DNA of 64,000 nt, taken from the NCBI GenBank assembly GCA_004321925.1, contig SCQH01000078.1, positions 1-64,000 of the forward strand, given 5' to 3'. The position numbers and the translations under genes are program-made. This document shows positions 1 through 64,000 of the stretch, one piece after another. Below the pieces are notes generated by a model that did not search any database, was not told the DNA's origin, and saw only the letters and a program-made list of their open reading frames with translations. This stretch comes from Nitrospirota bacterium (GTDB lineage: Bacteria > Nitrospirota > Thermodesulfovibrionia > Thermodesulfovibrionales > UBA6898). Each line of letters begins with the position of its first letter. The first letter of the stretch is position 1.

Positions 1-113
1 CCCTGCTTTGCCTGGACCAGGGCAATTTCCTGGATCGGTCCTTTGTCCTTCTTCATCATGGCCTCGCGAACACGCTTGGCAATGATGCTTAACTTCTCGC
101 CTATTATGAGCAT
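1..113 (-). CDS. Methyltetrahydrofolate:corrinoid methyltransferase-like protein (5' end only)
   Basis: Only the first 37 codons are in the window; the gene runs off the left edge. The start at 113 is preceded by an AAGGAG ribosome site. The visible N-terminus begins MLIIGEKLSIIAKRVREAM and continues with a KGPIQEIALVQAKQG stretch. This resembles the first beta strand and helix of the pterin-binding (DHPS-like) TIM barrel of AcsE/MetH-type methyltransferases, which move a methyl group from methyl-tetrahydrofolate to a corrinoid protein. Dihydropteroate synthase itself is the main alternative. The family call rests on this short segment only. Confidence 0.6.
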   Translation of the reverse strand, partial: MLIIGEKLSIIAKRVREAMMKKDKGPIQEIALVQAKQ

Positions 114-145
114 TTCCTGTACTCCTTTCTCAGATTGTTTTATAT

Positions 146-162
146 TAGAAACCCGGTTTCTA
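146..162. promoter_or_regulatory. 17-bp inverted repeat upstream of the methyltransferase-like gene
   Basis: The perfect palindrome TAGAAACC-C-GGTTTCTA lies 33 bp upstream of the start at 113. On the minus strand it is followed at once by an AT-rich TAATATAAAA stretch that could be a -10 region, so the palindrome would sit where a repressor could block RNA polymerase. No regulator is identified. The rest of 163-469 is AT-rich on its left side and holds no convincing gene or terminator. Confidence 0.35.
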
Positions 163-469
163 TCGAGACGAACAGCATGGAACAGGGCTCATAAGTCATA
201 ATAAATTTTAATAGACGTATAAGCGTACCACAAAAATATCGGTCAGTTAAACATAAATATTTTTATAAAACCGATAATTTTTTTAAATAATCTAATGAAA
301 AATAACATACTCTGATTTCCGAAATAAAGATATTATATGATTGATTTAATTTATAGACATATAAGGTCATAAAGAGGACCTATGATGAAGTTCGTTTCAC
401 GTGTATGGACTACAGCAAAGGAAGGCCTGACAGGCACCTGACAGACGATGTCCAGAGCGCGACACCCTG

Positions 470-766
470 CTATGAATTCAGTCTTTCAGGGACGGCATCT
501 CCTCCCCTGGCCAGTTTGTCTCTGGCCAGGTCGAGCTCATCTTCGGTATATGAATAGGCCAGTTCAGCACTGATCACATACGGAAGGGACATGATCTCCC
601 GCATCTTCGTAACCTCTTCCCCGTCCCCCCCGCCTTCAACCGTCACAATGATCTTTCCGGTGGCGTCATGGAAATGCACCTCGCTGAGTCCGTCAGTTTC
701 CAGGGCCTCCATGACCACGTCAAGGTGTTCAGGGACTGTTCTTACTACAATGCCGGCTATGTTCAT
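470..766 (-). CDS. napD: NapD, chaperone for periplasmic nitrate reductase
   Basis: A 98-residue protein beginning MNIAGIVVRTVPEHLD. This is typical of NapD, the small ferredoxin-fold chaperone that binds the twin-arginine signal peptide of NapA and delays export until the molybdenum cofactor is loaded. An in-frame start at 805 would overlap napB. The ATG at 766 has a strong GAGGGGGG ribosome site and a 16-bp gap to napB, so it was chosen. It is the last gene of the onr-napAGHBD operon. Cytoplasmic. Confidence 0.88.
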   Translation of the reverse strand: MNIAGIVVRTVPEHLDVVMEALETDGLSEVHFHDATGKIIVTVEGGGDGEEVTKMREIMSLPYVISAELAYSYTEDELDLARDKLARGGDAVPERLNS

Positions 767-782
767 CTGCCCCCCTCTGTCC

Positions 783-1340
783 TTACTCTGTCTTAACCCC
801 TTCATTGAGCGAGTCCAGCAGGTCTGAGCTGGTCTTCGATCTCTTATTTCTGAAGTCAGCCCTGAAGGTGTTCTTGATCGGCTCGGGTATCTTCACCTGC
901 GGCACATGGCACTGCATGCAGGGATAACGCTTGCCGTCAAGCTCGCTGCCGAGGTTCTTGCCGGTGTCCATGTCCATAAAATGGGATCTGGGCAGGGGGG
1001 TGGCGCCAAGGCTTTTTGCATGTTCAGGCATATGGCAGCCCAGGCAGGCGTTGTTCGTCTCGGCGATCGGCAGCATACCGGTCAGGTCATGGGGGATGAG
1101 CGGCGGGCTGTTCTCAAAGGCCCTTTCGATGCGCTTGCTTTTGCCCGGCTCCGTCGTTGAGTATTCGCCATGGTTCGGCTTTTCCTTCTCTTCATCATAC
1201 AGCGGCGCCGTGCGTATACCCAGTTCCTGCTCACTTTTTCCCCTGGACTGTTTCTTGTCGCCAAAAGCAGGCTGGATGCCTAGCGTCAGTGTCAGTGCCG
1301 CTGTTGCAGCTATCAGGGCCTTACCGTACATGCTCTTCAT
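783..1340 (-). CDS. napB: NapB, diheme c-type cytochrome subunit of periplasmic nitrate reductase
   Basis: A 185-residue periplasmic protein with a signal peptide (about residues 1-27, ending PAFG). It has two CxxCH heme motifs, at C99-C102-H103 and C141-C144-H145 (CLGCHMP and CMQCHVPQ). NapB passes electrons to NapA. The spacing and the conserved IPHDLTGM stretch match the NapB family. The start is supported by AAGGAGGG 5 bp upstream. It lies between napH and napD in the same operon. Confidence 0.93.
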   Translation of the reverse strand: MKSMYGKALIAATAALTLTLGIQPAFGDKKQSRGKSEQELGIRTAPLYDEEKEKPNHGEYSTTEPGKSKRIERAFENSPPLIPHDLTGMLPIAETNNACLGCHMPEHAKSLGATPLPRSHFMDMDTGKNLGSELDGKRYPCMQCHVPQVKIPEPIKNTFRADFRNKRSKTSSDLLDSLNEGVKTE

Positions 1341-1383
1341 AATTCCCTCCTTGTTCCGTTCCTATAGGATTGGGTCATTGTGT

Positions 1384-2181
1384 TCATATCCTCATTCCAA
1401 ACTTCATGGCATCCTCGCCACACACTTCTATGCACCGCCCGCAGTTCGTGCATTCGCCCGAGGTCACGGCACTGCTCGTCCTTCCAACCATCGGCAGCAC
1501 CTGCCTCTCGGGGCAGACATTCACACATCTCATGCAGAGCGTACATTTCTCTTTGCTGTGCCTCACCCGCAGAAGACTGAACCGGGTCACCAATGAATAA
1601 AAACCGCCGAGCGGACAGAGATGGCCGCAGAAGCCCTCCTTCTGGATGATAAGGTCAAAAAGGAACAGGGCCAGCACCACGGCCCAGCCCATTCCCATGC
1701 CAAAGATGATACCGCGGTGCAGCATGGATATGGGACTGATCCATTCAAAGGCCGCAATGCCCGTTGCCGCTGAAACGGCAAGGCTGGCGACGATCACCCA
1801 GTAACGGGTATTCCTGCCGATCACCGGAGGGTTGCCTGATGCATCAAGGCCGCTCCTTTTCCTGAGCCAGGCGGCCAGGTCGGTCACCATATTGACCGGA
1901 CAGACCCAGCTGCAGAAGGACCTGCCTGCGATCAGCCCGAAAAACAGCAGGATGATCAGGCTGCCCGCAAGGGCCTCCCCTGCGACAAGATGGCGGGAGG
2001 CAAGGACCTGCAATACCGCATACGGGTCAGCAAGGGTCACAACGCCGAGCACCTTCGACGTGCTCAGGTTGCCTCTCAGCACTGACCAGCCCAGGAGATT
2101 GCCTGCCACAAAAAGAAGCATGATCGAGAGCTGGCTGACCCGGCGCAATGCCAGATATTTATACTCCTGCAGCGCAGGCAT
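1384..2181 (-). CDS. napH: NapH, membrane iron-sulfur quinol oxidase component
   Basis: 265 residues with four hydrophobic segments (about 17-33, 72-86, 128-146, 162-178). It has the two membrane-face CxxxCP motifs of the NapH/NosR/RdxA family (C90...CP94, C185...CP190) and a C-terminal 2[4Fe-4S] ferredoxin (C213xxCxxCxxxCP and C244xxCxxCxxxC). In the family, NapH with NapG oxidises menaquinol and feeds nitrate reductase, replacing NapC. No napC is present here, so NapGH is the likely quinol route. It starts one base after the napG stop, which suggests translational coupling. Confidence 0.93.
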   Translation of the reverse strand: MPALQEYKYLALRRVSQLSIMLLFVAGNLLGWSVLRGNLSTSKVLGVVTLADPYAVLQVLASRHLVAGEALAGSLIILLFFGLIAGRSFCSWVCPVNMVTDLAAWLRKRSGLDASGNPPVIGRNTRYWVIVASLAVSAATGIAAFEWISPISMLHRGIIFGMGMGWAVVLALFLFDLIIQKEGFCGHLCPLGGFYSLVTRFSLLRVRHSKEKCTLCMRCVNVCPERQVLPMVGRTSSAVTSGECTNCGRCIEVCGEDAMKFGMRI

Positions 2182-2182
2182 G

Positions 2183-2968
2183 TCAGAGGTCCCCCTTGTT
2201 GAGATAGTCCAGTGGGGACTTTTCCGACCGGGGGGTCACGGTCTTTGTCTCATCGGGAAGGTCCTGCATCCGCTCCTCATCCGTGCTGTCCCAACCCCGG
2301 ACATACCGGTCCGAGGACTCGCCCATGACGAGCGCCCGCGGAAGCACGAAGACCGAGGCCTTTTTCGTGACACAGACATGCTCGCAGATACCGCAGCCCG
2401 TGCAGTGGCCGCTATGGACGACCGGGGCGAGCATGGCATGCCTGCCCGTGCGCTCATTCTTCGTGTACTCGACCGTGATCGCCTTGTCGATGACCGGACA
2501 GGAGCGGTAGCAGGCATCGCACTGGATGCCCCAGTAGGCGATGCAGGTCTCCCTGTCGATCACGGCAAGGCCGATCTTCGTAAGGTTGATGTTCAGCCTG
2601 GTCCTGCCCTGCTCATCACGATCGCTCACCAGCGAAGGTGCCAGCGCACCGGTCGGACAGCTGACCGTGCAGGGGATGTCCCGGCACATCCTGCAGGGCG
2701 TCTCCCGCATCCGGAAATACGGGGTGCCAAGGGGCCGTTCATCCCCGGGCACTGCAAGCTGAAGCGCCTTGTAGGGACAGGCCTCGACACAGAGGCCGCA
2801 TTTGGTGCATTGCGCGAGAAACTCCTGCTCAGGCACTGCGCCGGGAGGCCGCAGAATGGTCGCAGAGGCCTTTGTACCGTCCAGAAGGCCTGTCCAGGCA
2901 AGACCGCCCACGGTTGCGGCGCCGATGCCCCTGACCATGCTGAGCAGAAATCTCCTGCGCTCAGGCAT
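2183..2968 (-). CDS. napG: NapG, periplasmic ferredoxin-type electron carrier
   Basis: 261 residues with a twin-arginine signal (RRRFLL at residues 4-9) and four [4Fe-4S] Cys clusters at C54/57/60/64, C92/95/100/104, C142/150/153/157 and C189/192/195/199. This is the NapG pattern. It is exported folded by Tat and relays electrons from membrane NapH to NapB/NapA. A start at 2995 is possible, but AAGGAG lies 7 bp upstream of the ATG at 2968, which was chosen. It follows napA after 42 bp. Confidence 0.93.
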   Translation of the reverse strand: MPERRRFLLSMVRGIGAATVGGLAWTGLLDGTKASATILRPPGAVPEQEFLAQCTKCGLCVEACPYKALQLAVPGDERPLGTPYFRMRETPCRMCRDIPCTVSCPTGALAPSLVSDRDEQGRTRLNINLTKIGLAVIDRETCIAYWGIQCDACYRSCPVIDKAITVEYTKNERTGRHAMLAPVVHSGHCTGCGICEHVCVTKKASVFVLPRALVMGESSDRYVRGWDSTDEERMQDLPDETKTVTPRSEKSPLDYLNKGDL

Positions 2969-3010
2969 TGTCTGCTCCTTATCTCCGTTTCCCATGAAGA
3001 CTCGTCATGC

Positions 3011-5782
3011 CTATGCCTTGTACAGCCTGACTGCGCATTTTTTGAAGTCAGGCTCCTTTGAGATAGGGCAGGTGGCATCCAGCGTCACCTTATTGATAAG
3101 GACGTGTTCATCGAAGAAGGGGATGAAGACCAGCCCCTTCGGCGGCAGGTTTCGCCCTCGCGTCTCGACCCGGGCCTTGACCTTGCCCCGGCGGGATTCG
3201 ACCCAGATAAGGTCGCCGTCCTTGAAACTGCTCTTCTTGGCGTCCTGTCCGTTCATAAAGCAGAGCGCTTCGGGCACGGCACGATAGAGCTCAGGCACGC
3301 GCATGGTCATGGTGCCGGTATGCCAGTGTTCGAGCACCCTGCCGGTGCAGAGCCAGAAGGGATAATCGCTGCTGGGGTTTTCCGGCGGCTCGATATAGTG
3401 CCTCAGGAATATCTTGGCCTTGTTCGGGAGCTTCAGTTTCTCCTCCCCTTTGGGACCGGTGAGGTCTCCCTTGGGGATCTCTTTCATGGCATCCCCGTAG
3501 AAGGCGAATTTGCCCCGGTTCTCTTTTTTGGCATAAGGGTCATATTCGGCGTTGAACCTCCAGAGGGTCTCCTTGCCGTCGACGACCGGCCACCTGAGCC
3601 CGCGCACCTTATGGTAGGTATCGAAATCGGCCAGGTCATGACCGTGTCCGAGACCGAACTGCCGGTACTCCTCCCAGAGATATTTCTGGAGGAAGAACCC
3701 GTAGCCCTTAAAGCCCGCCACATTTCTCTTATCTCCGGCAGCCTCACTGTTGAGGTACCCGGCGCCGACAGGATCAGGCCATGTGAAGGCCTTTGCCTCC
3801 TTGTTGGCAAAAAGAACATCGAAGAGCGTATCCGTTTCCTTGTAGCCCATTGCCTTTGCCTTGTCGAGCACGTTCGGAAGGGTATTTTTATCATCGAGCT
3901 TCCATTCCTTCCAGACCTCTGCAAGGGTGAAGCGTTTCGCAAACTCCACGGTCTGCCAGGTATCGGACATGGACTGGCCGACAGGCGTCACCTGCTGGCG
4001 CCAGTGCTGGGTCCTCCGCTCCGCGTTCCCGTAGGCACCCCATTTTTCGAAGATCATGGCAGCCGGGAGGATAAGGTCAGCCACCTTCGCCGAGATGCTC
4101 GGATAGGCATCCGAGACCACGATGAAGTTGTCCATTTCCCGCGCTGCGGTGATCCAGTGGTTGGCGTTCGTGGCATTCTGCCAGGGGTTATTCACCTGTA
4201 CCCATGCCCATCTGACCGTACCGTCCTCGAGGTCCCTCAGGATCTTCATGAAATGGGAGCCGACGACAGGGTTCAGCGTGGACTCAGGGATCTTCCATAT
4301 CTTCTCGGTCCTGGCACGGTGTTTGGGGTTGGCAACGACCATGTCGGCAGGAAGTCTGTGGCTGAAGGTGCCGACCTCGCGGGCAGTGCCGCAGGCGGAG
4401 GGCTGCCCGGTGAGGCTGAAGGCCCCGTTGCCGGGCTGCGACTGTTTGCCCAGGATGAGGTGGATGGCATAGATCTGTTCGTTCACCCAGGTCCCGCGAA
4501 CATGTTGATTAAATCCCATGGTCCAGAAGCTCACGACCTTCCGGTCTTTTTCCGTATAGAGATCGGCAAGGGTCCTGAGCTTCTTCTTGAACTCCTCAAG
4601 GGGTTCTTCTGAATCGCCTTTGGCAAGCGCCGCAACAAAATCGAGCGTATAGGGGTCGAGCCCCTTCTTGAAGTCCTCGAAGCTGATAGCCCAGTGGACG
4701 CCTGCCTTAGCCGCGTTCTTCATCTCCATCCGGTCGCCCTCTTTGTAGCCGAGCGCTCCCATGGCGATCGCCTCATCCTTCGTCATGATCTTGAAGGCCT
4801 CCCTGCTTGCCGTGTCAAGCTCTTCCTTGCGGTACTTCGGATGGTCGGTCTTCGGCCTCAGGCCGTAGCCGATATCGACAAAGCCGGTAGCGAAGACGCA
4901 GTTCTGGTTCACAAAATCCCAGTCGATCGCCTGGGGCCGGTTATAGACGATCTCGCGCAGGATATAGTTCTGGATGGCAAGGTCGGTATTCGGTTTGATG
5001 ATGATCTCGGAGTCGGCAAGGCTGGAGCAGCGGTTAGCAAAGGTCGTCAGGTTCACGACCTTGACCCGTTTGGTATCCGCCAGTTTGCGGTTCGTGATCT
5101 TCGACCAGAGCACCGGGTGCATCTCCGCCATGTTGGCGCCCCAGAGGATGATCGTGTCCGAAAAATGCATATCGTCGTAATTGCCGGCCGGCTCGTCAAT
5201 GCCGAAGGTCTCCATAAAGCCGGCAACGGCGCTGGCCATGCAGAGCCGTGCATTGGGGTCGATATTGTTGCTCCTGAAGCCCCCCTTCATGAGCTTTGCC
5301 GCTGCGTAGCCCTCCATGATCGTATACTGGCCTGATCCGAAGACCGCAACGCCGGACGGCCCCATCTTGTTGTAATGCTTCTTGAACTGCTTTGCCATCT
5401 CGTCGAAGGCCTTCTGCCAGGTTATCGGCCTGAACTTGCCCTTCTTGTCAAATTCTCCCGCATCGTTGACGCGCATGAGCGGCTCGGTGAGCCTGTCTGC
5501 ACCATAGATGATCTTCGCATTGAAGTAACCCTTGATGCAGTTGAGCCCCATATTGACCGGGGCCGCCGGATCTCCCTTCACTGCCACGATCCGGTCATTT
5601 TTCGTTGCGACCATAAGCCCGCAGCCCGTGCCGCAGAATCTGCAGACAGCCTTGTCCCATCTCCACCCGGACTCAGCCTTTTTGGCTGCAGCGAGCAGGT
5701 CTTCCGGCACGCTCATACCAACCGCTGTAGCGGCTGCCACGGCAGCAGTGGTCTTGAGAAGCTCTCTCCTTGATAATGGCAT
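3011..5782 (-). CDS. napA: NapA, catalytic subunit of periplasmic nitrate reductase
   Basis: A 923-residue molybdopterin oxidoreductase, somewhat longer than the roughly 830 residues usual in proteobacteria. It has a Tat signal (SRRELLK at 4-10), one [4Fe-4S] cluster (C47, C50, C54, C82) and Cys181 in [12 protein letters not shown] at the position of the molybdenum ligand. It reduces nitrate to nitrite in the periplasm with electrons from NapB. The C-terminus has the molydopterin-dinucleotide binding domain ([18 protein letters not shown]). It lies 56 bp downstream of the nitrite reductase gene. Formate dehydrogenase and assimilatory Nas were considered, but the Nap context and Tat signal favour NapA. 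Confidence 0.96.
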
Positions 5783-5838
5783 TGTCAGCCTCCTTGGTAA
5801 AAGGCGGGGCTGTTCACCCCGCCTCTATTTATGGACAG

Positions 5839-7506
5839 TTACTTTGCTGCTGTTTTCGCGGCCAGCGCATCAGTGATCATCTTGATGCCCTTTTGCGACT
5901 CATCGACGGATTTTGTGAGTGATTCCTTTGCCATTTCAGGGTTATGGAACCCGTCAGAGTTCTCCGCGGTCCAGTACTCCCAGAGGATATGCGCCCTGAG
6001 GTGCTGGTCCTGAGCCTTCTTTATGACGTCGTCCCCAAGGCCTGCCTTCTTGCCTTCGCTGATCTTATCGATAACAGCCGAAAGCCAGTACTCGGCCTTT
6101 CTCATCTTGCCCCTGATATGCGCCTTGACAGAGTCGATGGAATAGCGCGCCATCTCCTCGGTCCACTTCGGATGGCACTTCAGGCAGGTCTCCTTCAGCA
6201 TCACTTTGGGCGTGACGGCAAAGTGAGAGGTGTACATCTTCCCTGTCTTTTTATCCTTTACCTTCGGTGTGTGGCAGTCGTTACAGCCCACGCCGGCCTT
6301 CGAGTGCTTTGAATCATAGAAGGTTTCAGCTTCCGGATGCTGGGCCTTCCAGAGCAGGCCTCCGGTTATGGCATGTTTAAAGTCCAGGAAATTGATCTGA
6401 TTCACGTAATGCTCATAGAGACCGAAGACATCCTTGTACGGGAAGTGGTTCGTCCTCTGGTCGGTCATCTTCACCGGCTCACCGGTCTTGGTGTCAGTGC
6501 CGGGATTACAGTTGTATTCAACATGGCACTGGCCGCACTGGAGCCTGGTGTCGTATTTGTCGAGCAGAGCGATCTTCCTTGGGAATCCCCGGACTCCCAT
6601 ATCAATGACCTTGATGCCGGTCCGCTTCGGGTCCTTGTGCCAGAGTGTATCCCCTTCTTTTCTGGTGAGCGCCTGAATGAGGCCGTCCCTGACGATCCTC
6701 GGCTTTGCGGCATGGGGGTCATGGCACTGGAAGCAGTTCAGTCCATGCTGCACTGACCGGGCAACTTCAACCACATTCGAGGTCCTCGACCATTTTGCGC
6801 CCTTATCCGGGTCACCCATATAGGCCCAGTCGAGGATATGGTCCTGGGTCTTGCACTGGAGACATACCGGGTTGGCAGCTGCCGCGCTCTGGGGAATAAA
6901 GGTCTTATGCTCCTTCACTTCAGGGTATTTATCGACCAGGACGTCAAACACCTTGCCCTTGTCAAAGATGTAGTTCCAGCCGTTCTTGCCCTGAAAGCGT
7001 CCGCCAAAGGCGCGGTCGACAGCGAACTGGTCAACAAGCATATTGACATGGCTCCTGGTCGTGTTATGCTCCTTGGTAAACCCATGGCCGGCCATGAGCT
7101 TGTCCCAATAGGGGTTCGGGGACCTGCCGGTGAGCTGGGATTTTTCATCCCTTGCCGGCCGGTGAAACGCCTCGTTCATGAAGCTGTCAAACTGTTCCTT
7201 ATGGCACTTTCCGCAGGCCTCCCAGGACGTGGCAGTAACCGGCCGGGTGTCAGGGCCGGGGTTTTTCAGATGCTTGTCGAGTCCCGTGTGGCAGCTGACG
7301 CAGTTCAGCTTAATATGTTTGCCCATCTTATGCAGCTCTTTTATCTGGGCATGGCATTCGTAGCAGGCATCGACCTTTACCGCCTTCTCCTGCGCTGCCT
7401 TCTTGTCCGGCTCAGCCTTTGATTGTGCGTCTGCCGATGAAAAATAGAGCCCGAATGCCAATACTGCCCAAACCGCAACTACACCTGAAAAGATCTTTCT
7501 GACCAT
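5839..7506 (-). CDS. Octaheme c-type cytochrome nitrite reductase (ONR/TvNiR type)
   Basis: A 555-residue secreted protein with a signal peptide (about 1-27). It has eight heme motifs: seven CxxCH (C48, C69, C98, C258, C324, C408, C441) and a lysine-ligated CLQCK at C215-K219 as the fourth. That order is the octaheme nitrite reductase pattern; pentaheme NrfA has the CxxCK heme first. Family catalytic residues are visible: Tyr331 in CHVEY and His390 in KAQHPE. Cys333 sits two residues after Tyr331, as in the Tyr-Cys crosslinked pair of Thioalkalivibrio ONR. It should reduce nitrite to ammonium with six electrons. First gene of the nap operon; AAGGAGG ribosome site. Confidence 0.92.
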   Translation of the reverse strand: MVRKIFSGVVAVWAVLAFGLYFSSADAQSKAEPDKKAAQEKAVKVDACYECHAQIKELHKMGKHIKLNCVSCHTGLDKHLKNPGPDTRPVTATSWEACGKCHKEQFDSFMNEAFHRPARDEKSQLTGRSPNPYWDKLMAGHGFTKEHNTTRSHVNMLVDQFAVDRAFGGRFQGKNGWNYIFDKGKVFDVLVDKYPEVKEHKTFIPQSAAAANPVCLQCKTQDHILDWAYMGDPDKGAKWSRTSNVVEVARSVQHGLNCFQCHDPHAAKPRIVRDGLIQALTRKEGDTLWHKDPKRTGIKVIDMGVRGFPRKIALLDKYDTRLQCGQCHVEYNCNPGTDTKTGEPVKMTDQRTNHFPYKDVFGLYEHYVNQINFLDFKHAITGGLLWKAQHPEAETFYDSKHSKAGVGCNDCHTPKVKDKKTGKMYTSHFAVTPKVMLKETCLKCHPKWTEEMARYSIDSVKAHIRGKMRKAEYWLSAVIDKISEGKKAGLGDDVIKKAQDQHLRAHILWEYWTAENSDGFHNPEMAKESLTKSVDESQKGIKMITDALAAKTAAK

Positions 7507-7575
7507 GACCAGAACCTCCTTAAATGAAAATAATTTAACGACACTATAAATTAGAGCTTCAGACCTTTTGTTTCT

Positions 7576-7589
7576 ATGATCTGGATCAT
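7576..7589. promoter_or_regulatory. FNR/DNR-like box upstream of the nitrite/nitrate reductase operon
   Basis: The inverted repeat ATGAT-CTGG-ATCAT has the TTGAT-N4-ATCAA layout of CRP/FNR-family sites with one change per half. The symmetry extends one base further each side (TATGATC and GATCATA). It is centred about 76 bp upstream of the ONR start. A TAATTT hexamer at 7553-7548 would give a transcription start about 41.5 bp from the box centre, the class II FNR spacing. The factor itself is not in the window. Confidence 0.5.
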
Positions 7590-7646
7590 ATATTCTTTCC
7601 CTGATCTCCCGACGTCATTACAAGGGGATCTGATATCCATAATTTC

Positions 7647-7674
7647 ATTTTAGTTCAATCATGCCCAATGTCAA
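7647..7674 (-). promoter_or_regulatory. Sigma70-type promoter candidate for the onr-nap operon
   Basis: On the minus strand TTGACA (7674-7669) is followed after 16 bp by TAAAAT (7652-7647). This predicts a start near 7640 and a leader of about 135 nt that would include the FNR-like box. The box would then lie downstream of this start, so the operon may have two promoters with opposite responses to the same regulator. Confidence 0.45.
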
Positions 7675-7734
7675 GCTGTCGGCCGGAGAACATCAGACCG
7701 TCGCATTTCTACGGAGTCTATAGCATACGCCCGG

Positions 7735-9255
7735 TCATCCCTTCAGGCCTTCATAGACCTCTTCAAGCTGCGGGGCGGTCTTCCTGAACGCCTGGAGTAT
7801 AAGGGGATCGAAGTGGTGCGGCATGGTCCTGCCGTCTCCTTCAATAATTATCCTGCAGGTCGTCTCATGATCAAAGGCCGGTTTGTAGACCCTCTTGTTC
7901 CTCAGTGCGTCATACTGGTCGGCGATGTTCAGGATCCTGGCGGAGACCGGTATCTGCTCACCCTTTAACCCCTGCGGATAGCCGCTTCCATCCCAGCGCT
8001 CATGATGGCTGAGGGCTATCTCTTTTGCCATGGTCAGCCGTACGTGGTCACCAAGGATCTTTCCCCCGTATATGGTATGCTTCTTTATCTCCTCAAATTC
8101 CTCGGGAGTGAGTTTTCCCGGTTTTTTAAGGATCTCGGCCGGCGTATGGATCTTGCCGACATCATGCATCAGGGCCTGGATGCGGATTATATCAATGAAT
8201 TTCTCCTGCATGCCGAGCTGTTTTGCGACCATGGCGCAATAAACACCAACCCTGGTGATGTGATTGCCGGTGTCTTCATCGTTCACCTCAGCAGCCCGTG
8301 CAAGGGCATTGACCGTATAGCCGAAGGCATCGCCTGTCTCTTTGACCTGGGTGGAAAGCGACCTGAGGAACAGGGTCTGATTCACGAGGCTGTTGAGCAC
8401 CGCAGCATCATATTGCGTAACGTCCCGGCCGTAGTTAAGGGAATGTATGCACAGGTCCCGGCTGTGGTAACTGACAATATTCATGACGGCGATCCCCATG
8501 CCTTCAACGATCCTGACTATCGGCTGGTTGAGAGATATCCTCATGTCGGCTTCATTGCTGAAGGATATCACCGGTGGCCCGTCGGTCAGCGTAAGACACT
8601 GATGCAGATCAAGTTCCAGGATATGCTTCTGGAGAGAGCCCCGGCAGACCTCGTATTTTATCCATTGCATGCACCCGCATTCGTCAGATATGCCGACAAT
8701 GACGACCTGCGGCTTCTCTGCTGGGTTATCCTGGCTTGTCATGATCCGGGTGACAATACTGTCGATATTTGAGAGAAAGTCAAAGTTCAGGGGATTAAAG
8801 GTCAGGACAAGGTCCTCGCCAAAGGCGATCATATCCGTTATCTTTCCATATGCCCGGTTCAAACTGTCATTGAGGTTCTTGATCTTCAGCAGCATCTTTA
8901 TCCGTGCAAGCACCTCTGCATGGTCAAAGGGCTTGGATATGAAATCCTCTGCGCCCGCCTCGATCCCCCTGATCCTGTCCTCTTTCGCCGTGAGGGCTGT
9001 GATCATGACAACAGGGATATTCAGGTACCGGGGATCATTTTTTATTATGCTGCATACCTCAAAGCCGTTCATCCCCGGCATCATCACATCGAGCAGAAGG
9101 AGGTCAACCGCCTGCTCCCTGAGCTTTTCGAGCGCCTCTTGGCCGTTTGCCGCCGTAAACACCTCATACCCTTTCGGCGCCAGCGCGACCTCAAGAAGCT
9201 TGAGATTCATGGGTTCGTCGTCGACGCAGAGAATTCTCTGTTTTTGCGTATTCAT
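7735..9255 (-). CDS. Response regulator with C-terminal HD-GYP c-di-GMP phosphodiesterase domain
   Basis: 506 residues. An N-terminal receiver (about 5-120, phospho-acceptor Asp56 in [10 protein letters not shown]) is followed by a middle region of about 180 residues that I do not recognise, then an HD-GYP domain (about 310-500) with [17 protein letters not shown] and the later HFDP stretch. HD-GYP domains hydrolyse cyclic di-GMP. The start at 9255 (GGAGG upstream) is preferred over an in-frame start at 9303. It is the last gene of the chemosensory/kinase array and a candidate opposing enzyme to the diguanylate cyclase at 13763-14713. Confidence 0.88.
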
Positions 9256-9339
9256 ATCCCCTCCAGCAGGTGGTCTGGCAACAGACCCCGTAAATGTTTG
9301 CAAACTTTCATATCTTCCTGATCTTTCCTTTTCTTCACT

Positions 9340-10593
9340 TCAACGTTTGTTTGTCTGTTTTACCGGTATCGCAAAGGCAAACCGGCTGCCCTTCCCGGTT
9401 TCGCTTTCAGCCCAGATCTTCCCGCCGTGAAGCGCGACCAGCTGTTTCGTCAAAGCAAGGCCAAGTCCTGCGCCCCGGTATCTTTTTGTGAACGGAGATT
9501 CAAGTTGGGTGAACTCACTGAAAAGCCTTCGAATATCCTCTTCTTTGATGCCTATGCCGGTGTCTTCGACAGAAACTTCAACAAAGTTGTTGCCGGGTCC
9601 ATAGTTCACGGTCGACAGTTCACTGCTTAACCCGGTGTTGCAATGAGCTAAGACCCACGAGCTGTCCACCAGTCGCGCAGCGACATGGACTGAGCCCCCT
9701 TCAGGTGTGAATTTAACTGCATTGCCCAGGAGGTTAACAAGTATCTGTTTGAGCTTCCGTTCATCCGCTTCGATCTCGATGTCAGCATCCGGAGCTATCG
9801 TCAGTTCCAGGCTTATGACACGGGCGCTTGCCTTGCCGCCGATGAGATCAACGGACGTATTCAGTATATCCCGCAGAAGGAATCTGCTCCATTCCGGTCC
9901 GCTCAGTCCTGTTTCAGCATCTGCATAGTCCAGGACATTCATAAGAAGCTCAAGCAGTCTCCTGCCGCTGACGATGATGTCGTCCACGTATTCCTTCTGT
10001 TTGTCATTGAGCTTTCCGGAGAGCTCATCCCTCAGGATCTCGGAAAATCCGATAATGGCGTTCATCGGCGTCCTCAGCTCATGGCTCATATTTGCGATAA
10101 ATTCGGTCTTGGCACGGCTGCCTGCCTCTGCCTCAAGCTTTGCAGACTCAAGCTCCTTCGTCCTTTCCCTGACAAGCTCCTCAAGATGCTCCTGATACTC
10201 CCTGATCTTCGCCTCAGACCGGCTCTTTTCAAGGGCCCGCCTGATATGCAGCAGCAACTGGTCGATCTCGTACGGTTTCTGCAGATAGGAGAAGGCGCCC
10301 TTGTTCGTTGCCTCAATGGCCGAATCAAGCGTGGCGTTCCCGGTGAGGATGATCGCCTCTGTCAGGGGATGGTCGGCTTTTATTCTGGCAAGCACTTCCA
10401 GGCCCGACATGTCCGGGAGGCGAAGGTCGATAAGGGCCAGATCAGCCGGATCCTGATTGATCAGGGAAAGCCCCTCTGCCCCGTCCCCCGCTGCACGGGT
10501 CTGATAACCCTTCGCCCTGAGGATGTCCGAAAGGGTCTTCCTCAGATTGGGGTCATCATCGATGATCAGTATGTCGGTCTTTTTCATCGTCAT
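9340..10593 (-). CDS. Hybrid REC-histidine kinase
   Basis: 417 residues, with no membrane segment. A receiver (6-118, Asp56) is followed by a coiled coil (about 120-160), a HisKA domain with His171 in SHELRTP, and a HATPase domain (about 270-412). The receiver is nearly the same as that of the REC-GGDEF protein at 13763-14713, including a long run through [20 protein letters not shown], which points to a recent duplication. Residues about 310-337, between the N box and DTGIGI, are an insertion described separately. Its partner is unknown. Confidence 0.9.
9604..9666. repeat. Nine degenerate heptanucleotides inside the REC-HK ATPase domain
   Basis: On the plus strand this 63-bp stretch reads as consecutive 7-nt units beginning GTTCACG, GTCGACA, GTTCACT, GCTTAAC, CCGGTGT. 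It aligns unit for unit with similar stretches at 11012, 15712 and 18017, each in the same place of a kinase ATPase domain. Being 9 x 7 nt, it keeps the reading frame and adds 21 residues. Confidence 0.5.
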
Positions 10594-10641
10594 GACATAT
10601 TTCCTCCGCTGCTGACCGGCTTCAGCATGAAATCCCTCCGT

Positions 10642-10771
10642 TCACAGCCCCTTTTCGATCCTGTTCCTGCCGTTCTGTTTTACCCGAAACAGCACCGATG
10701 ATCAGGACACTCTCTTCCTTTCTGAGCCGGGGTTCGTCATCCACGCCCAGAACTGTTGTTTTGTCACCCAT
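10642..10771 (-). pseudogene. Collapsed remnant of a double-receiver / GGDEF regulator
   Basis: It starts 3 bp after the stop of the kinase at 10775. The first frame reads MGDKTTVLGVDDEPRLRK, like the start of the double-receiver protein at 14697-15470 (MGEKTKVLVVDDDRRMVR). It then reads RKEESVLII, like the linker and second-receiver start of that protein (RKEPSILIV). In the next frame, 10692-10642 reads LFRVKQNGRNRIEKGL and stops, the typical C-terminus of a GGDEF domain. Internal deletions and a frameshift thus appear to have fused the ends of once-complete genes. The first frame stays open for 49 codons, to about 10622. Confidence 0.6.
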
Positions 10772-10774
10772 GTC

Positions 10775-12859
10775 CTATGTCCTCTCACACGGCAAAAGCA
10801 GTTTAAATGTTGTCCCCTTGCTCAAACTGCTTTCAACCTCTATACAACCGCCATTGCACTCGGTCAGTCTTTTTGAGACAACGAGGCCCAGGCCTATGCC
10901 CTTTGCCTTGGTCGTAAAAAGCGGCTGAAAGAGCTTACTGATGTTTTCAGGGGAGATGCCTTCGCCGGTGTCGGCAACAGAGATTTCGATGAAATCGGCG
11001 TTCAGCTCATGGTTCGCCGCTGATAGATTAGAGCCAGTGCCTGCGCCGCCCCGAGCCTTGAGCGTTGAGCCATGAATTTGCCGTGCGCTTATTCGAAGTT
11101 GGCCGCCTTTCGGCATTGCCTGGCATGCATTCGTTATCAGGTTCTGTAAGACCTGTGACATCTGGAATGGGTCGATCCTGAGCATCGGAATTGTCCCGGG
11201 GATGTCCCGCTCTATCCTCACCTTATCAGGGACGGAGCATTTCCCGATGCTTGTGCTTATCAGTTCATCGATCGTTGTTGATCTTATCTGCGGGGTCTTC
11301 GTGCGTGAAAAATCCAGCAGGTCTGCAATGATGCGCTCGGAGTTGTTGATCTCGCTCTTTATTATGTTCAGATACTCACGCACGGTCTCATCAGACTCCG
11401 GCAAAACGGTCTTCAGGAAATATATCGCGTTGTTCATAACGCCGAGAGGGTTGCGCAGTTCGTGCCCCACGCTTCCGGCAAGTTGACCGAGAATGGCAAG
11501 CTTCTCTTTGCGCACCAGCTCTTCCTGGGCAGCGACGAGCTGAACGGTTCTCTCTTCGACCTTACGTTCGAGTTCATCGTTCAGCCTCTTGATCTCGGCT
11601 TCAGCGCGTTTCCGCACGGTGATATCCTCCACCAGCTCGATCGCTGCGATCACGTTCCCCGCACTGTCTATGAGCGGGGAAGAAACGACCCGGTAATTTA
11701 TGATTCCGCTTTCCGTCGGTGTTTCGGTTATTGACTCGTGTACCAAACCGTCCCTCAGCGTTTTGACGGTCGGACAGTACGAGCATATCTCGTCCCGCGG
11801 CGGGATATTGAATGACCGGAAGCAGATCGGTCTTTCGGCCACCTCAATAGCAGGAAACCAGTCCTTCATCTGCCTGTTCAGAGCAAGGATCTCCATCTTC
11901 GGACTGATGAGCGAGATCCCGATGCCGACGTTATCAACAACCGCTTTGTACCTCTCTTCGCTCGCCCTTAAAGCATCTTCCATGCTCTTGCGCTCGGTAA
12001 AGTCCCGGGCGATGCCGGTAGTCCCTATTACCTCACCTCTGTCGCTAAAGATGGGTGTTTTTACCGTTGATATCCAGGTCATTCTGCCTGCAGCGTCGAT
12101 GATCGCCTCCTCTATCTGTTTAGGTTTGCCGCTCTCCATCACCTCCCTGTCGTCGAGCCTGTACTTTTCGGCCAGATCCCGCGGCCAGATTTCGAAGTCG
12201 CTCATTCCCGGCAACTTATCCGGGTCTAGACCGCAGGTCCTGCTGAAAGGCCCGTTTGCAGCGATATAGCGGCCCTCTTTGTCCTTCAGCCAGGCGATGT
12301 CCGGAATGTTATTCAGTATCGCCTGCGCCTTTTCCTTCTCTTCATATATCGACCGCACGGCCGTCGACAGGGCACGGAGCGGGAAAAACTTCAGTATCGC
12401 AAAAAGAAGTATGCCGAAAATAAGACCGAGGAGAGCTGCAAAAAGGGTCTTCGTCAGGAGCGGGCGGAGTGAAGTGGTTATCTCCATGCGGCCGGCGAGA
12501 TGTCCGGAGTCGTACAGGTCGTGCGAAACAGTAAGATGCGGAGGAGCAACGGCCACGCCGTTCTGTACGATAACCGCGTTGTCGGCGTCAACTACGCTGC
12601 GCAGCTGGTCATAGAGCTTTGTCGTGTGATGTCCGAGGACCTCAGAAAGCCTGCGGTCCTCATACCGCCAATATTCAGGGCTCTCGCTGATCGCCTGGGA
12701 CAGGAAGATCGAGTTCATATATGCCTCTGTCTGGATGACCGCTTTCTGGCTCTGATAACCGAGGTAGAAATAACCAGCAGGGAGACCGACCGAGATCAGC
12801 ACCGCCAGAAGAAGGGCAAGCAGGGTCGAGACCCTTGTCAGCTTATGGATCGCAGCCAT
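10775..12859 (-). CDS. Membrane PAS-PAS histidine kinase coupled to a periplasmic binding protein
   Basis: 694 residues: transmembrane helix (about 10-33), short periplasmic domain, second helix (about 137-158), two PAS domains (about 178-300 and 304-430), coiled coil, HisKA with a GHELRNP box near residue 475, and HATPase to the end. The second PAS holds a CSYCPTVK cysteine pair of unknown role. The ATG overlaps the stop of the upstream binding-protein gene (TAATG), so the two are probably made together and may act as one sensor. It carries the ATPase-domain insertion (11012-11074). Confidence 0.9.
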   Translation of the reverse strand: MAAIHKLTRVSTLLALLLAVLISVGLPAGYFYLGYQSQKAVIQTEAYMNSIFLSQAISESPEYWRYEDRRLSEVLGHHTTKLYDQLRSVVDADNAVIVQNGVAVAPPHLTVSHDLYDSGHLAGRMEITTSLRPLLTKTLFAALLGLIFGILLFAILKFFPLRALSTAVRSIYEEKEKAQAILNNIPDIAWLKDKEGRYIAANGPFSRTCGLDPDKLPGMSDFEIWPRDLAEKYRLDDREVMESGKPKQIEEAIIDAAGRMTWISTVKTPIFSDRGEVIGTTGIARDFTERKSMEDALRASEERYKAVVDNVGIGISLISPKMEILALNRQMKDWFPAIEVAERPICFRSFNIPPRDEICSYCPTVKTLRDGLVHESITETPTESGIINYRVVSSPLIDSAGNVIAAIELVEDITVRKRAEAEIKRLNDELERKVEERTVQLVAAQEELVRKEKLAILGQLAGSVGHELRNPLGVMNNAIYFLKTVLPESDETVREYLNIIKSEINNSERIIADLLDFSRTKTPQIRSTTIDELISTSIGKCSVPDKVRIERDIPGTIPMLRIDPFQMSQVLQNLITNACQAMPKGGQLRISARQIHGSTLKARGGAGTGSNLSAANHELNADFIEISVADTGEGISPENISKLFQPLFTTKAKGIGLGLVVSKRLTECNGGCIEVESSLSKGTTFKLLLPCERT
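11012..11074. repeat. Nine degenerate heptanucleotides inside the PAS-PAS kinase ATPase domain
   Basis: The plus-strand units run GTTCGCC, GCTGATA, GATTAGA, GCCAGTG, CCTGCGC, CGCCCCG and end AGCCTTG, AGCGTTG, AGCCATG. The last three are close copies of one 7-nt unit. Same position and length as at 9604, 15712 and 18017. Confidence 0.5.
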
Positions 12860-13719
12860 TATTGTACTCCCGTGACATGGTTTCCGCTCTGCGTCAGGAT
12901 ACGCTTCCCCTCAGCTGACTTCACAAATTCGATGAATGCCTGTGAAAGGGGTGAGGATTTGGGACCGGTGAACAGGTGAAAGGGCTTGTAAAAGGGATAT
13001 CTGCCTGAGACCATGGCCCTGATATCGGGCGTGACCCCGTTGAAGGTGAGGGGGATAAGCGACCTTTTCTCTGCAATGATCTGCGAGAGCGTAGACGTAC
13101 CAAAGGCGCCGTTGACCTTTTCGAGTATGTCGCAGTTCTGCTGGTCATCCATCGCTAGGAGCAGCCCTTCACGGGATTCTGCCCGACTCACCGCATCCCT
13201 TATCTCCGGCGAAATAGCCTTCAGCATGATGGTATCAACGTCGCCCTCAGGCCGCATTAAGAGTCTGAGGGGGGTCCCGTCGGGCCACGTCCTGATCTCG
13301 CCCCGGTAGATCTTAGCGACCGTATCAGTCGTGAGGTCCATTCTCTTCCCCGACCCCGCAGTCGCGAATACAAATGGACTCCAGGCATATTCGTATTCCC
13401 GAAGACCCTGTGCGAGTTCCTGATGGCTGAGATGTCTGCCGGCCAGCCCAATATCCAGTGCCCCCTCGAGCACTGCCTTGATACCTCCCCTCGTCCCGAG
13501 ATGCTGGACAATTCTGACGATAGTGCCCGGATGCTTTTTCTGGTATGCGAGGGCCAGTTCCTTCATGCTGCCGAGCGCCCCGCCTGTCCCGCCTATTTTG
13601 ATCGTCTCGGTATCCGCAGCCGAGACGCAACCGCCTCCTGGCTGTGAAAAGAAAAAGGAAAGGACCATGATCACCCAAAAAAGCGCCGACACTCTTTTCC
13701 CGGTATCGTGCAATTTCAT
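12859..13719 (-). CDS. Periplasmic phosphate/anion-type substrate-binding protein (PBP-like)
   Basis: 286 residues. An N-terminal hydrophobic signal (about 9-28) is followed by a PstS-like fold: IKIGGTGGALGSMKELALAYQKKHPG, GALDIGLAGRHLS and late TFNGVTPDIRAMVSGRYPFYKPFHL. The ORF opens at 13833, but the ATG at 13719 with AAGGAGGG upstream gives a clean signal peptide. No permease or ATPase is nearby. The gene is coupled by TAATG to a membrane kinase, so a sensory role is more likely than uptake. A GGGC after the signal could be a weak lipobox. Ligand unknown. Confidence 0.82.
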   Translation of the reverse strand: MKLHDTGKRVSALFWVIMVLSFFFSQPGGGCVSAADTETIKIGGTGGALGSMKELALAYQKKHPGTIVRIVQHLGTRGGIKAVLEGALDIGLAGRHLSHQELAQGLREYEYAWSPFVFATAGSGKRMDLTTDTVAKIYRGEIRTWPDGTPLRLLMRPEGDVDTIMLKAISPEIRDAVSRAESREGLLLAMDDQQNCDILEKVNGAFGTSTLSQIIAEKRSLIPLTFNGVTPDIRAMVSGRYPFYKPFHLFTGPKSSPLSQAFIEFVKSAEGKRILTQSGNHVTGVQ

Positions 13720-13762
13720 AACATCCCTCCTTATTACAGAGCTTTTCATACAGACCATAAAT

Positions 13763-14713
13763 TCACCCGCACGGCCAGGCCTCGACCCGGTTCCTTCCCT
13801 TGTTCTTCGCTTCATACAGGGCCTTGTCCGCATTCTCGATCAGCTGCTCTTTCGTTGCGATGTCTGCCGAGAATGAGGATACCCCGATGCTTATCGTGAC
13901 CCCGGCCTCAGACTCGACCACTCTTCTCAGCCGCTCGGCAGCCATGCAGGCGTGATCGCGATCGGTCCCTGGCAGCATGACCAGAAACTCCTCACCTCCG
14001 AATCTGAAAACATAGTCGGCGGTCCTGACGGTCTCCAGTACCGTTTGAGCAAACCTCACAAGCAGGCTGTCCCCCTCGACGTGTCCGCGCGTGTCGTTAT
14101 AGAGCTTGAAATGGTCTATGTCCAGCATGATGACCGAAAGCAGCTGACCGTAGCGCTTCGCGGCAGCATAGTGTTTCTCCAGCTGGACCTCAAGAAATCT
14201 CCTGTTGGCGAGTCCCGTCAGGGGATCGTGGAGAGAAGAGAAGTTTGCTTTTGTATAGAGGACCCTCAACTCCGTATTGATCTTTTTCAGTTCAGTGCTC
14301 TGCAGGAGGATCTTCCGGTCTGCCTCCCGTTTTTCGACAGCACGTTTTATATGCAGCAGCAGCTGATCGACATCATACGGTTTCTGCAGGTAGGAAAAGG
14401 CGCCTTTGTTCGTTGCCTCGATCGCTGAATCCAGGGTGGCATTTCCGGTAAGGATGATGGCCTCTGCGGATGGGCGTGAGGCCTTTACCTTATTCAGCAC
14501 CTCGATCCCGGGGATGTCAGGGAGCCCCAGGTCGATGAGCACGACATCGAAGGAACACTGCCTCACCAGGGAAAGCCCCTCTGCCGCGTCTTTGGCAGTC
14601 AGCGTTTCATAGCCTTTTGCCCCGAGGATGTCCGAAAGGGTCTTCCTCAGATTGGGATCATCGTCGATGATCAGTATCCCGGCTTTGGTTAAAATGTTAC
14701 TCTTCTCTGTCAC
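13763..14713 (-). CDS. REC-GGDEF response regulator, probable diguanylate cyclase (WspR-like)
   Basis: 316 residues. A receiver (11-125, Asp61) is joined by a short helical linker to a GGDEF domain (about 155-312) with an intact GGEEF active site (239-243). An RTAD inhibitory site (230-233) lies exactly five residues before it. It should make cyclic di-GMP from two GTP when phosphorylated and be product-inhibited. The layout matches WspR, the output of Wsp systems. It overlaps the double-receiver gene by 17 bp. Its receiver is a recent paralogue of that at 9340-10593. Confidence 0.92.
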   Translation of the reverse strand: MTEKSNILTKAGILIIDDDPNLRKTLSDILGAKGYETLTAKDAAEGLSLVRQCSFDVVLIDLGLPDIPGIEVLNKVKASRPSAEAIILTGNATLDSAIEATNKGAFSYLQKPYDVDQLLLHIKRAVEKREADRKILLQSTELKKINTELRVLYTKANFSSLHDPLTGLANRRFLEVQLEKHYAAAKRYGQLLSVIMLDIDHFKLYNDTRGHVEGDSLLVRFAQTVLETVRTADYVFRFGGEEFLVMLPGTDRDHACMAAERLRRVVESEAGVTISIGVSSFSADIATKEQLIENADKALYEAKNKGRNRVEAWPCG

Positions 14714-15470
14714 GGAATGTCTCCCCGAGCACGTGCCTGAGCTTTTTCCTGCCTATTTCCCTGATCGTATCCAGCAGCCCTTCCATCTCAAAAGGCTTAT
14801 ACAGACAGGTATACGCCCCGATCTTAAGTCCTTTTTCAATCGAAGCCGACATTTCATCTCTGTACCCGGTCACCAGCACGACCGGCTTTGTGGGATATCT
14901 GGAGCGCACGGCCTTCAGGACCTCCAGTCCGTCCGTATCGCCGATCTTAAGGTCGAGCAGGACCGCCAGTTTGTAATCCTGCTCCATATGCCCGAGGACA
15001 TTTTCAGGATCCGCCTCGGTCTCGACCCGGTAACCCCGGGACCGCAGGACACCGCCGACGGTCTCCGAAAAGGTCGGGTCATCATCCACGATCAGGATGC
15101 TCGGTTCTTTCCTCAGAAGAGAAAGGAAAGAAAAGACCATCTGAAGGTCAATTGGTTTTGTCATCACCGTTTCCGCACCACTTTTTTTGGCTTCCTCAAC
15201 CTGCTCCTCCGTTGTATAGGCGCTCATCAGTACGATCGGAAGATCAGGGGAAATGTCCTTTATCATTTTCAGGGCTTCAACGCCATTGATCCCCGGCATC
15301 TTGATGTCCATCAGCACACAGTCAGGATGGCCGGACTTCACCTGCTCAACCGCTTCCTCGCCGCTGAATGCTTCTGCAGCTTCATACCCCTTCACCTTCA
15401 GGATGTCGCAGATCGTCCTGACCATCCTCCTGTCGTCATCCACGACAAGTACTTTTGTCTTTTCCCCCAT
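14697..15470 (-). CDS. Double-receiver (REC-REC) response regulator
   Basis: 257 residues forming two tandem receivers (about 5-118 and 124-240). Acceptor Asp sites are visible in CVLMDIKMPG and AVLLDLKIGDTDG; the second lacks the usual Pro after Asp. A short basic-acidic tail follows and there is no output domain. It overlaps the upstream kinase gene by 35 bp and the downstream REC-GGDEF by 17 bp. It may act as a phosphate relay or sink between kinase and cyclase. That role is inferred from context. Confidence 0.88.
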   Translation of the reverse strand: MGEKTKVLVVDDDRRMVRTICDILKVKGYEAAEAFSGEEAVEQVKSGHPDCVLMDIKMPGINGVEALKMIKDISPDLPIVLMSAYTTEEQVEEAKKSGAETVMTKPIDLQMVFSFLSLLRKEPSILIVDDDPTFSETVGGVLRSRGYRVETEADPENVLGHMEQDYKLAVLLDLKIGDTDGLEVLKAVRSRYPTKPVVLVTGYRDEMSASIEKGLKIGAYTCLYKPFEMEGLLDTIREIGRKKLRHVLGETFRDREE

Positions 15471-17733
15471 CTTTCATCCCCCTTTCGCACGGCAGTATCA
15501 CCGTAAATGTTGTCCCCTTGCCCCATTGGCTTTCCACTGCTATTGTTCCGCCGTTGGCCTCTATCAGATTCTTTGCAACGGGCAGACCCAGCCCTATGCC
15601 CCGTGCCTTTGTGGTAAACAGAGGCTGGAACAGTTTATTCATATTCTCCGGGGGTATGCCCGCCCCCGTATCAGTGACCGAGATTGCGATGGAATCAGCG
15701 TTCGGTTCATGGCTCTCGGCTGACCGTTCACCGCCCGTATCAGTCGGGTCCTGTGCCATTGGCTGCGTGCCATAAACTTGTTTTGCTTGTATCTTCAGTT
15801 CTCCCCCGGCCGGCATCGCCTGAACCGCATTGGTGATAAGACTCTGAAAAACCTGGCCAAGCTGCAGCGGATCTGCCATTACCGGCGGAAGCGCGTCAGG
15901 AACAGCAACCTGAAGCGAAATATTCGGCGGGATTGTGCAGACCCCGAGGCTCTGCCGTATGATCTGATCAGCTGCGACCAGATCTTTCTGCGGTACCCTC
16001 GTCCTCGTAAAATCCACGAGATCGGTTATTATCCGCTGTGAGGTGTTCACCTCGCCCTTGATAATATCGAGATATTCCCTGACCGTCTCGTCGGCATCCG
16101 GCATTTTGGTCTGCAGATAATAAACAGCATTGCTTATGACGCCCAGGGGATTGCGCAGCTCATGTCCGACACTCTCCGAGAGCTGACCAAGGGTGGCCAG
16201 CTTCTCTTTGCGGAGAAGCTCCTCCTGCGCGTCGAGGAGCTGTTTTGTCCTTTTTTCGACTTTCGCCTCAAGTTCTTCATTCAACTTCCTGATCTTCAGC
16301 TCGGCACGTTTGCGCTCGGTGATGTCCATGGCAATACCCCTGATCCCGGTGATCCGGTTTTCATGAAGGACAGGCGAGGCTGAAAGGAGGACCGGGAATG
16401 CAGTGCCGTCCTTTCTTCGCGCCGTGAATTCAACCCGGTCAATGGCCTCCCCGCTCAAGACCTGTTGTAAATATTCACCGACCCTGGCCAGTTCTTCCGG
16501 CACAAACATCTGAAGTGAGTTTACCCCCCTGCTGAGATCATCCAGGGTATATCCCATATTCTCAAGGGCATGCCGGTTTAAAAAAAGTATACTTCCTTTA
16601 TCGTCAGTCTCAAAAACAAACTGCGGCAATAATTCAGCCAGGTCCTTAAATTTCTTTTCGCTCTCTTTCAGTCCCAGGGCCATACCATTGAATGCCTCTG
16701 CCAGCCGGCCTAACTCGTCCTTCGACCTGACCTGAACAGTGATATCGAGATTCCCCTTCCCGATTTCGGCAGCGGCTGCGACCAGTTCTTTTAACGGTTC
16801 AGTAACAACTCGCGAAAATATGAGGGTGCTGAGAAGGGCGGCAATACCGATAGCAGAATAAATGAGGATATGTTTGTCTCTTTGCTCGAGAGTGGCGGCA
16901 AAAGCAACATTGACAGGGGTGCAGATGGTCAGGATCCATTCGTTCCCCTTAAAGTCCTGATAACCGCGTTCTCTGGCAAAAGCGGTGATCTCTTCCCCGT
17001 CTTTATACAGATGCCGAGCGCTTCCCCTGCTCTCACCTGAAGACAGCAGTTTCTGCAGGGTCGCCCAATCGTCAGATTTTTCTTTCAATGCCTCCTCTGT
17101 GTCATAGCTTGAATAGAGCACCACCCCTTCCCTGTCCAGCAGCTCGACCTTCGGCCGCTCCCCGCTTTTGCCGGGGCGGATCGTTTCTTCTGCAATGGCA
17201 TACAGAGTGTCGACAGGCATCCTTGACACAACAACGCCGACCGGCCTGTCATTGGCAGCCCTGACAAGGGACGCAAAATACATTACGGGCTTATTCACGG
17301 ATTCGGACATCGTTATTATCAGAACGAAGTCCTTGCCTTCGGCAATGCCGGGCCAGTATCCTGTAAAAGGATTCTGTCTGCCGATCTTTGCACCTGAAGT
17401 GTCGGCTATCCTTACCCGATTTAAATCAAAAAAAGAGAGCGAGGCATAAAACAAATACCTTTCCTGATAATCCTTCAGCCTTTTCGTGATCATTTCCGGG
17501 GTGGAGCTTTTGGAGACGATCAGGGGATCGGAGGCCAAAACCTTCATGTCTGCATACCGCTCAAAAAGCATCCGGTCGATCTTATCCATGGTATGATATG
17601 CCTGGTCTTCCAGTTTTTCCCTTATCTGCGCTTCCAGGATCTTTGTTTCTGCCCTGTAATTGACATACCCCATAACCCCGAAGCAGGCCAGCACGATCAG
17701 GATAAATGAGGTAAGTTTTGTCGAGAATTTCAT
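15436..17733 (-). CDS. Membrane sensor kinase with Cache-type periplasmic domain, HAMP and PAS
   Basis: 765 residues: transmembrane helix (7-28), large periplasmic domain of double-Cache type (about 30-280, with LFYASLSFFDLNRVRIADTSG and PVMYFASLVRA), second helix (about 285-305), HAMP (about 306-360), PAS (about 365-485), coiled coil, HisKA with GHELRNP and HATPase. Cache domains usually bind small extracellular molecules; the ligand is not deducible. The ATPase domain holds the 28-residue insertion. The gene overlaps the double-receiver gene, which suggests the two are partners. Confidence 0.9.
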   Translation of the reverse strand: MKFSTKLTSFILIVLACFGVMGYVNYRAETKILEAQIREKLEDQAYHTMDKIDRMLFERYADMKVLASDPLIVSKSSTPEMITKRLKDYQERYLFYASLSFFDLNRVRIADTSGAKIGRQNPFTGYWPGIAEGKDFVLIITMSESVNKPVMYFASLVRAANDRPVGVVVSRMPVDTLYAIAEETIRPGKSGERPKVELLDREGVVLYSSYDTEEALKEKSDDWATLQKLLSSGESRGSARHLYKDGEEITAFARERGYQDFKGNEWILTICTPVNVAFAATLEQRDKHILIYSAIGIAALLSTLIFSRVVTEPLKELVAAAAEIGKGNLDITVQVRSKDELGRLAEAFNGMALGLKESEKKFKDLAELLPQFVFETDDKGSILFLNRHALENMGYTLDDLSRGVNSLQMFVPEELARVGEYLQQVLSGEAIDRVEFTARRKDGTAFPVLLSASPVLHENRITGIRGIAMDITERKRAELKIRKLNEELEAKVEKRTKQLLDAQEELLRKEKLATLGQLSESVGHELRNPLGVISNAVYYLQTKMPDADETVREYLDIIKGEVNTSQRIITDLVDFTRTRVPQKDLVAADQIIRQSLGVCTIPPNISLQVAVPDALPPVMADPLQLGQVFQSLITNAVQAMPAGGELKIQAKQVYGTQPMAQDPTDTGGERSAESHEPNADSIAISVTDTGAGIPPENMNKLFQPLFTTKARGIGLGLPVAKNLIEANGGTIAVESQWGKGTTFTVILPCERGMKDGGKDKSTCRG
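15712..15774. repeat. Nine degenerate heptanucleotides inside the Cache-kinase ATPase domain
   Basis: The plus-strand units run GCTCTCG, GCTGACC, GTTCACC, GCCCGTA, TCAGTCG, GGTCCTG, TGCCATT, GGCTGCG, TGCCATA. It is aligned without gaps to the other three kinase copies at the protein level. Confidence 0.5.
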
Positions 17734-17737
17734 TTAT

Positions 17738-19618
17738 TCACTCACACGCCGCTGCAGTCCTTTGCCCCTGATCTGCCGGAATGACGAACGTAAAGGTACT
17801 CCCCGTGCCGAACTCGCTGTCGACCCATATCTTCCCTCCGTGGAGCTCAACCAGCCGCTTTGTCAGGGCGAGACCGAGGCCCGTGCCCTCAAACCTCTTC
17901 TCATAGGCTGATTCGAGCTGGGTGAATTCCCTGAAAAGTTTGGGGAGATCGCCCGGCTTGATGCCGATGCCGGTGTCGGAGACAGAAACTTCAATAAAAT
18001 TCCTGTCGGATTTATTGCTCACCGGCGATTGTTCACTCCCTGACCCCGTGTTGCCGCGAGCCGTGAGCCGCGGGCCGTCCACCAAGCGCGCTGCGATATG
18101 CACCCTGCCCCCGTCCGGAGTAAACTTCACTGCGTTGGACAGGAGGTTGAACATGATCTGCTTGAGCTTACGCTCGTCCGCCTCGAGCTGCACCGTTGCC
18201 TCCGGTTCCATCTCAAGGGACAGTTTCAGATTGTGCTTCATGGCCTTCTCCCTGAACAGCGACAATGCCGCATCGAGAACGTCCTTCAGGATGACGCTGC
18301 TTGGCTCAAGCTCCAGCTTGCCTGCCTCCACCTTCGACAGATCAAGGATATCATTGATGAGAGCCAGGAGGTGTTTACCGCTGTTGTAGATATCCTGAGC
18401 GTATTCTTTCTGCTTTTCGTTGAGTTTGCCGAAGAGCCCGTCAATAAGCACTTCAGAAAATCCGAGTATTGAATTGAGCGGCGTCCTCAGCTCATGAGAC
18501 ATGTTGGCGAGGAAGTCCGACTTTGACCTGTTTGCGGAATCTGACGCAATCCTGGCAACCTCAGCCTCCTGAAGCATTTTCCTTTGAGTAATGTCCCGGA
18601 AAATCACAACGGTACCATTGATTGCGCCTCCTTCTCTTATCGGCGTTGCTATGTAATCGACCGGAAAAGGCGAACCGTCCTTTTTCCAGAACACTTCATC
18701 AGTGCCCTTGTATGTTCTGCCGTCCCGGCATGCCCCGGTTATGGGACACTCATCTTCGGGATAAGGACCACCGTCTATCTTTGAATGGTGCCATGTCTTG
18801 TGGCCTGACTGGCCTATCAGCTCTCCGGCGCTATACCCGAACATATTTTCTGCGGCAGGGTTCACAAACGTGATCCTTCCCTGCAGGTCCTCGCCGATGA
18901 TGCCCTCACCGGCCGCCTGAAGGAGCATGCCATACTGGTCTTTCAGCCGTTCAAGCGACACTTCAGTCTGCCTGCGTTCCTCGAGCTCCAGATTGAGTCT
19001 CCTGTTGGCATCTACAAGCTCACGTGTCCTTTTCCTTACCGCTTCTTCGAGGCGTTCATTGAGGGTTCTCAGGTCATTCTGGGCATTCTGCAGCTCCATG
19101 TTCTGGCGATAGGCGTTTTCATATGTGGAAAGCAGGAGGTCAAGTATCTGGAGGCGCTCGGCAGTAATAAAGTAGTTCTCCCCTGAGAAAAATACATTGA
19201 TTCCCATCTCGGCCTTCGTGTTCTTGCGCAGTTCGAAATTAGCGAACAGATACTGAATACGGTTGATGAGATATTTTTCGTCGTATGGCTTGACAATGAA
19301 GTTGTTTGCACCGCACTCAAGCCCCCTGATAACGTCTTTAGGGTCGTTCAGTGTGGTCACCAGAACAAAAGGGAGTTCCCTGAAGCGCTCGTCGGCCCGC
19401 AGCCGCGCGCAGAACTCGTAGCCGTTCATCTCCGGCATCAGAACGTCGCTGATGACAAGCGTTGGCCTTAGCCCTTCTTCCAGCAGTATTAAAGCTTCTT
19501 TTCCGTTGACTGCGGCCGTGACCTGATATCCTGATCTTTCGAGGGTATGCTGCAACTGCAATGCCTGTGTCGTGCTGTCCTCGACAATGAGTATCTTCAG
19601 ATTATTTTCTTCGTTCAT
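17738..19618 (-). CDS. Hybrid REC-PAS-histidine kinase
   Basis: 626 residues, soluble. A receiver (about 8-125, acceptor Asp in LVISDVLMPEMNG) is followed by a helical region with a heptad-rich coiled coil (about 165-220), PAS (about 225-345) containing a CPITGAC pair, HisKA with SHELRTP near residue 380, and HATPase. The ATPase insertion here reads GPRLTARGNTGSGSE. It lies 17 bp downstream of cheB, so it may take phosphate or signal from the CheA/CheB module. Confidence 0.9.
   Translation of the reverse strand: MNEENNLKILIVEDSTTQALQLQHTLERSGYQVTAAVNGKEALILLEEGLRPTLVISDVLMPEMNGYEFCARLRADERFRELPFVLVTTLNDPKDVIRGLECGANNFIVKPYDEKYLINRIQYLFANFELRKNTKAEMGINVFFSGENYFITAERLQILDLLLSTYENAYRQNMELQNAQNDLRTLNERLEEAVRKRTRELVDANRRLNLELEERRQTEVSLERLKDQYGMLLQAAGEGIIGEDLQGRITFVNPAAENMFGYSAGELIGQSGHKTWHHSKIDGGPYPEDECPITGACRDGRTYKGTDEVFWKKDGSPFPVDYIATPIREGGAINGTVVIFRDITQRKMLQEAEVARIASDSANRSKSDFLANMSHELRTPLNSILGFSEVLIDGLFGKLNEKQKEYAQDIYNSGKHLLALINDILDLSKVEAGKLELEPSSVILKDVLDAALSLFREKAMKHNLKLSLEMEPEATVQLEADERKLKQIMFNLLSNAVKFTPDGGRVHIAARLVDGPRLTARGNTGSGSEQSPVSNKSDRNFIEVSVSDTGIGIKPGDLPKLFREFTQLESAYEKRFEGTGLGLALTKRLVELHGGKIWVDSEFGTGSTFTFVIPADQGQRTAAACE
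18017..18079. repeat. Nine degenerate heptanucleotides inside the REC-PAS kinase ATPase domain
   Basis: The clearest of the four copies. The plus-strand units are GCTCACC, GGCGATT, GTTCACT, CCCTGAC, CCCGTGT, TGCCGCG, AGCCGTG, AGCCGCG, GGCCGTC. Units 3, 4 and 7-9 still resemble one another strongly. Confidence 0.55.
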
Positions 19619-19635
19619 TTGTTTTCCCTCATGAC

Positions 19636-20688
19636 TTAACTCCTGATCTGTTTTATCGCAAGCTGGCCCAAGAGGTCGACTATGCCTGCCGGCGGCAGTA
19701 CATATTTGGCGGCATTGAGTTTAACCGCTTCTCCGGGCATGCCGAAGACGACCGAACTTTCCTCGTCCTGAGCAACAGTGACCGCTCCTTTTTCCCTCAT
19801 CAGCTTCAGTTCCTCTGCCCCGTCTTTTCCCATGCCTGTCAGCAATATGCCCATGGCGTTCATACCGAAAACCTCTGCGACAGAACGGAAGAGATGAGAG
19901 ACCGCAGGACAAAGACCGTTTTCATGGCCATTACCTGAACAGGATAGCCTTCCGTTATTGCCGACCTTCATCTGCAGCTTTTCCGGAGCAACATAGGCGT
20001 GGCCTGAAAGGATGCGGCTGCCGTCAATCGCAACGTGAACGGGTAGTCCGGATGTCTGACCCAGCCATTCGACGAACCCCTGAATAAAACCAACCGCCAT
20101 GTGCTGGACGATCAGCACCGGCACAGGAAATTCCTTTGGAAGCCCTGAAAGGATCTGTTGGATAACCGGAGGGCCCCCTGTTGATGCGCCTATTGCGACC
20201 ACTCTGATATCGGCAGGGGTCATCTGCGCAGGCGCGATGATCCGCGTTTCCGGCGCCTTCCTGGAGCGGCGCGCCCACCGCCGCACCACTTTGACCTCGG
20301 ACATCAGCTTCACCGTTCTGATCAACTCCCCGGCACGCTCTTTATAGGCAGGGTGGCTGATGCCGACCGGCTTTTGTATTACCGTCAGAGCGCCGGCCTC
20401 GAGGGCCTGGAATGAACACTCCATCTCCATCATGCTTGTACTGCCGGTAACAATGACTATAGGTACGGCATTTGTTTCCATGATAATGCGTGTTGCCTCA
20501 AAACCGTCCATCTTCGGCATATGGACGTCCATCGTGATAAGGTCAGGCCTGTTTCGACCGGCAGCTGCTATCGCCTCTTCACCGTTTCCGGCCGTATCGA
20601 TCACCCTGATCTCGGGATCGGAGTCTAATATATGCACCAGCAAGTCCCGAACAACCGGGGAATCTTCGACGACAATGACTTTTATCAT
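19636..20688 (-). CDS. cheB: CheB-type chemoreceptor methylesterase (WspF-like)
   Basis: 350 residues. A receiver with acceptor Asp54 (DLITMDVHMPKMDG), a linker (about 125-160), and a methylesterase domain with the Ser169 (GASTGGP), His196 (QHM) and Asp289 (TGMGKDGA) triad. It removes methyl groups from receptor glutamates, opposing CheR. Its first codons overlap the cheA stop by 4 bp. In Wsp systems the equivalent protein sets the adaptation level. Confidence 0.95.
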   Translation of the reverse strand: MIKVIVVEDSPVVRDLLVHILDSDPEIRVIDTAGNGEEAIAAAGRNRPDLITMDVHMPKMDGFEATRIIMETNAVPIVIVTGSTSMMEMECSFQALEAGALTVIQKPVGISHPAYKERAGELIRTVKLMSEVKVVRRWARRSRKAPETRIIAPAQMTPADIRVVAIGASTGGPPVIQQILSGLPKEFPVPVLIVQHMAVGFIQGFVEWLGQTSGLPVHVAIDGSRILSGHAYVAPEKLQMKVGNNGRLSCSGNGHENGLCPAVSHLFRSVAEVFGMNAMGILLTGMGKDGAEELKLMREKGAVTVAQDEESSVVFGMPGEAVKLNAAKYVLPPAGIVDLLGQLAIKQIRS

Positions 20689-23018
20689 ATGAGTCTCCTT
20701 ATCACCTCAAGAAGATTGCTTTGGTCGAAACTGCTTTTTACAATATAGGCGTTTGCGCCTGCGTCTATCCCCCGTTCCCGGTCTTCCCGCGATTCAAGCG
20801 CGGTCACCAGAACGACAGGCAGCTCGAAGAACTTCCTGTCTTCGCGGATCTTCGCCGTAAGGGCGAATCCGTTCATCCTCGGCATATCCACATCAGAGAC
20901 GACCAGCTCGAACTCTCTGGTCTTGAGCGAGGTGAAGGCATCAACTCCGTCAACCGCTGTTGTAACGTCATACCCGGACGACTCAAGAATGTTCTTTAAT
21001 AGTGTCCGCGCTGTTATCGAATCCTCAACGACCAGAATGGATTTCCCCTTCCCCCTGCCCGCTTCAGATGCACGCTTTACGGGAGAAGCTGAGATCTTTA
21101 CGGCGGACTTCAGCAGGTCCGGAACGTTCAGAACAGGCACGACCTTGCCTGTGCCGAGCACTGTTGCGCCGGCAACATTGCGTACACGCGAAAGCTGCAG
21201 CCCGAGAGGTTTTGTAAGCACCTCCTGCTCCTGGAGGACATCCTCCACGAGAAACGCCACACGCCTTTCGGCGGAGCCGAGGACGATTATCTGAATGAGA
21301 GAATCGCCGCCTGAATTGCTGCCTGCTGCCCGCTTATTGCCGGCAGTATTTCTTAATTCAAGCACGTCGGCAAGTCTGCAAAAAGGGAGAGTCTGCCCGT
21401 TAAACGAGACTGTTTCACGGTTCTCGACGGTCATGATCTCCCCGGTACTTATCCTCGCTACCCTTTCCACATTGATCGAGGGAAGAACGAAGAACTGACC
21501 ACCGGCCATTATATGCACGCCCCGGAATGTCGCCAGGGTAATGGGAACTACCAGGGTGAATGTCGTCCCGATATCCGGATGGGTGTCGATCGCGATTGTG
21601 CCGTTCAGCTTCTCGACCTTCTCGCGGACTATCGCGAGCCCGAGCCCTCTGCCCGAAAGGTCGGTGATGATCGGGCTTGTCGTGACGCCGGAACGGAAGA
21701 TCAGAAGCTGTGCGTCTCTGTCTCCGAGCCTGCCGGCCTCTTCCGGAGAGATCAGGCCGCGCTTTACTGCTGACGCCCTTATCCGCGGGACATCGACCCC
21801 GGCCCCGTTGTCCGAAACAGTGATTTCCAGCTTGTTCTCCCTGGAGGCAGCGGCTATTGTTATCGTCCCGTGTTCCGGCTTATTCCTCTGCAGCCGTTCC
21901 CCGGGCGTTTCTATGCCGTGGTCGACAGAGTTCCTGATGAGATGGATGAGTGGGTCCTTGAGCTCCTCGAGTATCCTCCGGTCTATCTCGATCTCACCTC
22001 CCCCGGCCGAAAACTCGACCTTCTTTGCGGTTTCACGGGATATATCCCTTACAAACCTGGGGAACATCTCAAGCAGAGACGAAAAAGGGAGCATCAGCGC
22101 CTTTTTCATATCGTCCAGCAAGTTGTCGACCATCGTCCCGACCGCCCGGTAATCATATTCCGTTGTTTTAACCAGATCGGTCAGTTTGGAGCCGAGTGCT
22201 TCAATAAAAGGGTCGGGAATCATGGGGGGGGACTTTTCCATCAGTTTTGTTTCGTTGACCACTGATCCCTGACCCATGGTCCCTGTTTTAGTCCTCTCTT
22301 TATTCCGGACGTCCACCAGTTTTTTTATCTCCCTCAACTCCGCTGCACGCTGTCCTGTTGTGAGCTTCACAGAAAGAAGCTCCTCGGCCTGCAGCAGAAG
22401 CGAATCGAGCTTGGCGGTAGAGATCCTGACCGTCTCTGAAATTGCGGAAAACGGCGAAGGTGCAAGTCGGCCGACCGGCAAAATTTCTGCCGTGCCTCTC
22501 CCTGTTTCCGATGTCCGGAGATCCTGCGGTCCTTTTTGTTCCTCTCCCTGTTTTGCCGGATCTTCCCTTCGCTCTCCGTCTGCCTCGTTCTGCCCATGAA
22601 TTTCCGTGTCAGCCTGGCCCTTCGATGCGCTTTCGAGGCTTGAGACAACCCCACGTATCGTTGACTTCTCATCAGCGGAGATTGCACCGCCTGCGACGAG
22701 CCTTCCGGTTATATCGACTGCCTGATGAAGCAGGTCCAACATCTTCGCAGATGCGACGCGCTCCTTTTTTTTCAGTGATGCAAAAACATTCTCCATCGAC
22801 TGGCAGACCGCCACGATGTCTGCGAGATTTACGGAACGGGCGGCCCCCTTAAGGCTGTGGGATTCCCGGAATATTACCTCGACTATCCCTGCTTGCTCCT
22901 CCGGTCGTGCCTTTTCAAGCTCGATAAGGCCCGAGGATATCGCTGTCAAATGCTCCCGGGCTTCGACCGTGAAGGTGTCAAGCAGTCTTTTTTGAAAGTC
23001 CTCATCCTTCCTGTCCAT
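20685..23018 (-). CDS. cheA: Hybrid CheA-REC chemosensory histidine kinase (WspE-like)
   Basis: 777 residues. It has an N-terminal Hpt domain with phospho-acceptor His54 (RESHSLKGAAR), a long low-complexity linker (about 130-200), dimerisation domain, HATPase (HLIRNSVDHGIE, GRGLGLAIV), a CheW-like domain and a C-terminal receiver with SILVVEDSITARTLL and LVVSDVDMPRMNG. There is no separate P2 domain. The fused receiver is typical of WspE and Frz-type systems rather than flagellar CheA. The linker contains the short heptanucleotide stretch at 22254-22288. Confidence 0.95.
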   Translation of the reverse strand: MDRKDEDFQKRLLDTFTVEAREHLTAISSGLIELEKARPEEQAGIVEVIFRESHSLKGAARSVNLADIVAVCQSMENVFASLKKKERVASAKMLDLLHQAVDITGRLVAGGAISADEKSTIRGVVSSLESASKGQADTEIHGQNEADGERREDPAKQGEEQKGPQDLRTSETGRGTAEILPVGRLAPSPFSAISETVRISTAKLDSLLLQAEELLSVKLTTGQRAAELREIKKLVDVRNKERTKTGTMGQGSVVNETKLMEKSPPMIPDPFIEALGSKLTDLVKTTEYDYRAVGTMVDNLLDDMKKALMLPFSSLLEMFPRFVRDISRETAKKVEFSAGGGEIEIDRRILEELKDPLIHLIRNSVDHGIETPGERLQRNKPEHGTITIAAASRENKLEITVSDNGAGVDVPRIRASAVKRGLISPEEAGRLGDRDAQLLIFRSGVTTSPIITDLSGRGLGLAIVREKVEKLNGTIAIDTHPDIGTTFTLVVPITLATFRGVHIMAGGQFFVLPSINVERVARISTGEIMTVENRETVSFNGQTLPFCRLADVLELRNTAGNKRAAGSNSGGDSLIQIIVLGSAERRVAFLVEDVLQEQEVLTKPLGLQLSRVRNVAGATVLGTGKVVPVLNVPDLLKSAVKISASPVKRASEAGRGKGKSILVVEDSITARTLLKNILESSGYDVTTAVDGVDAFTSLKTREFELVVSDVDMPRMNGFALTAKIREDRKFFELPVVLVTALESREDRERGIDAGANAYIVKSSFDQSNLLEVIRRLI
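22254..22288. repeat. Five degenerate heptanucleotides in the cheA linker
   Basis: The plus-strand units GTTGACC, ACTGATC, CCTGACC, CATGGTC, CCTGTTT encode part of the variable region around RTKTGTMGQGSVVNE. The unit type resembles those in the neighbouring kinases. Confidence 0.4.
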
Positions 23019-23027
23019 GATTGCTCC

Positions 23028-24779
23028 TTACACCTTATATATCTCCACCATCTCCTTGAGCTTCTGTCCGAGCTCATTGAGGTCATGTGCCGCCCGTTCA
23101 GCCTGCTTGGTTCCTGCCACGTTCTGCTGTGTCGCCTGCTTGATATTTTCCATGGCAAGAGCGACCTGTTCCATGCCCGCGAGCTGCTGCTGGCTTGAGG
23201 CTGCGATCTGTATTGCAGTCTGTGCCGCCTCCGTAATGTTTTCCCAGAGCTTCCTGATGGATTCACCTGCTTCATTTGACTGTTTCACGCCGCCATCCAC
23301 TGCCTTGCTCACCTGTTCGGATGCCATTACCGCTGCACCGGTGGCCTTCTGTATATCGCTGAGTATCGTTCGGACCTGCTCGGTTGCCTGTTTTGACTGG
23401 TCCGCAAGGCTCTTTATTTCCTGGGCCACGACGGTAAAGCCTTTACCCTGCTCCCCTGCCTTGGATGCCTCGATTGCCGCATTCACCGACAGGAGGTTTG
23501 ACTGTTGCGCGAGGTCATTGACCGTTGTGATGATCTCCCCTATTGCCTGTGTCTGCTCGCTCAGCTTTACAATGCTCGCTGCTACTGATTCCATCAATCC
23601 CCTGATGTGGTTGATCCCCTCCACGGTCTCGCCGACTGCCGCATTGCCCTGCTGTGCCACCTGGACCGCTTTCTGGGAGTTCTCGGAGACGCCCCTGGAT
23701 TTCTCGGAGGAAAGCAGCGCCGTCTGCTTGACTTCTTCAACCGTAGCAGTCGTCTCGCTCACCGATGTAGCAGTCTCGGACATGCCTGAGGCGACCTGGG
23801 TTGTCATTGCCAGGATCTCGCTGACAGCGGAGGCAAGGATACCGGCCGATTTCTGGATCTCCGTCATGACATCCCGAAGATTACTGATCATGGCAGCAAA
23901 GGCATTTCCAAGGACGTCTTTTCCTGATTGAGGCTCCACTTTTACGCTGAGGTTCCTGGCTGCTATCTGTCCGGCGACGTCGGCCATTTCGCGCAGATAT
24001 CGCGTCATTGCGGAAAATGCCCGCGTCAGAGCGCCTATTTCATCCCGTCTCTCGTCCGAAATCACCGTGACGCTCAGGTCCCCTGCTGCGATCAGTTCAG
24101 CCGTGGTTTTGAGCTCGTTCAACGGCCGTGCGATGATCCGGCTGAGGAACAGGGTCAATCCAACACTCAGCAAAAGAGCAAGCGCGCCTGCTGAAATAAA
24201 GATGAAGAGCAGGGTCCTTGCATTTTTCTCTGCCTGTTCAATACGCGTCTCTGCCTGGGCAATCTCGGCGTCTCCAAGCTCTTTTGCAATAGAACGTATC
24301 CGGTTATACCGCTCCTCCTGAATCGTCGTGCCCAACCGCTGCGCCTCGTCAATCCTGCCTTTATAGATCAGGGCGATCTGCTCATCCCGGGATTTCACAT
24401 AGGAAACTCTGACGGTGATAAGCTCTTCAAGCTTCTTAAGCTCCAGCGGGTGCTCCTTCAGCGCCGCAGAGATCTTACTGAGACCCTCATCGACCTCCTT
24501 TGCCCTTGCCCTGATATCTTCTTCAATGACTTTTTGTTTGGCCCTGTCTTTTATGATCATCATCTCAAGCAACTGCGCGCGGACCCGGTTCTGGTCCGAC
24601 CTGAGCTCAATGAGTTCCGTGCTGGGCAAAAAGTCTTTACGGAAGAGATCGCTCTGTGACGTCTGGATAGCCGTAATGCTGGTATAGGCGGCTGCAATCA
24701 CACAAAGCAGAAAAAAAACCATCAGGCCGAACACGAGAAAGAGCTTTGTTTTTGTTGTACGGTTAAGAAACCATGTCAT
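23028..24779 (-). CDS. Methyl-accepting chemoreceptor (WspA-like)
   Basis: 583 residues: transmembrane helix (11-33), a helical periplasmic four-helix-bundle-like domain (about 35-185), second helix (about 188-210), HAMP (about 211-265) and a long methyl-accepting coiled coil. The conserved tip reads QQSNLLSVNAAIEASKAGEQGKGF. No C-terminal CheR-docking pentapeptide is seen. The periplasmic type matches receptors such as WspA, which respond to surface or envelope stress in Pseudomonas; the stimulus here is unknown. Between cheW and cheA. Confidence 0.93.
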   Translation of the reverse strand: MTWFLNRTTKTKLFLVFGLMVFFLLCVIAAAYTSITAIQTSQSDLFRKDFLPSTELIELRSDQNRVRAQLLEMMIIKDRAKQKVIEEDIRARAKEVDEGLSKISAALKEHPLELKKLEELITVRVSYVKSRDEQIALIYKGRIDEAQRLGTTIQEERYNRIRSIAKELGDAEIAQAETRIEQAEKNARTLLFIFISAGALALLLSVGLTLFLSRIIARPLNELKTTAELIAAGDLSVTVISDERRDEIGALTRAFSAMTRYLREMADVAGQIAARNLSVKVEPQSGKDVLGNAFAAMISNLRDVMTEIQKSAGILASAVSEILAMTTQVASGMSETATSVSETTATVEEVKQTALLSSEKSRGVSENSQKAVQVAQQGNAAVGETVEGINHIRGLMESVAASIVKLSEQTQAIGEIITTVNDLAQQSNLLSVNAAIEASKAGEQGKGFTVVAQEIKSLADQSKQATEQVRTILSDIQKATGAAVMASEQVSKAVDGGVKQSNEAGESIRKLWENITEAAQTAIQIAASSQQQLAGMEQVALAMENIKQATQQNVAGTKQAERAAHDLNELGQKLKEMVEIYKV

Positions 24780-24791
24780 GGGTGACCCTCC

Positions 24792-25418
24792 TTATTTGAC
24801 CTCTTCATGAACAATGATATTTTTATCAGCCAGCAGTTTCCCGGCATCGAGGATCACTGCCCGCTCTCCGGTGACGCCTCTGAGAAAGTCCTCGCGTATT
24901 CCGGTGAGTGTCGGCAGGGACGGCTGGATATCGTCCGGTGATATGTTCCGCACGCCGAGTATTGCGTCAGCAAGGATTCCGAACTCCATCTTGGCGGCTT
25001 TGTTCAGGCCGGGCTCCTCGCAACGGAGAATGATTACCTTATTGAGATCGCTCAGCCCCTTTTCGGGCATATCGAAGAACTTTTTTATATCTATGACAGA
25101 GATGATCTGTCCGCGCACATTAATCAGGCCGAGGACATACGAAGGGGTGCAGGGGACAGGTGTATAATCCCTCAGCGGGTAGACCTCGCGGATGAAGTGT
25201 GTCTCAATGCAGTAATGCTCCTGAGCAAGCAGAAATTCCACCACCTCTATGTACTCACCGGCGTCATGCTCTTTCGGTTCTTTTGAAAGAAGCGCCGCCC
25301 TCGCCATGAGAACTCTTTTCTTCTCAGCAGGACCGGGAGAAAACCCTTGTCCGATCAGCGTATGAGCTGCATCGAGGCGCTGCCGGATTTCGCTCCAGTC
25401 TATTGTGCCGTCGTTCAT
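24792..25418 (-). CDS. cheW: CheW-like coupling protein with N-terminal extension (WspD-like)
   Basis: 208 residues. A CheW fold (about 65-205, with VEFLLAQEHYCIE, VLGLINVRGQIISVIDIKKFF) follows an extension of about 60 residues. The start at 25418 follows an AAGGTGAT ribosome site; an upstream in-frame codon at 25466 would lie inside cheR. It couples receptor to CheA. Two different CheW genes flank cheR, as in Wsp operons, where one is of this length. Confidence 0.9.
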   Translation of the reverse strand: MNDGTIDWSEIRQRLDAAHTLIGQGFSPGPAEKKRVLMARAALLSKEPKEHDAGEYIEVVEFLLAQEHYCIETHFIREVYPLRDYTPVPCTPSYVLGLINVRGQIISVIDIKKFFDMPEKGLSDLNKVIILRCEEPGLNKAAKMEFGILADAILGVRNISPDDIQPSLPTLTGIREDFLRGVTGERAVILDAGKLLADKNIIVHEEVK

Positions 25419-25422
25419 ATGA

Positions 25423-26964
25423 TCACCTTCTGCTTTCCGTTTCCAGCATGGTCCGGATAATTTCATGGAGCCTGCCTGCCGTCATCCCTTCTGATTCCGG
25501 CAGGACATCCTCCTGATTGCGCGCTTTCAGGATCGAGAGGGCATTTTCAAAATGTTTTCCGGATTCTTCGAACTTCCCCTGCTGCCGCGTGAGATTCCCG
25601 AGCAGAAAATGGGCAGGCACGAAATCCTGGTCGAGATAGAGCGTCCGCTTCAGAGCTGCCACGGCTTCCTCTGCCTGCCCCACTTCCTGCAGTATCGTCG
25701 CGAGCAGATAATGGAATTCCGAACTCATTTTGTCGGAGGCAACAGCCCGCTCGCACCATAAAAGGGCGTCGGAAAGCCTTCCCTGATTTGCATACGTCCT
25801 GGCCAGAAGCGACATTGCCTTTGCATCCAGCCTGCCCTCAGCTCCCAATGAGACGCACCCCTTGTTGTCACCGCCTGCTTTATCGGAGGATAGGAGGGAA
25901 GTAATTTTTTCCACGGTTTCGGCATACCGGCCCTGCCTGTACGACTGCAATGCCTCTTCATAGGAATCGAGTACTGAAGGAGCGGGCTCAATCGTTGTAT
26001 ACGCGGGGGGAGGGACCGGCGAAAGTCCCCCGGCCATTCCGGCACCGGGTTCAGAGGTCTGAGGCTGCGGCGGATGAACCTGCTTACGCGGTATTGCGAT
26101 CGAAGGCGCGTCTTCGCCTGCCTCGGTCTTTCTGTACAGAATTACCCCCGGATAATTTATCGGGTGGAACTCAGAAAAGAGGGTCTGGGAGGTCTCGACC
26201 GCGCTCACGATCAGCCGGCCGTCCGAGGCGAGGCACCGGTAAAAATGCTGCACTGCATCCCGGGCTCTCTCCTGAGAGAAATACATCAGGACATTGCGGC
26301 AGAAGATGATGTCCATCGCGTTGGTATTGTTCGACAATGACGGGAAAGGGTCTTCGATAATATTGTGATATGAAAAGGTCACCATATTTCTGATGTCCTT
26401 GCGCAGCTCGAACCCTTTTGCAGTCTTTGTAAAATAGTGCTCTTTTACCCAGTTCGGGGACTCGCGGAAGGACCACTCACTGTAAACACCCTGCTTCGCC
26501 TTTTGCAGAAAGCCGGGGTTTATGTCTGTGGCCAGGATAGTTATGTTCCAGTTGCGGAGATCGGAGATGATCCGCCTGATAAGTATCGCCAATGAATACG
26601 GTTCCTCCCCGGTGGCACATCCCGCAGACCATAGCCTGATATTTTGTTCATTCCCCACCCGCGAGCGGACGAGCCCGGGGATTATATGTTTCTCAAGGAT
26701 GTCAAAGCATTTTCTGTCACGAAAGAAATGAGTCTCTCCAACGGTAAGATGACTCGCCAGCGTCTCGACCTGACACTTCGACAGGCGCGACGACATCAGC
26801 CATTTGATGCAGGATTCGGCGTCTCCGGCACTGAACTCAGACGCGGCAGACCGTATCCCCCGCTCAAGGTCCGACCATTTTTCTTTCGGGAAGCTCAGCC
26901 CCATATTGCGTTCAACAAACCTGCTGAACGTGCTGAGCACGTTGTCCGGTATCGTCGTACCCAT
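25423..26964 (-). CDS. cheR: CheR-type receptor methyltransferase with C-terminal TPR repeats (WspC-like)
   Basis: 513 residues. A CheR domain (about 1-275) has the SAM-binding WSAGCATGEEPYSLAI motif, HFFRD and IIFCRNVLMYF. A proline-rich linker (about 290-330) is followed by TPR-like helices (about 345-490). It methylates receptor glutamates using S-adenosylmethionine. The TPR fusion is typical of WspC and other non-flagellar CheR proteins. The stop lies 4 bp before the next cheW. Confidence 0.94.
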   Translation of the reverse strand: MGTTIPDNVLSTFSRFVERNMGLSFPKEKWSDLERGIRSAASEFSAGDAESCIKWLMSSRLSKCQVETLASHLTVGETHFFRDRKCFDILEKHIIPGLVRSRVGNEQNIRLWSAGCATGEEPYSLAILIRRIISDLRNWNITILATDINPGFLQKAKQGVYSEWSFRESPNWVKEHYFTKTAKGFELRKDIRNMVTFSYHNIIEDPFPSLSNNTNAMDIIFCRNVLMYFSQERARDAVQHFYRCLASDGRLIVSAVETSQTLFSEFHPINYPGVILYRKTEAGEDAPSIAIPRKQVHPPQPQTSEPGAGMAGGLSPVPPPAYTTIEPAPSVLDSYEEALQSYRQGRYAETVEKITSLLSSDKAGGDNKGCVSLGAEGRLDAKAMSLLARTYANQGRLSDALLWCERAVASDKMSSEFHYLLATILQEVGQAEEAVAALKRTLYLDQDFVPAHFLLGNLTRQQGKFEESGKHFENALSILKARNQEDVLPESEGMTAGRLHEIIRTMLETESRR

Positions 26965-26973
26965 AATGTTATC

Positions 26974-27432
26974 TCATCCCTTTTCCAGCATGGCTTCAAG
27001 CCTGTCTTTTTCTTCGAAGGACAACCCTTTGTCGATGTCATGCAAAAACACTATATCGTCATGGATGATCACCACACCCTCTGTGTAATGCATCTCCGGC
27101 AGTATGCTTTCTGCGGAGATTATCTCCTCCTGTTTTCGATCAATGATTCCTTCCACCGAATCAACGGCAAAGGCAACAGTCCATTTCGATCCCTTGACAA
27201 TGACAATATTGTCATCCGGGTCTATGACGCGTTCCGGCTGCCTGAACTTCCTTCGGATATTCACAATGGGTATGATCTGCCCATGAACATTAATCACGCC
27301 GGTGACAATGTCCGGACCCTCGGGAAGCGGCATGACCTGCACTGCACGGACTACCCGCTCAACTGTCTGCAGGCGGATCGCAAAGCGCTTTCCCTCACTA
27401 AGAAAGACCAGGAGCTGTTCGGAAGTCTTCAT
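26974..27432 (-). CDS. cheW: CheW-like coupling protein (WspB-like)
   Basis: 152 residues forming a single CheW domain (LLVFLSEGKRFAIRLQTVERVVRAV; TGVINVHGQIIPIVNIRR). The ATG at 27432 has GAAGGGTGG upstream; a GTG at 27447, abutting the preceding stop, is an alternative. It links chemoreceptor to CheA. It follows a CheY-like gene with almost no gap. Confidence 0.9.
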   Translation of the reverse strand: MKTSEQLLVFLSEGKRFAIRLQTVERVVRAVQVMPLPEGPDIVTGVINVHGQIIPIVNIRRKFRQPERVIDPDDNIVIVKGSKWTVAFAVDSVEGIIDRKQEEIISAESILPEMHYTEGVVIIHDDIVFLHDIDKGLSFEEKDRLEAMLEKG

Positions 27433-27447
27433 AATACCACCCTTCAC

Positions 27448-27819
27448 TCAAGCTTCCATATACTGTTTCACGACCACCGGCAGTTCCCGGGTGTTGATCG
27501 GCTTCGACAGGTAGTGATCGAACCCGGCGTTCAGTATCTTCTCCCTGTCCCCGGTCATTGCAAAGGACGTGAGGGCAATGACCCTGATCGAACGTGTCTC
27601 GGGCGTCGCCTTAAGCATTTTCAATGCGCTGAAGCCGTCCATGACCGGCATCTGGATATCAAGGAAAATAAGCCCGGGGATATGCTCCCTGGCCAGCCTC
27701 ACGCCCTCCTCTCCGTCGGCCGCCTCCAGCACCTCATAGCCATGATACTGCAGGACATCCCGCAGCAGCACCCTGTTTTTGGTGTTGTCCTCCACGATGA
27801 GTATTTTTTTAGACATCAC
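27448..27819 (-). CDS. Single-domain response regulator (CheY/DivK-like)
   Basis: 123 residues, only a receiver: ILIVEDNTKNR, acceptor Asp in LIFLDIQMPVMDG, Thr in ALTSFAM, Lys in LSKPINTREL. It is the first clear gene of the chemosensory array and a candidate phosphate acceptor of CheA. The first codon is GTG (27819), directly followed by ATG (27816). Both overlap the stop of a 38-codon ORF upstream. Confidence 0.9.
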   Translation of the reverse strand: MMSKKILIVEDNTKNRVLLRDVLQYHGYEVLEAADGEEGVRLAREHIPGLIFLDIQMPVMDGFSALKMLKATPETRSIRVIALTSFAMTGDREKILNAGFDHYLSKPINTRELPVVVKQYMEA

Positions 27820-27932
27820 CCTCTTTCCCCCATCCCCTTGTTCAGCTCCCCGATAACCCCTTTTCGGCAGACCTCCCCTTTCCCTGATATGTGACCCTGA
27901 TTTTCAAGGCTTTCATCGATCTGAACGTTCAT
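27816..27932 (-). CDS. Candidate 38-residue small protein or leader peptide
   Basis: The ORF begins MNVQIDESLENQG and ends NKGMGERG. A GGGG stretch lies 7 bp upstream of the ATG, and its TGA overlaps the response-regulator start (TGATG). That is the layout of translational coupling. There is no recognised domain and it may be a remnant. The remaining 167-bp gap to the next gene (27933-28099) shows no clear sigma70 promoter. Confidence 0.3.
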   Translation of the reverse strand: MNVQIDESLENQGHISGKGEVCRKGVIGELNKGMGERG

Positions 27933-28099
27933 GTAATCCCCAAATAGCAGTTAAGCGTTAACAGAGCATTGCCCGGTCAGTTCAGCGCATCTCAAAACTG
28001 ACTTTCTTACCTGATAATGCACATTATTTCATGGATTGAGGGCGATGTCTACCGGAAAGTTCGGAAAAAAAAGGGAAGGTGTCTTTTATGAAAAAACCG

Positions 28100-30466
28100 C
28101 TATGCGTCCAGAATGCTTCTCACCTTCCGGAGGAGATCACCCGGGGATATCGGTTTATAGGCTATGGCCGCAGAGTTTCCCAAGGTCGTCTTGGCCCTGA
28201 CAATATCAGGGGAATACCCGGAGGTAAAGAGTATTTTAACGTCGGGCATTATAGCTCTGATCTCGTCATACGCCTCTTTACCACCCTTCTTCGGCATGAT
28301 GAGGTCAAACAAAAGAAGCTGTATCCGGTCCTTATGCTCCCGGTATTTTTGCACGGCATCCTCACCGTCGACAGCCGAAATGACCGTATAGCCGGAGTCC
28401 TTCAGTACAGTCTCCGTCAGATTCCTTACGACATGGTTGTCCTCGGCAAGAAGGACCGTCTCTGTTCCCTGAGCCGGTGAAACCATTTCAGGCTGCGCCT
28501 GTTCATCTCCCTGCATGGAGGCCAGAAGCGGCAGGAATATCCTGAAGGTCGTCCCCAGGCCCGGCTCGCTGTATGCATGGATAAATCCCTCATGCTGCCG
28601 GACTATGCCGTAAATGACCGCAAGCCCCAGTCCGGTGCCCTTCCCCACCTCTTTTGTCGTATAAAAAGGCTCGTATATCCTCTTGAGCGTCTCTTCATCC
28701 ATGCCAATGCCGGTATCCGAGACCGTGATCAGCGCATACATCTCGGGCTTGCCATACCCATGAAGCGCAATGAACTGCTCATTCAGCCTGACCTGCCCGG
28801 TGGTCAGGGTGAAGCTGCCTCCCATCGGCATGGCGTCCCGCGCATTCGTCGCCAGGTTCATCAGGACCTGCTCGAGCTGATGAGCATCGGCCAGGACCCG
28901 AAGCTCCGGGTCAGGAAGGTTCGTCTGAAAGGAGATGTCCTCACCGATGACCCGTGCCAGGAACTTTTCGAGCTTCCTGACGATCGCGTTGAGATCGATC
29001 GGCCTTTTGTTGATGAGCTGCTTCCTGCTGAAAAGAAGAAGGTCCTTTGTCAGATGAGCTGCCCGTTCTGCGGCCTCAAGCATATTTTCGATGTTCAGCC
29101 GGACGGGATCGTCAGGGCCCATCGACATGAGGGTCAGATGCCCGTAGCCGATGATGGCAGTCAGTATATTGTTGAAGTCATGCGCCACGCCTCCGGCAAG
29201 GGTGCCGATGGATTCCATCTTCTGGGACTGCCGGAGCTGCTCTTCGAGCCTGCGGTGCTCGGTGATATCCCGGGTTATCCCCAGCAGGGCAACGATCTCA
29301 TCCTTTTCATTGCGGAAAGGGACAGCATGGGTCTCAAGCCATACGTGTCTTCCTTTGATGCCGACCACCTCGAAGACCAGGGTCCCGGTCTCCCCCTCAA
29401 AAACCCTCCGGGTGAGGTCCAGGAACGCCTGGCGGTATTCGGACGTGACCAGCGGACAGACGCACTGGCCTTTGACCTGGTCGAGAGAATCCGCCTGAAG
29501 CATCTCAAGCCCGGCGCGGTTCATCATGATCAGTTTGGCCTCGGCGTCAAGCAGCTTGACACATTCAGGTTCTGTATCGATGATCGCCTGCAGAAGCTTC
29601 TCACTTCTTTCCTTAGCCAGGTCAGACAGCCTCTGTTCGGTTATGTCGACGGCAATGCAGGCGAACTGGCCCGGAGCAGGCCGATAGGCCGTCACCTCAT
29701 AGTACTTTCCGAGTTCGGCCGAATAATTTTTGTAATGAAGGGTCTCTCCTGTCATCGCCACATGGCCATACTGCTCGATCCAGTATGGCTCGGTCTTGGG
29801 CATCACCTCCAGCACGGTCCTGCCGATCAGGTCTTGAGCCCTCAGGCCGGTGACCCGTTCAAAGGCCGGGTTCACCTCCAGGAAACGGTAGTCGCAGGGT
29901 TTTCCTTCCGCATCACAGATGATCTCGTGGAGGGCAAACCCGTCGATCATCGAGTCAAACAGTTCCCGGTAGCGGCGTTCGCTCTGCTGCAGGGCCTCTT
30001 CTGCCTTCTTGCGCCCGGAGATATCACGGACCAGGACAAGGAGCTGGTCGGTCCCGGCGACCGAGGCCCGCCGCATGTTCACTTCAGCCCAGAACAGCCG
30101 GCCGCTTTTGTCCTTGCATAACCATTCGAAGAGCTGCGGCTCTCCCTGCGCGGCCCTTGCAAGCCACTCACGGGCATGCGCCTGCGTGTAGGACCCTTCA
30201 TTCTGGCTCATATCCCCGACACTCAGACGCAGGGCCTCGGCCTTTGAGTAGCCGAACATTTCACACATCCGCTGGTTCACATCCAGGATGGCACCGGTCT
30301 CCGGATCATGGATAAAGATCGCATCGCTGATAGAGTCGAAGATCGCCCGGAAGCGTTCCTCGCTTACCTTCAGCTGCTCTTCAGTGTTCCTTACATCAGA
30401 CAAGAAGACCCCAAAAAGTTCCCATGTCTCCATTATATACAGATCCGCCGCAAAAGGGAATGCCAT
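28100..30466 (-). CDS. Multi-PAS hybrid sensor kinase with C-terminal receiver
   Basis: 788 residues from the chosen ATG; an ATG at 30433 (METWELFG) is also possible. Both lack a clear ribosome site. The ORF stays open to 30709, but that part would be antisense to the DUF2339 gene and looks non-coding. Three PAS domains (about 28-145, 155-275, 285-410), HisKA of the AHDFNN type, HATPase with DTGIGMDEE and GTGLGLAVIYGIV, and a C-terminal receiver (LLLFDLIMPKKGG). No membrane segment. Its own transcription unit or the start of the array; it lies 167 bp upstream of the small ORF. Confidence 0.88.
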   Translation of the reverse strand: MAFPFAADLYIMETWELFGVFLSDVRNTEEQLKVSEERFRAIFDSISDAIFIHDPETGAILDVNQRMCEMFGYSKAEALRLSVGDMSQNEGSYTQAHAREWLARAAQGEPQLFEWLCKDKSGRLFWAEVNMRRASVAGTDQLLVLVRDISGRKKAEEALQQSERRYRELFDSMIDGFALHEIICDAEGKPCDYRFLEVNPAFERVTGLRAQDLIGRTVLEVMPKTEPYWIEQYGHVAMTGETLHYKNYSAELGKYYEVTAYRPAPGQFACIAVDITEQRLSDLAKERSEKLLQAIIDTEPECVKLLDAEAKLIMMNRAGLEMLQADSLDQVKGQCVCPLVTSEYRQAFLDLTRRVFEGETGTLVFEVVGIKGRHVWLETHAVPFRNEKDEIVALLGITRDITEHRRLEEQLRQSQKMESIGTLAGGVAHDFNNILTAIIGYGHLTLMSMGPDDPVRLNIENMLEAAERAAHLTKDLLLFSRKQLINKRPIDLNAIVRKLEKFLARVIGEDISFQTNLPDPELRVLADAHQLEQVLMNLATNARDAMPMGGSFTLTTGQVRLNEQFIALHGYGKPEMYALITVSDTGIGMDEETLKRIYEPFYTTKEVGKGTGLGLAVIYGIVRQHEGFIHAYSEPGLGTTFRIFLPLLASMQGDEQAQPEMVSPAQGTETVLLAEDNHVVRNLTETVLKDSGYTVISAVDGEDAVQKYREHKDRIQLLLFDLIMPKKGGKEAYDEIRAIMPDVKILFTSGYSPDIVRAKTTLGNSAAIAYKPISPGDLLRKVRSILDA

Positions 30467-30510
30467 GCTTTTTTTCTTGAAAGCAGCCGGCGCATATCGT
30501 ATCATTAGCA

Positions 30511-32289
30511 ATGCCGGAGAATGGCCAGATGGAAAACAGCAGCGAAAATATACTCCCCGAACTGGTGAAACGGCTCGAGGCCCTCGAAGCGGACATGGTC
30601 CGGATAAAAAAGGTCCTGGCCGTCTCGCGGACCCATCCACATATGGTCCCGGAGCCGGTGAAACCACCGGCAGCTCCCGAAGCCCGGAGGGTCGCGGCCC
30701 CGCAGCCACCTCTGCTCAAAGGGTCCCTTGAAAACGCTATCGGCACGCGCTGGATCGGCCGCATCGGCATGCTCGCGGTGATATTCGGGGTTGCCTTCTT
30801 CCTGAAATACTCCTTTGACAACCGGCTGATCGGCGAGACCGGGAGGATCATCCTCGGCATTGTGGCCGGAACAGGTTTTATTGCGGGAGGGGAGTTCTTC
30901 CAGAGGAGGAAGGACTGGACGCTCTATGGTCAGATCCTTACCGGAGGCGGGCTGGCGATACTCTATTTCTCTATTTATGCGGCCTTTGCCTTCTATCACC
31001 TGATACCACTGAGCCTTGCCTTCGGCGCCCTGATCGCGATCACCACGACGGGGATCCTTCTGTCGGTCCGGTATTCCGCCCTTTCCGTCGTTGCCATCGG
31101 TATCCTTGGCGGTTTCCTGACACCGGTAATGCTCTCGACCGGCGAGAACAGGCCCTATTCGCTCTTCTCCTATATCCTGCTGCTTGACGCAGGCATCCTC
31201 ACCGTTGCCTGGTTCAGAAAATGGCCTTCCCTGACCATCGCCTCCCTGGCCGGCACGGTTTCGATCTACTTTGGCTGGCACTTCAGGTTCTATACCCCGG
31301 ACCAGCAGGCCCTGGCCTTCGGTATCGTCACCACTTTTTTCATACTCTACAACCTCTGGGTATTTCTGAAAGAAAAAGCCGGTCTCTCCGGCATGCTCCT
31401 CGTCTTCAGCAGCGCCGCATGCTACCTGCTGGCCGTACATACCCAGAACCGGCATATGAATGACTGGGTGCTAAAGTCCTTTATCCTCGGCCTCACCTTT
31501 GCCGAGGTGGCCATGGCCGACCTCAGCCGCAGGTTCAGGGCCGCTGAAAAGGTCCTGACCCAGAGCTTTCTGGGGGTCTCCTTTGTCTGTAATGTGATCG
31601 CGCTCTTCATCCTCTTCGACAAGGGTTGGCTCTCATCAGCACTGACCGCCGAGATGGTTGCCCTTGCCTTTATCGGGACCAGGCTGAAGAACCTGCAGCT
31701 GAGGGTCATCTCTTATATCCTTGCCGCCTTGTCCGCGGGACGGTTCATCGATGAGCTCATGCTTCATGCCGGGCCTTTTGAAAAGATCCTGCCGGTCATC
31801 AATTACCGGTTCCTGGCCTGCGGCCTGATAATCGCCGGCTTTTACCTGCTCCTCTTCCTTCTGAATAAGCACCGGGAGACGCTCTCACACAACGAGCTTC
31901 CGCTGATCCCGCTCAGTCTCGTGATGACACAGCTCCTCTCCATTGTCCTGCTCTCTGCCGAGGTCATGGACTTCTTCAGGTTCTCTTCAGCAGCCACGCT
32001 CCTGGAGATCAGGTATGCCCGGGAGCTTTCGCTCTCGATACTCTGGACCGTGTATGCCTCTGTGGTGATCGGGGCCGGTATCCTGAAGAAGATCAGGCTC
32101 CTCAGGGTGATGGGCATCCTGCTTGCGGCTGCCGCGATCATCAAGGTCTTTCTTTTTGATCTTTCGGCGCTTCAGACGGTCTACCGTATCGTCTCCTTTA
32201 TCATGCTCGGCCTGATCCTGCTGGCCGTATCGTACTTTTACAACCGTTTCAGGGACCGCATCTTCGGAGGAGACGAGCATGAACGGTAG
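30511..32289 (+). CDS. DUF2339 polytopic membrane protein
   Basis: 592 residues. An N-terminal cytoplasmic coiled-coil and proline-rich part (about 1-70) precedes the family signature LENAIGTRWIGRIGMLAVIFGVAFFLKY and then some 15 or more hydrophobic helices to the C-terminus. The family function is unknown. It is divergent from the hybrid kinase, with only 45 bp between them. It overlaps the DUF3999 gene by 11 bp; DUF2339 and DUF3999 genes are often neighbours, so the products may form one membrane complex. Confidence 0.85.
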   Translation: MPENGQMENSSENILPELVKRLEALEADMVRIKKVLAVSRTHPHMVPEPVKPPAAPEARRVAAPQPPLLKGSLENAIGTRWIGRIGMLAVIFGVAFFLKYSFDNRLIGETGRIILGIVAGTGFIAGGEFFQRRKDWTLYGQILTGGGLAILYFSIYAAFAFYHLIPLSLAFGALIAITTTGILLSVRYSALSVVAIGILGGFLTPVMLSTGENRPYSLFSYILLLDAGILTVAWFRKWPSLTIASLAGTVSIYFGWHFRFYTPDQQALAFGIVTTFFILYNLWVFLKEKAGLSGMLLVFSSAACYLLAVHTQNRHMNDWVLKSFILGLTFAEVAMADLSRRFRAAEKVLTQSFLGVSFVCNVIALFILFDKGWLSSALTAEMVALAFIGTRLKNLQLRVISYILAALSAGRFIDELMLHAGPFEKILPVINYRFLACGLIIAGFYLLLFLLNKHRETLSHNELPLIPLSLVMTQLLSIVLLSAEVMDFFRFSSAATLLEIRYARELSLSILWTVYASVVIGAGILKKIRLLRVMGILLAAAAIIKVFLFDLSALQTVYRIVSFIMLGLILLAVSYFYNRFRDRIFGGDEHER

Positions 32290-33553
32290 CCTCGTAAGAG
32301 CACTTCTCCTGGTCATACCCTTTCTTCTATGCAGTGCGGTCTGCAGCGCTGATTTCAAGGAGGCATACTGGGAGAACTATGCCGAGATCCATCTGCCTGC
32401 CTCTGATCCCCTGCCCCCGCTGGGGGGCCTCATGCTCGATCCTTCGAAATTTCAGGGCAGCGGCAGGGGAGATACCTTTTCTGATATCAGGGTCCTGACC
32501 CGGGACAAGGCCGAAGTGCCCTACCAGATCATTTCCCGCGCCCCGGTCACCAGGACGGAAGCGGTCCCGGTGCATATGAAGAACCTTTCCCTGACGCCGG
32601 GCAACGAAACCTTATGCATCGGGCAGATCGAGCAGGCCCCGGTCACCTACAATGTGGTCGAGGTCCTGACGGCGGATAAAGGTTTTTTCAGGCAGGTCAG
32701 CATCTCCGGAAGCATGGACGGACGGCAATGGAACATGATTAAACCGAACGGGGTGGTCTTCGACTATGTCTATTCCCCTGAAGATGCGATCAGACATGTC
32801 AGGATAAAGATACCCGACAGCACGTACCCTTTTCTCGAAATAAGGATCATGAACAAACAGGAAGCTCCGCTGAGCGTCAAGGGCCTCAGCGTCTCGTATG
32901 TCAGGACCGACCCCGGCTCAGAGGAACAGGTCGGCGCCTGGCTCAGTTCGACAGAGCAGGACATAAAGAACAGGCAGAGCATCCTCATGGTCTCGACCTC
33001 CTCGTTATTTCCGGTCGGAAAGATCGACCTCCTGACGCAGGAAAAGAACTTCAGGAGAAAGGTGGAGGTCTTTACCAGAGCCGGAAACGGGGACTGGACA
33101 AAATGGGCAGAGGACATCATCTTCAGCTTCCAGACCGACACGGTCAATGAAGCGAAGCTCCAGGTCCTCTTCCCTGAGATCGCCAGCCGCGAACTCAAGC
33201 TGGTCATCAGGAATTATGACAGCCCGCCCCTGGCGATCACCGGGATACGGATGAGCGGACACCGCAGAACGCTTGTGTTCAAGCTGGATGCCCGGCAGCG
33301 ATATTTCATCTTCTGGGGCAATCCGACGGCACGGGGCCCGCAGTATGACATTGCGGAGCTTGTCTCACGGCATGCGATCGACGCGATACCCGCTTTTTCT
33401 GTCGGACCGGCGCTGAAGAATCCCGGCTTCACCGACCCCTCAAAAAGACTCCCCTTTACCGAGAGATTTACCTATCTGATCTACGGGGTTGTGGCCCTGC
33501 TCATCTTCGGACTGATAGCCTGGCAGTACCGGATCATAAAGAAGACCGTCTGA
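32279..33553 (+). CDS. DUF3999 membrane-anchored periplasmic protein
   Basis: 424 residues: signal peptide (about 1-24, ending CSAVCSA), a large beta-rich extracytoplasmic region, and a C-terminal transmembrane helix (about 398-418) with a short basic tail. The arrangement and the partner DUF2339 gene fit the DUF3999 family, whose role is unknown. The C-terminal anchor would keep it next to the DUF2339 protein. It ends 21 bp from the convergent xerD stop. Confidence 0.75.
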   Translation: MNGSLVRALLLVIPFLLCSAVCSADFKEAYWENYAEIHLPASDPLPPLGGLMLDPSKFQGSGRGDTFSDIRVLTRDKAEVPYQIISRAPVTRTEAVPVHMKNLSLTPGNETLCIGQIEQAPVTYNVVEVLTADKGFFRQVSISGSMDGRQWNMIKPNGVVFDYVYSPEDAIRHVRIKIPDSTYPFLEIRIMNKQEAPLSVKGLSVSYVRTDPGSEEQVGAWLSSTEQDIKNRQSILMVSTSSLFPVGKIDLLTQEKNFRRKVEVFTRAGNGDWTKWAEDIIFSFQTDTVNEAKLQVLFPEIASRELKLVIRNYDSPPLAITGIRMSGHRRTLVFKLDARQRYFIFWGNPTARGPQYDIAELVSRHAIDAIPAFSVGPALKNPGFTDPSKRLPFTERFTYLIYGVVALLIFGLIAWQYRIIKKTV

Positions 33554-33574
33554 GCGCCTGCGGATGGACGGGCC

Positions 33575-34447
33575 TTACGCCCGGGGATGGTATTTTTTGA
33601 AGGCCTTCTTGATCCGGTCGGTCGTGACCTTCGTATAGATCTGCGTCGTCGAAATATCCGCATGCCCGAGCATCTTCTGGACAGACCTGAGGTCTGCCCC
33701 GCCATCAAGGAGGTGGGTCGCAAAACAGTGGCGGATCGTATGGGGGTGGAGGTCGATCCCTATCTGTTTTCCGACCTCCTTGATGGTCTGCCAGAACCTC
33801 TGACGGGTCATGGCGCCCCCCCTGTTGGTCACAAAAAGATGCGGGGACTGCCTTTTCTTAAGTATTTCCGGCCTCTCCTCACTGACGTATTTCCTGATCT
33901 TTTCAAGGGCCCGCATATTGACCGGCACGACCCTCTCCTTCTGGCCTTTGCCCAGGACCCTGATGAACCCGGCCTCAAAATTTATATCGCCGGTCTTGAT
34001 GCCGATAAGCTCGCTCACCCTCAGGCCGGAGGAGTAGAGCAGTTCGATCATCGACGCATCCCGCATGACGGTCCGGCCCCGGTGCTTTGCCTCAAGCAGG
34101 GCCCGGACCTCGTCGAGGCTCAGCGCCTGCGGTACCCTCTCCCACTTTCTGGGCAGCTGTATCGTCTCGGAAGGGTCGTCCTTCCTGAGGTCCTCAATGA
34201 GCATATACTTATACAGCGCCTTCATGGATGAGATATACCTGCAGATGGTGGAGAGTGCATACCCGCTGCCCCGCAGCAGCTCCATAAAATCAATGAGGTC
34301 AGCGGTGGCTGCATCAGCAAGGGAGAGCTTTCTCTCCGAGAGGAACAGCTGAAGCCTGGTGAGATCGGTTTCGTATGATGAGAGGGTGTTTTTCGCGAGG
34401 CCTTTTTCTACCGAGAGGTAGGTGATAAAACTGCTAAGCAACTCCAC
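33575..34447 (-). CDS. xerD: Tyrosine recombinase XerD-like
   Basis: 290 residues with an N-terminal SAM-like core-binding domain (3-85) and catalytic domain (about 110-285). The Arg (SSGLRVSEL), HTIRHCFATHLLDGG with the His-x-x-Arg pair, LGHADISTTQIYT and active-site Tyr are all present. The length and sequence fit chromosomal XerC/D, which resolves dimers at dif, better than an integrase. No mobile element surrounds it. GTG start; overlaps the YprB-like gene by 14 bp. Confidence 0.9.
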   Translation of the reverse strand: MELLSSFITYLSVEKGLAKNTLSSYETDLTRLQLFLSERKLSLADAATADLIDFMELLRGSGYALSTICRYISSMKALYKYMLIEDLRKDDPSETIQLPRKWERVPQALSLDEVRALLEAKHRGRTVMRDASMIELLYSSGLRVSELIGIKTGDINFEAGFIRVLGKGQKERVVPVNMRALEKIRKYVSEERPEILKKRQSPHLFVTNRGGAMTRQRFWQTIKEVGKQIGIDLHPHTIRHCFATHLLDGGADLRSVQKMLGHADISTTQIYTKVTTDRIKKAFKKYHPRA

Positions 34448-35216
34448 TGGAGAGATATTCCTCGATGCCGGTCGAGAGTCTGAGCCTCTCGTAGAAGACC
34501 GACGCCATATGCATCAGGTTCACCGTGTCTTCCCGGTTATAGGTTATCAGCAGGTTAAGAGCCTCCTCGGAACCGCGGCGGTACGCCTCCCAGAGTTTCA
34601 CGGCATCATATCCGCCGAGGCCCTGGACCGACTCCTCCCTCATGATCCCAAGGGTCTGCTCCAGTTTTTTGAGCCCGCCCTCAAGCCCGAGCCTTTTCGC
34701 AGCAAAACAGAGATCAAAATGGGGGATATTGAATCTCACCCCCTTGAACGACTTGAGGATGAACGGGACGTCGAACGAAGCGCCATAAAAGGTTATCAGG
34801 CATTTATATCTCGAGATCTCACGGGTGAGGTTCTCAGCGGTCAGGTCCTCTCCCCGGATAAGGGCCTTGTATTCATAGCCGTCGTAAAGACCGACCACGG
34901 TCACCACCCCGCCGTAATGAGGCTGGAACCCGTTCGTCTCGATATCAAGGCATACGGCATTCTCCCTGAAAAAATCAAAGAGCCTCCAGTGGTCCCTTCG
35001 CTTGATGCGGCAGTTGAAGTACTCGGCATTCCCTGCCTGAAGCTCCTCGTCATCCCTGTTGAGCAGCGCGTCATACAAAACCTTCCTCTCGGGGCTGACC
35101 CCGGGGAGCTGTTGAGTCCCGGTAAAGTCCTTCCAGGTCAGTATGCCGTCCTTCCAAAGGCGTTTTTCTGTCTTTTCTCCTATGCCGTCAAGGGTGCAGA
35201 ACGTATTTTTGATCAT
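34434..35216 (-). CDS. RNase H-like 3'-5' exonuclease domain protein (YprB family)
   Basis: 260 residues. DEDD-type motifs are visible: AVCLDIETNG (first Asp/Glu), LITFYGASFDVPFI, and YNREDTVNLMHM (last Asp). This matches the RNase_H_2/YprB family of presumed exonucleases. An N-terminal LDGIGEKTEKRLW segment looks like a helix-hairpin-helix. It is in the same operon as xerD. Substrate unknown. The 190-bp gap upstream (35217-35406) holds no convincing promoter. Confidence 0.82.
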   Translation of the reverse strand: MIKNTFCTLDGIGEKTEKRLWKDGILTWKDFTGTQQLPGVSPERKVLYDALLNRDDEELQAGNAEYFNCRIKRRDHWRLFDFFRENAVCLDIETNGFQPHYGGVVTVVGLYDGYEYKALIRGEDLTAENLTREISRYKCLITFYGASFDVPFILKSFKGVRFNIPHFDLCFAAKRLGLEGGLKKLEQTLGIMREESVQGLGGYDAVKLWEAYRRGSEEALNLLITYNREDTVNLMHMASVFYERLRLSTGIEEYLSSGVA

Positions 35217-35409
35217 AACTCACAATGAGATATCTGTAGAACGCAGGAAACGTCTTCTGAACAAGCAGTTTTCAGGTTTATAAATATCCGGTCCTTTCAA
35301 TGTACTGCTCTATTATAAAAAATGTACAATCTTATTGCCATATACCGGGATAATCAGCTAAAATTCAATATGGAAAGCGGAGTGCCGTTGACATGAGAAG
35401 AAATATTTG

Positions 35410-36612
35410 ATGCCGTATGCCAGTTCAATGATGACGACCCTGAGATTGGCGGCAGGCATGCTTTTTACGGCTATTATGGTCTGCTCTGCTTTTTTTGCCC
35501 TGCCGCTCGCGGCAGGAGCGGCACCGGCCGAGGACAAACCGCTGCCAGTCTGCTACCGGTGCCATAAAAAACAGATGGACGGCAAGAACGTCCATCCGGT
35601 GGTCAAAACAAAGGGCTGTATCGCCTGTCACACAAACCCGCACTCTGCCAAGCATAAGGCCACGAAATTTCTTCCGGCAACCGGGACCGAGCTCTGCTTC
35701 CTCTGCCACGACAAGGCGAAGTTCACGAAAAAGATCCAGCACCCCCCTGTTGCGGCAGGCGACTGCCAGTCCTGTCATGAGGTCCATGTGTCGGAGAATT
35801 CAAAATTACTGACGGCCAAGATGCCTGACCTCTGCTTCAACTGTCACGACAAGGCAAAGTTCGAAAATAAGAGCACACACCCGCCGGTCGCTGCCGGGGA
35901 ATGCATCTCCTGTCATGATCCTCACAGCAGTGATACCGAAAAGCTGCTGATAGCCGATACCCCGGAGCTCTGTTACACCTGTCATGACAAAAAGAAGTTC
36001 AGGGGCAAAAAGAGGCGGCACCTGCCTGTCCGGTACGGGTATTGCGCCTCATGCCATAATCCGCATGCCTCACCCTATGCTAAACTGCTCATTGAAGAGC
36101 CGCCGGCTTTGTGTTTCAACTGCCATGATGAGGATAATTTCAAGGGGAAGAAGGTCATACACAGCCCGGTCGAAGGCGGACTCTGCGGCAGCTGCCATGC
36201 CCCTCACCAGTCGTCGTTCAAACGCCTGCTGCTCAGCAAACGGCCGAACCTCTGCTTCGGCTGCCATGACGACAAAATGTTCTCTCAGAGGAACATCCAC
36301 CCGCCGGTCGAACGGGGGCGCTGCAATGCCTGTCATAGCCCGCACGCGTCGAACATGAAAGCACTCCTGCCGAAGGAGGTCAATGCCCTCTGTCATAAGT
36401 GTCATAAGAAGATCGGCCCGTCCCATATCAGCGCGGGCATCTCGCGGAAGGGGCATCCTGTCAGGACAGACAGGGAGCGGCTCGTCGACGGGAAAAGGAT
36501 AAAGCTCTCCTGCATATCCTGTCATGATCCGCACAGCACCAATACGATAAAGCTCTTTAAGTTCCCGGTGAAAAGCGCCATGGAGCTCTGCATCAACTGC
36601 CATAAGAAGTAG
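35410..36612 (+). CDS. Periplasmic 15-heme c-type cytochrome with doubled-CxxCH repeats
   Basis: 400 residues with a signal peptide (ending AGAAPA) and 15 CxxCH motifs. They are arranged as about seven repeats of roughly 42 residues, each with CFNCHDKAKF followed by HPPVAAGECISCHDPHSS. This is the doubled-CxxCH repeat family. The protein is probably an elongated electron conduit or storage protein in the periplasm or exported. The start is uncertain (TTG 35407, ATG 35410, 35428 or 35431); a GAGAAG stretch precedes the first two. It lies 46 bp before the promoter of the next cytochrome genes. Confidence 0.9.
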   Translation: MPYASSMMTTLRLAAGMLFTAIMVCSAFFALPLAAGAAPAEDKPLPVCYRCHKKQMDGKNVHPVVKTKGCIACHTNPHSAKHKATKFLPATGTELCFLCHDKAKFTKKIQHPPVAAGDCQSCHEVHVSENSKLLTAKMPDLCFNCHDKAKFENKSTHPPVAAGECISCHDPHSSDTEKLLIADTPELCYTCHDKKKFRGKKRRHLPVRYGYCASCHNPHASPYAKLLIEEPPALCFNCHDEDNFKGKKVIHSPVEGGLCGSCHAPHQSSFKRLLLSKRPNLCFGCHDDKMFSQRNIHPPVERGRCNACHSPHASNMKALLPKEVNALCHKCHKKIGPSHISAGISRKGHPVRTDRERLVDGKRIKLSCISCHDPHSTNTIKLFKFPVKSAMELCINCHKK

Positions 36613-36657
36613 TCGTGAGCTGCGTTCGACTGCAGTTAGACCCCCGTTAAATCCTGA

Positions 36658-36686
36658 TTGACAAACAGCCTTTCATCCGGTAGCAT
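36658..36686 (+). promoter_or_regulatory. Sigma70-type promoter of the triheme-cytochrome operon
   Basis: TTGACA (36658-36663), 17-bp spacer, TAGCAT (36681-36686). The predicted start is A36693, downstream of the only in-frame ATG (36687). This bears on where the first gene's translation begins. Confidence 0.5.
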
Positions 36687-36719
36687 ATGCGTACTAATAA
36701 CTTTCCAGGGGGGTGTATC

Positions 36720-37520
36720 ATTAAAAAAGTAATCCTGCTTGCGTGCTGCAGCATCCTGATCTTCTCCGTTATCGCTAATGCCGCAGGAGGGGTCAAAAAG
36801 AAAAGACCGCTTCCGCATGATTACGGCAAAGTGGTCCTCAACAATTATTCTGAACGTGCTCACATGGCCCCGGTCGTCTTCGACCACTGGCTGCACCGTT
36901 CCAAATTCACCTGCAGGCTCTGCCACGTCGACCTCGCCTTTGCCATGAAGACGGGAACGACCGGCATCAAGGCCTCCGACAACATGAAAGGCTATTACTG
37001 CGGAACATGCCATAACGGCAAGATGACCCATGGAAGCCGCACGGTCTTTGCCGCCTGCTCGAAAACCCCCGGGGATGATTTCGGGCGCTGTGAACGTTGC
37101 CACTCCCAGGGGAAGACCGTGAAAAAGGATTATGATTTTTATACCTATACGGAAAAGTTCCCGAAAGAGCGGTTCGGAAACGGCATTAACTGGGAAAAGG
37201 CAGAGGCAGACGGCATGATCAGGCTCGTCGATTTCCTCGAGGGGGTCTCCATTAAGCGGACCGCCATGACGGTTCAAAAGGACTTCTCTCTCGGCCCGAA
37301 TGTCAAAGGCATGCGGGAGATCATCTTTTCTCACCAGAAACATACTGTCTGGAACGGCTGTGAGGTCTGCCACCCTGAGATCTTCGTCGGCGTCAAAAAA
37401 GGCGCCACGAAATACTCCATGGTCGAGATCTTCGAGGGCAAATACTGCGGGGTATGTCACACGGATGTTGCCTTTCCGCTCACTGACTGCCAGCGGTGCC
37501 ATACAAAACAGGTCCAGTAA
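36720..37520 (+). CDS. Six-heme cytochrome with two c7-type triheme domains
   Basis: 266 residues if started at the ATT at 36720; an in-frame ATG at 36687 adds 11 residues. The AGGGGGGTG ribosome-like site at 36707-36715 is well placed for the ATT and not for the ATG. The resulting IKKVILLACCSIL matches the signal peptide of the downstream paralogue (MKKTLLLGCLLLV). Six CxxCH motifs form two triheme units (CRLCH, CGTCH, CERCH; CEVCH, CGVCH, CQRCH), like c7-type triheme repeats of multiheme electron conduits. Periplasmic; electron partner unknown. Confidence 0.85.
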   Translation: MKKVILLACCSILIFSVIANAAGGVKKKRPLPHDYGKVVLNNYSERAHMAPVVFDHWLHRSKFTCRLCHVDLAFAMKTGTTGIKASDNMKGYYCGTCHNGKMTHGSRTVFAACSKTPGDDFGRCERCHSQGKTVKKDYDFYTYTEKFPKERFGNGINWEKAEADGMIRLVDFLEGVSIKRTAMTVQKDFSLGPNVKGMREIIFSHQKHTVWNGCEVCHPEIFVGVKKGATKYSMVEIFEGKYCGVCHTDVAFPLTDCQRCHTKQVQ

Positions 37521-38278
37521 TGAAGAAGACGCTTCTTCTGGGGTGCCTGCTGCTGGTCCTGGCACCCGTGGTCTCTTACGGGTTCTTTAACCTGCCGCCG
37601 CTGCCTCCCCCGGAGGAATACGGGAACCTGCTGATCAACAGGACGTCCGAGAAGAACGGCATGAAGCCGGTCACCTTTTCACACTGGATCCACCGTCAGG
37701 AACATACCTGCAGGGTCTGCCATTTCGAGCTTGAGTTCAATATGAAGGTCAATACGACAGAGATCACCGAAAAGACGAACAAGGCCGGGCTGCATTGCGG
37801 CGCCCCGGGCTGCCATGACGGCAAAACGGTCTTTGGGCATGAAAAACCGCATTGCGAGAAATGCCATAACGGCAACAGGGCATCCGGTAAAGAAAAGTTT
37901 GCCGAGGTCTCCGCCCGGCTGCCCCGGGCGGGGTTCGGCAACAAGATAGACTGGGCAAAGGCCCGCAATAAAAGGCTCATCATCCCGGCGCATTACCTGA
38001 CGCTGAAACCTGCACGGGACGTAAAGTTCACCAACAAGCTGATGCTCGAGGCAGAATGGCCGAACGTGCCGCCGGCCTATTTCCCGCATAAATCTCATAT
38101 CCAGTGGCTCGACTGCAACAACTGTCACCCTGATATTTTCAATATCAAGAAAAAGACCACCAAACATTTTGAGATGGCTCGTATTCTCAAGGGGGAGTTC
38201 TGCGGAGTCTGCCACCTGAGCGTGGCGTTTCCGATGGACGACTGCAAGGCCTGCCATCCGGGGATAAAATCAAAATGA
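37520..38278 (+). CDS. Six-heme cytochrome, paralogue of the upstream gene, with one CX4CH heme site
   Basis: 252 residues with a signal peptide (1-21). Heme sites: C64-C67-H68, C93-C98-H99, C112-C115-H116, C199-C202-H203, C228-C231-H232, C242-C245-H246. The second has four residues between the cysteines, as in some c3 cytochromes, where the paralogue has a normal CGTCH. Otherwise the two proteins align along their whole length (FSHWIHRQEHTCRVCH; GEFCGVCHLSVAFPMDDC). The ATG overlaps the previous stop (TAATG), so the pair is coupled. Confidence 0.88.
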   Translation: MKKTLLLGCLLLVLAPVVSYGFFNLPPLPPPEEYGNLLINRTSEKNGMKPVTFSHWIHRQEHTCRVCHFELEFNMKVNTTEITEKTNKAGLHCGAPGCHDGKTVFGHEKPHCEKCHNGNRASGKEKFAEVSARLPRAGFGNKIDWAKARNKRLIIPAHYLTLKPARDVKFTNKLMLEAEWPNVPPAYFPHKSHIQWLDCNNCHPDIFNIKKKTTKHFEMARILKGEFCGVCHLSVAFPMDDCKACHPGIKSK

Positions 38279-38604
38279 AAAAGCTGACCAGCATTCTCCT
38301 GTCTGCCGCACTCGGCGTGGTGTTCCATGCCGGTATAACACCATTCTTCCCGTCGGCCGGATGTCCGGTGATCCAGAGGGCCTCTGCTGAGGACTGGAGG
38401 GGTGAGTTCGACGATATCTGCAAAAAGACGAACGATGCCATGTCCCTTTCCAAAGAAGAGCTCAGACAGCTCGTCGCCCGCTGCGACAAGCTCAAGGCGG
38501 TCATCGGCACGCTTGAGGAGACAGAAAAGAAGGTCTTTCTCAAACGCCTGCGTCTCTGTCAGGAACTCTTCGTCTATGTGCTCGACTCAAAAGAAAAACA
38601 GTAA
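38275..38604 (+). CDS. Small exported protein of unknown function
   Basis: 109 residues: signal peptide (about 1-30), then a charged alpha-helical region (about 40-109) rich in Lys, Glu and Leu with three Cys but no CxxCH. Its ATGA overlaps the stop of the cytochrome gene, so it is translated with it and may be a partner or assembly factor. No family recognised. Convergent with aspS, with 36 bp between stops and no obvious terminator hairpin. Confidence 0.75.
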   Translation: MKKLTSILLSAALGVVFHAGITPFFPSAGCPVIQRASAEDWRGEFDDICKKTNDAMSLSKEELRQLVARCDKLKAVIGTLEETEKKVFLKRLRLCQELFVYVLDSKEKQ

Positions 38605-38640
38605 CGGCTTGTCCTCTGTTTTTCGTCCAGGCAGGTACAG

Positions 38641-40455
38641 CTACAGGCCGTCGCAGACAGGGCCGGCGGGTTTTTCCTCGGCAACGACGTCGGTCTTGAT
38701 ATGAAGTTCCCTGAGCTGTTTCGTCCCGACAGCTGACGGCGCACCCGACATCAGGCAGAAGGCCTTCTGGGTTTTCGGGAAGGCGATCACGTCGCGGATG
38801 GAGGAGGCGCCGGTCATCAGCATCAGGAGCCTGTCGAGGCCCAGGGCAATGCCCCCGTGCGGCGGCGCGCCATACTGCAGGGCATCCAGGAGAAAGCCAA
38901 ACTTCGTACGGGCGTCGTCCTCTGCTATCCCCAGCACCTCGAACATCCGCCTCTGGAGCTTCTGGTTATGGATCCTGATGCTGCCGCCGCCGACCTCAAA
39001 GCCGTTGAGGACGATGTCGTAGGCCTTTGCCTTAAAGGACGCAAGCAGGGTATTGTCCGTGATGTCGCCGGTGAGCATCACCGTGATATCATCGTCCAGG
39101 GGTGAGGTGAAGGGGTGGTGCATTGCCTGGAACCTGCCTTCATCGTCGTCCCACTCAAGGAGAGGGAAATCCGTGATCCAGACGAATTTATATCCGGGTT
39201 TGATAAGGTCCAGTTTTTTCCCGAGTTCAAGCCTCATGCGGCTCAGGACATCATAGACGACCTTCGGCCTGTCAGCCACAAAAAGCATCATATCGCCCTC
39301 TTCTGCCTGCAGCCTTCCGGCCATGGCACGAAGGACCTCCTCGGGGAAGAACTTCGCGATCGGGGATTCGAACCCGTTCTTGAGCTTGATCCAGGCAAGT
39401 CCCTTTGCCCCGAAGGACTGGGCCTCCGATGTGAGGGTGTCGATCTCTTTTCTCGAAATACCTGCCATACCCTTGCCGCAGATCGCCTTGATCATACCGC
39501 CTGCTGCGAGGGCGTCGAGGAAGACCTTGAACGTGCCCTGGCCTGCAAGGTCCGCCATATCCTTAAGCTCGAGGCCGAACCTCATGTCCGGCTTGTCGTT
39601 GCCGAACCGCTCCATCGATTCCTGGTAGCTCAACCGTTCAAAAGGGAGCGTGACGTCTGTGCCAAGGACCGTCTTGAAGACCTTCTGCATCATGCCTTCC
39701 ATAAGACCAATGATATCGTCCCGGTCAACGAAGGACATCTCAAGGTCGACCTGGGTGAACTCAGGCTGCCGGTCAGCCCTGAGGTCCTCATCGCGGAAGC
39801 ATTTGACTACCTGGAAATATTTTTCGAGGCCTGCCACCATCAGGATCTGCTTGAAGAGCTGCGGAGACTGCGGCAGGGCGTAAAAGAACCCGGGGTTAAG
39901 ACGGCTCGGAACAAGATAGTCGCGGGCCCCTTCAGGGGTCGATTTGGTCAGCATCGGGGTCTCGATCTCAAGAAAGCCCTTTTCGTCGAGATAGTCCCTC
40001 ATCAGCTTCGAGACGCGGTGGCGCATGATCAGATTGTCCCGCATCTCAGGCCTTCTGAGGTCAAGATAGCGGTGTTTCAGCCTGAGCGACTCGCCTGCAT
40101 CGGCGGCCTCTTCCATGCTGTACGGCAGGGGCGCGGCCTCATTGAGGACAACCAGCTGCCTGACGTACATCTCGACAGAACCGGTCGGAAGGCCGGGGTT
40201 CTCGGTCCCTTCAGGACGTTTTCTGATCTCGCCGCGGACGGAGATCACATATTCCGAGCGGAGGTCGTGGGCCTTCTCATGCTCCCCGGCAGCCAGATCA
40301 GGGCTGAAGACCACCTGGCATAAACCGCTGCGGTCCCTGAGGTCTATAAAGATCAGACCACCGTGGTCCCGCCGCCTGAATACCCAGCCGGAGACCGTTA
40401 TCACTGAGCCGATGTCGGTCTCTCTTATCTCTCCGCAATCCTTGTCACGAAACAT
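38641..40455 (-). CDS. aspS: Aspartyl-tRNA synthetase, bacterial type
   Basis: 604 residues. An N-terminal OB-fold anticodon domain ([28 protein letters not shown]) precedes the class II catalytic core, with motif 2 ([24 protein letters not shown]), the GAD insertion domain (about 290-415) and motif 3 ([13 protein letters not shown]). It charges tRNA-Asp, or in many bacteria also tRNA-Asn. I did not find asparagine-specific features. GAGGAGG ribosome site. Last gene of the minus-strand housekeeping run. Confidence 0.97.
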
Positions 40456-40464
40456 CTGACCTCC

Positions 40465-41184
40465 TCATTCGAATATCTCACTTTTCAGCCTGTCTATTTC
40501 AGCGGGGAGCATGCGCCGGTAAGCACCGGGGCTCAGCTCACCCATCTCCACCCCGTCTATCCTCACCCTCATCAGCCTGATGACCGAATGGCCTACCCGT
40601 TCGAGCATCCTCCGTATCTGGCGCTTCTTGCCTTCATAGATCACAAATTCGACCCAGGAATTCTGCTGCGTCTTGCGCAGGGGCTTCACCTTTGCCGGTG
40701 CGGTCACGGTTCTGTCGAGCCGTATCCCGTGCCGCAGTTTCTCAAGACTCTCCGGCGCAAGCACCCCTTTTATCTTCACGAGATAGGTCTTCGGGATCTT
40801 CTTTGAGGGATGCATGATCCCAAAGGCCAGGTCGCCGTCGTTGGTGAGGATGAGCATGCCCTCGGAGTCGTAATCGAGTCTCCCCACCGGGTAGACCCGC
40901 TGGCGTATCCCCCTTAGAAAATCCTTGACCGTCGGCCGGCCTTCGGGATCGCTCAGCGAGGTCACAACTCCCCTGGGTTTGTTCAGTATGTAATAGACCT
41001 TTGTTTCGGTCGTTGTCAGGAGCTTGCCGTCGAGCTTGATATGGTCGCGGGACGGATCGGCCTTTGTCCCGATGACCGCGATCTTGCCGTTGACGGTCAC
41101 GCGGCCTTCAATGATGATCTCCTCCGCCTTCCGGCGGGAGGCAATGCCCATCTCTGATAGTATCTTCTGTAATCGCTCTTCCAT
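40465..41184 (-). CDS. Pseudouridine synthase, RluB/RsuA family
   Basis: 239 residues. An S4 RNA-binding domain (MEERLQKILSEMGIASRRKAEEIIIEGRVTVNG) is followed by the catalytic domain with GRLDYDSEGMLILTNDG, whose Asp is the nucleophile, and KKRQIRRMLERVGHSV. It converts uridine to pseudouridine in rRNA, probably 23S (RluB-like). RsuA or RluE are alternatives. The start was set at 41184, where the family N-terminus begins. The region just upstream is the AT-rich inverted repeat. Confidence 0.9.
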   Translation of the reverse strand: MEERLQKILSEMGIASRRKAEEIIIEGRVTVNGKIAVIGTKADPSRDHIKLDGKLLTTTETKVYYILNKPRGVVTSLSDPEGRPTVKDFLRGIRQRVYPVGRLDYDSEGMLILTNDGDLAFGIMHPSKKIPKTYLVKIKGVLAPESLEKLRHGIRLDRTVTAPAKVKPLRKTQQNSWVEFVIYEGKKRQIRRMLERVGHSVIRLMRVRIDGVEMGELSPGAYRRMLPAEIDRLKSEIFE

Positions 41185-41246
41185 AGGGTATTTAGAATAA
41201 CATAATAAGGCGCAAGAGAGCATTTAAACGGCTAAGAGCAACAGAC

Positions 41247-41336
41247 AATTCTTAATTTTGAATTCTTAATTCTTAATTAACGTAACACTTCGTGTTATTT
41301 CCACAATTCAAAATTCATAATTCAAAATTAAGAATT
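41247..41336. repeat. AT-rich heptanucleotide inverted repeat between rimI and the pseudouridine synthase gene
   Basis: Two perfect 18-bp arms (41247-41264 and 41319-41336) flank a small hairpin TAACAC-TTC-GTGTTA (41283-41297). Each arm region is itself a run of 7-nt units, of the AATTCTT type on the left and of the ATTCAAA type (ATTCAAA, ATTCATA, ATTCAAA, ATTAAGA) on the right. The right arm overlaps the last three codons and stop of rimI. It could fold as a long hairpin in either transcript and protect or end the mRNA. Confidence 0.6.
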
Positions 41337-41777
41337 AAACCTCAGGACCATGGTGACCGCATCTTCCAGCGGCGAGGTATAGTAATTCTTCCTGGTCCCG
41401 GTGACCTCAAAGCCCTCTGCCGCATAAAGAGCCAGGGCTGCCCTGTTCGAAGCCCTGACCTCGAGAAAGACCGCCCGGCAGCCCTTCCCCCTCAAACAGG
41501 CGAGGGTCTCCCGGATAAGGGCCGACGCAATGCCCTGCCTCCTGAGGTCGGGACGCACCGCAAGGTCGAGGACCTGCGCTTCGTCCAGGACCAGGTTCGA
41601 GCAGAGATACCCGGCGATCCTCCCCTGCTGCCTGGCCACGATCGGCCGCGACAGGGGGCTCTGCAGTTCGATACGGAAAAGGGCTTCGGACCAGGGGGCT
41701 GTAAAGGAGAGCGTTGCGATGCCAAGGACCTCAGGGAGGTCCTCTTCTTTCATCCTCTGAAACAGGATCTCTGTCAT
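41328..41777 (-). CDS. rimI: Ribosomal protein S18-alanine N-acetyltransferase-like (GNAT)
   Basis: 149 residues, a GNAT acetyltransferase: VLDLAVRPDLRRQGIASALI holds the acetyl-CoA motif, and LEVRASNRAALALYAAEGFEVTGTRKNYY is typical of RimI, which acetylates the N-terminus of S18. It sits next to tsaB, a frequent arrangement. The last residues (FNS) and stop are encoded by the AT-rich repeat, so the C-terminus may have been trimmed or replaced by it. Confidence 0.88.
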   Translation of the reverse strand: MTEILFQRMKEEDLPEVLGIATLSFTAPWSEALFRIELQSPLSRPIVARQQGRIAGYLCSNLVLDEAQVLDLAVRPDLRRQGIASALIRETLACLRGKGCRAVFLEVRASNRAALALYAAEGFEVTGTRKNYYTSPLEDAVTMVLRFNS

Positions 41778-41787
41778 GGACGCTGCG

Positions 41788-42480
41788 TTACTGACCGGCC
41801 TGCAGCTTCACCTCTGCCTCTGACCTCCTGATATAGCAGGGGGCCGCCTCAAACGGGTCAGTGAACTCCCCGGCCTCTGCCTTCTTCAGGCCGAGCAGGG
41901 CGATCGCAGAGGGCGCAGGGACCATTTTATCAGCCGGGGCGAACCAGGCGCAGCTGCCCATGGCCTGAGCAACCATCTCTTTATAGAGAAGGGCACCCTC
42001 CCCGGCGAACAGGACATCCCCCTGCAGTCGGGCGAGAAGGGCCTCGGGGGGGATCGAGACCTCTGATAATTCGCGGACAAAGCCCTCACCCTGCCATCTG
42101 AAGAGCGCGGCATAGACCTCGCTCTTCCGGGCGTCAAGCATCAGGCAGACCGGAAATCTGCTGTAGGGGAAGTTCCAGGCAAAGGCCTCGAGTGTCGGCA
42201 CGGTCACGACCGGTTTCCCTGTCGCATAGGCGAGCCCCTTGGCCGTGCTCAGACCGATCCTCAGGCCGGTGAAGGAACCAGGCCCTGAGGCCACGGCAAA
42301 GGCATCCATGTCAGACAGACAGAGACCCGACTCCGAAAACAGCTGATCTATCGCAGTCATGAGCCTCTCTGAATGGGTGGTCTTGACGTTGAGACGTATC
42401 TCGGCGATAAGTCCGGACCGGCTGTCCATGGCAGCAACTCCGCCGAGCATCGTCGATGTTTCTATAGCAAGGATCTTCAT
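41788..42480 (-). CDS. tsaB: tRNA threonylcarbamoyladenosine biosynthesis protein TsaB
   Basis: 230 residues, ASKHA fold: MKILAIETSTMLGGVAAM at the N-terminus and ASGPGSFTGLRIGLSTAKGLA, the TsaB signature. It forms the TsaBDE complex that makes t6A37 on ANN-decoding tRNAs. It lies 10 bp upstream of rimI and 31 bp after the MFS gene. Confidence 0.93.
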   Translation of the reverse strand: MKILAIETSTMLGGVAAMDSRSGLIAEIRLNVKTTHSERLMTAIDQLFSESGLCLSDMDAFAVASGPGSFTGLRIGLSTAKGLAYATGKPVVTVPTLEAFAWNFPYSRFPVCLMLDARKSEVYAALFRWQGEGFVRELSEVSIPPEALLARLQGDVLFAGEGALLYKEMVAQAMGSCAWFAPADKMVPAPSAIALLGLKKAEAGEFTDPFEAAPCYIRRSEAEVKLQAGQ

Positions 42481-42511
42481 GGATATAAGTTTAACATACC
42501 GGCGCGGCCGG

Positions 42512-43741
42512 TCATTCGTTCTGAAGCTGCTGATGCCGCCGGTATTTCAATGAAAAGAGGATAGAAGACGCAAGGCAGAGCATCCCCCCGCTCAGGACCG
42601 CATTCGTGGTCCCGATGAGGTCGGCCGATATCCCCATAAGGGTGTTGCCCAGCGGTACAAGCCCCAGGAACATAAAGGCATACACGCTCATGACCCGCCC
42701 CCGCAGTTCGTCAGGGACAGAGATCTGTATGTAGCTGTTGGCGGTCGCAAGATAGCTGACCATGCCCCAGCCGCCCGCGGCGATCAGGCAGAGAGAGAGC
42801 AGAAAGACCTTTGAAAGGGCAAAGGTGATCAGGCTGAGCGAAAAGCAGAGGGCCGCGGCCGACATGAACCGGGGCTTGTTCCGGATGTTCCCTCCTGCAG
42901 CCAGCCCGAGCGCGGCGGTAAGGGCGCCGATCCCGGATGCCCCGACCAGGATCCCGAACCCGCCGGGTCCCGCATGAAAGATCTCGGCGGCAAAGACAGG
43001 GATGAGGTTGATATACGGGATCCCGACAAGACTGAAGACCGCTATCAGTCCGATTATATGCATCATCTCTTTCCGGTCCTTCAGAAAATGGATGCCCTTC
43101 ATGAAGTCCCTGATGATCCCCTCGGACTTCACCTCCCGCTTCCCCGTGGTCTTCATCATGGCAAGGGCCGCGATAACTGCCAGGAAACTGAAGGCATTGA
43201 TGAAGAAGCATGCGGATATCCCCAGGTGGGTTATGGACAGGCCGGCGATGACCGGGCCGATGATCCGTGACCCGTTAAAGACGGCCGAATTGAGGGCAAT
43301 GGCATTGACCACATCCCCCTTGCCGACCATCTCGATAAGAAAGGACTGCCTGGCCGGGATATCGATAGCATTGATCGCCCCGAGCACAAAGGCGAAGAGA
43401 GCTATCTGCCAGACCGTGACCGTCCCCATGCTGGTGAGCAGGCCGAGGGCCATTGCAGGCAGGATGGACATGGCCTGGGTGATGAGCAGGAGGGTCCTCT
43501 TGGGGACCCGGTCCGCCACCATCCCGCCGATGAGCGTAAAGAGCATGATCGGCAGGGCAGAGGCCGCTGCGACGATGCCGAGATAGAGCGGTGATCTCGT
43601 CAGGCTGTAGACAAGCCAGCCCTGTGCCACCGACTGCATCCAGGTCCCGGAAAGGGAGATGGTCTGACCGATAAGAAAAAGCCTGAAGTCCTTGTGGCTC
43701 AGGGCCGAAAAACGCTCTGTCCCCGGCATTCCGGCCATCAC
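42512..43741 (-). CDS. MFS exporter of the MFS_3 (EntS-like) group
   Basis: 409 residues with about 12 hydrophobic helices. The N-terminal FRLFLIGQTISLSGTWMQSVAQGWLVYSLTRSPLYLG and MVADRVPKRTLLLITQ (motif A-like) mark the MFS_3 group, which includes the enterobactin exporter EntS. The substrate cannot be named. The GTG (43741) or ATG (43738) overlaps the stop of the metal permease gene, so it is co-translated with the znu-like operon. Confidence 0.85.
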   Translation of the reverse strand: MMAGMPGTERFSALSHKDFRLFLIGQTISLSGTWMQSVAQGWLVYSLTRSPLYLGIVAAASALPIMLFTLIGGMVADRVPKRTLLLITQAMSILPAMALGLLTSMGTVTVWQIALFAFVLGAINAIDIPARQSFLIEMVGKGDVVNAIALNSAVFNGSRIIGPVIAGLSITHLGISACFFINAFSFLAVIAALAMMKTTGKREVKSEGIIRDFMKGIHFLKDRKEMMHIIGLIAVFSLVGIPYINLIPVFAAEIFHAGPGGFGILVGASGIGALTAALGLAAGGNIRNKPRFMSAAALCFSLSLITFALSKVFLLSLCLIAAGGWGMVSYLATANSYIQISVPDELRGRVMSVYAFMFLGLVPLGNTLMGISADLIGTTNAVLSGGMLCLASSILFSLKYRRHQQLQNE

Positions 43742-44574
43742 TGCGGACGGGCAGGACGCGGCCGGAAGAGGCTCTTGAGGAGCAGTGCGGCAAGAAAGAT
43801 CACGAAATTCAGCAGCACGATGGATGCGCCGGTCGGCAGGTTAAAGGCAAACGAGATCACGATACCGGAGACGACCGAAACCACCGAGGTCCCGGCTGCT
43901 ATGAGCATCGAGTTCCTGAAGCCGCGTGCAACCTGGAAGGCCGTTGCAGCAGGCAGGATGAGCAGCGCAGAGGTGAGCATGATCCCGACCACCTTCATCG
44001 TCAGCACAACGGTTATGGCGGTCAGGAGCACCAGGACCGCATTGATCCTCGCCGTCTGTATGCCCGAGGCGCGGGCGTATTCCTCATCAAAGGTGATCGA
44101 GAACAGCTCGTCGAAATAGAGGGCGACCGCCCCGACAACAACGATTGACAGCAGGATCGAGGCATATACCTCTGTGCTGCTGATCGACAGGACATTGCCG
44201 AAGAGATAGCTGAACAGATCGACATTGAGGCCCCCGGCCACGCTTGCCAGCATAACGCCGGCGGCTATCCCGACCGACGAAACGATCCCGATGGCAGCGT
44301 CCCCGTATATCCTTGCCCGCTCGGTCAGCCTGAGGATGCCGAGGGCGCTCGCCATGACGATTGGCAGAGATACGTAAAGGGGATAGACGTTCATGAAGAG
44401 CCCGACAGCGACACTGCCGAAGGTCACATGCGAAAGGCCGTCGCCGATGAGCGAGAGCCTCCTGAGCACCAGGAGCACCCCGAGCAGGGAACAGGCCAGC
44501 GCCACAAAACAGCCGGCGATCAGCGCCCGCTGGATGAAGCCGTAGGAAAGGAATTCAAGGATATCGGCTGTCAT
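43738..44574 (-). CDS. znuB: Metal ABC transporter permease, ZnuB/MntB family
   Basis: 278 residues with about eight membrane helices (ALIAGCFVALACSLLGVLLVLRRLSLIGDGLSHVTFG at the N-terminus). This is the ABC-3 family of zinc/manganese permeases. It works with the ATPase (44581-45333) and the binding protein (45318-46277). The substrate is probably Zn(II) or Mn(II). Confidence 0.92.
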   Translation of the reverse strand: MTADILEFLSYGFIQRALIAGCFVALACSLLGVLLVLRRLSLIGDGLSHVTFGSVAVGLFMNVYPLYVSLPIVMASALGILRLTERARIYGDAAIGIVSSVGIAAGVMLASVAGGLNVDLFSYLFGNVLSISSTEVYASILLSIVVVGAVALYFDELFSITFDEEYARASGIQTARINAVLVLLTAITVVLTMKVVGIMLTSALLILPAATAFQVARGFRNSMLIAAGTSVVSVVSGIVISFAFNLPTGASIVLLNFVIFLAALLLKSLFRPRPARPQ

Positions 44575-44580
44575 GCGGCC

Positions 44581-45333
44581 TCAGTCATGCTTATGGCAGA
44601 TGATATGCTGCGACGACGGGCCAAAGACCTTGGTCATGGTGTCTGAAAGGCAGAATTCATCAAAGCTTCCGAAAAAGATTATCCTCTTGTCGAGGAACAT
44701 GAGCTTGGAGGCAAACTCGCCGATGCTCCCGATATCGTGCGTCACCAGGATCACCGAGACGCTGTCGCGGTGGTTGAGGTCATGCAGGAGGCTGAAAAAA
44801 TTGTCCCGCGTCTCGGGATCGAGGGCCGTTGCCGGCTCATCCAGGATCAGCAGTTCCGGCCTGCTCACCAGCGCCCGTGCAATAAAGACCCTCTGCTGCT
44901 GTCCGCCGGAAAGATCGCCGATCAGCCTCTTGGCAAGGTCCCCGATCCCGAGCAGTTCCAGCGCCTGGTCCACGGCAGCCCGCCTTTCAGCACGGGCAAG
45001 CCGGGAATGCCTTCGCGATATCAGTCCGAGCTCCACGATCTCCCTGACCGTGGAAGGGAAATGGGGGTTGAAAAAATTGATCTTCTGGGGCAGGTAGCCT
45101 ATCTTGTCCCATGCCTTCAGGTCCTTATGGGCCTGCCCAAAGACCGTTATCGACCCCTGTGAGGGGGCCTCAAGCCCGAGGATCAGCTTCACCAGGGTGG
45201 ATTTGCCCGAACCGTTCGGGCCGACAAGACCGATATAATCACCCCGCAGCATGCTGAAGGTGAGGTCTGAGAGGACCTCGACAGAATTATAGGCATGGCA
45301 GAGGCCCCGGGCGCTTATCAGTTCTGGCTGCAC
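44581..45333 (-). CDS. znuC: Metal ABC transporter ATP-binding protein, ZnuC-like
   Basis: 250 residues with Walker A (GPNGSGKST), Q-loop, ABC signature LSGGQQQR, Walker B (LLILDEPATALD) and switch His (VTHD). A C-terminal tail follows. GTG start inside the 3' end of the binding-protein gene (16-bp overlap). It powers uptake through ZnuB. Confidence 0.93.
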   Translation of the reverse strand: MQPELISARGLCHAYNSVEVLSDLTFSMLRGDYIGLVGPNGSGKSTLVKLILGLEAPSQGSITVFGQAHKDLKAWDKIGYLPQKINFFNPHFPSTVREIVELGLISRRHSRLARAERRAAVDQALELLGIGDLAKRLIGDLSGGQQQRVFIARALVSRPELLILDEPATALDPETRDNFFSLLHDLNHRDSVSVILVTHDIGSIGEFASKLMFLDKRIIFFGSFDEFCLSDTMTKVFGPSSQHIICHKHD

Positions 45334-46277
45334 TGGAGGCCCTTCCTGAGCTGTTCAAGGTTCTTTTCCATCAGGAAAAGAAAGGTGACACCCTGGTCGA
45401 AATCGTCCCTCGATATATTATGGATTCCGTGGAGCAGCAAAAGTTCTGCCCCGGTCTCGCGGCCGATCATTTCGGCAACGCGGGGTGTCATCAATTCTTC
45501 GAAATAGATATGTTTCAGACCGTTCTTCTTAAGGGCGGCCGTCACTCTGATAAGGCTGCCGGGTGCAGGCTCGGCATTAGGCGCAAGTCCGTAAGCAGAG
45601 ACATAGCCGAGGCCGTATCTCCGGGCAAGATATCCGAAGGTGCCATGTCCGCCGGTCACCATGACCCGTTTGCTGCAGCCGGCGAGTCCTTCCCGGTAGC
45701 TCCTGTCAAGAAGCCTCAGCTTCGCGATATAGTCAGAGGCGTTCTTTTGGTAGGCCTCTTTCCCGGCAGGGTCCTTAAGGATATATCCGTCCCTGATCTT
45801 TTCGATCATACTGACCGCATTATCGGGGTCAAGCCATATATGCGGGTCCAATCCATGCCGTCCGTGCCCCTTTATTTCCGTATCATGGCCCTCTTCAGAC
45901 CCCTCCTGCAGCGTCACCGCTTCGCCGCTATTGATGACCAGGAGGTCCTTTGAGCTGATGCCTTTTTGAATGTCGGCGACCCATGGCTCCATGGCCTTGT
46001 TCGTATAAAAGAAGATGTCAGCGCGGTTGAGCCTCAGGAGGTCCCCCGGCCTCAGTTCGAAGCTGTGCGTCTCCATGCCCGGCGGGAGCAGCAAGTTCAC
46101 GTCAGCGCGGGGCCCCGCAACCTGCCTCGCGAAGTCATAGACAGGGAAGAGACTGGTGACGACCACCAGCCTCTTTTTTTCCGCGCCGGCAGGCTGTTCA
46201 GGCTGTTTCCGGCAGGAGGCCGTTGACAGGACCAGGCAAAAACAGCAGACGCTTATCAGGAGTTTTATCTCGTTCAT
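45318..46277 (-). CDS. znuA: Metal-binding lipoprotein of the ZnuA/TroA family
   Basis: 319 residues. A signal peptide with lipobox LSTASC (Cys near 22) is followed by LVVVTSLFPVYDFARQVAGP and metal ligands in METHSFELRP, DPHIWLDP and GGHGTFGYLARRYGL. A short His/Glu loop (about 125-145, GHDTEIKGHGRHG) is typical of zinc-specific members. The usual C-terminal Asp ligand is not obvious; LLLHGIHNIS stands there instead. The minus-strand promoter may be the TTGACA at 46318-46313. No clear Zur box was seen. Confidence 0.9.
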   Translation of the reverse strand: MNEIKLLISVCCFCLVLSTASCRKQPEQPAGAEKKRLVVVTSLFPVYDFARQVAGPRADVNLLLPPGMETHSFELRPGDLLRLNRADIFFYTNKAMEPWVADIQKGISSKDLLVINSGEAVTLQEGSEEGHDTEIKGHGRHGLDPHIWLDPDNAVSMIEKIRDGYILKDPAGKEAYQKNASDYIAKLRLLDRSYREGLAGCSKRVMVTGGHGTFGYLARRYGLGYVSAYGLAPNAEPAPGSLIRVTAALKKNGLKHIYFEELMTPRVAEMIGRETGAELLLLHGIHNISRDDFDQGVTFLFLMEKNLEQLRKGLQCSQN

Positions 46278-46398
46278 GGCGTACAGTTACTTATCCATAA
46301 AAAAATTATGACTGTCAAGCATCATAAGGACCATTCCGTATATAATACAGCATGTGCTGTCCTCATGACGGCAGCACGCTCAATCCAGGAGGTTCCGC

Positions 46399-46806
46399 AT
46401 GCCGGAGACAATGAGACCGAATATCAGCACGCTGATCGTCTGTGACGATATCAGGCAGGAAATGGGCGGCAAGATCAGCCTTATGGGCCTGTTCGAAAGC
46501 ATATACGCAACGCAGTTCCCCGCCTTTCACCCGCGGCTCGCCGTCTTTACGGAGTGGGTCGAGGGACAGGGCGAATTCGAGCTTAAGATGCAGATCTCAT
46601 CCCCCGACAAAAAGACCGTGCTCAGGGAGACGCGTTCGAAGATCAGCATGCCGAACCCCGGCATGCGCCATCGGGACATCTCTGTACACCTGAACCTGGA
46701 GTTCAGGGCTCCCGGCACATACTGGATCGAACATTACCTCGACGGGGAGATGATCAATTCTATCCCGCTTGAGATCGTCCATGTCAGGGAGCAGGACATT
46801 CATTGA
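46399..46806 (+). CDS. DUF6941-like protein of unknown function
   Basis: 135 residues: MRPNISTLIVCDDIRQEMGGKISLMGLFESIYATQFP at the start, then beta-strand-rich sequence ending SIPLEIVHV. The opening motif (CDDIR...GGKISLMGLF) recurs in a small family of beta-sandwich-like proteins of unknown role. AGGAGG ribosome site; a TATAAT at 46341-46346 upstream has no good -35. It is coupled to the next gene, whose TTG overlaps its stop. Confidence 0.7.
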   Translation: MPETMRPNISTLIVCDDIRQEMGGKISLMGLFESIYATQFPAFHPRLAVFTEWVEGQGEFELKMQISSPDKKTVLRETRSKISMPNPGMRHRDISVHLNLEFRAPGTYWIEHYLDGEMINSIPLEIVHVREQDIH

Positions 46807-47999
46807 GATACGTCATTATCGGTAACGGGGTAGCCGGGACGACCGCGGCCGCGGCAATCAGGAAAGCAGACCAGGACGGGAGCATCACCATGATCTCCCG
46901 TGAGGAGCAGCCTTTCTACACCCGCATCAGACTCCCGGAGGTCCTTTCAGGAGGCCTCGAAAGCGACGCACTCATCCTGCATAAAGAGGCCTGGTACCAG
47001 CAGCAGAATATCGGGCTGTTGCTGGCCACCGCTGTAGAGGAGATACGGCCGGACCGGCATGAGATCACGACCTCGTCTCAGAGTATACTTACCTATGACC
47101 GGCTGCTGCTGGCCACCGGAGCGCGTCCGTTCCTCCCCCCTGTCCCGGGCATAGGCAAAACAGGCGTGATGAGCCTCAGGACGCTCGGCAATGCGGTCTC
47201 CCTGAAGGCATTTCTTGACGGCCCGGGAAAGCAGGTCGTCCTTATCGGGGGAGGCGTCCTGGGGCTGGAGGCAGGCCATCACCTGATAAAGGCCGGACAT
47301 GCCGTCACCGTCGTCGAATCCCTTCCGAGACTGCTGCCCCGCCAGATGGATGATGAGGGGGCAGCCCTTCTGAGAAAACAGCTGGAGTCCCTGGGCTTCT
47401 CTTTTGTTATCGGCCTTCAGACCCGGGAGATCACCGGCGAAGAACGGGCCGAGGCCGTTGTCCTGGAGAACGGGCAGGAACTGAGGTCAGACCTGGTCCT
47501 GGTCTCTGCAGGGGTCATACCGGATATCGTCCTGGCCCAGAAGGCCGGGGCCGCGACCGGCAGGGGGATCATGGTCAATGACCGCATGGAGACAAGTCTT
47601 CCCGACATCTATGCTGCCGGGGATGCCACTGAACACCTGAGATCCTGCTATGGCCTCTGGCCGGTTGCAGAGAGACAGGGGCTGGTGGCAGGGAGGAACA
47701 TGGCGGGCGGAGATGAGCTCTTTATGCCGGCGACGCCGTCTAGTGTCCTGAAGGTGGCAGGCCTCGAGCTTTTTTCTGCCGGGGATATCGATCCCGACGA
47801 CAAAAGGGAGTCGGCTGTCTTTACTGATCCCGAGAACTATATCTACAAAAAGCTGGTCTTTGACGGCAGCATGCTCTGCGGCGCGATCCTTTACGGCGAC
47901 CTGCATGACCGGCAGAAACTCCTCCGGGCCATCGAAGACAGGACAGACCTCGGCAGCATAAAGGACGACCTCGTGCGCGGGGACCTGACAGGGCTTTAA
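46803..47999 (+). CDS. FAD-dependent NAD(P)H oxidoreductase (NirB N-domain / rubredoxin reductase-like)
   Basis: 398 residues. An N-terminal FAD-binding fold (YVIIGNGVAGTTAAAAIRKAD), an NAD(P)H-binding fold (VVLIGGGVLGLEAGHHLIKAGHAVTVVE) and YAAGDATEH near residue 270. This layout is shared by NADH:rubredoxin reductases, NorW/NROR and the N-terminal domain of NADH nitrite reductase NirB. The electron acceptor is unknown. The start is TTG overlapping the upstream stop (TTGA). Confidence 0.85.
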   Translation: MRYVIIGNGVAGTTAAAAIRKADQDGSITMISREEQPFYTRIRLPEVLSGGLESDALILHKEAWYQQQNIGLLLATAVEEIRPDRHEITTSSQSILTYDRLLLATGARPFLPPVPGIGKTGVMSLRTLGNAVSLKAFLDGPGKQVVLIGGGVLGLEAGHHLIKAGHAVTVVESLPRLLPRQMDDEGAALLRKQLESLGFSFVIGLQTREITGEERAEAVVLENGQELRSDLVLVSAGVIPDIVLAQKAGAATGRGIMVNDRMETSLPDIYAAGDATEHLRSCYGLWPVAERQGLVAGRNMAGGDELFMPATPSSVLKVAGLELFSAGDIDPDDKRESAVFTDPENYIYKKLVFDGSMLCGAILYGDLHDRQKLLRAIEDRTDLGSIKDDLVRGDLTGL

Positions 48000-48016
48000 G
48001 ATCTGGCGGAAAGAAA

Positions 48017-48106
48017 TGGCGGAGAGGGTGAGATTCGAACTCACGGTGGAGTTACCCCCACAACGGTTTTCGAGACCGTCCCATTCAACCGCTCTGGCAC
48101 CTCTCC
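48017..48106 (-). tRNA. tRNA-Ser (anticodon CGA, decodes UCG)
   Basis: The minus-strand acceptor arm GGAGAGG (48106-48100) pairs with CCTCTCC (48027-48021). The discriminator G and CCA are encoded at 48020-48017. The anticodon loop CTCGAAA gives CGA, a long variable arm (class II) is present, and the T loop GTTCGAATC is intact. 90 nt including CCA. Confidence 0.95.
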
Positions 48107-48198
48107 GCAGGTTTCAATTATAAATGAACCGGCCTGACGATGACAACCCGGGAGCCCGATACCTGCAGTACGGTCATCGTTTCATGCGGCTTTTCCTG

Positions 48199-48227
48199 TT
48201 GCATAAAAAAAAGATGATGGCTATAAT
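48199..48227 (+). promoter_or_regulatory. Sigma70-type promoter for the zinc-ribbon receiver gene
   Basis: TTGCAT (48199-48204), 17-bp spacer, TATAAT (48222-48227). It predicts a start near 48234, about 48 bp before the ATG at 48282. Confidence 0.55.
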
Positions 48228-48281
48228 TGAGCTTATTCGAACATTATCAGCACCGGGGAAAGAGGGTCAAGAGAAGGTCAT

Positions 48282-48875
48282 ATGGACGATACGAAATACT
48301 GTCTCTGCTGCGGCGATCAGGTCCCCTGCAGTGTCGTTATCCGGCATGAACGCAGAGAGATAACCTGCGCCTACTGCGGTTTCACCCTTGACATCCAGAG
48401 TCTTGACGAACCGCATGCCCTGCCGCAGCCGATGTCCAAAGAAGGATATGCGCTGGTTGCCGATGATTCCCGTTATACCCGCAAGATCATCGAGGACCTC
48501 CTCAAGGAGAAACAGTACTCCTCACACGTCCTGTCCTTCGAAAACGGCCTGGAACTCATCTCGGCTTACTCCAGGCTCCTTACCGAGAAAAGAAATGTCG
48601 ATGTCGCGATCATCGACCTGAACATGCCGGTGATGGACGGCCTGACAGCGGCCAGAACGATACGGGCGCTTGAGGCCCAGAACAAGGTGCGCACCTCGCC
48701 GATAGTCTTCTTTTCCGCCGAGCAATGCGGTCAGGACCTGAAGCAGCAGATGGAAACCCTTGAGCCTGCAAATTATGTGAACAAGGGGTCTGACCCGGAC
48801 CCTGACAAACTGGCCCAGCGCGTAGAGTTCCTGCTCGCCTATCTGGCGGAGAAATACAAGGAAGCTCCCGTTTAG
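48282..48875 (+). CDS. Receiver-domain protein with N-terminal zinc-ribbon
   Basis: 197 residues. Four cysteines in two pairs (CLCC near 8 and CAYC near 30) form a likely small zinc ribbon. A receiver domain follows (about 57-185) with LVADDSRYTRK, acceptor Asp in VAIIDLNMPVMDG and VFFSAEQ. It carries no DNA-binding or enzymatic output. It stands alone between a tRNA gene and lysS, with its own promoter, and its kinase is not evident. Confidence 0.85.
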   Translation: MDDTKYCLCCGDQVPCSVVIRHERREITCAYCGFTLDIQSLDEPHALPQPMSKEGYALVADDSRYTRKIIEDLLKEKQYSSHVLSFENGLELISAYSRLLTEKRNVDVAIIDLNMPVMDGLTAARTIRALEAQNKVRTSPIVFFSAEQCGQDLKQQMETLEPANYVNKGSDPDPDKLAQRVEFLLAYLAEKYKEAPV

Positions 48876-48997
48876 ACACCCCCGTACCAAGGGATGCCGT
48901 CCATGTCAACCTGCCCTGTTATTGCATGCGATCGCCTTGACTTGCCTTTAAAAATCGGTAATTATAATCGGTACATCCAATATTGACCGAGGTGATT

Positions 48998-50491
48998 GTG
49001 GAAGATCTGAACGAACTCGTACGGCAGCGCATAAAAAAACTTGATGAGCTCAGAGAGCTCGGTATCGAGCCCTTTGGCAGGCCCTTTCAGGCGGACAACC
49101 ATGCCGCCGAGCTTTTCGCCGCCCACGGCAGCAGGACCAAGGAAGAACTCGAGGCAGGCCCGGTGGAATGTTCTGTCGCAGGCAGGCTGGTAGCATACCG
49201 CGACTTCGGCAAGGCGGCCTTCGCCCATATCCAGGACAATAGCGGCAAGATCCAGATATACCTGAAACGGGACATCCTCGGTGACCGCCACAAGCTTCTG
49301 AAAAAACTCGATATCGGAGACATCGTCGGTGTTCAGGGCAGGCTTTTCCGCACAAAGACGGATGAACTGACGATCGAGGTGACGGCCTTTGAGCTGATGA
49401 CAAAGGCCATCCGGCCGCTGCCCGAAAAATGGCACGGCCTCAAGGATGTCGAGACCCGTTACCGCCAGCGCTACGTGGACCTGATCGTGAATCCCGAGGT
49501 GCGTGAGAATTTTGCAAAAAGATCAAAGATCATCAAAGCGGTCAGGGACTTCCTCGAAGCCAAGGGCTTCATCGAGGTCGAGACCCCGATGCTGCACCAG
49601 ATACCCGGCGGCGCAACCGCCCGGCCCTTTACGACGCACCATAATGCCCTTGACATGGACCTTTACCTGAGGATCGCCCCGGAGCTGTACCTTAAGAGGC
49701 TCCTTGTCGGCGGCTATGAGCGGGTCTATGAGCTGAACAAGAACTTCAGGAACGAGGGCATATCGACCCGGCATAACCCGGAGTTCTCGATGCTGGAGTT
49801 CTATATCGCCTACCGGGACTACCACTTTCTGATGGCCTTTACCGAAGAGCTCTTCAGCCATGTCGCCCTGAAGGCGATCGGCTCGCTGAAGATACCGTAC
49901 GGGGACGTTGAGGTCGATCTGACCCCGCCCTGGCCGAGGGTCCCGATGCTTGAGGCCCTCGAAAAGAGCGGTGTCCCTGCCGAGATATTCAGCGATCCTG
50001 AAAAGGCGAAGACCTGGGGCAGGTCCCAGAAGATCGATATCCCCGAGGGCTCCTCAATGGGGAAGATCCTGGATGAGATCTTCAAGGAGAAGGTCGAGCC
50101 CGGCCTTATCCAGCCTACCTTCATCATCGACCATCCGGTTGAGCTCTCACCGCTGGCCAAGAGAAAGGCGGACAACCCCGGTCTTGTCGAACGCTTCGAG
50201 CTCTTCATCTGCTCGCGGGAGATCGCCAATGCCTTTTCGGAGCTGAACGACCCCTTTGACCAGAAGGGCCGGTTCCTCGAGCAGGTCATAGCAAAGCAGG
50301 CCGGCGATGATGAGGCCCACTGGATGGATGAGGACTTTATCCGCGCACTGGAGTACGGCATGCCGCCGGCTGCCGGCGAAGGCATCGGCATCGACAGGCT
50401 GGTGATGCTGCTGACGAATTCAGCCTCGATCAGGGACGTCATACTCTTCCCTCAGCTGAAGCCCGAGCACCAATCCGAAGAAGCAGTATGA
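48998..50491 (+). CDS. lysS: Lysyl-tRNA synthetase, class II
   Basis: 497 residues from GTG 48998, which has GAGGTGA just upstream; the frame opens at TTG 48983. An OB-fold domain (VECSVAGRLVAYRDFGKAAFAHIQDNSGKIQIYL) and class II core with EVETPMLHQIPGGATARPF, NKNFRNEGISTRHNPEFSMLEFY (motif 2) and GEGIGIDRLVMLL (motif 3). It charges tRNA-Lys. The 3' end overlaps lolC/E by ATGA. Confidence 0.97.
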   Translation: MEDLNELVRQRIKKLDELRELGIEPFGRPFQADNHAAELFAAHGSRTKEELEAGPVECSVAGRLVAYRDFGKAAFAHIQDNSGKIQIYLKRDILGDRHKLLKKLDIGDIVGVQGRLFRTKTDELTIEVTAFELMTKAIRPLPEKWHGLKDVETRYRQRYVDLIVNPEVRENFAKRSKIIKAVRDFLEAKGFIEVETPMLHQIPGGATARPFTTHHNALDMDLYLRIAPELYLKRLLVGGYERVYELNKNFRNEGISTRHNPEFSMLEFYIAYRDYHFLMAFTEELFSHVALKAIGSLKIPYGDVEVDLTPPWPRVPMLEALEKSGVPAEIFSDPEKAKTWGRSQKIDIPEGSSMGKILDEIFKEKVEPGLIQPTFIIDHPVELSPLAKRKADNPGLVERFELFICSREIANAFSELNDPFDQKGRFLEQVIAKQAGDDEAHWMDEDFIRALEYGMPPAAGEGIGIDRLVMLLTNSASIRDVILFPQLKPEHQSEEAV

Positions 50492-51717
50492 GACTGCCGT
50501 ACCAGGTCTTCATAGCCCTTCGCTATCTGAGATCAAAAAAGAAGAACCGCGGGGTATCGGTCAATACCGCCATCTCTATCGGCGGGGTCAGCGTCGGTGT
50601 CATGGCCCTCCTGGTCGTGCTTTCGGTCATGTCCGGGTTCCAGCAGGACCTCCAAAAGAAGATCCTCGGCGCAAGCGCGCATATCGTGATCGTCGGCAAC
50701 AGGGGGATCCTGTCCAACCACGAAGAGATCACCGCCCAATTGAAGGACGAAAAGGAGATCGCCTCCTTTGCCCCTTTTGTCCTGGGACAGGTCATGGTCA
50801 CCTCGGGAAGCAGGGTGCATGGCGTCTACATCCGTGGGATTGAACCCGGGATCGAGGCCAGGACGACCGAGATACTCTCCCATATAAAGGACGGTGATGT
50901 CGGAAGGCTCTCGGAGAAGGGCGATATGCCGGGGCTCGTGCTCGGCAAGGAACTTGCCGGCAACCTCGGCCTGCTGATCGGGGACACGGTCTCGATCGTC
51001 TCCCCGATAGGAGAGGTCGGACCGATGGGCATGCTGCCGAAGGTAAAAAAATTCAGGGTGGACGCGATATTCGAGATAGGCATGTTCGAGTATGATTCGA
51101 ACCTTGTCCTGACCGACATACAGACCGCCCGGGAATTCTTCGGCATGGACAATGCCATCACCGGCATCGAACTGAAGCTGCAGGATATCTACCGGGCCGG
51201 GCCGTTGAGGAAGCACCTGCAGGAAAAGCTCGGCCCCAGGGTCTATGTCAAGGACTGGATGCAGATGAACAAGAACCTCTTTTCGGCCCTGAAGCTCGAA
51301 AAATTTGCGATGTTCATCATCCTCGTCCTGATCGTCCTGGTCGCCTCGTTCAATATCATCAGCAACCTGATCATGAACGTGATCGAAAAGAGCAGGGAGA
51401 TCGCGATACTCAAGGCCATCGGAGCGACGAACAGCGGCATCATGGCCATCTTCATGCTCCAGGGCCTCTTCATCGGCCTGATAGGGACTGTCCTGGGCCT
51501 GACCGGCGGCTGGCTCCTGAGCTATACCCTGAACAAATATCAGTTCATCAAACTGCCGGCGGATGTCTACTACCTGAGCCACCTGCCGGTCCAGATGCAG
51601 ACGTCGGACTTCATCGCGGTCTGCACCTCCGCTATCATCATCAGTTTTCTGGCAACGATCTATCCTGCCTGGCAGGCCGCAAAAATGAACCCGGTGGAGC
51701 CGCTGCGCTATGAGTGA
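50488..51717 (+). CDS. lolC: Lipoprotein-releasing ABC transporter permease, LolC/LolE type
   Basis: 409 residues. N-terminal helix (about 25-46, with ISIGGVSVGVMALLVVLSVMSGFQQDLQ), a periplasmic domain (about 50-270) and three C-terminal helices (about 272-295, 318-345, 372-395), the FtsX/MacB fold. Only one permease gene is present, so it may act as a homodimer (LolF-like) with LolD to move lipoproteins from the inner membrane to LolA. It implies an outer membrane. Confidence 0.92.
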   Translation: MRLPYQVFIALRYLRSKKKNRGVSVNTAISIGGVSVGVMALLVVLSVMSGFQQDLQKKILGASAHIVIVGNRGILSNHEEITAQLKDEKEIASFAPFVLGQVMVTSGSRVHGVYIRGIEPGIEARTTEILSHIKDGDVGRLSEKGDMPGLVLGKELAGNLGLLIGDTVSIVSPIGEVGPMGMLPKVKKFRVDAIFEIGMFEYDSNLVLTDIQTAREFFGMDNAITGIELKLQDIYRAGPLRKHLQEKLGPRVYVKDWMQMNKNLFSALKLEKFAMFIILVLIVLVASFNIISNLIMNVIEKSREIAILKAIGATNSGIMAIFMLQGLFIGLIGTVLGLTGGWLLSYTLNKYQFIKLPADVYYLSHLPVQMQTSDFIAVCTSAIIISFLATIYPAWQAAKMNPVEPLRYE

Positions 51718-52393
51718 CCTTCTGAGCGCGGTCGGCGTGACAAAGCAGTTCAAGACGGCAGCCGGCGAACTGCAGGTCCTCAGGGAGATCAACCTGACGG
51801 TCCGGACGGCAGAGATGGTCGGGATCATCGGCGCCTCAGGGGCAGGCAAGAGCACCCTCCTGCATATCCTCGGTGCCCTCGACAGGCCGACCTCAGGCAG
51901 GATCATCTTTAACGACCGGGACCTTGCCGGGCTGGACGATCAGGCCCTGGCCGGCATCAGGAATACCGAGATCGGCTTCGTCTTTCAGTTCCACCACCTG
52001 CTGCCTGAGTTCACGGCGCTCGAAAATGTGGTCTTCCCCGGACTGATAGGCGGAAGAAGGTTTGACGACGTGCAGAAGGAGGCTGAAAAACTGCTCGGAG
52101 AGCTCGGCCTTGCCAAACGTCTCAGCCACCGTCCGGGAGAGCTCTCAGGCGGAGAGCAGCAGAGGGTCGCGGTTGCACGGGCGCTTATCCAGAACCCCAG
52201 GATCGTGCTGGCTGACGAACCGACCGGCAACCTCGACACCGCGACCGGGAATGACCTTTTCGAGCTCTTCATTGACCAGAACAAAAAAAGAGGGGTCACC
52301 TTTGTGATCGTCACCCACAACACGGCGCTTTCGGGCCGCTGCCACCGGGTGCTTGAGATGGCAGACGGCATAATACTGTCAGGATCAGGTTAA
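51710..52393 (+). CDS. lolD: Lipoprotein-releasing ABC transporter ATPase LolD
   Basis: 227 residues with Walker A (GASGAGKST), Q-loop (FQFHHLLPEFTALENV), signature LSGGEQQR and Walker B (IVLADEPTGNLD), of the LolD/MacB type. It overlaps the permease gene by 8 bp. The 3' end overlaps the convergent coaD gene by 9 bp, so the two transcripts are antisense at their ends. Confidence 0.95.
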   Translation: MSDLLSAVGVTKQFKTAAGELQVLREINLTVRTAEMVGIIGASGAGKSTLLHILGALDRPTSGRIIFNDRDLAGLDDQALAGIRNTEIGFVFQFHHLLPEFTALENVVFPGLIGGRRFDDVQKEAEKLLGELGLAKRLSHRPGELSGGEQQRVAVARALIQNPRIVLADEPTGNLDTATGNDLFELFIDQNKKRGVTFVIVTHNTALSGRCHRVLEMADGIILSGSG

Positions 52394-52870
52394 GCGGAAC
52401 CTCTTTCTGAGTTCCTGCTCGACCACCTTCGGGACGAGCTGACCGACAGGCCCTCCCAGCGAGGCGATCTCTTTGACGATGGTCGCGGTCAGGAAGGAAT
52501 ACTCCTCATTCGGCATCATGAAGACGGTCTCAACAGCAGGGTTCAGCCGCCGGTTCATGAGCGCCAGCTGGAGCTCATACTCAAAATCCGAGACCGCCCT
52601 GAGTCCCCTCACGATCGCAACGCCCTTTTTCTTCTTCACATACTCCACGAGCAGGCCGTCGAAGACCTCTATCCTGACCCGCTTTACCTTCTTCAGGGAC
52701 CTCTCGATCATCGAAAAACGCTCTTCCAGGCTGAACAGGGGCTGTTTTTTGAGACTCGGCGCAATGGCCACGATCACGTCATCGAACATGTTGAGACTCC
52801 GGACGACAAGATTAAGATGGCCGTTGGTGAACGGGTCAAAGGTCCCCGGATAGATAGCAGTCTTCTTCAT
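52385..52870 (-). CDS. coaD: Phosphopantetheine adenylyltransferase
   Basis: 161 residues with the nucleotidyltransferase motif YPGTFDPFTNGHLNLVVR, VRGLRAVSDFEYELQLALMNRRL and EYSFLTATIVKEIASLGG. It catalyses the fourth step of coenzyme A synthesis. The ATG overlaps the rsmD stop; this rsmD-coaD pairing is common. Confidence 0.97.
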   Translation of the reverse strand: MKKTAIYPGTFDPFTNGHLNLVVRSLNMFDDVIVAIAPSLKKQPLFSLEERFSMIERSLKKVKRVRIEVFDGLLVEYVKKKKGVAIVRGLRAVSDFEYELQLALMNRRLNPAVETVFMMPNEEYSFLTATIVKEIASLGGPVGQLVPKVVEQELRKRFRLT

Positions 52871-53442
52871 GACACCCTCCTGAAGAGCGTAAGCATGGTG
52901 TCCCCATACTTGTAGTTCTTGATCAATTGCAGCGTCCGGGAGTCCCCGGCATCAAGCCTTGTTTTCGACGCATGCTCAATGACCAGACAGCCGTTCATTG
53001 AGAGCAGGCCTTTGCTGTCGATGAGGCTGATGACCTCGGGTATCTCTTCCGACGCATAGGGCGGGTCGGCAAAGATCACGTTGCAGGTCATCATGGAACC
53101 GGCGGCATTCTTCAGGAAATCAAGCACCGGTATCCTGCGGACCATGACCCTGTCGGCCAGGCCGAAGGCCCCGGCAGAATCACTGATCGAACTGATACGA
53201 TGGGCCTCTGTTTCGACAAAACAGGAACGGGCGGCTCCCCGGGACAGGGCCTCCATGCCGACCGTCCCGGTGCCGGCATACAGGTCGAGAAAAAAAGCCC
53301 CCGGGATGTCCCTCGCCAGGATATCAAAGAGGGCCTCCCGCACCTTCGAGGAGGTCGGCCGCAGATCGCTGCCGGCCTTGCCCCTGAAGAGTTTTTGTGA
53401 GCCGAGCTTTCTGCCCTTTAATGCACCGCTTGATATCCTCAC
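52867..53442 (-). CDS. rsmD: 16S rRNA m2G966 methyltransferase
   Basis: 191 residues: RISSGALKGRKL and RPTSSKVREALFDIL at the N-terminus, FLDLYAGTGTVGMEALSRGA (SAM site) and VIFADPPYAS (the NPPY-type catalytic motif). It methylates G966 of 16S rRNA. GTG start with AAAGGAGAGG upstream. Confidence 0.94.
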   Translation of the reverse strand: MRISSGALKGRKLGSQKLFRGKAGSDLRPTSSKVREALFDILARDIPGAFFLDLYAGTGTVGMEALSRGAARSCFVETEAHRISSISDSAGAFGLADRVMVRRIPVLDFLKNAAGSMMTCNVIFADPPYASEEIPEVISLIDSKGLLSMNGCLVIEHASKTRLDAGDSRTLQLIKNYKYGDTMLTLFRRVS

Positions 53443-53588
53443 TACCTCTCCTTTAGATCATCTCCACCGGGGTTGAGACCGGCTGCCCGCACAGCCACGG
53501 GACATATGCCTTCCGGGAGAACATAGTGCTATTCTAATGCAATGATCGGTGCGTGTCAAAAGAATTTGCTCAGGGCCTCAGCAGAGCT

Positions 53589-54470
53589 ATGATGGAGCAT
53601 ACCTGGGTCCTGCTTGCCCTGTTGTCGGCCTTTTCCCTGGCAACCAGCGACGCCCTTGCGAAGAGGACCCTCTCGGCAAGCAATGAATATCTGGTGGCTC
53701 TTTTCCGCCTCCTCTTCAGCCTGCCGCTGCTGCTGGTGACGCTCATCTCTATCCCGGTCCCCAGCCTTGACCGTGAGTTCTATATGGCATACGGCCTGGC
53801 CCTGCCGATAGAACTGATCACGGTCGTGCTCTATATCAAGGCGCTCAAGGAGTCCCCGCTGAGCCTCAGCCTTCCCTTCCTGGCCCTGACCCCGGTCTTC
53901 CTCATCTTCTTTTCCTATTTCATCCTTGGAGAAAGGGTCTCTTCTCAGGGGGCCGCAGGCATCGTCATGATAGCGGCCGGCGGGTATCTGCTCACTGCCG
54001 CAGGGCCGGGAAAAGGTATCCTTGAACCCTTCAGGGCGATCGGCCGTGAACGCGGGATCCTGTACATGACCGGGGTTGCCCTGCTGTATGCCCTGACGTC
54101 CTCTCTGGGTAAAAGGGCGATCGAGCATTCCTCGCCTCTCTTCTTCGGGGCTGTCTACTTTGTCGGTCTGAGCATCCTGTTTCTCCCGATCGGCCTGCTT
54201 CGGGGCAGGTCTGACCTGAGGCAGTTCCTTGCGACCGGCCGCTACAAAGAGCAGCTGCTACCGGGAATCTTCTACGGCGTGATGGTCCTGTCACATATGG
54301 CGGCAATGAAACTGACGAAGGTCGCGTATATGGTCTCGGTCAAACGTTCGAGCCTGCTCATGGGGATACTATACGGCTACTTCATGTTCAGGGAGGACAA
54401 TATCCGGGGCCGCTTTCTCGGCGGCCTTCTCATGCTTTCCGGATTCGTCATGGTCGTGACGGCTCAATAG
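53589..54470 (+). CDS. EamA/DMT-family membrane transporter
   Basis: 293 residues from ATG 53589 with about ten helices in two EamA halves (LLALLSAFSLATSDALAKRTL; LYMTGVALLYALTSSLGKRAIEH). The frame opens at GTG 53553, adding 12 mostly polar residues. Neither start has a good ribosome site. Drug/metabolite transporter fold, substrate unknown. Divergent from rsmD. Confidence 0.82.
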   Translation: MMEHTWVLLALLSAFSLATSDALAKRTLSASNEYLVALFRLLFSLPLLLVTLISIPVPSLDREFYMAYGLALPIELITVVLYIKALKESPLSLSLPFLALTPVFLIFFSYFILGERVSSQGAAGIVMIAAGGYLLTAAGPGKGILEPFRAIGRERGILYMTGVALLYALTSSLGKRAIEHSSPLFFGAVYFVGLSILFLPIGLLRGRSDLRQFLATGRYKEQLLPGIFYGVMVLSHMAAMKLTKVAYMVSVKRSSLLMGILYGYFMFREDNIRGRFLGGLLMLSGFVMVVTAQ

Positions 54471-54507
54471 CCGACAGTGCGAAGGGACCGGCAGGAGGGA
54501 GATATGG

Positions 54508-55521
54508 TCAGGCCGGCCAGACCCCTTCGATCTTCATACTGCAGCGGGGACAGGCGCTGTTTTTGATATGGTTATCGAGGATCCGGTAGCCATGCCTCCT
54601 GATCAGGAGCTCCCGGCATGCCGGGCAGTAGGTATTCTCCCCGTCCTCACCCGGCACATTCCCTTCATAGACATACTTAAGCCCGGCCCGGCGGCCGATG
54701 TCCATAGCCTTGCGGAGGGTTTCCACAGGGGTCACGGGACTGTCCATGAGCTTGTAGGTCGGATGGAACCTGCTGATATGCCAGGGGATCGCCGGATCGA
54801 TCAAGACAAGGAATCCGGCGATATCCGTGAGGACCTTCTCTGAATCATTATGGCCGGGGATGATGAGCGTCGTCACCTCGACCCAGACCCCGAGCTCCTT
54901 CATGAGCCTGATCGTATCCTGGACCGGCTTGAGACGTGCGCCGCAGACCTCCTTGTAGAACGTGTCGTCCCCCTTGAGGTCGATATTGTTGGCCGTGAGG
55001 TACGGGGCGATGAGCCGTGTGGCCTCGGGCCCGGTATAGCCGTTGCTGACGAAGACGTTCCTGATGCCTTTTTCGTGCGCAAGCCTGGCACAGTCATAGG
55101 CAAATTCGAAGAAGATCGTCGGTTCGGTATAGGTGTACGAAATGCTTTCGGAGCCGTTCTTTATTGCCAGTTCAACGACATCCTCCGGAGACATCTCCTG
55201 GCCGGGGACCTCAAATTTTCTCTCCCTCGGATACTGCGATATGTCATAGTTCTGACAGTGTTTACATCTGAAGTTGCAGCCGACCGTTGCTATCGAAAGG
55301 GAGGTCGACCCCGGCAGCAGGTGAAAGAGCGGCTTCTTCTCTATCGGGTCGATATGCGCCGTTATGACCCTGCCGTAGACGAGACTCTGGAGCGTCCCGC
55401 CCTGATTCTCGCGGACAGCGCAGATGCCCCGCTGGCCGTCATGGATAAGACAGGAATGGGCGCAGAGATGGCACCGGACATCCGTACCGCTGAGCTTCTC
55501 ATAGACCATCGCCTCTTTCAT
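54508..55521 (-). CDS. amrS: AmmeMemoRadiSam system radical SAM enzyme
   Basis: 337 residues. A CHLCAHSCLI cysteine-rich N-terminus, then the radical SAM motif CNFRCKHC in SIATVGCNFRCKHCQNYDIS, and a C-terminal CPAC...CPRC pair that could bind a further cluster or zinc. It matches AmrS, also related to pyruvate formate-lyase activating enzymes. The substrate is not established; the other two Ammecr1/Memo domains are not in the window. The start at 55521 has GGAGG upstream, preferred over 55620. Confidence 0.88.
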   Translation of the reverse strand: MKEAMVYEKLSGTDVRCHLCAHSCLIHDGQRGICAVRENQGGTLQSLVYGRVITAHIDPIEKKPLFHLLPGSTSLSIATVGCNFRCKHCQNYDISQYPRERKFEVPGQEMSPEDVVELAIKNGSESISYTYTEPTIFFEFAYDCARLAHEKGIRNVFVSNGYTGPEATRLIAPYLTANNIDLKGDDTFYKEVCGARLKPVQDTIRLMKELGVWVEVTTLIIPGHNDSEKVLTDIAGFLVLIDPAIPWHISRFHPTYKLMDSPVTPVETLRKAMDIGRRAGLKYVYEGNVPGEDGENTYCPACRELLIRRHGYRILDNHIKNSACPRCSMKIEGVWPA

Positions 55522-55618
55522 ACCTCCATTATAGCAGACCTGAAATAAATGGAAATATCCGGAGAGAACTTTTATAGTAAGAGATACATCTTTTAGTTGA
55601 CCGCGGAGGTAGTTTCCC

Positions 55619-56086
55619 ATGTTCTGGAGCTTTTCTTTTCAGTTGATGCCTGATGAAAAAGTGATCGAGGATTCCACGCAGAGGCCGCAGACAGGAATCA
55701 AGGCCTCGTATTCGGTCTTCCTCTCGGATAAGCGCGCTATATTCCGCTTTGACGGCCTCGGGAGTTCCCTGACCCAGTCCTTTTATTATCATGAGATCAG
55801 GGACGTGCGGCCTGTAAAGCGGCTATTCATAACCTACCTCGACCTCAGGACGGATAAACGGAGCATCCTGCTGAATATTTCCGACGCCGAATACTGGGCC
55901 GGCAGGATCAGGGAGATGAAGGGGGGGGCGGAAGGGGAACAGACAGCAGTAAAGCCGGCCGCACTGTCATCTGAAAGGAAGAAGAGGGAACTGCTTGATA
56001 TGCTGACCATCCTGCATAAGCAGTCCCTGCTGACGGACGACGAGCTCGATAAAAAGATCCAGCAGCTCGATTCTCTGAAGCTCTGA
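55619..56086 (+). CDS. PH-like and SHOCT domain protein of unknown function
   Basis: 155 residues. A beta-rich first part (about 1-100: SFQLMPDEKVIEDSTQRPQ, YHEIRDVRPVKRLFITYLDL) resembles bacterial PH-like domains. A short C-terminal helical SHOCT-type motif (RELLDMLTILHKQSLLTDDELDKKIQQL) follows. Such motifs often mediate oligomerisation. GGAGG ribosome site. Divergent from amrS and followed by a strong terminator. Confidence 0.75.
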   Translation: MFWSFSFQLMPDEKVIEDSTQRPQTGIKASYSVFLSDKRAIFRFDGLGSSLTQSFYYHEIRDVRPVKRLFITYLDLRTDKRSILLNISDAEYWAGRIREMKGGAEGEQTAVKPAALSSERKKRELLDMLTILHKQSLLTDDELDKKIQQLDSLKL

Positions 56087-56107
56087 TATTTCATCAGTGA
56101 AATCAAT

Positions 56108-56137
56108 AAAAAAGGCGCCTTTCACAGCGCCTTTTTT
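56108..56137. terminator. Bidirectional rho-independent terminator
   Basis: Stem AAAAAAGGCGC / GCGCCTTTTTT with an 8-nt loop and T-runs on both strands. It separates the convergent SHOCT and FmdB-like genes. Confidence 0.9.
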
Positions 56138-56181
56138 ATAACTATGTTAAGACCGGACCGGTCTTAGCAGCCCCGGGGGCT

Positions 56182-56355
56182 TCAGCCACCGCCGGAGAAG
56201 AGACCGCTCATCTCCGTCATGCTCATCGGACCGGTGATCTTAAGCTGCTTCTCGCCGCATTTCGGGCAGGGCTCATCCTTAATATCCTCGTCCGTCTTGG
56301 CGACGGTCGCATAATTGCTGCTGCATTTCTGACAGATGCATTTGTTATATGCCAT
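56182..56355 (-). CDS. FmdB-like zinc-ribbon small protein
   Basis: 57 residues with two Cys pairs, CICQKC and CPKCG, forming a zinc or rubredoxin-like ribbon, and a glycine tail (LFSGGG). The ATG at 56355 has AGGAGG upstream. Members of this group are often labelled FmdB-family regulators, but no function is shown. Confidence 0.75.
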   Translation of the reverse strand: MAYNKCICQKCSSNYATVAKTDEDIKDEPCPKCGEKQLKITGPMSMTEMSGLFSGGG

Positions 56356-56448
56356 CTTTATATCCTCCTGTTTGTATTGTTGCATTAATAATTAATTATA
56401 CCATTTTGTATGAATATTATCCATACTTTCAGGTACGAAAATCCATGA

Positions 56449-59400
56449 TCATTTCTCCTCCTCTGCCTTCAGGGGACAGGGCCTGCGGCTGAAATACTCG
56501 AAATATAAAAGCGGCACGGCAATAAGCGTCAGGACCGTGGCAGCCACTGCCCCGAACATCATCGCTATGGCCAGTCCCTGGAAGATCGGATCGAACAGCA
56601 TGATGAACGAACCGACCACGACCGCTGCAGCGGTCAGCGCGATAGGTCTGAACCTGACCGCTCCGGCCCGGATGAGGGCATCCTTGAGGCTGCCGCAGTC
56701 CCGCCATTCCATCTGGACAAAATCGATCAGCAAAATGGAGTTCCTCACGATGATGCCGGCAAGCGCAATAAAGCCGATCATCGAGGTCGCCGTAAAGAAG
56801 GCCCCGAATACCCAGTGGCCCGGCAGGATCCCGACAAGGGTCAGGGGGATCGGGGCCATGATGATCAACGGGGTCACAAAGTTCCTGAACCAGGCCACGA
56901 CCAGTATATAGATCAATACCAGTACCGCGGCAAAGGCGATGCCGAGGTCCCTGAAGACCTCATAGGTTATATGCCATTCGCCGTCCCATTTCATGGAATA
57001 GGTATCCTCAAGCCAGGGCTGAACAGAGGAGTACTGCGCAAGCTCGTAGCCCTCGTCAAGTTTCATTGCCTTTATTTTGTCCTTCATCGTCAGGATGGCA
57101 TAGGCCGGGCTCTCGGCAGTGCCGGCCACATCCCCGGTCACATAGACCACTCTTTTGAGGTTCTTATGGTAGATGGTCTTGTCCTCGACCCCCTCGCGGA
57201 CCTTCACCAGTTCTGAAAGCGGGATCAGACCGCCTGACGATGTCGGAACAGAGACCGCCGTGAGCGCAGCAATATCCGTCCGTGCATGCTGCGGCATCCT
57301 GAGCAGGATCTCGACCGGCTCCTTTTCCTTTTCGAAATGCACGAGTCCGGCAGGCATGCCTGAAAGCGCTATCCTGAGGCTCTGGCTGACCGCCTCTGTC
57401 GTGACCCCGCTTTGGATCGCTTTTTCCTTATCGACCTCGACAATGAGCTTCTTCTGGTCATCCTCCTGGTACCAGTCGACATCGACAACCCCATCCGTCG
57501 TCTCGAATATCTTCTTTATCTCAGCGGCGATCCCGGTCTGGCGGCCAAGGTCAGGCCCATACACTTCGGCCACCAGGGTGCTCAGGACCGGGGGGCCTGG
57601 TGGTATCTCGGCAACCTTGATCTTCGCCTTATAGGTGTCGGCGATCTTCTTTAAGCCGGGCCTGATCCTCTTGGCTATCTCGTGGCTCTGGGACTTTCTG
57701 TCCCCCTTGCCGACAAAATTCACCTGGAGGTCGACCACATTGGACCCGGCCCGCATGAAATAATGCCTGACGAGTCCGTTAAAATTATACGGGGCCGCTG
57801 TGCCGATATAGGACTGATAGTCGGTCACCTCGGGCACGGTCTTGAGGTATTCCCCGAGGTCCCGGGCGAGCGAGGCGCTCTCCTCGAGCGTCACTCCTTC
57901 AGGCATGTCCGCAATCACCTGCAGCTCGCTCTTGTTGTCAAAGGGGAGCATCTTGAGCTTGACCCCCTTCAGGGGGATAAGGGTCAGGGAAAGACCGAGC
58001 AGCAGAAGGACCACGGCCAGGGCCGCCATCCTCTTTTTCCTGCTGGCGATGAGCGGGCCGAGCAGCTTTTCATAGGCCTTCAGAAGCCTGCCTTCATCAG
58101 CGTCATGCCCGGCAGCTTTCACGTTCTTCAGGACCTTAAAGCTCATCCAGGGGCTGACGATAAAGGCTATCAGCAAAGAAAATATCATCGCGGCAGAGGC
58201 GCCGACCGGTATGGGCCGCATGTAGGGCCCCATGAGGCCGCTGACAAAGGCCATCGGCAGGAGCGCGGCTATGACCGTGAAGGTCGCAAGGATGGTCGGG
58301 TTGCCGACCTCATCCACAGCCCGCGCGGCTGTCTGCGGATCTGCCGTATGCAGCTTGAAATGGCGGTGGATATTTTCGACAACGACGATCGCGTCGTCAA
58401 CCAGGATACCGATCGAAAAGATAAGGGCAAAAAGGGTCACCCGGTTGAGCGTATAGCCGTAAAGATAGTTGATCAGCAGGGTCAGCGCAAGGGTGACCGG
58501 GACGGCCACACCCACAACGATCGATTCCCTCCAGCCCAGGGCCAGGGCGATCAGGATGATGACCGAGATCGAGGCGATGAGCAGGTGCTCAAGGAGCTCG
58601 TCCGATTTTTCCTTTGCCGTCTCGCCGTAATCCCTGGTATTCGTTATCTCGATGTCCGAGGGTATGAGCGTGCCGCGAAGCGCCCGGATCTTCTTTATCG
58701 CCTCCTGGGTGACATGGCTTGCATTGGCCCCTTTTTTCTTCGATATCGTCACGGTGACGGCCTCATACTGGCCTGACTTCCCATGAGCGGCCCCGATGCC
58801 CTTTTCAGCCGCAGCAGGCCCGAGCCCCATGAAGACGTAGTCTGCGGGCAGTTCGGGACCGTCGAGGATGTCGGCCACATCTCTGAGATAGACCGGCCTG
58901 TTGTTGCTCACACTTACCACGAGGGCCCCGATCTCCTGAGCATTCTTAAGGAAGGCGCCCGTATCGACCAGGAACTCCCTGTTCCCTGAGGAAAAGGCCC
59001 CGGAGGGCAGCATGAAATTCGCTTTCTGGAGGGCCCCGATCATCTGGAAGGCTGAGATGTTATAGGCCCGCAGGCGGGCAGGGTCGAGCTGGACCCTGAC
59101 CTGTCTCTTCTGTCCGCCGATGACGTTGGTCTCTGAGACGTCCTTGTCCTTCTTGAGCTCGTTGACCAGTTCCTGGGCCGTGCGTCTGAGTTCATAACCG
59201 TTATAGGTATCTGACCAGACCGTAAAGGTCGCAACCGGCACATCGTCGATAGACTTTGGCTTCACCATGGGCTGCGACACCCCCTGCGGAATCAGGTCAT
59301 AGTGCGACATCAGTTTGTTATAGAGCTTGACAATGCTCGACTCCATGTCCTCGCCGACATAGAACCTGACAATGGTAAGGTTCATGCCGGGCTTGACGAT

Positions 59401-59664
59401 CGAATAGACATACTCCACGCCCTTGATCTCCCAGAGGAACTTCTCCATCGGCTTTGTCACGCGTTCCTCGACCTCTTTTGCCGAGGCGCCCGGATACTGG
59501 ACCATGACGTCGATCATCGGCACCACGATCTGCGGTTCCTCCTCGCGCGGAGTTACGATGACCGCAAAGGCCCCCAGCAGGAGCGCTGTCAGCACGATCA
59601 GCGGCGTCAGCTTCGACTGTATGAATGCCTGTGCTATCTTTCCTGATATTCCCATTTTGCTCAT
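56449..59664 (-). CDS. RND efflux pump, inner-membrane transporter (AcrB-like)
   Basis: 1071 residues with the RND layout: TM1 (about 20-37), large periplasmic loop, six-helix block (about 360-560), second loop and helices. The proton-relay Asp pair is in [20 protein letters not shown]. It belongs to the HAE family of drug or organic-compound exporters rather than CzcA heavy-metal pumps, but the arsR-type regulator leaves the substrate open. Co-operonic with adaptor and TolC, 29 bp downstream of the adaptor. Confidence 0.93.
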
Positions 59665-59693
59665 ATCTTCACCTTTAGATCAGCCTGATAGTT

Positions 59694-60815
59694 CTACTGC
59701 CCTGCAGCGGCGATCCCGCCGTCGACCGCCTTGTCGATGCCTGAGACGATGATCCGGTCGCCCGGGTTCAGACCTGAGAGCACCTCGATCCTCTCGCCGT
59801 AGGTCCTGCCCGTCCTGACCAGCCTGTATTTGATCACCGAGGCTGAGTCCACCGTATAAATACCGGTAAGCTGTCCTTTCTCGACAACAGTGTTCTTCGG
59901 CACGCTGATCACCTCTTTTGTGCCGACCGGTATCCCGACCCTGGCATAAAACCCCGACCGAAGCCCTTCTGACTGCAGGGCGACCTTCACCAGGAAGGTC
60001 CTGCTCGCAGGGTCCACGGACTGAACGACATCAGAGATCGTGCCGGTGATCTCCCTGCCCAGGGAATCGACAAAGACGCTGACCTTCATACCCGTCTTGA
60101 GCCTGCCTGATATCTTTTCGTCAACATGCACCTCCAGGCGGTACGAAGAATTATCCTCGACCGTCACCAGAGGCATGCCGGGGATCGCCATGCTGCCGGG
60201 CTCGGCCTTCTTCTCGGTCACAATGCCGCTCACCGGGGACCTGACCTGTGAAAAACCCTGATAGACCTTTGCCTCGCTGAGTCCGGCCCCTACCCTTTTG
60301 ACCGCTGCCTCTGCCCGCTCATGATCCAGCACGGCAACCTTCTTCTGTGTCTCGATCTGGTCGAGTTCCTGGCGGGACATCGCCTTCTCGTCATACAGCT
60401 TTCTGTATCTCTGAAGACTCACCTCCCTGAGGTCCCTGTTCTCCTTTGCAGCCGCAAGCCCCTTCTGCGCCTCGGTATAGCCCTCTGCCGCGGCCGTCAC
60501 CTTATGGGCCACGTCGCTGTCGTCTATCGTCAGGAGCAGCTGCCCGGCAGATACCCTGTCGCCTTCCTTCACTCGTACTGACGTGATCGTCCCCATCAGC
60601 CTGCCTGACACCGTGCTCACGGTCTTTGGCCTTATCGTCCCGGTTGTCTCGTAGAGGTCGTCCATTGGTGAAGGTTTTACTGTCTCTATGCGGATGCCCG
60701 TGACCTGCTGCCGCTTCACCTCGCTTATCCCCGACTTGACCTTATCGGTGCATCCGGCAACTGCGGCCAGGGCGATCACGGCTGTCACTACGATCATTAT
60801 CTTTCTTTTTTTCAT
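59694..60815 (-). CDS. RND efflux periplasmic adaptor (membrane fusion) lipoprotein
   Basis: 373 residues. A signal peptide with lipobox AVAGC (Cys near 22), then barrel-sandwich halves (VRVKEGDRVSAGQLLLTIDD; FSQVRSPVSGIVTEKKAEPG), an alpha hairpin between them (about 90-160) and a beta barrel. It bridges the RND pump to TolC. The start at 60815 is preferred over 60836 because of GGAGAG upstream. Confidence 0.92.
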   Translation of the reverse strand: MKKRKIMIVVTAVIALAAVAGCTDKVKSGISEVKRQQVTGIRIETVKPSPMDDLYETTGTIRPKTVSTVSGRLMGTITSVRVKEGDRVSAGQLLLTIDDSDVAHKVTAAAEGYTEAQKGLAAAKENRDLREVSLQRYRKLYDEKAMSRQELDQIETQKKVAVLDHERAEAAVKRVGAGLSEAKVYQGFSQVRSPVSGIVTEKKAEPGSMAIPGMPLVTVEDNSSYRLEVHVDEKISGRLKTGMKVSVFVDSLGREITGTISDVVQSVDPASRTFLVKVALQSEGLRSGFYARVGIPVGTKEVISVPKNTVVEKGQLTGIYTVDSASVIKYRLVRTGRTYGERIEVLSGLNPGDRIIVSGIDKAVDGGIAAAGQ

Positions 60816-60828
60816 CTCATCTCTCCTG

Positions 60829-62187
60829 TTATTCAAGTCCGAGTTCTTTCAGTATGCTGCCGCTCTGGAACCAGAGGTTCGCTGCTGCCGAAAGGTATGC
60901 GGATTCCTTTTCGACCAGCCCGGCCCGTGCGGCATCGAGCCCTGTCTGCATGTCGAGCAGTTCGATCATCGACGACAGCGAGTTCTCGAAGCGGAGGCTC
61001 ACGATGCGCGTCCCCTCCTCTGCGGCTTCAAGTGAGGCCCTTGCAAGTGCTTGCCCCTCACGGGCCTCGCCGACCGAGAGATAGGCATCATAGATCTGAT
61101 AGGCTATCTCCTTCTTCATCCCGTTGAGATACTCCTCTGCCTCGTTGATTTTATATTTCGCCTTGCGGCTCTCATGCTCGCGTTTTGTGCCGTCGAAGAG
61201 CTCCCACTTCAGAAAGGCCATCATCTGCCAGCTCTCACCGTCGGAGCCGAAGGGTTTTTTGTGGTCGTTGATCTGGTATGCCCCGCCTATGCCCAGGACC
61301 GGCAGGTAGCCGGCATGGGCCATCTTCAGCATATTGCCCGCGTTTGTCACCCTGCTCTGCATGGCCTTCAGGTCCTTTCTCGAACCTGACGTGGCATAGT
61401 AATGCTCTATGTCCCTGACCGCTATCTCCTGCTCCTCAGGGATAATATCCAGAGACTCCGTCAGCCCGAGCATCAGGCCGAGTGCCCTCCTGGCAGACTC
61501 CATGTTCTTATTCGCGGAGACCTTCCGTTCAGTCGCCGTTGAAAGGGCCACCCGCGCCCGCAGGACATCAGAATAGATGCCGATACCTTCTTTATAGCGA
61601 ACCTCTGCAACTCTCAGATGCGCCTCTGCATCCTCGATCCCTTTTTGAGCGGCCTGGACATATGCCCGTGAGGTCATGACGCCGCGGTACGCCCTGAAGA
61701 CCTTCAGGGCAACCTCTTCCTTTTTCCGGTCGAGTTCATGCGTCCTCGCCTCGTGCTCTTTTTTGGCCAGGGCAACGCCTGCATACGCCTTCGGTGCGTA
61801 CAGAGGCTGTTCGAAGGTCAGCGAGGTCTGAAAATCACTGATCGCAGGAGGATGGTTGAAGGTGTCAGGCGCGCCCAGAAGGTCAGCGGCCGAGAACCGC
61901 TCCTGGTTCATCTTAAAGGAAAAGGCATACGCAGGGGTCGTTGTCCTCATGAAGCGTTCTTCAAAGGCCACCTTCGGGAGCAGATAGCTCCCTGCGATGC
62001 CGACGTCCTCCTGTGTTGCTGCCAGGGCCATTGACTGGGCCCTGATCTCGGGGTTGTCCGACAGCGCAATGAGCAGCGCCTCTTTTAATGGAATTGTCCT
62101 TTCTTCGGCAGAAGCCCTGCCAAAGAGACCTGCATAGGCTATCAGGCCGAAGAGAAGGACTGTTTTTGAAATCCGGCTTATACTCAT
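60829..62187 (-). CDS. TolC-family outer-membrane efflux channel
   Basis: 452 residues: signal peptide (about 1-27), then two long helical repeats typical of the outer-membrane efflux family (AHLRVAEVRYKEGIGIYSDVLRARVAL; RIVSLRFENSLSSMIELLDMQTGLDAARAGL). It forms the trimeric exit duct of the pump. It overlaps the regulator gene by 4 bp. Confidence 0.92.
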   Translation of the reverse strand: MSISRISKTVLLFGLIAYAGLFGRASAEERTIPLKEALLIALSDNPEIRAQSMALAATQEDVGIAGSYLLPKVAFEERFMRTTTPAYAFSFKMNQERFSAADLLGAPDTFNHPPAISDFQTSLTFEQPLYAPKAYAGVALAKKEHEARTHELDRKKEEVALKVFRAYRGVMTSRAYVQAAQKGIEDAEAHLRVAEVRYKEGIGIYSDVLRARVALSTATERKVSANKNMESARRALGLMLGLTESLDIIPEEQEIAVRDIEHYYATSGSRKDLKAMQSRVTNAGNMLKMAHAGYLPVLGIGGAYQINDHKKPFGSDGESWQMMAFLKWELFDGTKREHESRKAKYKINEAEEYLNGMKKEIAYQIYDAYLSVGEAREGQALARASLEAAEEGTRIVSLRFENSLSSMIELLDMQTGLDAARAGLVEKESAYLSAAANLWFQSGSILKELGLE

Positions 62188-62600
62188 GATCTCTCCTTGT
62201 TTTTCATGGTCGTCTTTCTTTTCCTCTCCATAAACTCCTTAAAGGTCTTCATGTCGCACCTGCCGGCCTTCTTCTGAAAGGCCTCACAGTCCTTAAGCGA
62301 CTGCAGGTCGGTATCATACATCGTATCGCCCTTCAGGAGAGAAGTCAAAAGGTCCATCAGGCCTGCCTGCGCAGGGGACATATCCTTCTTTAATGAATAA
62401 TAGACGAGCTTCCCGTCCTTCCGCTCATCGAGGAACCCCCCGGTATATAAGAGATGCAGGTTCTTTGAGATGAGGGACTGGGAGACCTCAAGCACCCCCA
62501 TGATCTGGCAGACGCAGAGTTCCTTCCTGCCGAGCACCATCAGTATCCTCAGACGGGTCGGGTCGGACAACAGTTTGAGTGCGTTCGTGATATCTTTCAT
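62184..62600 (-). CDS. ArsR/SmtB-family transcriptional repressor
   Basis: 138 residues with a winged helix (SDPTRLRILMVLGRKELCVCQIMGVLEVSQSLISKNLHLL). The ELCVC in the recognition-helix region is the As(III)/Sb(III) site type (Cys-Val-Cys), but the third Cys of classical ArsR is absent. Two more Cys (CEAF, RCDM) in the C-terminal tail could complete a site. It heads the efflux operon and probably represses it by binding the overlapping operator. Confidence 0.9.
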   Translation of the reverse strand: MKDITNALKLLSDPTRLRILMVLGRKELCVCQIMGVLEVSQSLISKNLHLLYTGGFLDERKDGKLVYYSLKKDMSPAQAGLMDLLTSLLKGDTMYDTDLQSLKDCEAFQKKAGRCDMKTFKEFMERKRKTTMKNKERS

Positions 62601-62635
62601 ATGAACATATTACCATCTGTTCATATGTTTGTCAA
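62598..62635 (-). promoter_or_regulatory. Leaderless promoter with overlapping operator for the efflux operon
   Basis: On the minus strand TTGACA (62635-62630), 17-bp spacer, TAATAT (62612-62607). Six bases later comes the ATG itself, so transcription should begin at or next to the start codon. A perfect 10-bp inverted repeat, CATATGAACA (62598-62607) and TGTTCATATG (62618-62627), covers spacer, -10 and start codon. It is the natural binding site for the ArsR-type repressor. Confidence 0.75.
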
Positions 62636-62711
62636 GAGATTTACCTGCAGCCCTCCTTTGGCATAGTAATGAACAACCCCACAACAAGCTGCGAGGTATC
62701 GAGTACATCGA

Positions 62712-62793
62712 TTTGTCATTCCGGCTTGTCCGGAATCTTTCCGAAGAAGGATTCCCGACTCCCGAAAGCTTTCGGGATTGCGGGAATGACAAA
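62712..62793. repeat. 82-bp palindromic interspersed repeat (MITE/REP-like)
   Basis: Terminal inverted repeat TTTGTCATTCC ... GGAATGACAAA. Inside are ATTCCGG-CTTGT-CCGGAAT (62719-62737) and the 16-bp palindrome CCCGAAAGCTTTCGGG (62761-62776). The GTCATTCC ends are a type found at many places in some genomes. No transposase is present. Otherwise 62636-62877 holds no gene I can support. Confidence 0.7.
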
Positions 62794-62877
62794 ATACTGC
62801 AAAGACGAAGCAAGCTTTGGGAAATTAGACCCAAGAGATTAACCCTGCAGCGCAATCTCGCAGGCTGTTTCCGATAG

Positions 62878-62886
62878 TGGTATAAT
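62878..62886 (+). promoter_or_regulatory. Extended -10 promoter of the last sensor gene
   Basis: TGG-TATAAT, an extended -10 element without a clear -35. The predicted start near 62893 lies 27 bp before the ATG at 62920. Confidence 0.5.
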
Positions 62887-62919
62887 GGACTCAAACAGTA
62901 GTATCCCGGGCCAAAGAGA

Positions 62920-64000
62920 ATGAAAGACGATCATAGGACAAAGACAGAGCTCGTCGCCGAACTGACCGCACTGCGCCGCCGGGTTGCGAAGCTCGAACGC
63001 ATGGAGGCCCGCCAGAAGGTGCTCGAAGAGACCTGGAAGCGTTATGATTTCATCGTCAACACCTCCAAGGATTACCTGAGCCTGATCGACAGGAACTACC
63101 GGTATGTCGCTGCCAACGATGCCTACTGCAGGGCCCAGAACAGGACGAGGGAGGAGATAATCGACAGCACGGTCTCCGAGATCTGGGGCAGAGCGGCCTT
63201 TCAGAAGGTCATCAAAAAACAGCTCGACTACTGTTTTGCGGGCGAGGAAGTGCGCTACAAGGGCAGGTTCAGGTTCGCGGCAGCCGGTCCGACGGACATG
63301 GATATAATCTACTACCCTTATTTCGATAACAGGGGCATTGTCACGCATGCCGTCGTTGTTTCGCGGGACATCACCGAGCAGCAGAAGGCCGAGCAGGAGC
63401 TCCTCTCCCTGAAAAAAGCGGTCGAGACCATGCAGCTCGGCGTCACGATCACGGACACCCGGGGCAGGATCATCTATACCAACCCTGCCGAGGCGGCAAT
63501 GCACAGCTATTCCCTGAAGGAACTGAAGAAAAAGAACGTCCGGGTCTTTGCGCCTGACAGCCTCTGGCGGACACGGACGATCGAGTCCCTGCAGGAGATC
63601 AAAAGCTGGAGAAGGGAGTCCGTCAACATACGCAAGGACGGCTCCAGTTTCCCGGTCCAGCTTATGTCCGACGTGGTCAGGAACGAAGAGGATACCCCCA
63701 TCGGCATTGTCACGACCTGCGAGGATATCACGGACCGCAAGCGTGCGGACGACCAGATCAGGCTGCATATGCAGCACCTGACCACCCTGCGTGAGATAGA
63801 CACGGTCATCCTTTCGAGCCTGGACCTTAAGGTCATCCTCAATGTCCTGCTCAACCATCTCGTCAGTCAGCTCAACGTTGATGCCGCCGCGATCATGCTC
63901 CTGAACCCTCATACCCTGACGCTTGAATATGCCGAAGGCAGGGGGTTCCGCTCCCCGAATTTCCGCAAGGCGCAGATGAGACTGGGAGAGGGGCTTGCCG
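62920..64000 (+). CDS. Multi-PAS/GAF sensor protein, 5' part (runs off the window)
   Basis: The 360 codons present show an N-terminal coiled coil (about 1-35), PAS 1 (about 40-160, ending VVVSRDITEQQKAE), PAS 2 (about 165-285, ending TTCEDITDRKRADDQ) and the start of a GAF domain (about 295 on: VILSSLDLKVILNVLLNHLVSQLNVDAAAIMLL). The output domain lies outside; a histidine kinase, GGDEF or HD-GYP would all be usual. No membrane segment so far. The ribosome site is weak (AAAGAG). Confidence 0.88.
   Translation, partial: MKDDHRTKTELVAELTALRRRVAKLERMEARQKVLEETWKRYDFIVNTSKDYLSLIDRNYRYVAANDAYCRAQNRTREEIIDSTVSEIWGRAAFQKVIKKQLDYCFAGEEVRYKGRFRFAAAGPTDMDIIYYPYFDNRGIVTHAVVVSRDITEQQKAEQELLSLKKAVETMQLGVTITDTRGRIIYTNPAEAAMHSYSLKELKKKNVRVFAPDSLWRTRTIESLQEIKSWRRESVNIRKDGSSFPVQLMSDVVRNEEDTPIGIVTTCEDITDRKRADDQIRLHMQHLTTLREIDTVILSSLDLKVILNVLLNHLVSQLNVDAAAIMLLNPHTLTLEYAEGRGFRSPNFRKAQMRLGEGLA

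Follow-up and report, generated by a model that had tools for sequence, protein, structure and literature searches.

The locus and its genes

The window, a 64 kb stretch of DNA, carries on its minus strand a signalling operon in which an open frame of 49 codons lies between two intact sensor-kinase genes, P0003 and P0002 (Table 1). The frame starts three bases past the stop of kinase P0003; its codons 1-13 match the start of the REC-REC gene P0006, codons 16 to about 26 match the linker between two receivers and the start of the second one, and the end of a GGDEF domain follows in another frame. The recognisable relic comprises about 130 bases and reaches 10642, and the open frame itself ends at 10622. 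A preliminary description of this DNA had reported three colinear fragments after the kinase and a surviving 49-codon frame; both are borne out, as each fragment scores above all of its shuffles (0/1000, 0/1000 and 0/5000), a check that had been set in advance as a possible refutation. No promoter-like or terminator-like sites were found in 10500-10900.

An intact order of kinase, REC-REC and REC-GGDEF genes, which had been placed at 13763-17733, is confirmed by Pfam matches of P0007, P0006 and P0005 (the dCache_1 match of P0007 scores below the curated cut-off). Within this module P0007 overlaps P0006 at 15436-15470 and P0006 overlaps P0005 at 14697-14713. The longest frame of P0004 overlaps P0005 at 13763-13833; the alignment of its counterpart in G008, a related genome of the same family, begins only at residue 39, so the real start of P0004 is probably further in. 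Both genomes have a PBP_like_2 protein between their two kinase modules; it immediately precedes a kinase and may be the sensor partner of that kinase. The REC-kinase P0002 and the REC-HD protein P0009 (7735-10593 of the window) are also neighbours in another genome, G006 (L086 4367-7184), where their copies are 62% and 64% identical to them and have no REC-REC gene ahead.

Table 1. Coordinates of the relic, of the intact genes around it and of related genes at other loci
Feature	Location	Coordinates	Strand	Basis
Piece 1, start of REC-REC gene, ATG to first acidic residues, MGDKTTVLGVDDE	window	10734..10771	-	base identity, shuffles
Piece 2, inter-receiver linker and second-receiver start (LRKEESVLII)	window	10696..10731	-	same frame as piece 1
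Piece 3, last 17 residues and stop of GGDEF domain, VLFRVKQNGRNRIEKGL	window	10642..10695	-	other frame; profile score
Surviving open frame over relic, 49 codons	window	10622..10771	-	frame of pieces 1 and 2, not of piece 3
P0002, REC-HisKA-HATPase protein, intact, directly downstream of relic	window	9340..10593	-	Pfam
P0003, histidine kinase (PAS, HisKA, HATPase), intact, directly upstream of relic	window	10775..12859	-	Pfam
P0004, periplasmic-binding-like protein between the two modules	window	12859..13833	-	PBP_like_2; frame from first ATG
P0005, REC-GGDEF gene, intact	window	13763..14713	-	Pfam
P0006, REC-REC gene, intact, behind the other kinase	window	14697..15470	-	two Response_reg stretches
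P0007, histidine kinase (dCache, HAMP, PAS, HisKA, HATPase), ahead of P0006	window	15436..17733	-	Pfam
PBP_like_2 protein	G008, L052	8579-9439
Kinase	G008, L052	9439-11523
REC-REC gene (252 codons), relative of P0006	G008, L052	11548-12306
REC-kinase	G008, L052	12325-13602
REC-REC relative	L089	7243-8007
REC-REC relative	L016	2009-2791
REC-REC relative	L014	12374-13126
REC-REC relative	L013	9996-10748
REC-REC relative	L090	5501-6256

Remnants of a REC-REC gene

The pieces were compared as DNA with intact genes, using 1000 dinucleotide shuffles per comparison. Piece 1 is identical to P0006 at 31 of 38 bases and likewise to the REC-REC gene of G008 at 31 of 38; tested over 10733-10771, it scores 24 against either gene, with shuffle maxima of 15.5 and 16 and no shuffle of 1000 reaching its score in either case. 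Piece 2, tested over 10684-10733, scores 28 against the G008 gene (29 of 36 bases identical; shuffle maximum 14.5) and 15 against P0006 (24 of 36 bases identical; reached by 2/1000 shuffles), which makes the alignment to P0006 the weaker comparison. Since the linker is nearer to G008 and the start piece equally near to both, the relic is not assignable to the P0006 copy in particular. The alignment of the relic to 13763-15470 that had been proposed thus holds for piece 1, is weaker for piece 2 and fails for piece 3 (reached by 87/1000 shuffles). When the whole relic was aligned end to end with long gaps nearly free, pieces 1 and 2 fitted the G008 gene well and the rest was scattered and unused past the linker.

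Between pieces 1 and 2 the first receiver has lost about 103 codons, yet the two pieces share one frame; the first deletion is therefore in frame, and of the frameshift described earlier only the change of frame into piece 3 stands. Three marks of a REC-REC pseudogene are found: significant similarity to an intact gene (0/1000 for both pieces against G008), a relative (G008) whose intact orthologue occupies this position, and loss of the domain, the 49 residues of the frame having no Response_reg match.

At five of the 24 relic codons the amino acid differs from the one common to G008 and P0006; the first receiver strand carries G in place of V, and codon 24, the last one, right where the GGDEF piece joins, carries G in place of D, the second receiver's first acidic residue. 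Against G008 the pieces give a pN of 0.14 and a pS of 0.37, over only 24 codons, too few to judge selection. The pieces still look constrained, a point counted against their being a relic, and the apparent constraint implies either that the decay is recent or that those particular codons have been retained.

The intact counterpart in a related genome

At the corresponding place in G008, a kinase gene is followed by one for a periplasmic-binding-like protein and then by the orthologue of P0003; an intact REC-REC gene comes next, and after it the orthologue of P0002. Identities to the genes of the window are 74% for P0004 (from residue 39 on), 74% for P0003 (694 amino acids in both genomes), 67% for P0006 and 61% for P0002. 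The relic occupies the exact place of the intact REC-REC gene of G008 and is accordingly the product of ordinary gene decay in a signalling operon, the remains of deleted response-regulator genes. The shrinkage by internal deletions that had been proposed is supported by the remnants of both genes together with this intact gene. A search for an intact copy in sister genomes had been proposed as a check; G008 provides it for the REC-REC gene, and the GGDEF gene is missing there. An assembly fault at the relic is possible in a genome of 120 contigs and was counted against this reading; even so, the stretch 10622-10771 is very probably a deletion relic.

The locus has a narrow distribution. Of 61 relatives, 2 have P0003 (E cut-off 1e-60), as do 2 of 395 genomes drawn from the phylum (1e-130), and the REC-REC protein was found in 2 of 27 genomes of the family (1e-25), 4 of 176 of the order (1e-40) and 3 of 230 of the class (1e-55), the genome under study being included in every count. 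The four other genomes of the same genus gave no kinase or REC-REC match at these cut-offs. Because G008 is the only relative that holds the locus, the direction and timing of the loss rest on two genomes.

The order of kinase, REC-REC and REC-output genes is old. REC-REC relatives occur in 6 of 45 loci compared; a kinase gene lies directly upstream in all six and a REC gene comes next in five, the sixth (G034) having an HD-type gene after REC-REC, as judged by eye. Two of these loci, L013 and L014, are near-duplicates with REC-REC proteins 97% identical. Outputs of the third gene vary: G008 and G116 have a kinase there, and L016, judged by eye, has an NtrC-like activator. On this pattern, a REC-REC gene is to be expected behind kinase P0003. 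Examples of the cassette range from this order to Chloroflexi, their REC-REC proteins being 35-67% identical to P0006, and searches of a library of papers for tandem receivers gave no name for it.

History of the duplicated genes

A tree of the kinase core gave no resolution, and the tree that resolved the kinases added the PAS part for most rows and left out two long-branched rows, G034 and G116. P0003 groups with the downstream kinase of G008 (support 100/100), a sister relationship of P0003 and P0007 relative to G008 is rejected (p-AU 6.8e-05), and a grouping of P0007 with the upstream kinase of G008 has a p-AU of 0.287. The kinase pair is therefore older than the split from G008. Over the kinase core, orthologues are 69% identical and paralogues 57-61%; the REC-REC proteins P0006 and G008, at 67%, are near the level of their orthologous neighbours (61-74%), and the kinase pair thus probably predates the REC-REC copy.

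A finer history, which would be part of the deletion account and no alternative to it, is that the ancestor had a REC-REC gene behind each kinase, of which this lineage lost the downstream copy and G008 the upstream copy. Each genome does retain exactly one REC-REC gene, behind different kinases, the two kinases are old in both, and the linker piece resembles G008 more closely than P0006; however, the P0006 and G008 proteins are as near to each other as true orthologues, unlike the kinase paralogues, and counts of shared sites over 74 bases (10 for relic and G008, 5 for relic and P0006, 8 for G008 and P0006) do not separate the three copies. Such reciprocal losses can be entertained, if somewhat unlikely.

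In the preliminary description, the operon had doubled its kinase, REC-REC and REC-GGDEF genes as one unit, the second copy of which collapsed. The pieces of the relic do have the order of the intact module, and the two kinase ends share an identical stretch of DNA, CAAGGGGACAACATTTA, shortly before the REC-REC start. Copies made together in this lineage should nonetheless include sister kinases, contrary to the tree, and the divergence of the REC-REC genes is far below that of the kinase pair. G008, moreover, has two kinases and one REC-REC gene, with no GGDEF gene at this site, and the receiver of P0002 is 73% identical to that of its G008 counterpart, versus 66% and 60% for these two against the receiver of P0005. 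These results do not fit a single event that doubled the entire module in this lineage, and such an event is improbable.

The tail of a GGDEF gene

Read as protein in frame 2 (SSVLFRVKQNGRNRI), piece 3 scores 30.0 bits with a profile built from 23 GGDEF C-termini, and none of 5000 shuffles, of which the best gave 10.7 bits, came near it. It is the second-best site for this profile in the window, after the intact GGDEF gene (48.1 bits), and chance sites reach 10.3. Piece 3 therefore contains the C-terminal helix motif of the GGDEF domain (PF00990). As DNA it has no significant similarity to P0005 (score 12.0). The GGDEF end reported earlier is thus present after the change of frame, with about 17 residues plus a stop instead of the 16 residues claimed; the relic holds the tail alone, and the GG(D/E)EF active site is absent from it. 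This site in G008 lacks a GGDEF gene, so all that the tail proves is the former presence of some GGDEF gene at the site of the relic.

That piece 3 is instead the end of the second receiver, so that only one gene was lost, was considered after the residues IEKGL had been seen both in it and near the end of P0006, in keeping with the lone REC-REC gene of G008, and was dropped as very improbable on the shuffle test, in which its score of 10.0 against the REC-REC gene of G008 or P0006 was reached by 582/1000 and 594/1000 shuffles, with the GGDEF profile being matched instead.

The surviving open frame

The 49-codon frame belongs to no Pfam family and has no convincing relative among 26 other genomes of the family; its single match (in G016, E 0.21) contains an internal stop and was taken as chance. 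A relative sharing the same short gene, sought as a refutation of the decay account, was likewise not encountered in those 26 genomes. The frame is most likely a functionless deletion relic: it is scarcely credible as a working small protein derived from the receiver start, since its second half is the GGDEF tail read out of frame and receiver core residues have changed, even though the start codon, the spacing after the kinase stop and the in-frame character of the first deletion are all kept. It is similarly far-fetched that the frame is translated and has been kept as a small protein which bears the lost partner's first receiver strand and modulates kinase P0003.

Loss of the response regulators and its probable consequence

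In the ancestor, a REC-REC gene and a GGDEF gene would have stood one after the other between kinase P0003 and the REC-kinase P0002. A second REC-REC copy behind P0007 may have made the first copy dispensable, whereupon at least two deletions would have occurred, one of about 0.3 kb confined to the REC-REC gene, the other larger and stretching from the second receiver to near the end of the GGDEF gene. Of the REC-REC gene the window retains only the first 13 codons and about 11 middle codons, joined in frame and followed by the GGDEF tail in another frame. Besides the codons of the first receiver, the second receiver and the GGDEF gene are gone almost entirely. The 49-codon frame would be a by-product that retains the start codon and the first codons, with no function to be expected of it. 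Since the flanking kinase genes are intact, signalling may have passed to P0006 or P0002, one of which is probably the present partner of P0003.

Pseudogenes of two-component systems that arose via small indels and frameshifts are described in a survey of myxobacteria (PMC4603909). Judged by what that survey reports of them, the locus is alike in the loss of a response regulator by indels and a frameshift inside a kinase operon and in the lineage-specific nature of the loss relative to a related genome; it differs in that two adjoining genes have been cut to about 130 bases and that another intact REC-REC gene is present in the same operon. With the intact cassettes of G008, G116, a member of the Syntrophaceae (L016) and Chloroflexi (L013/L014), the locus shares the gene order and the REC-REC relationship, but in those cassettes the REC-REC gene is whole and the third gene has other output domains, and that of G008 has no GGDEF gene between the REC-REC and REC-kinase genes.

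The relic is one more ordinary case of known two-component gene loss, well supported by an intact counterpart, and offers a small, clean example of such turnover. For annotators it is a warning that the 49-codon frame should not be called a gene. Through two relatives at the level of the family it documents how a kinase operon can give up a response regulator and still keep its kinase intact, with a paralogue from that operon that could take over.
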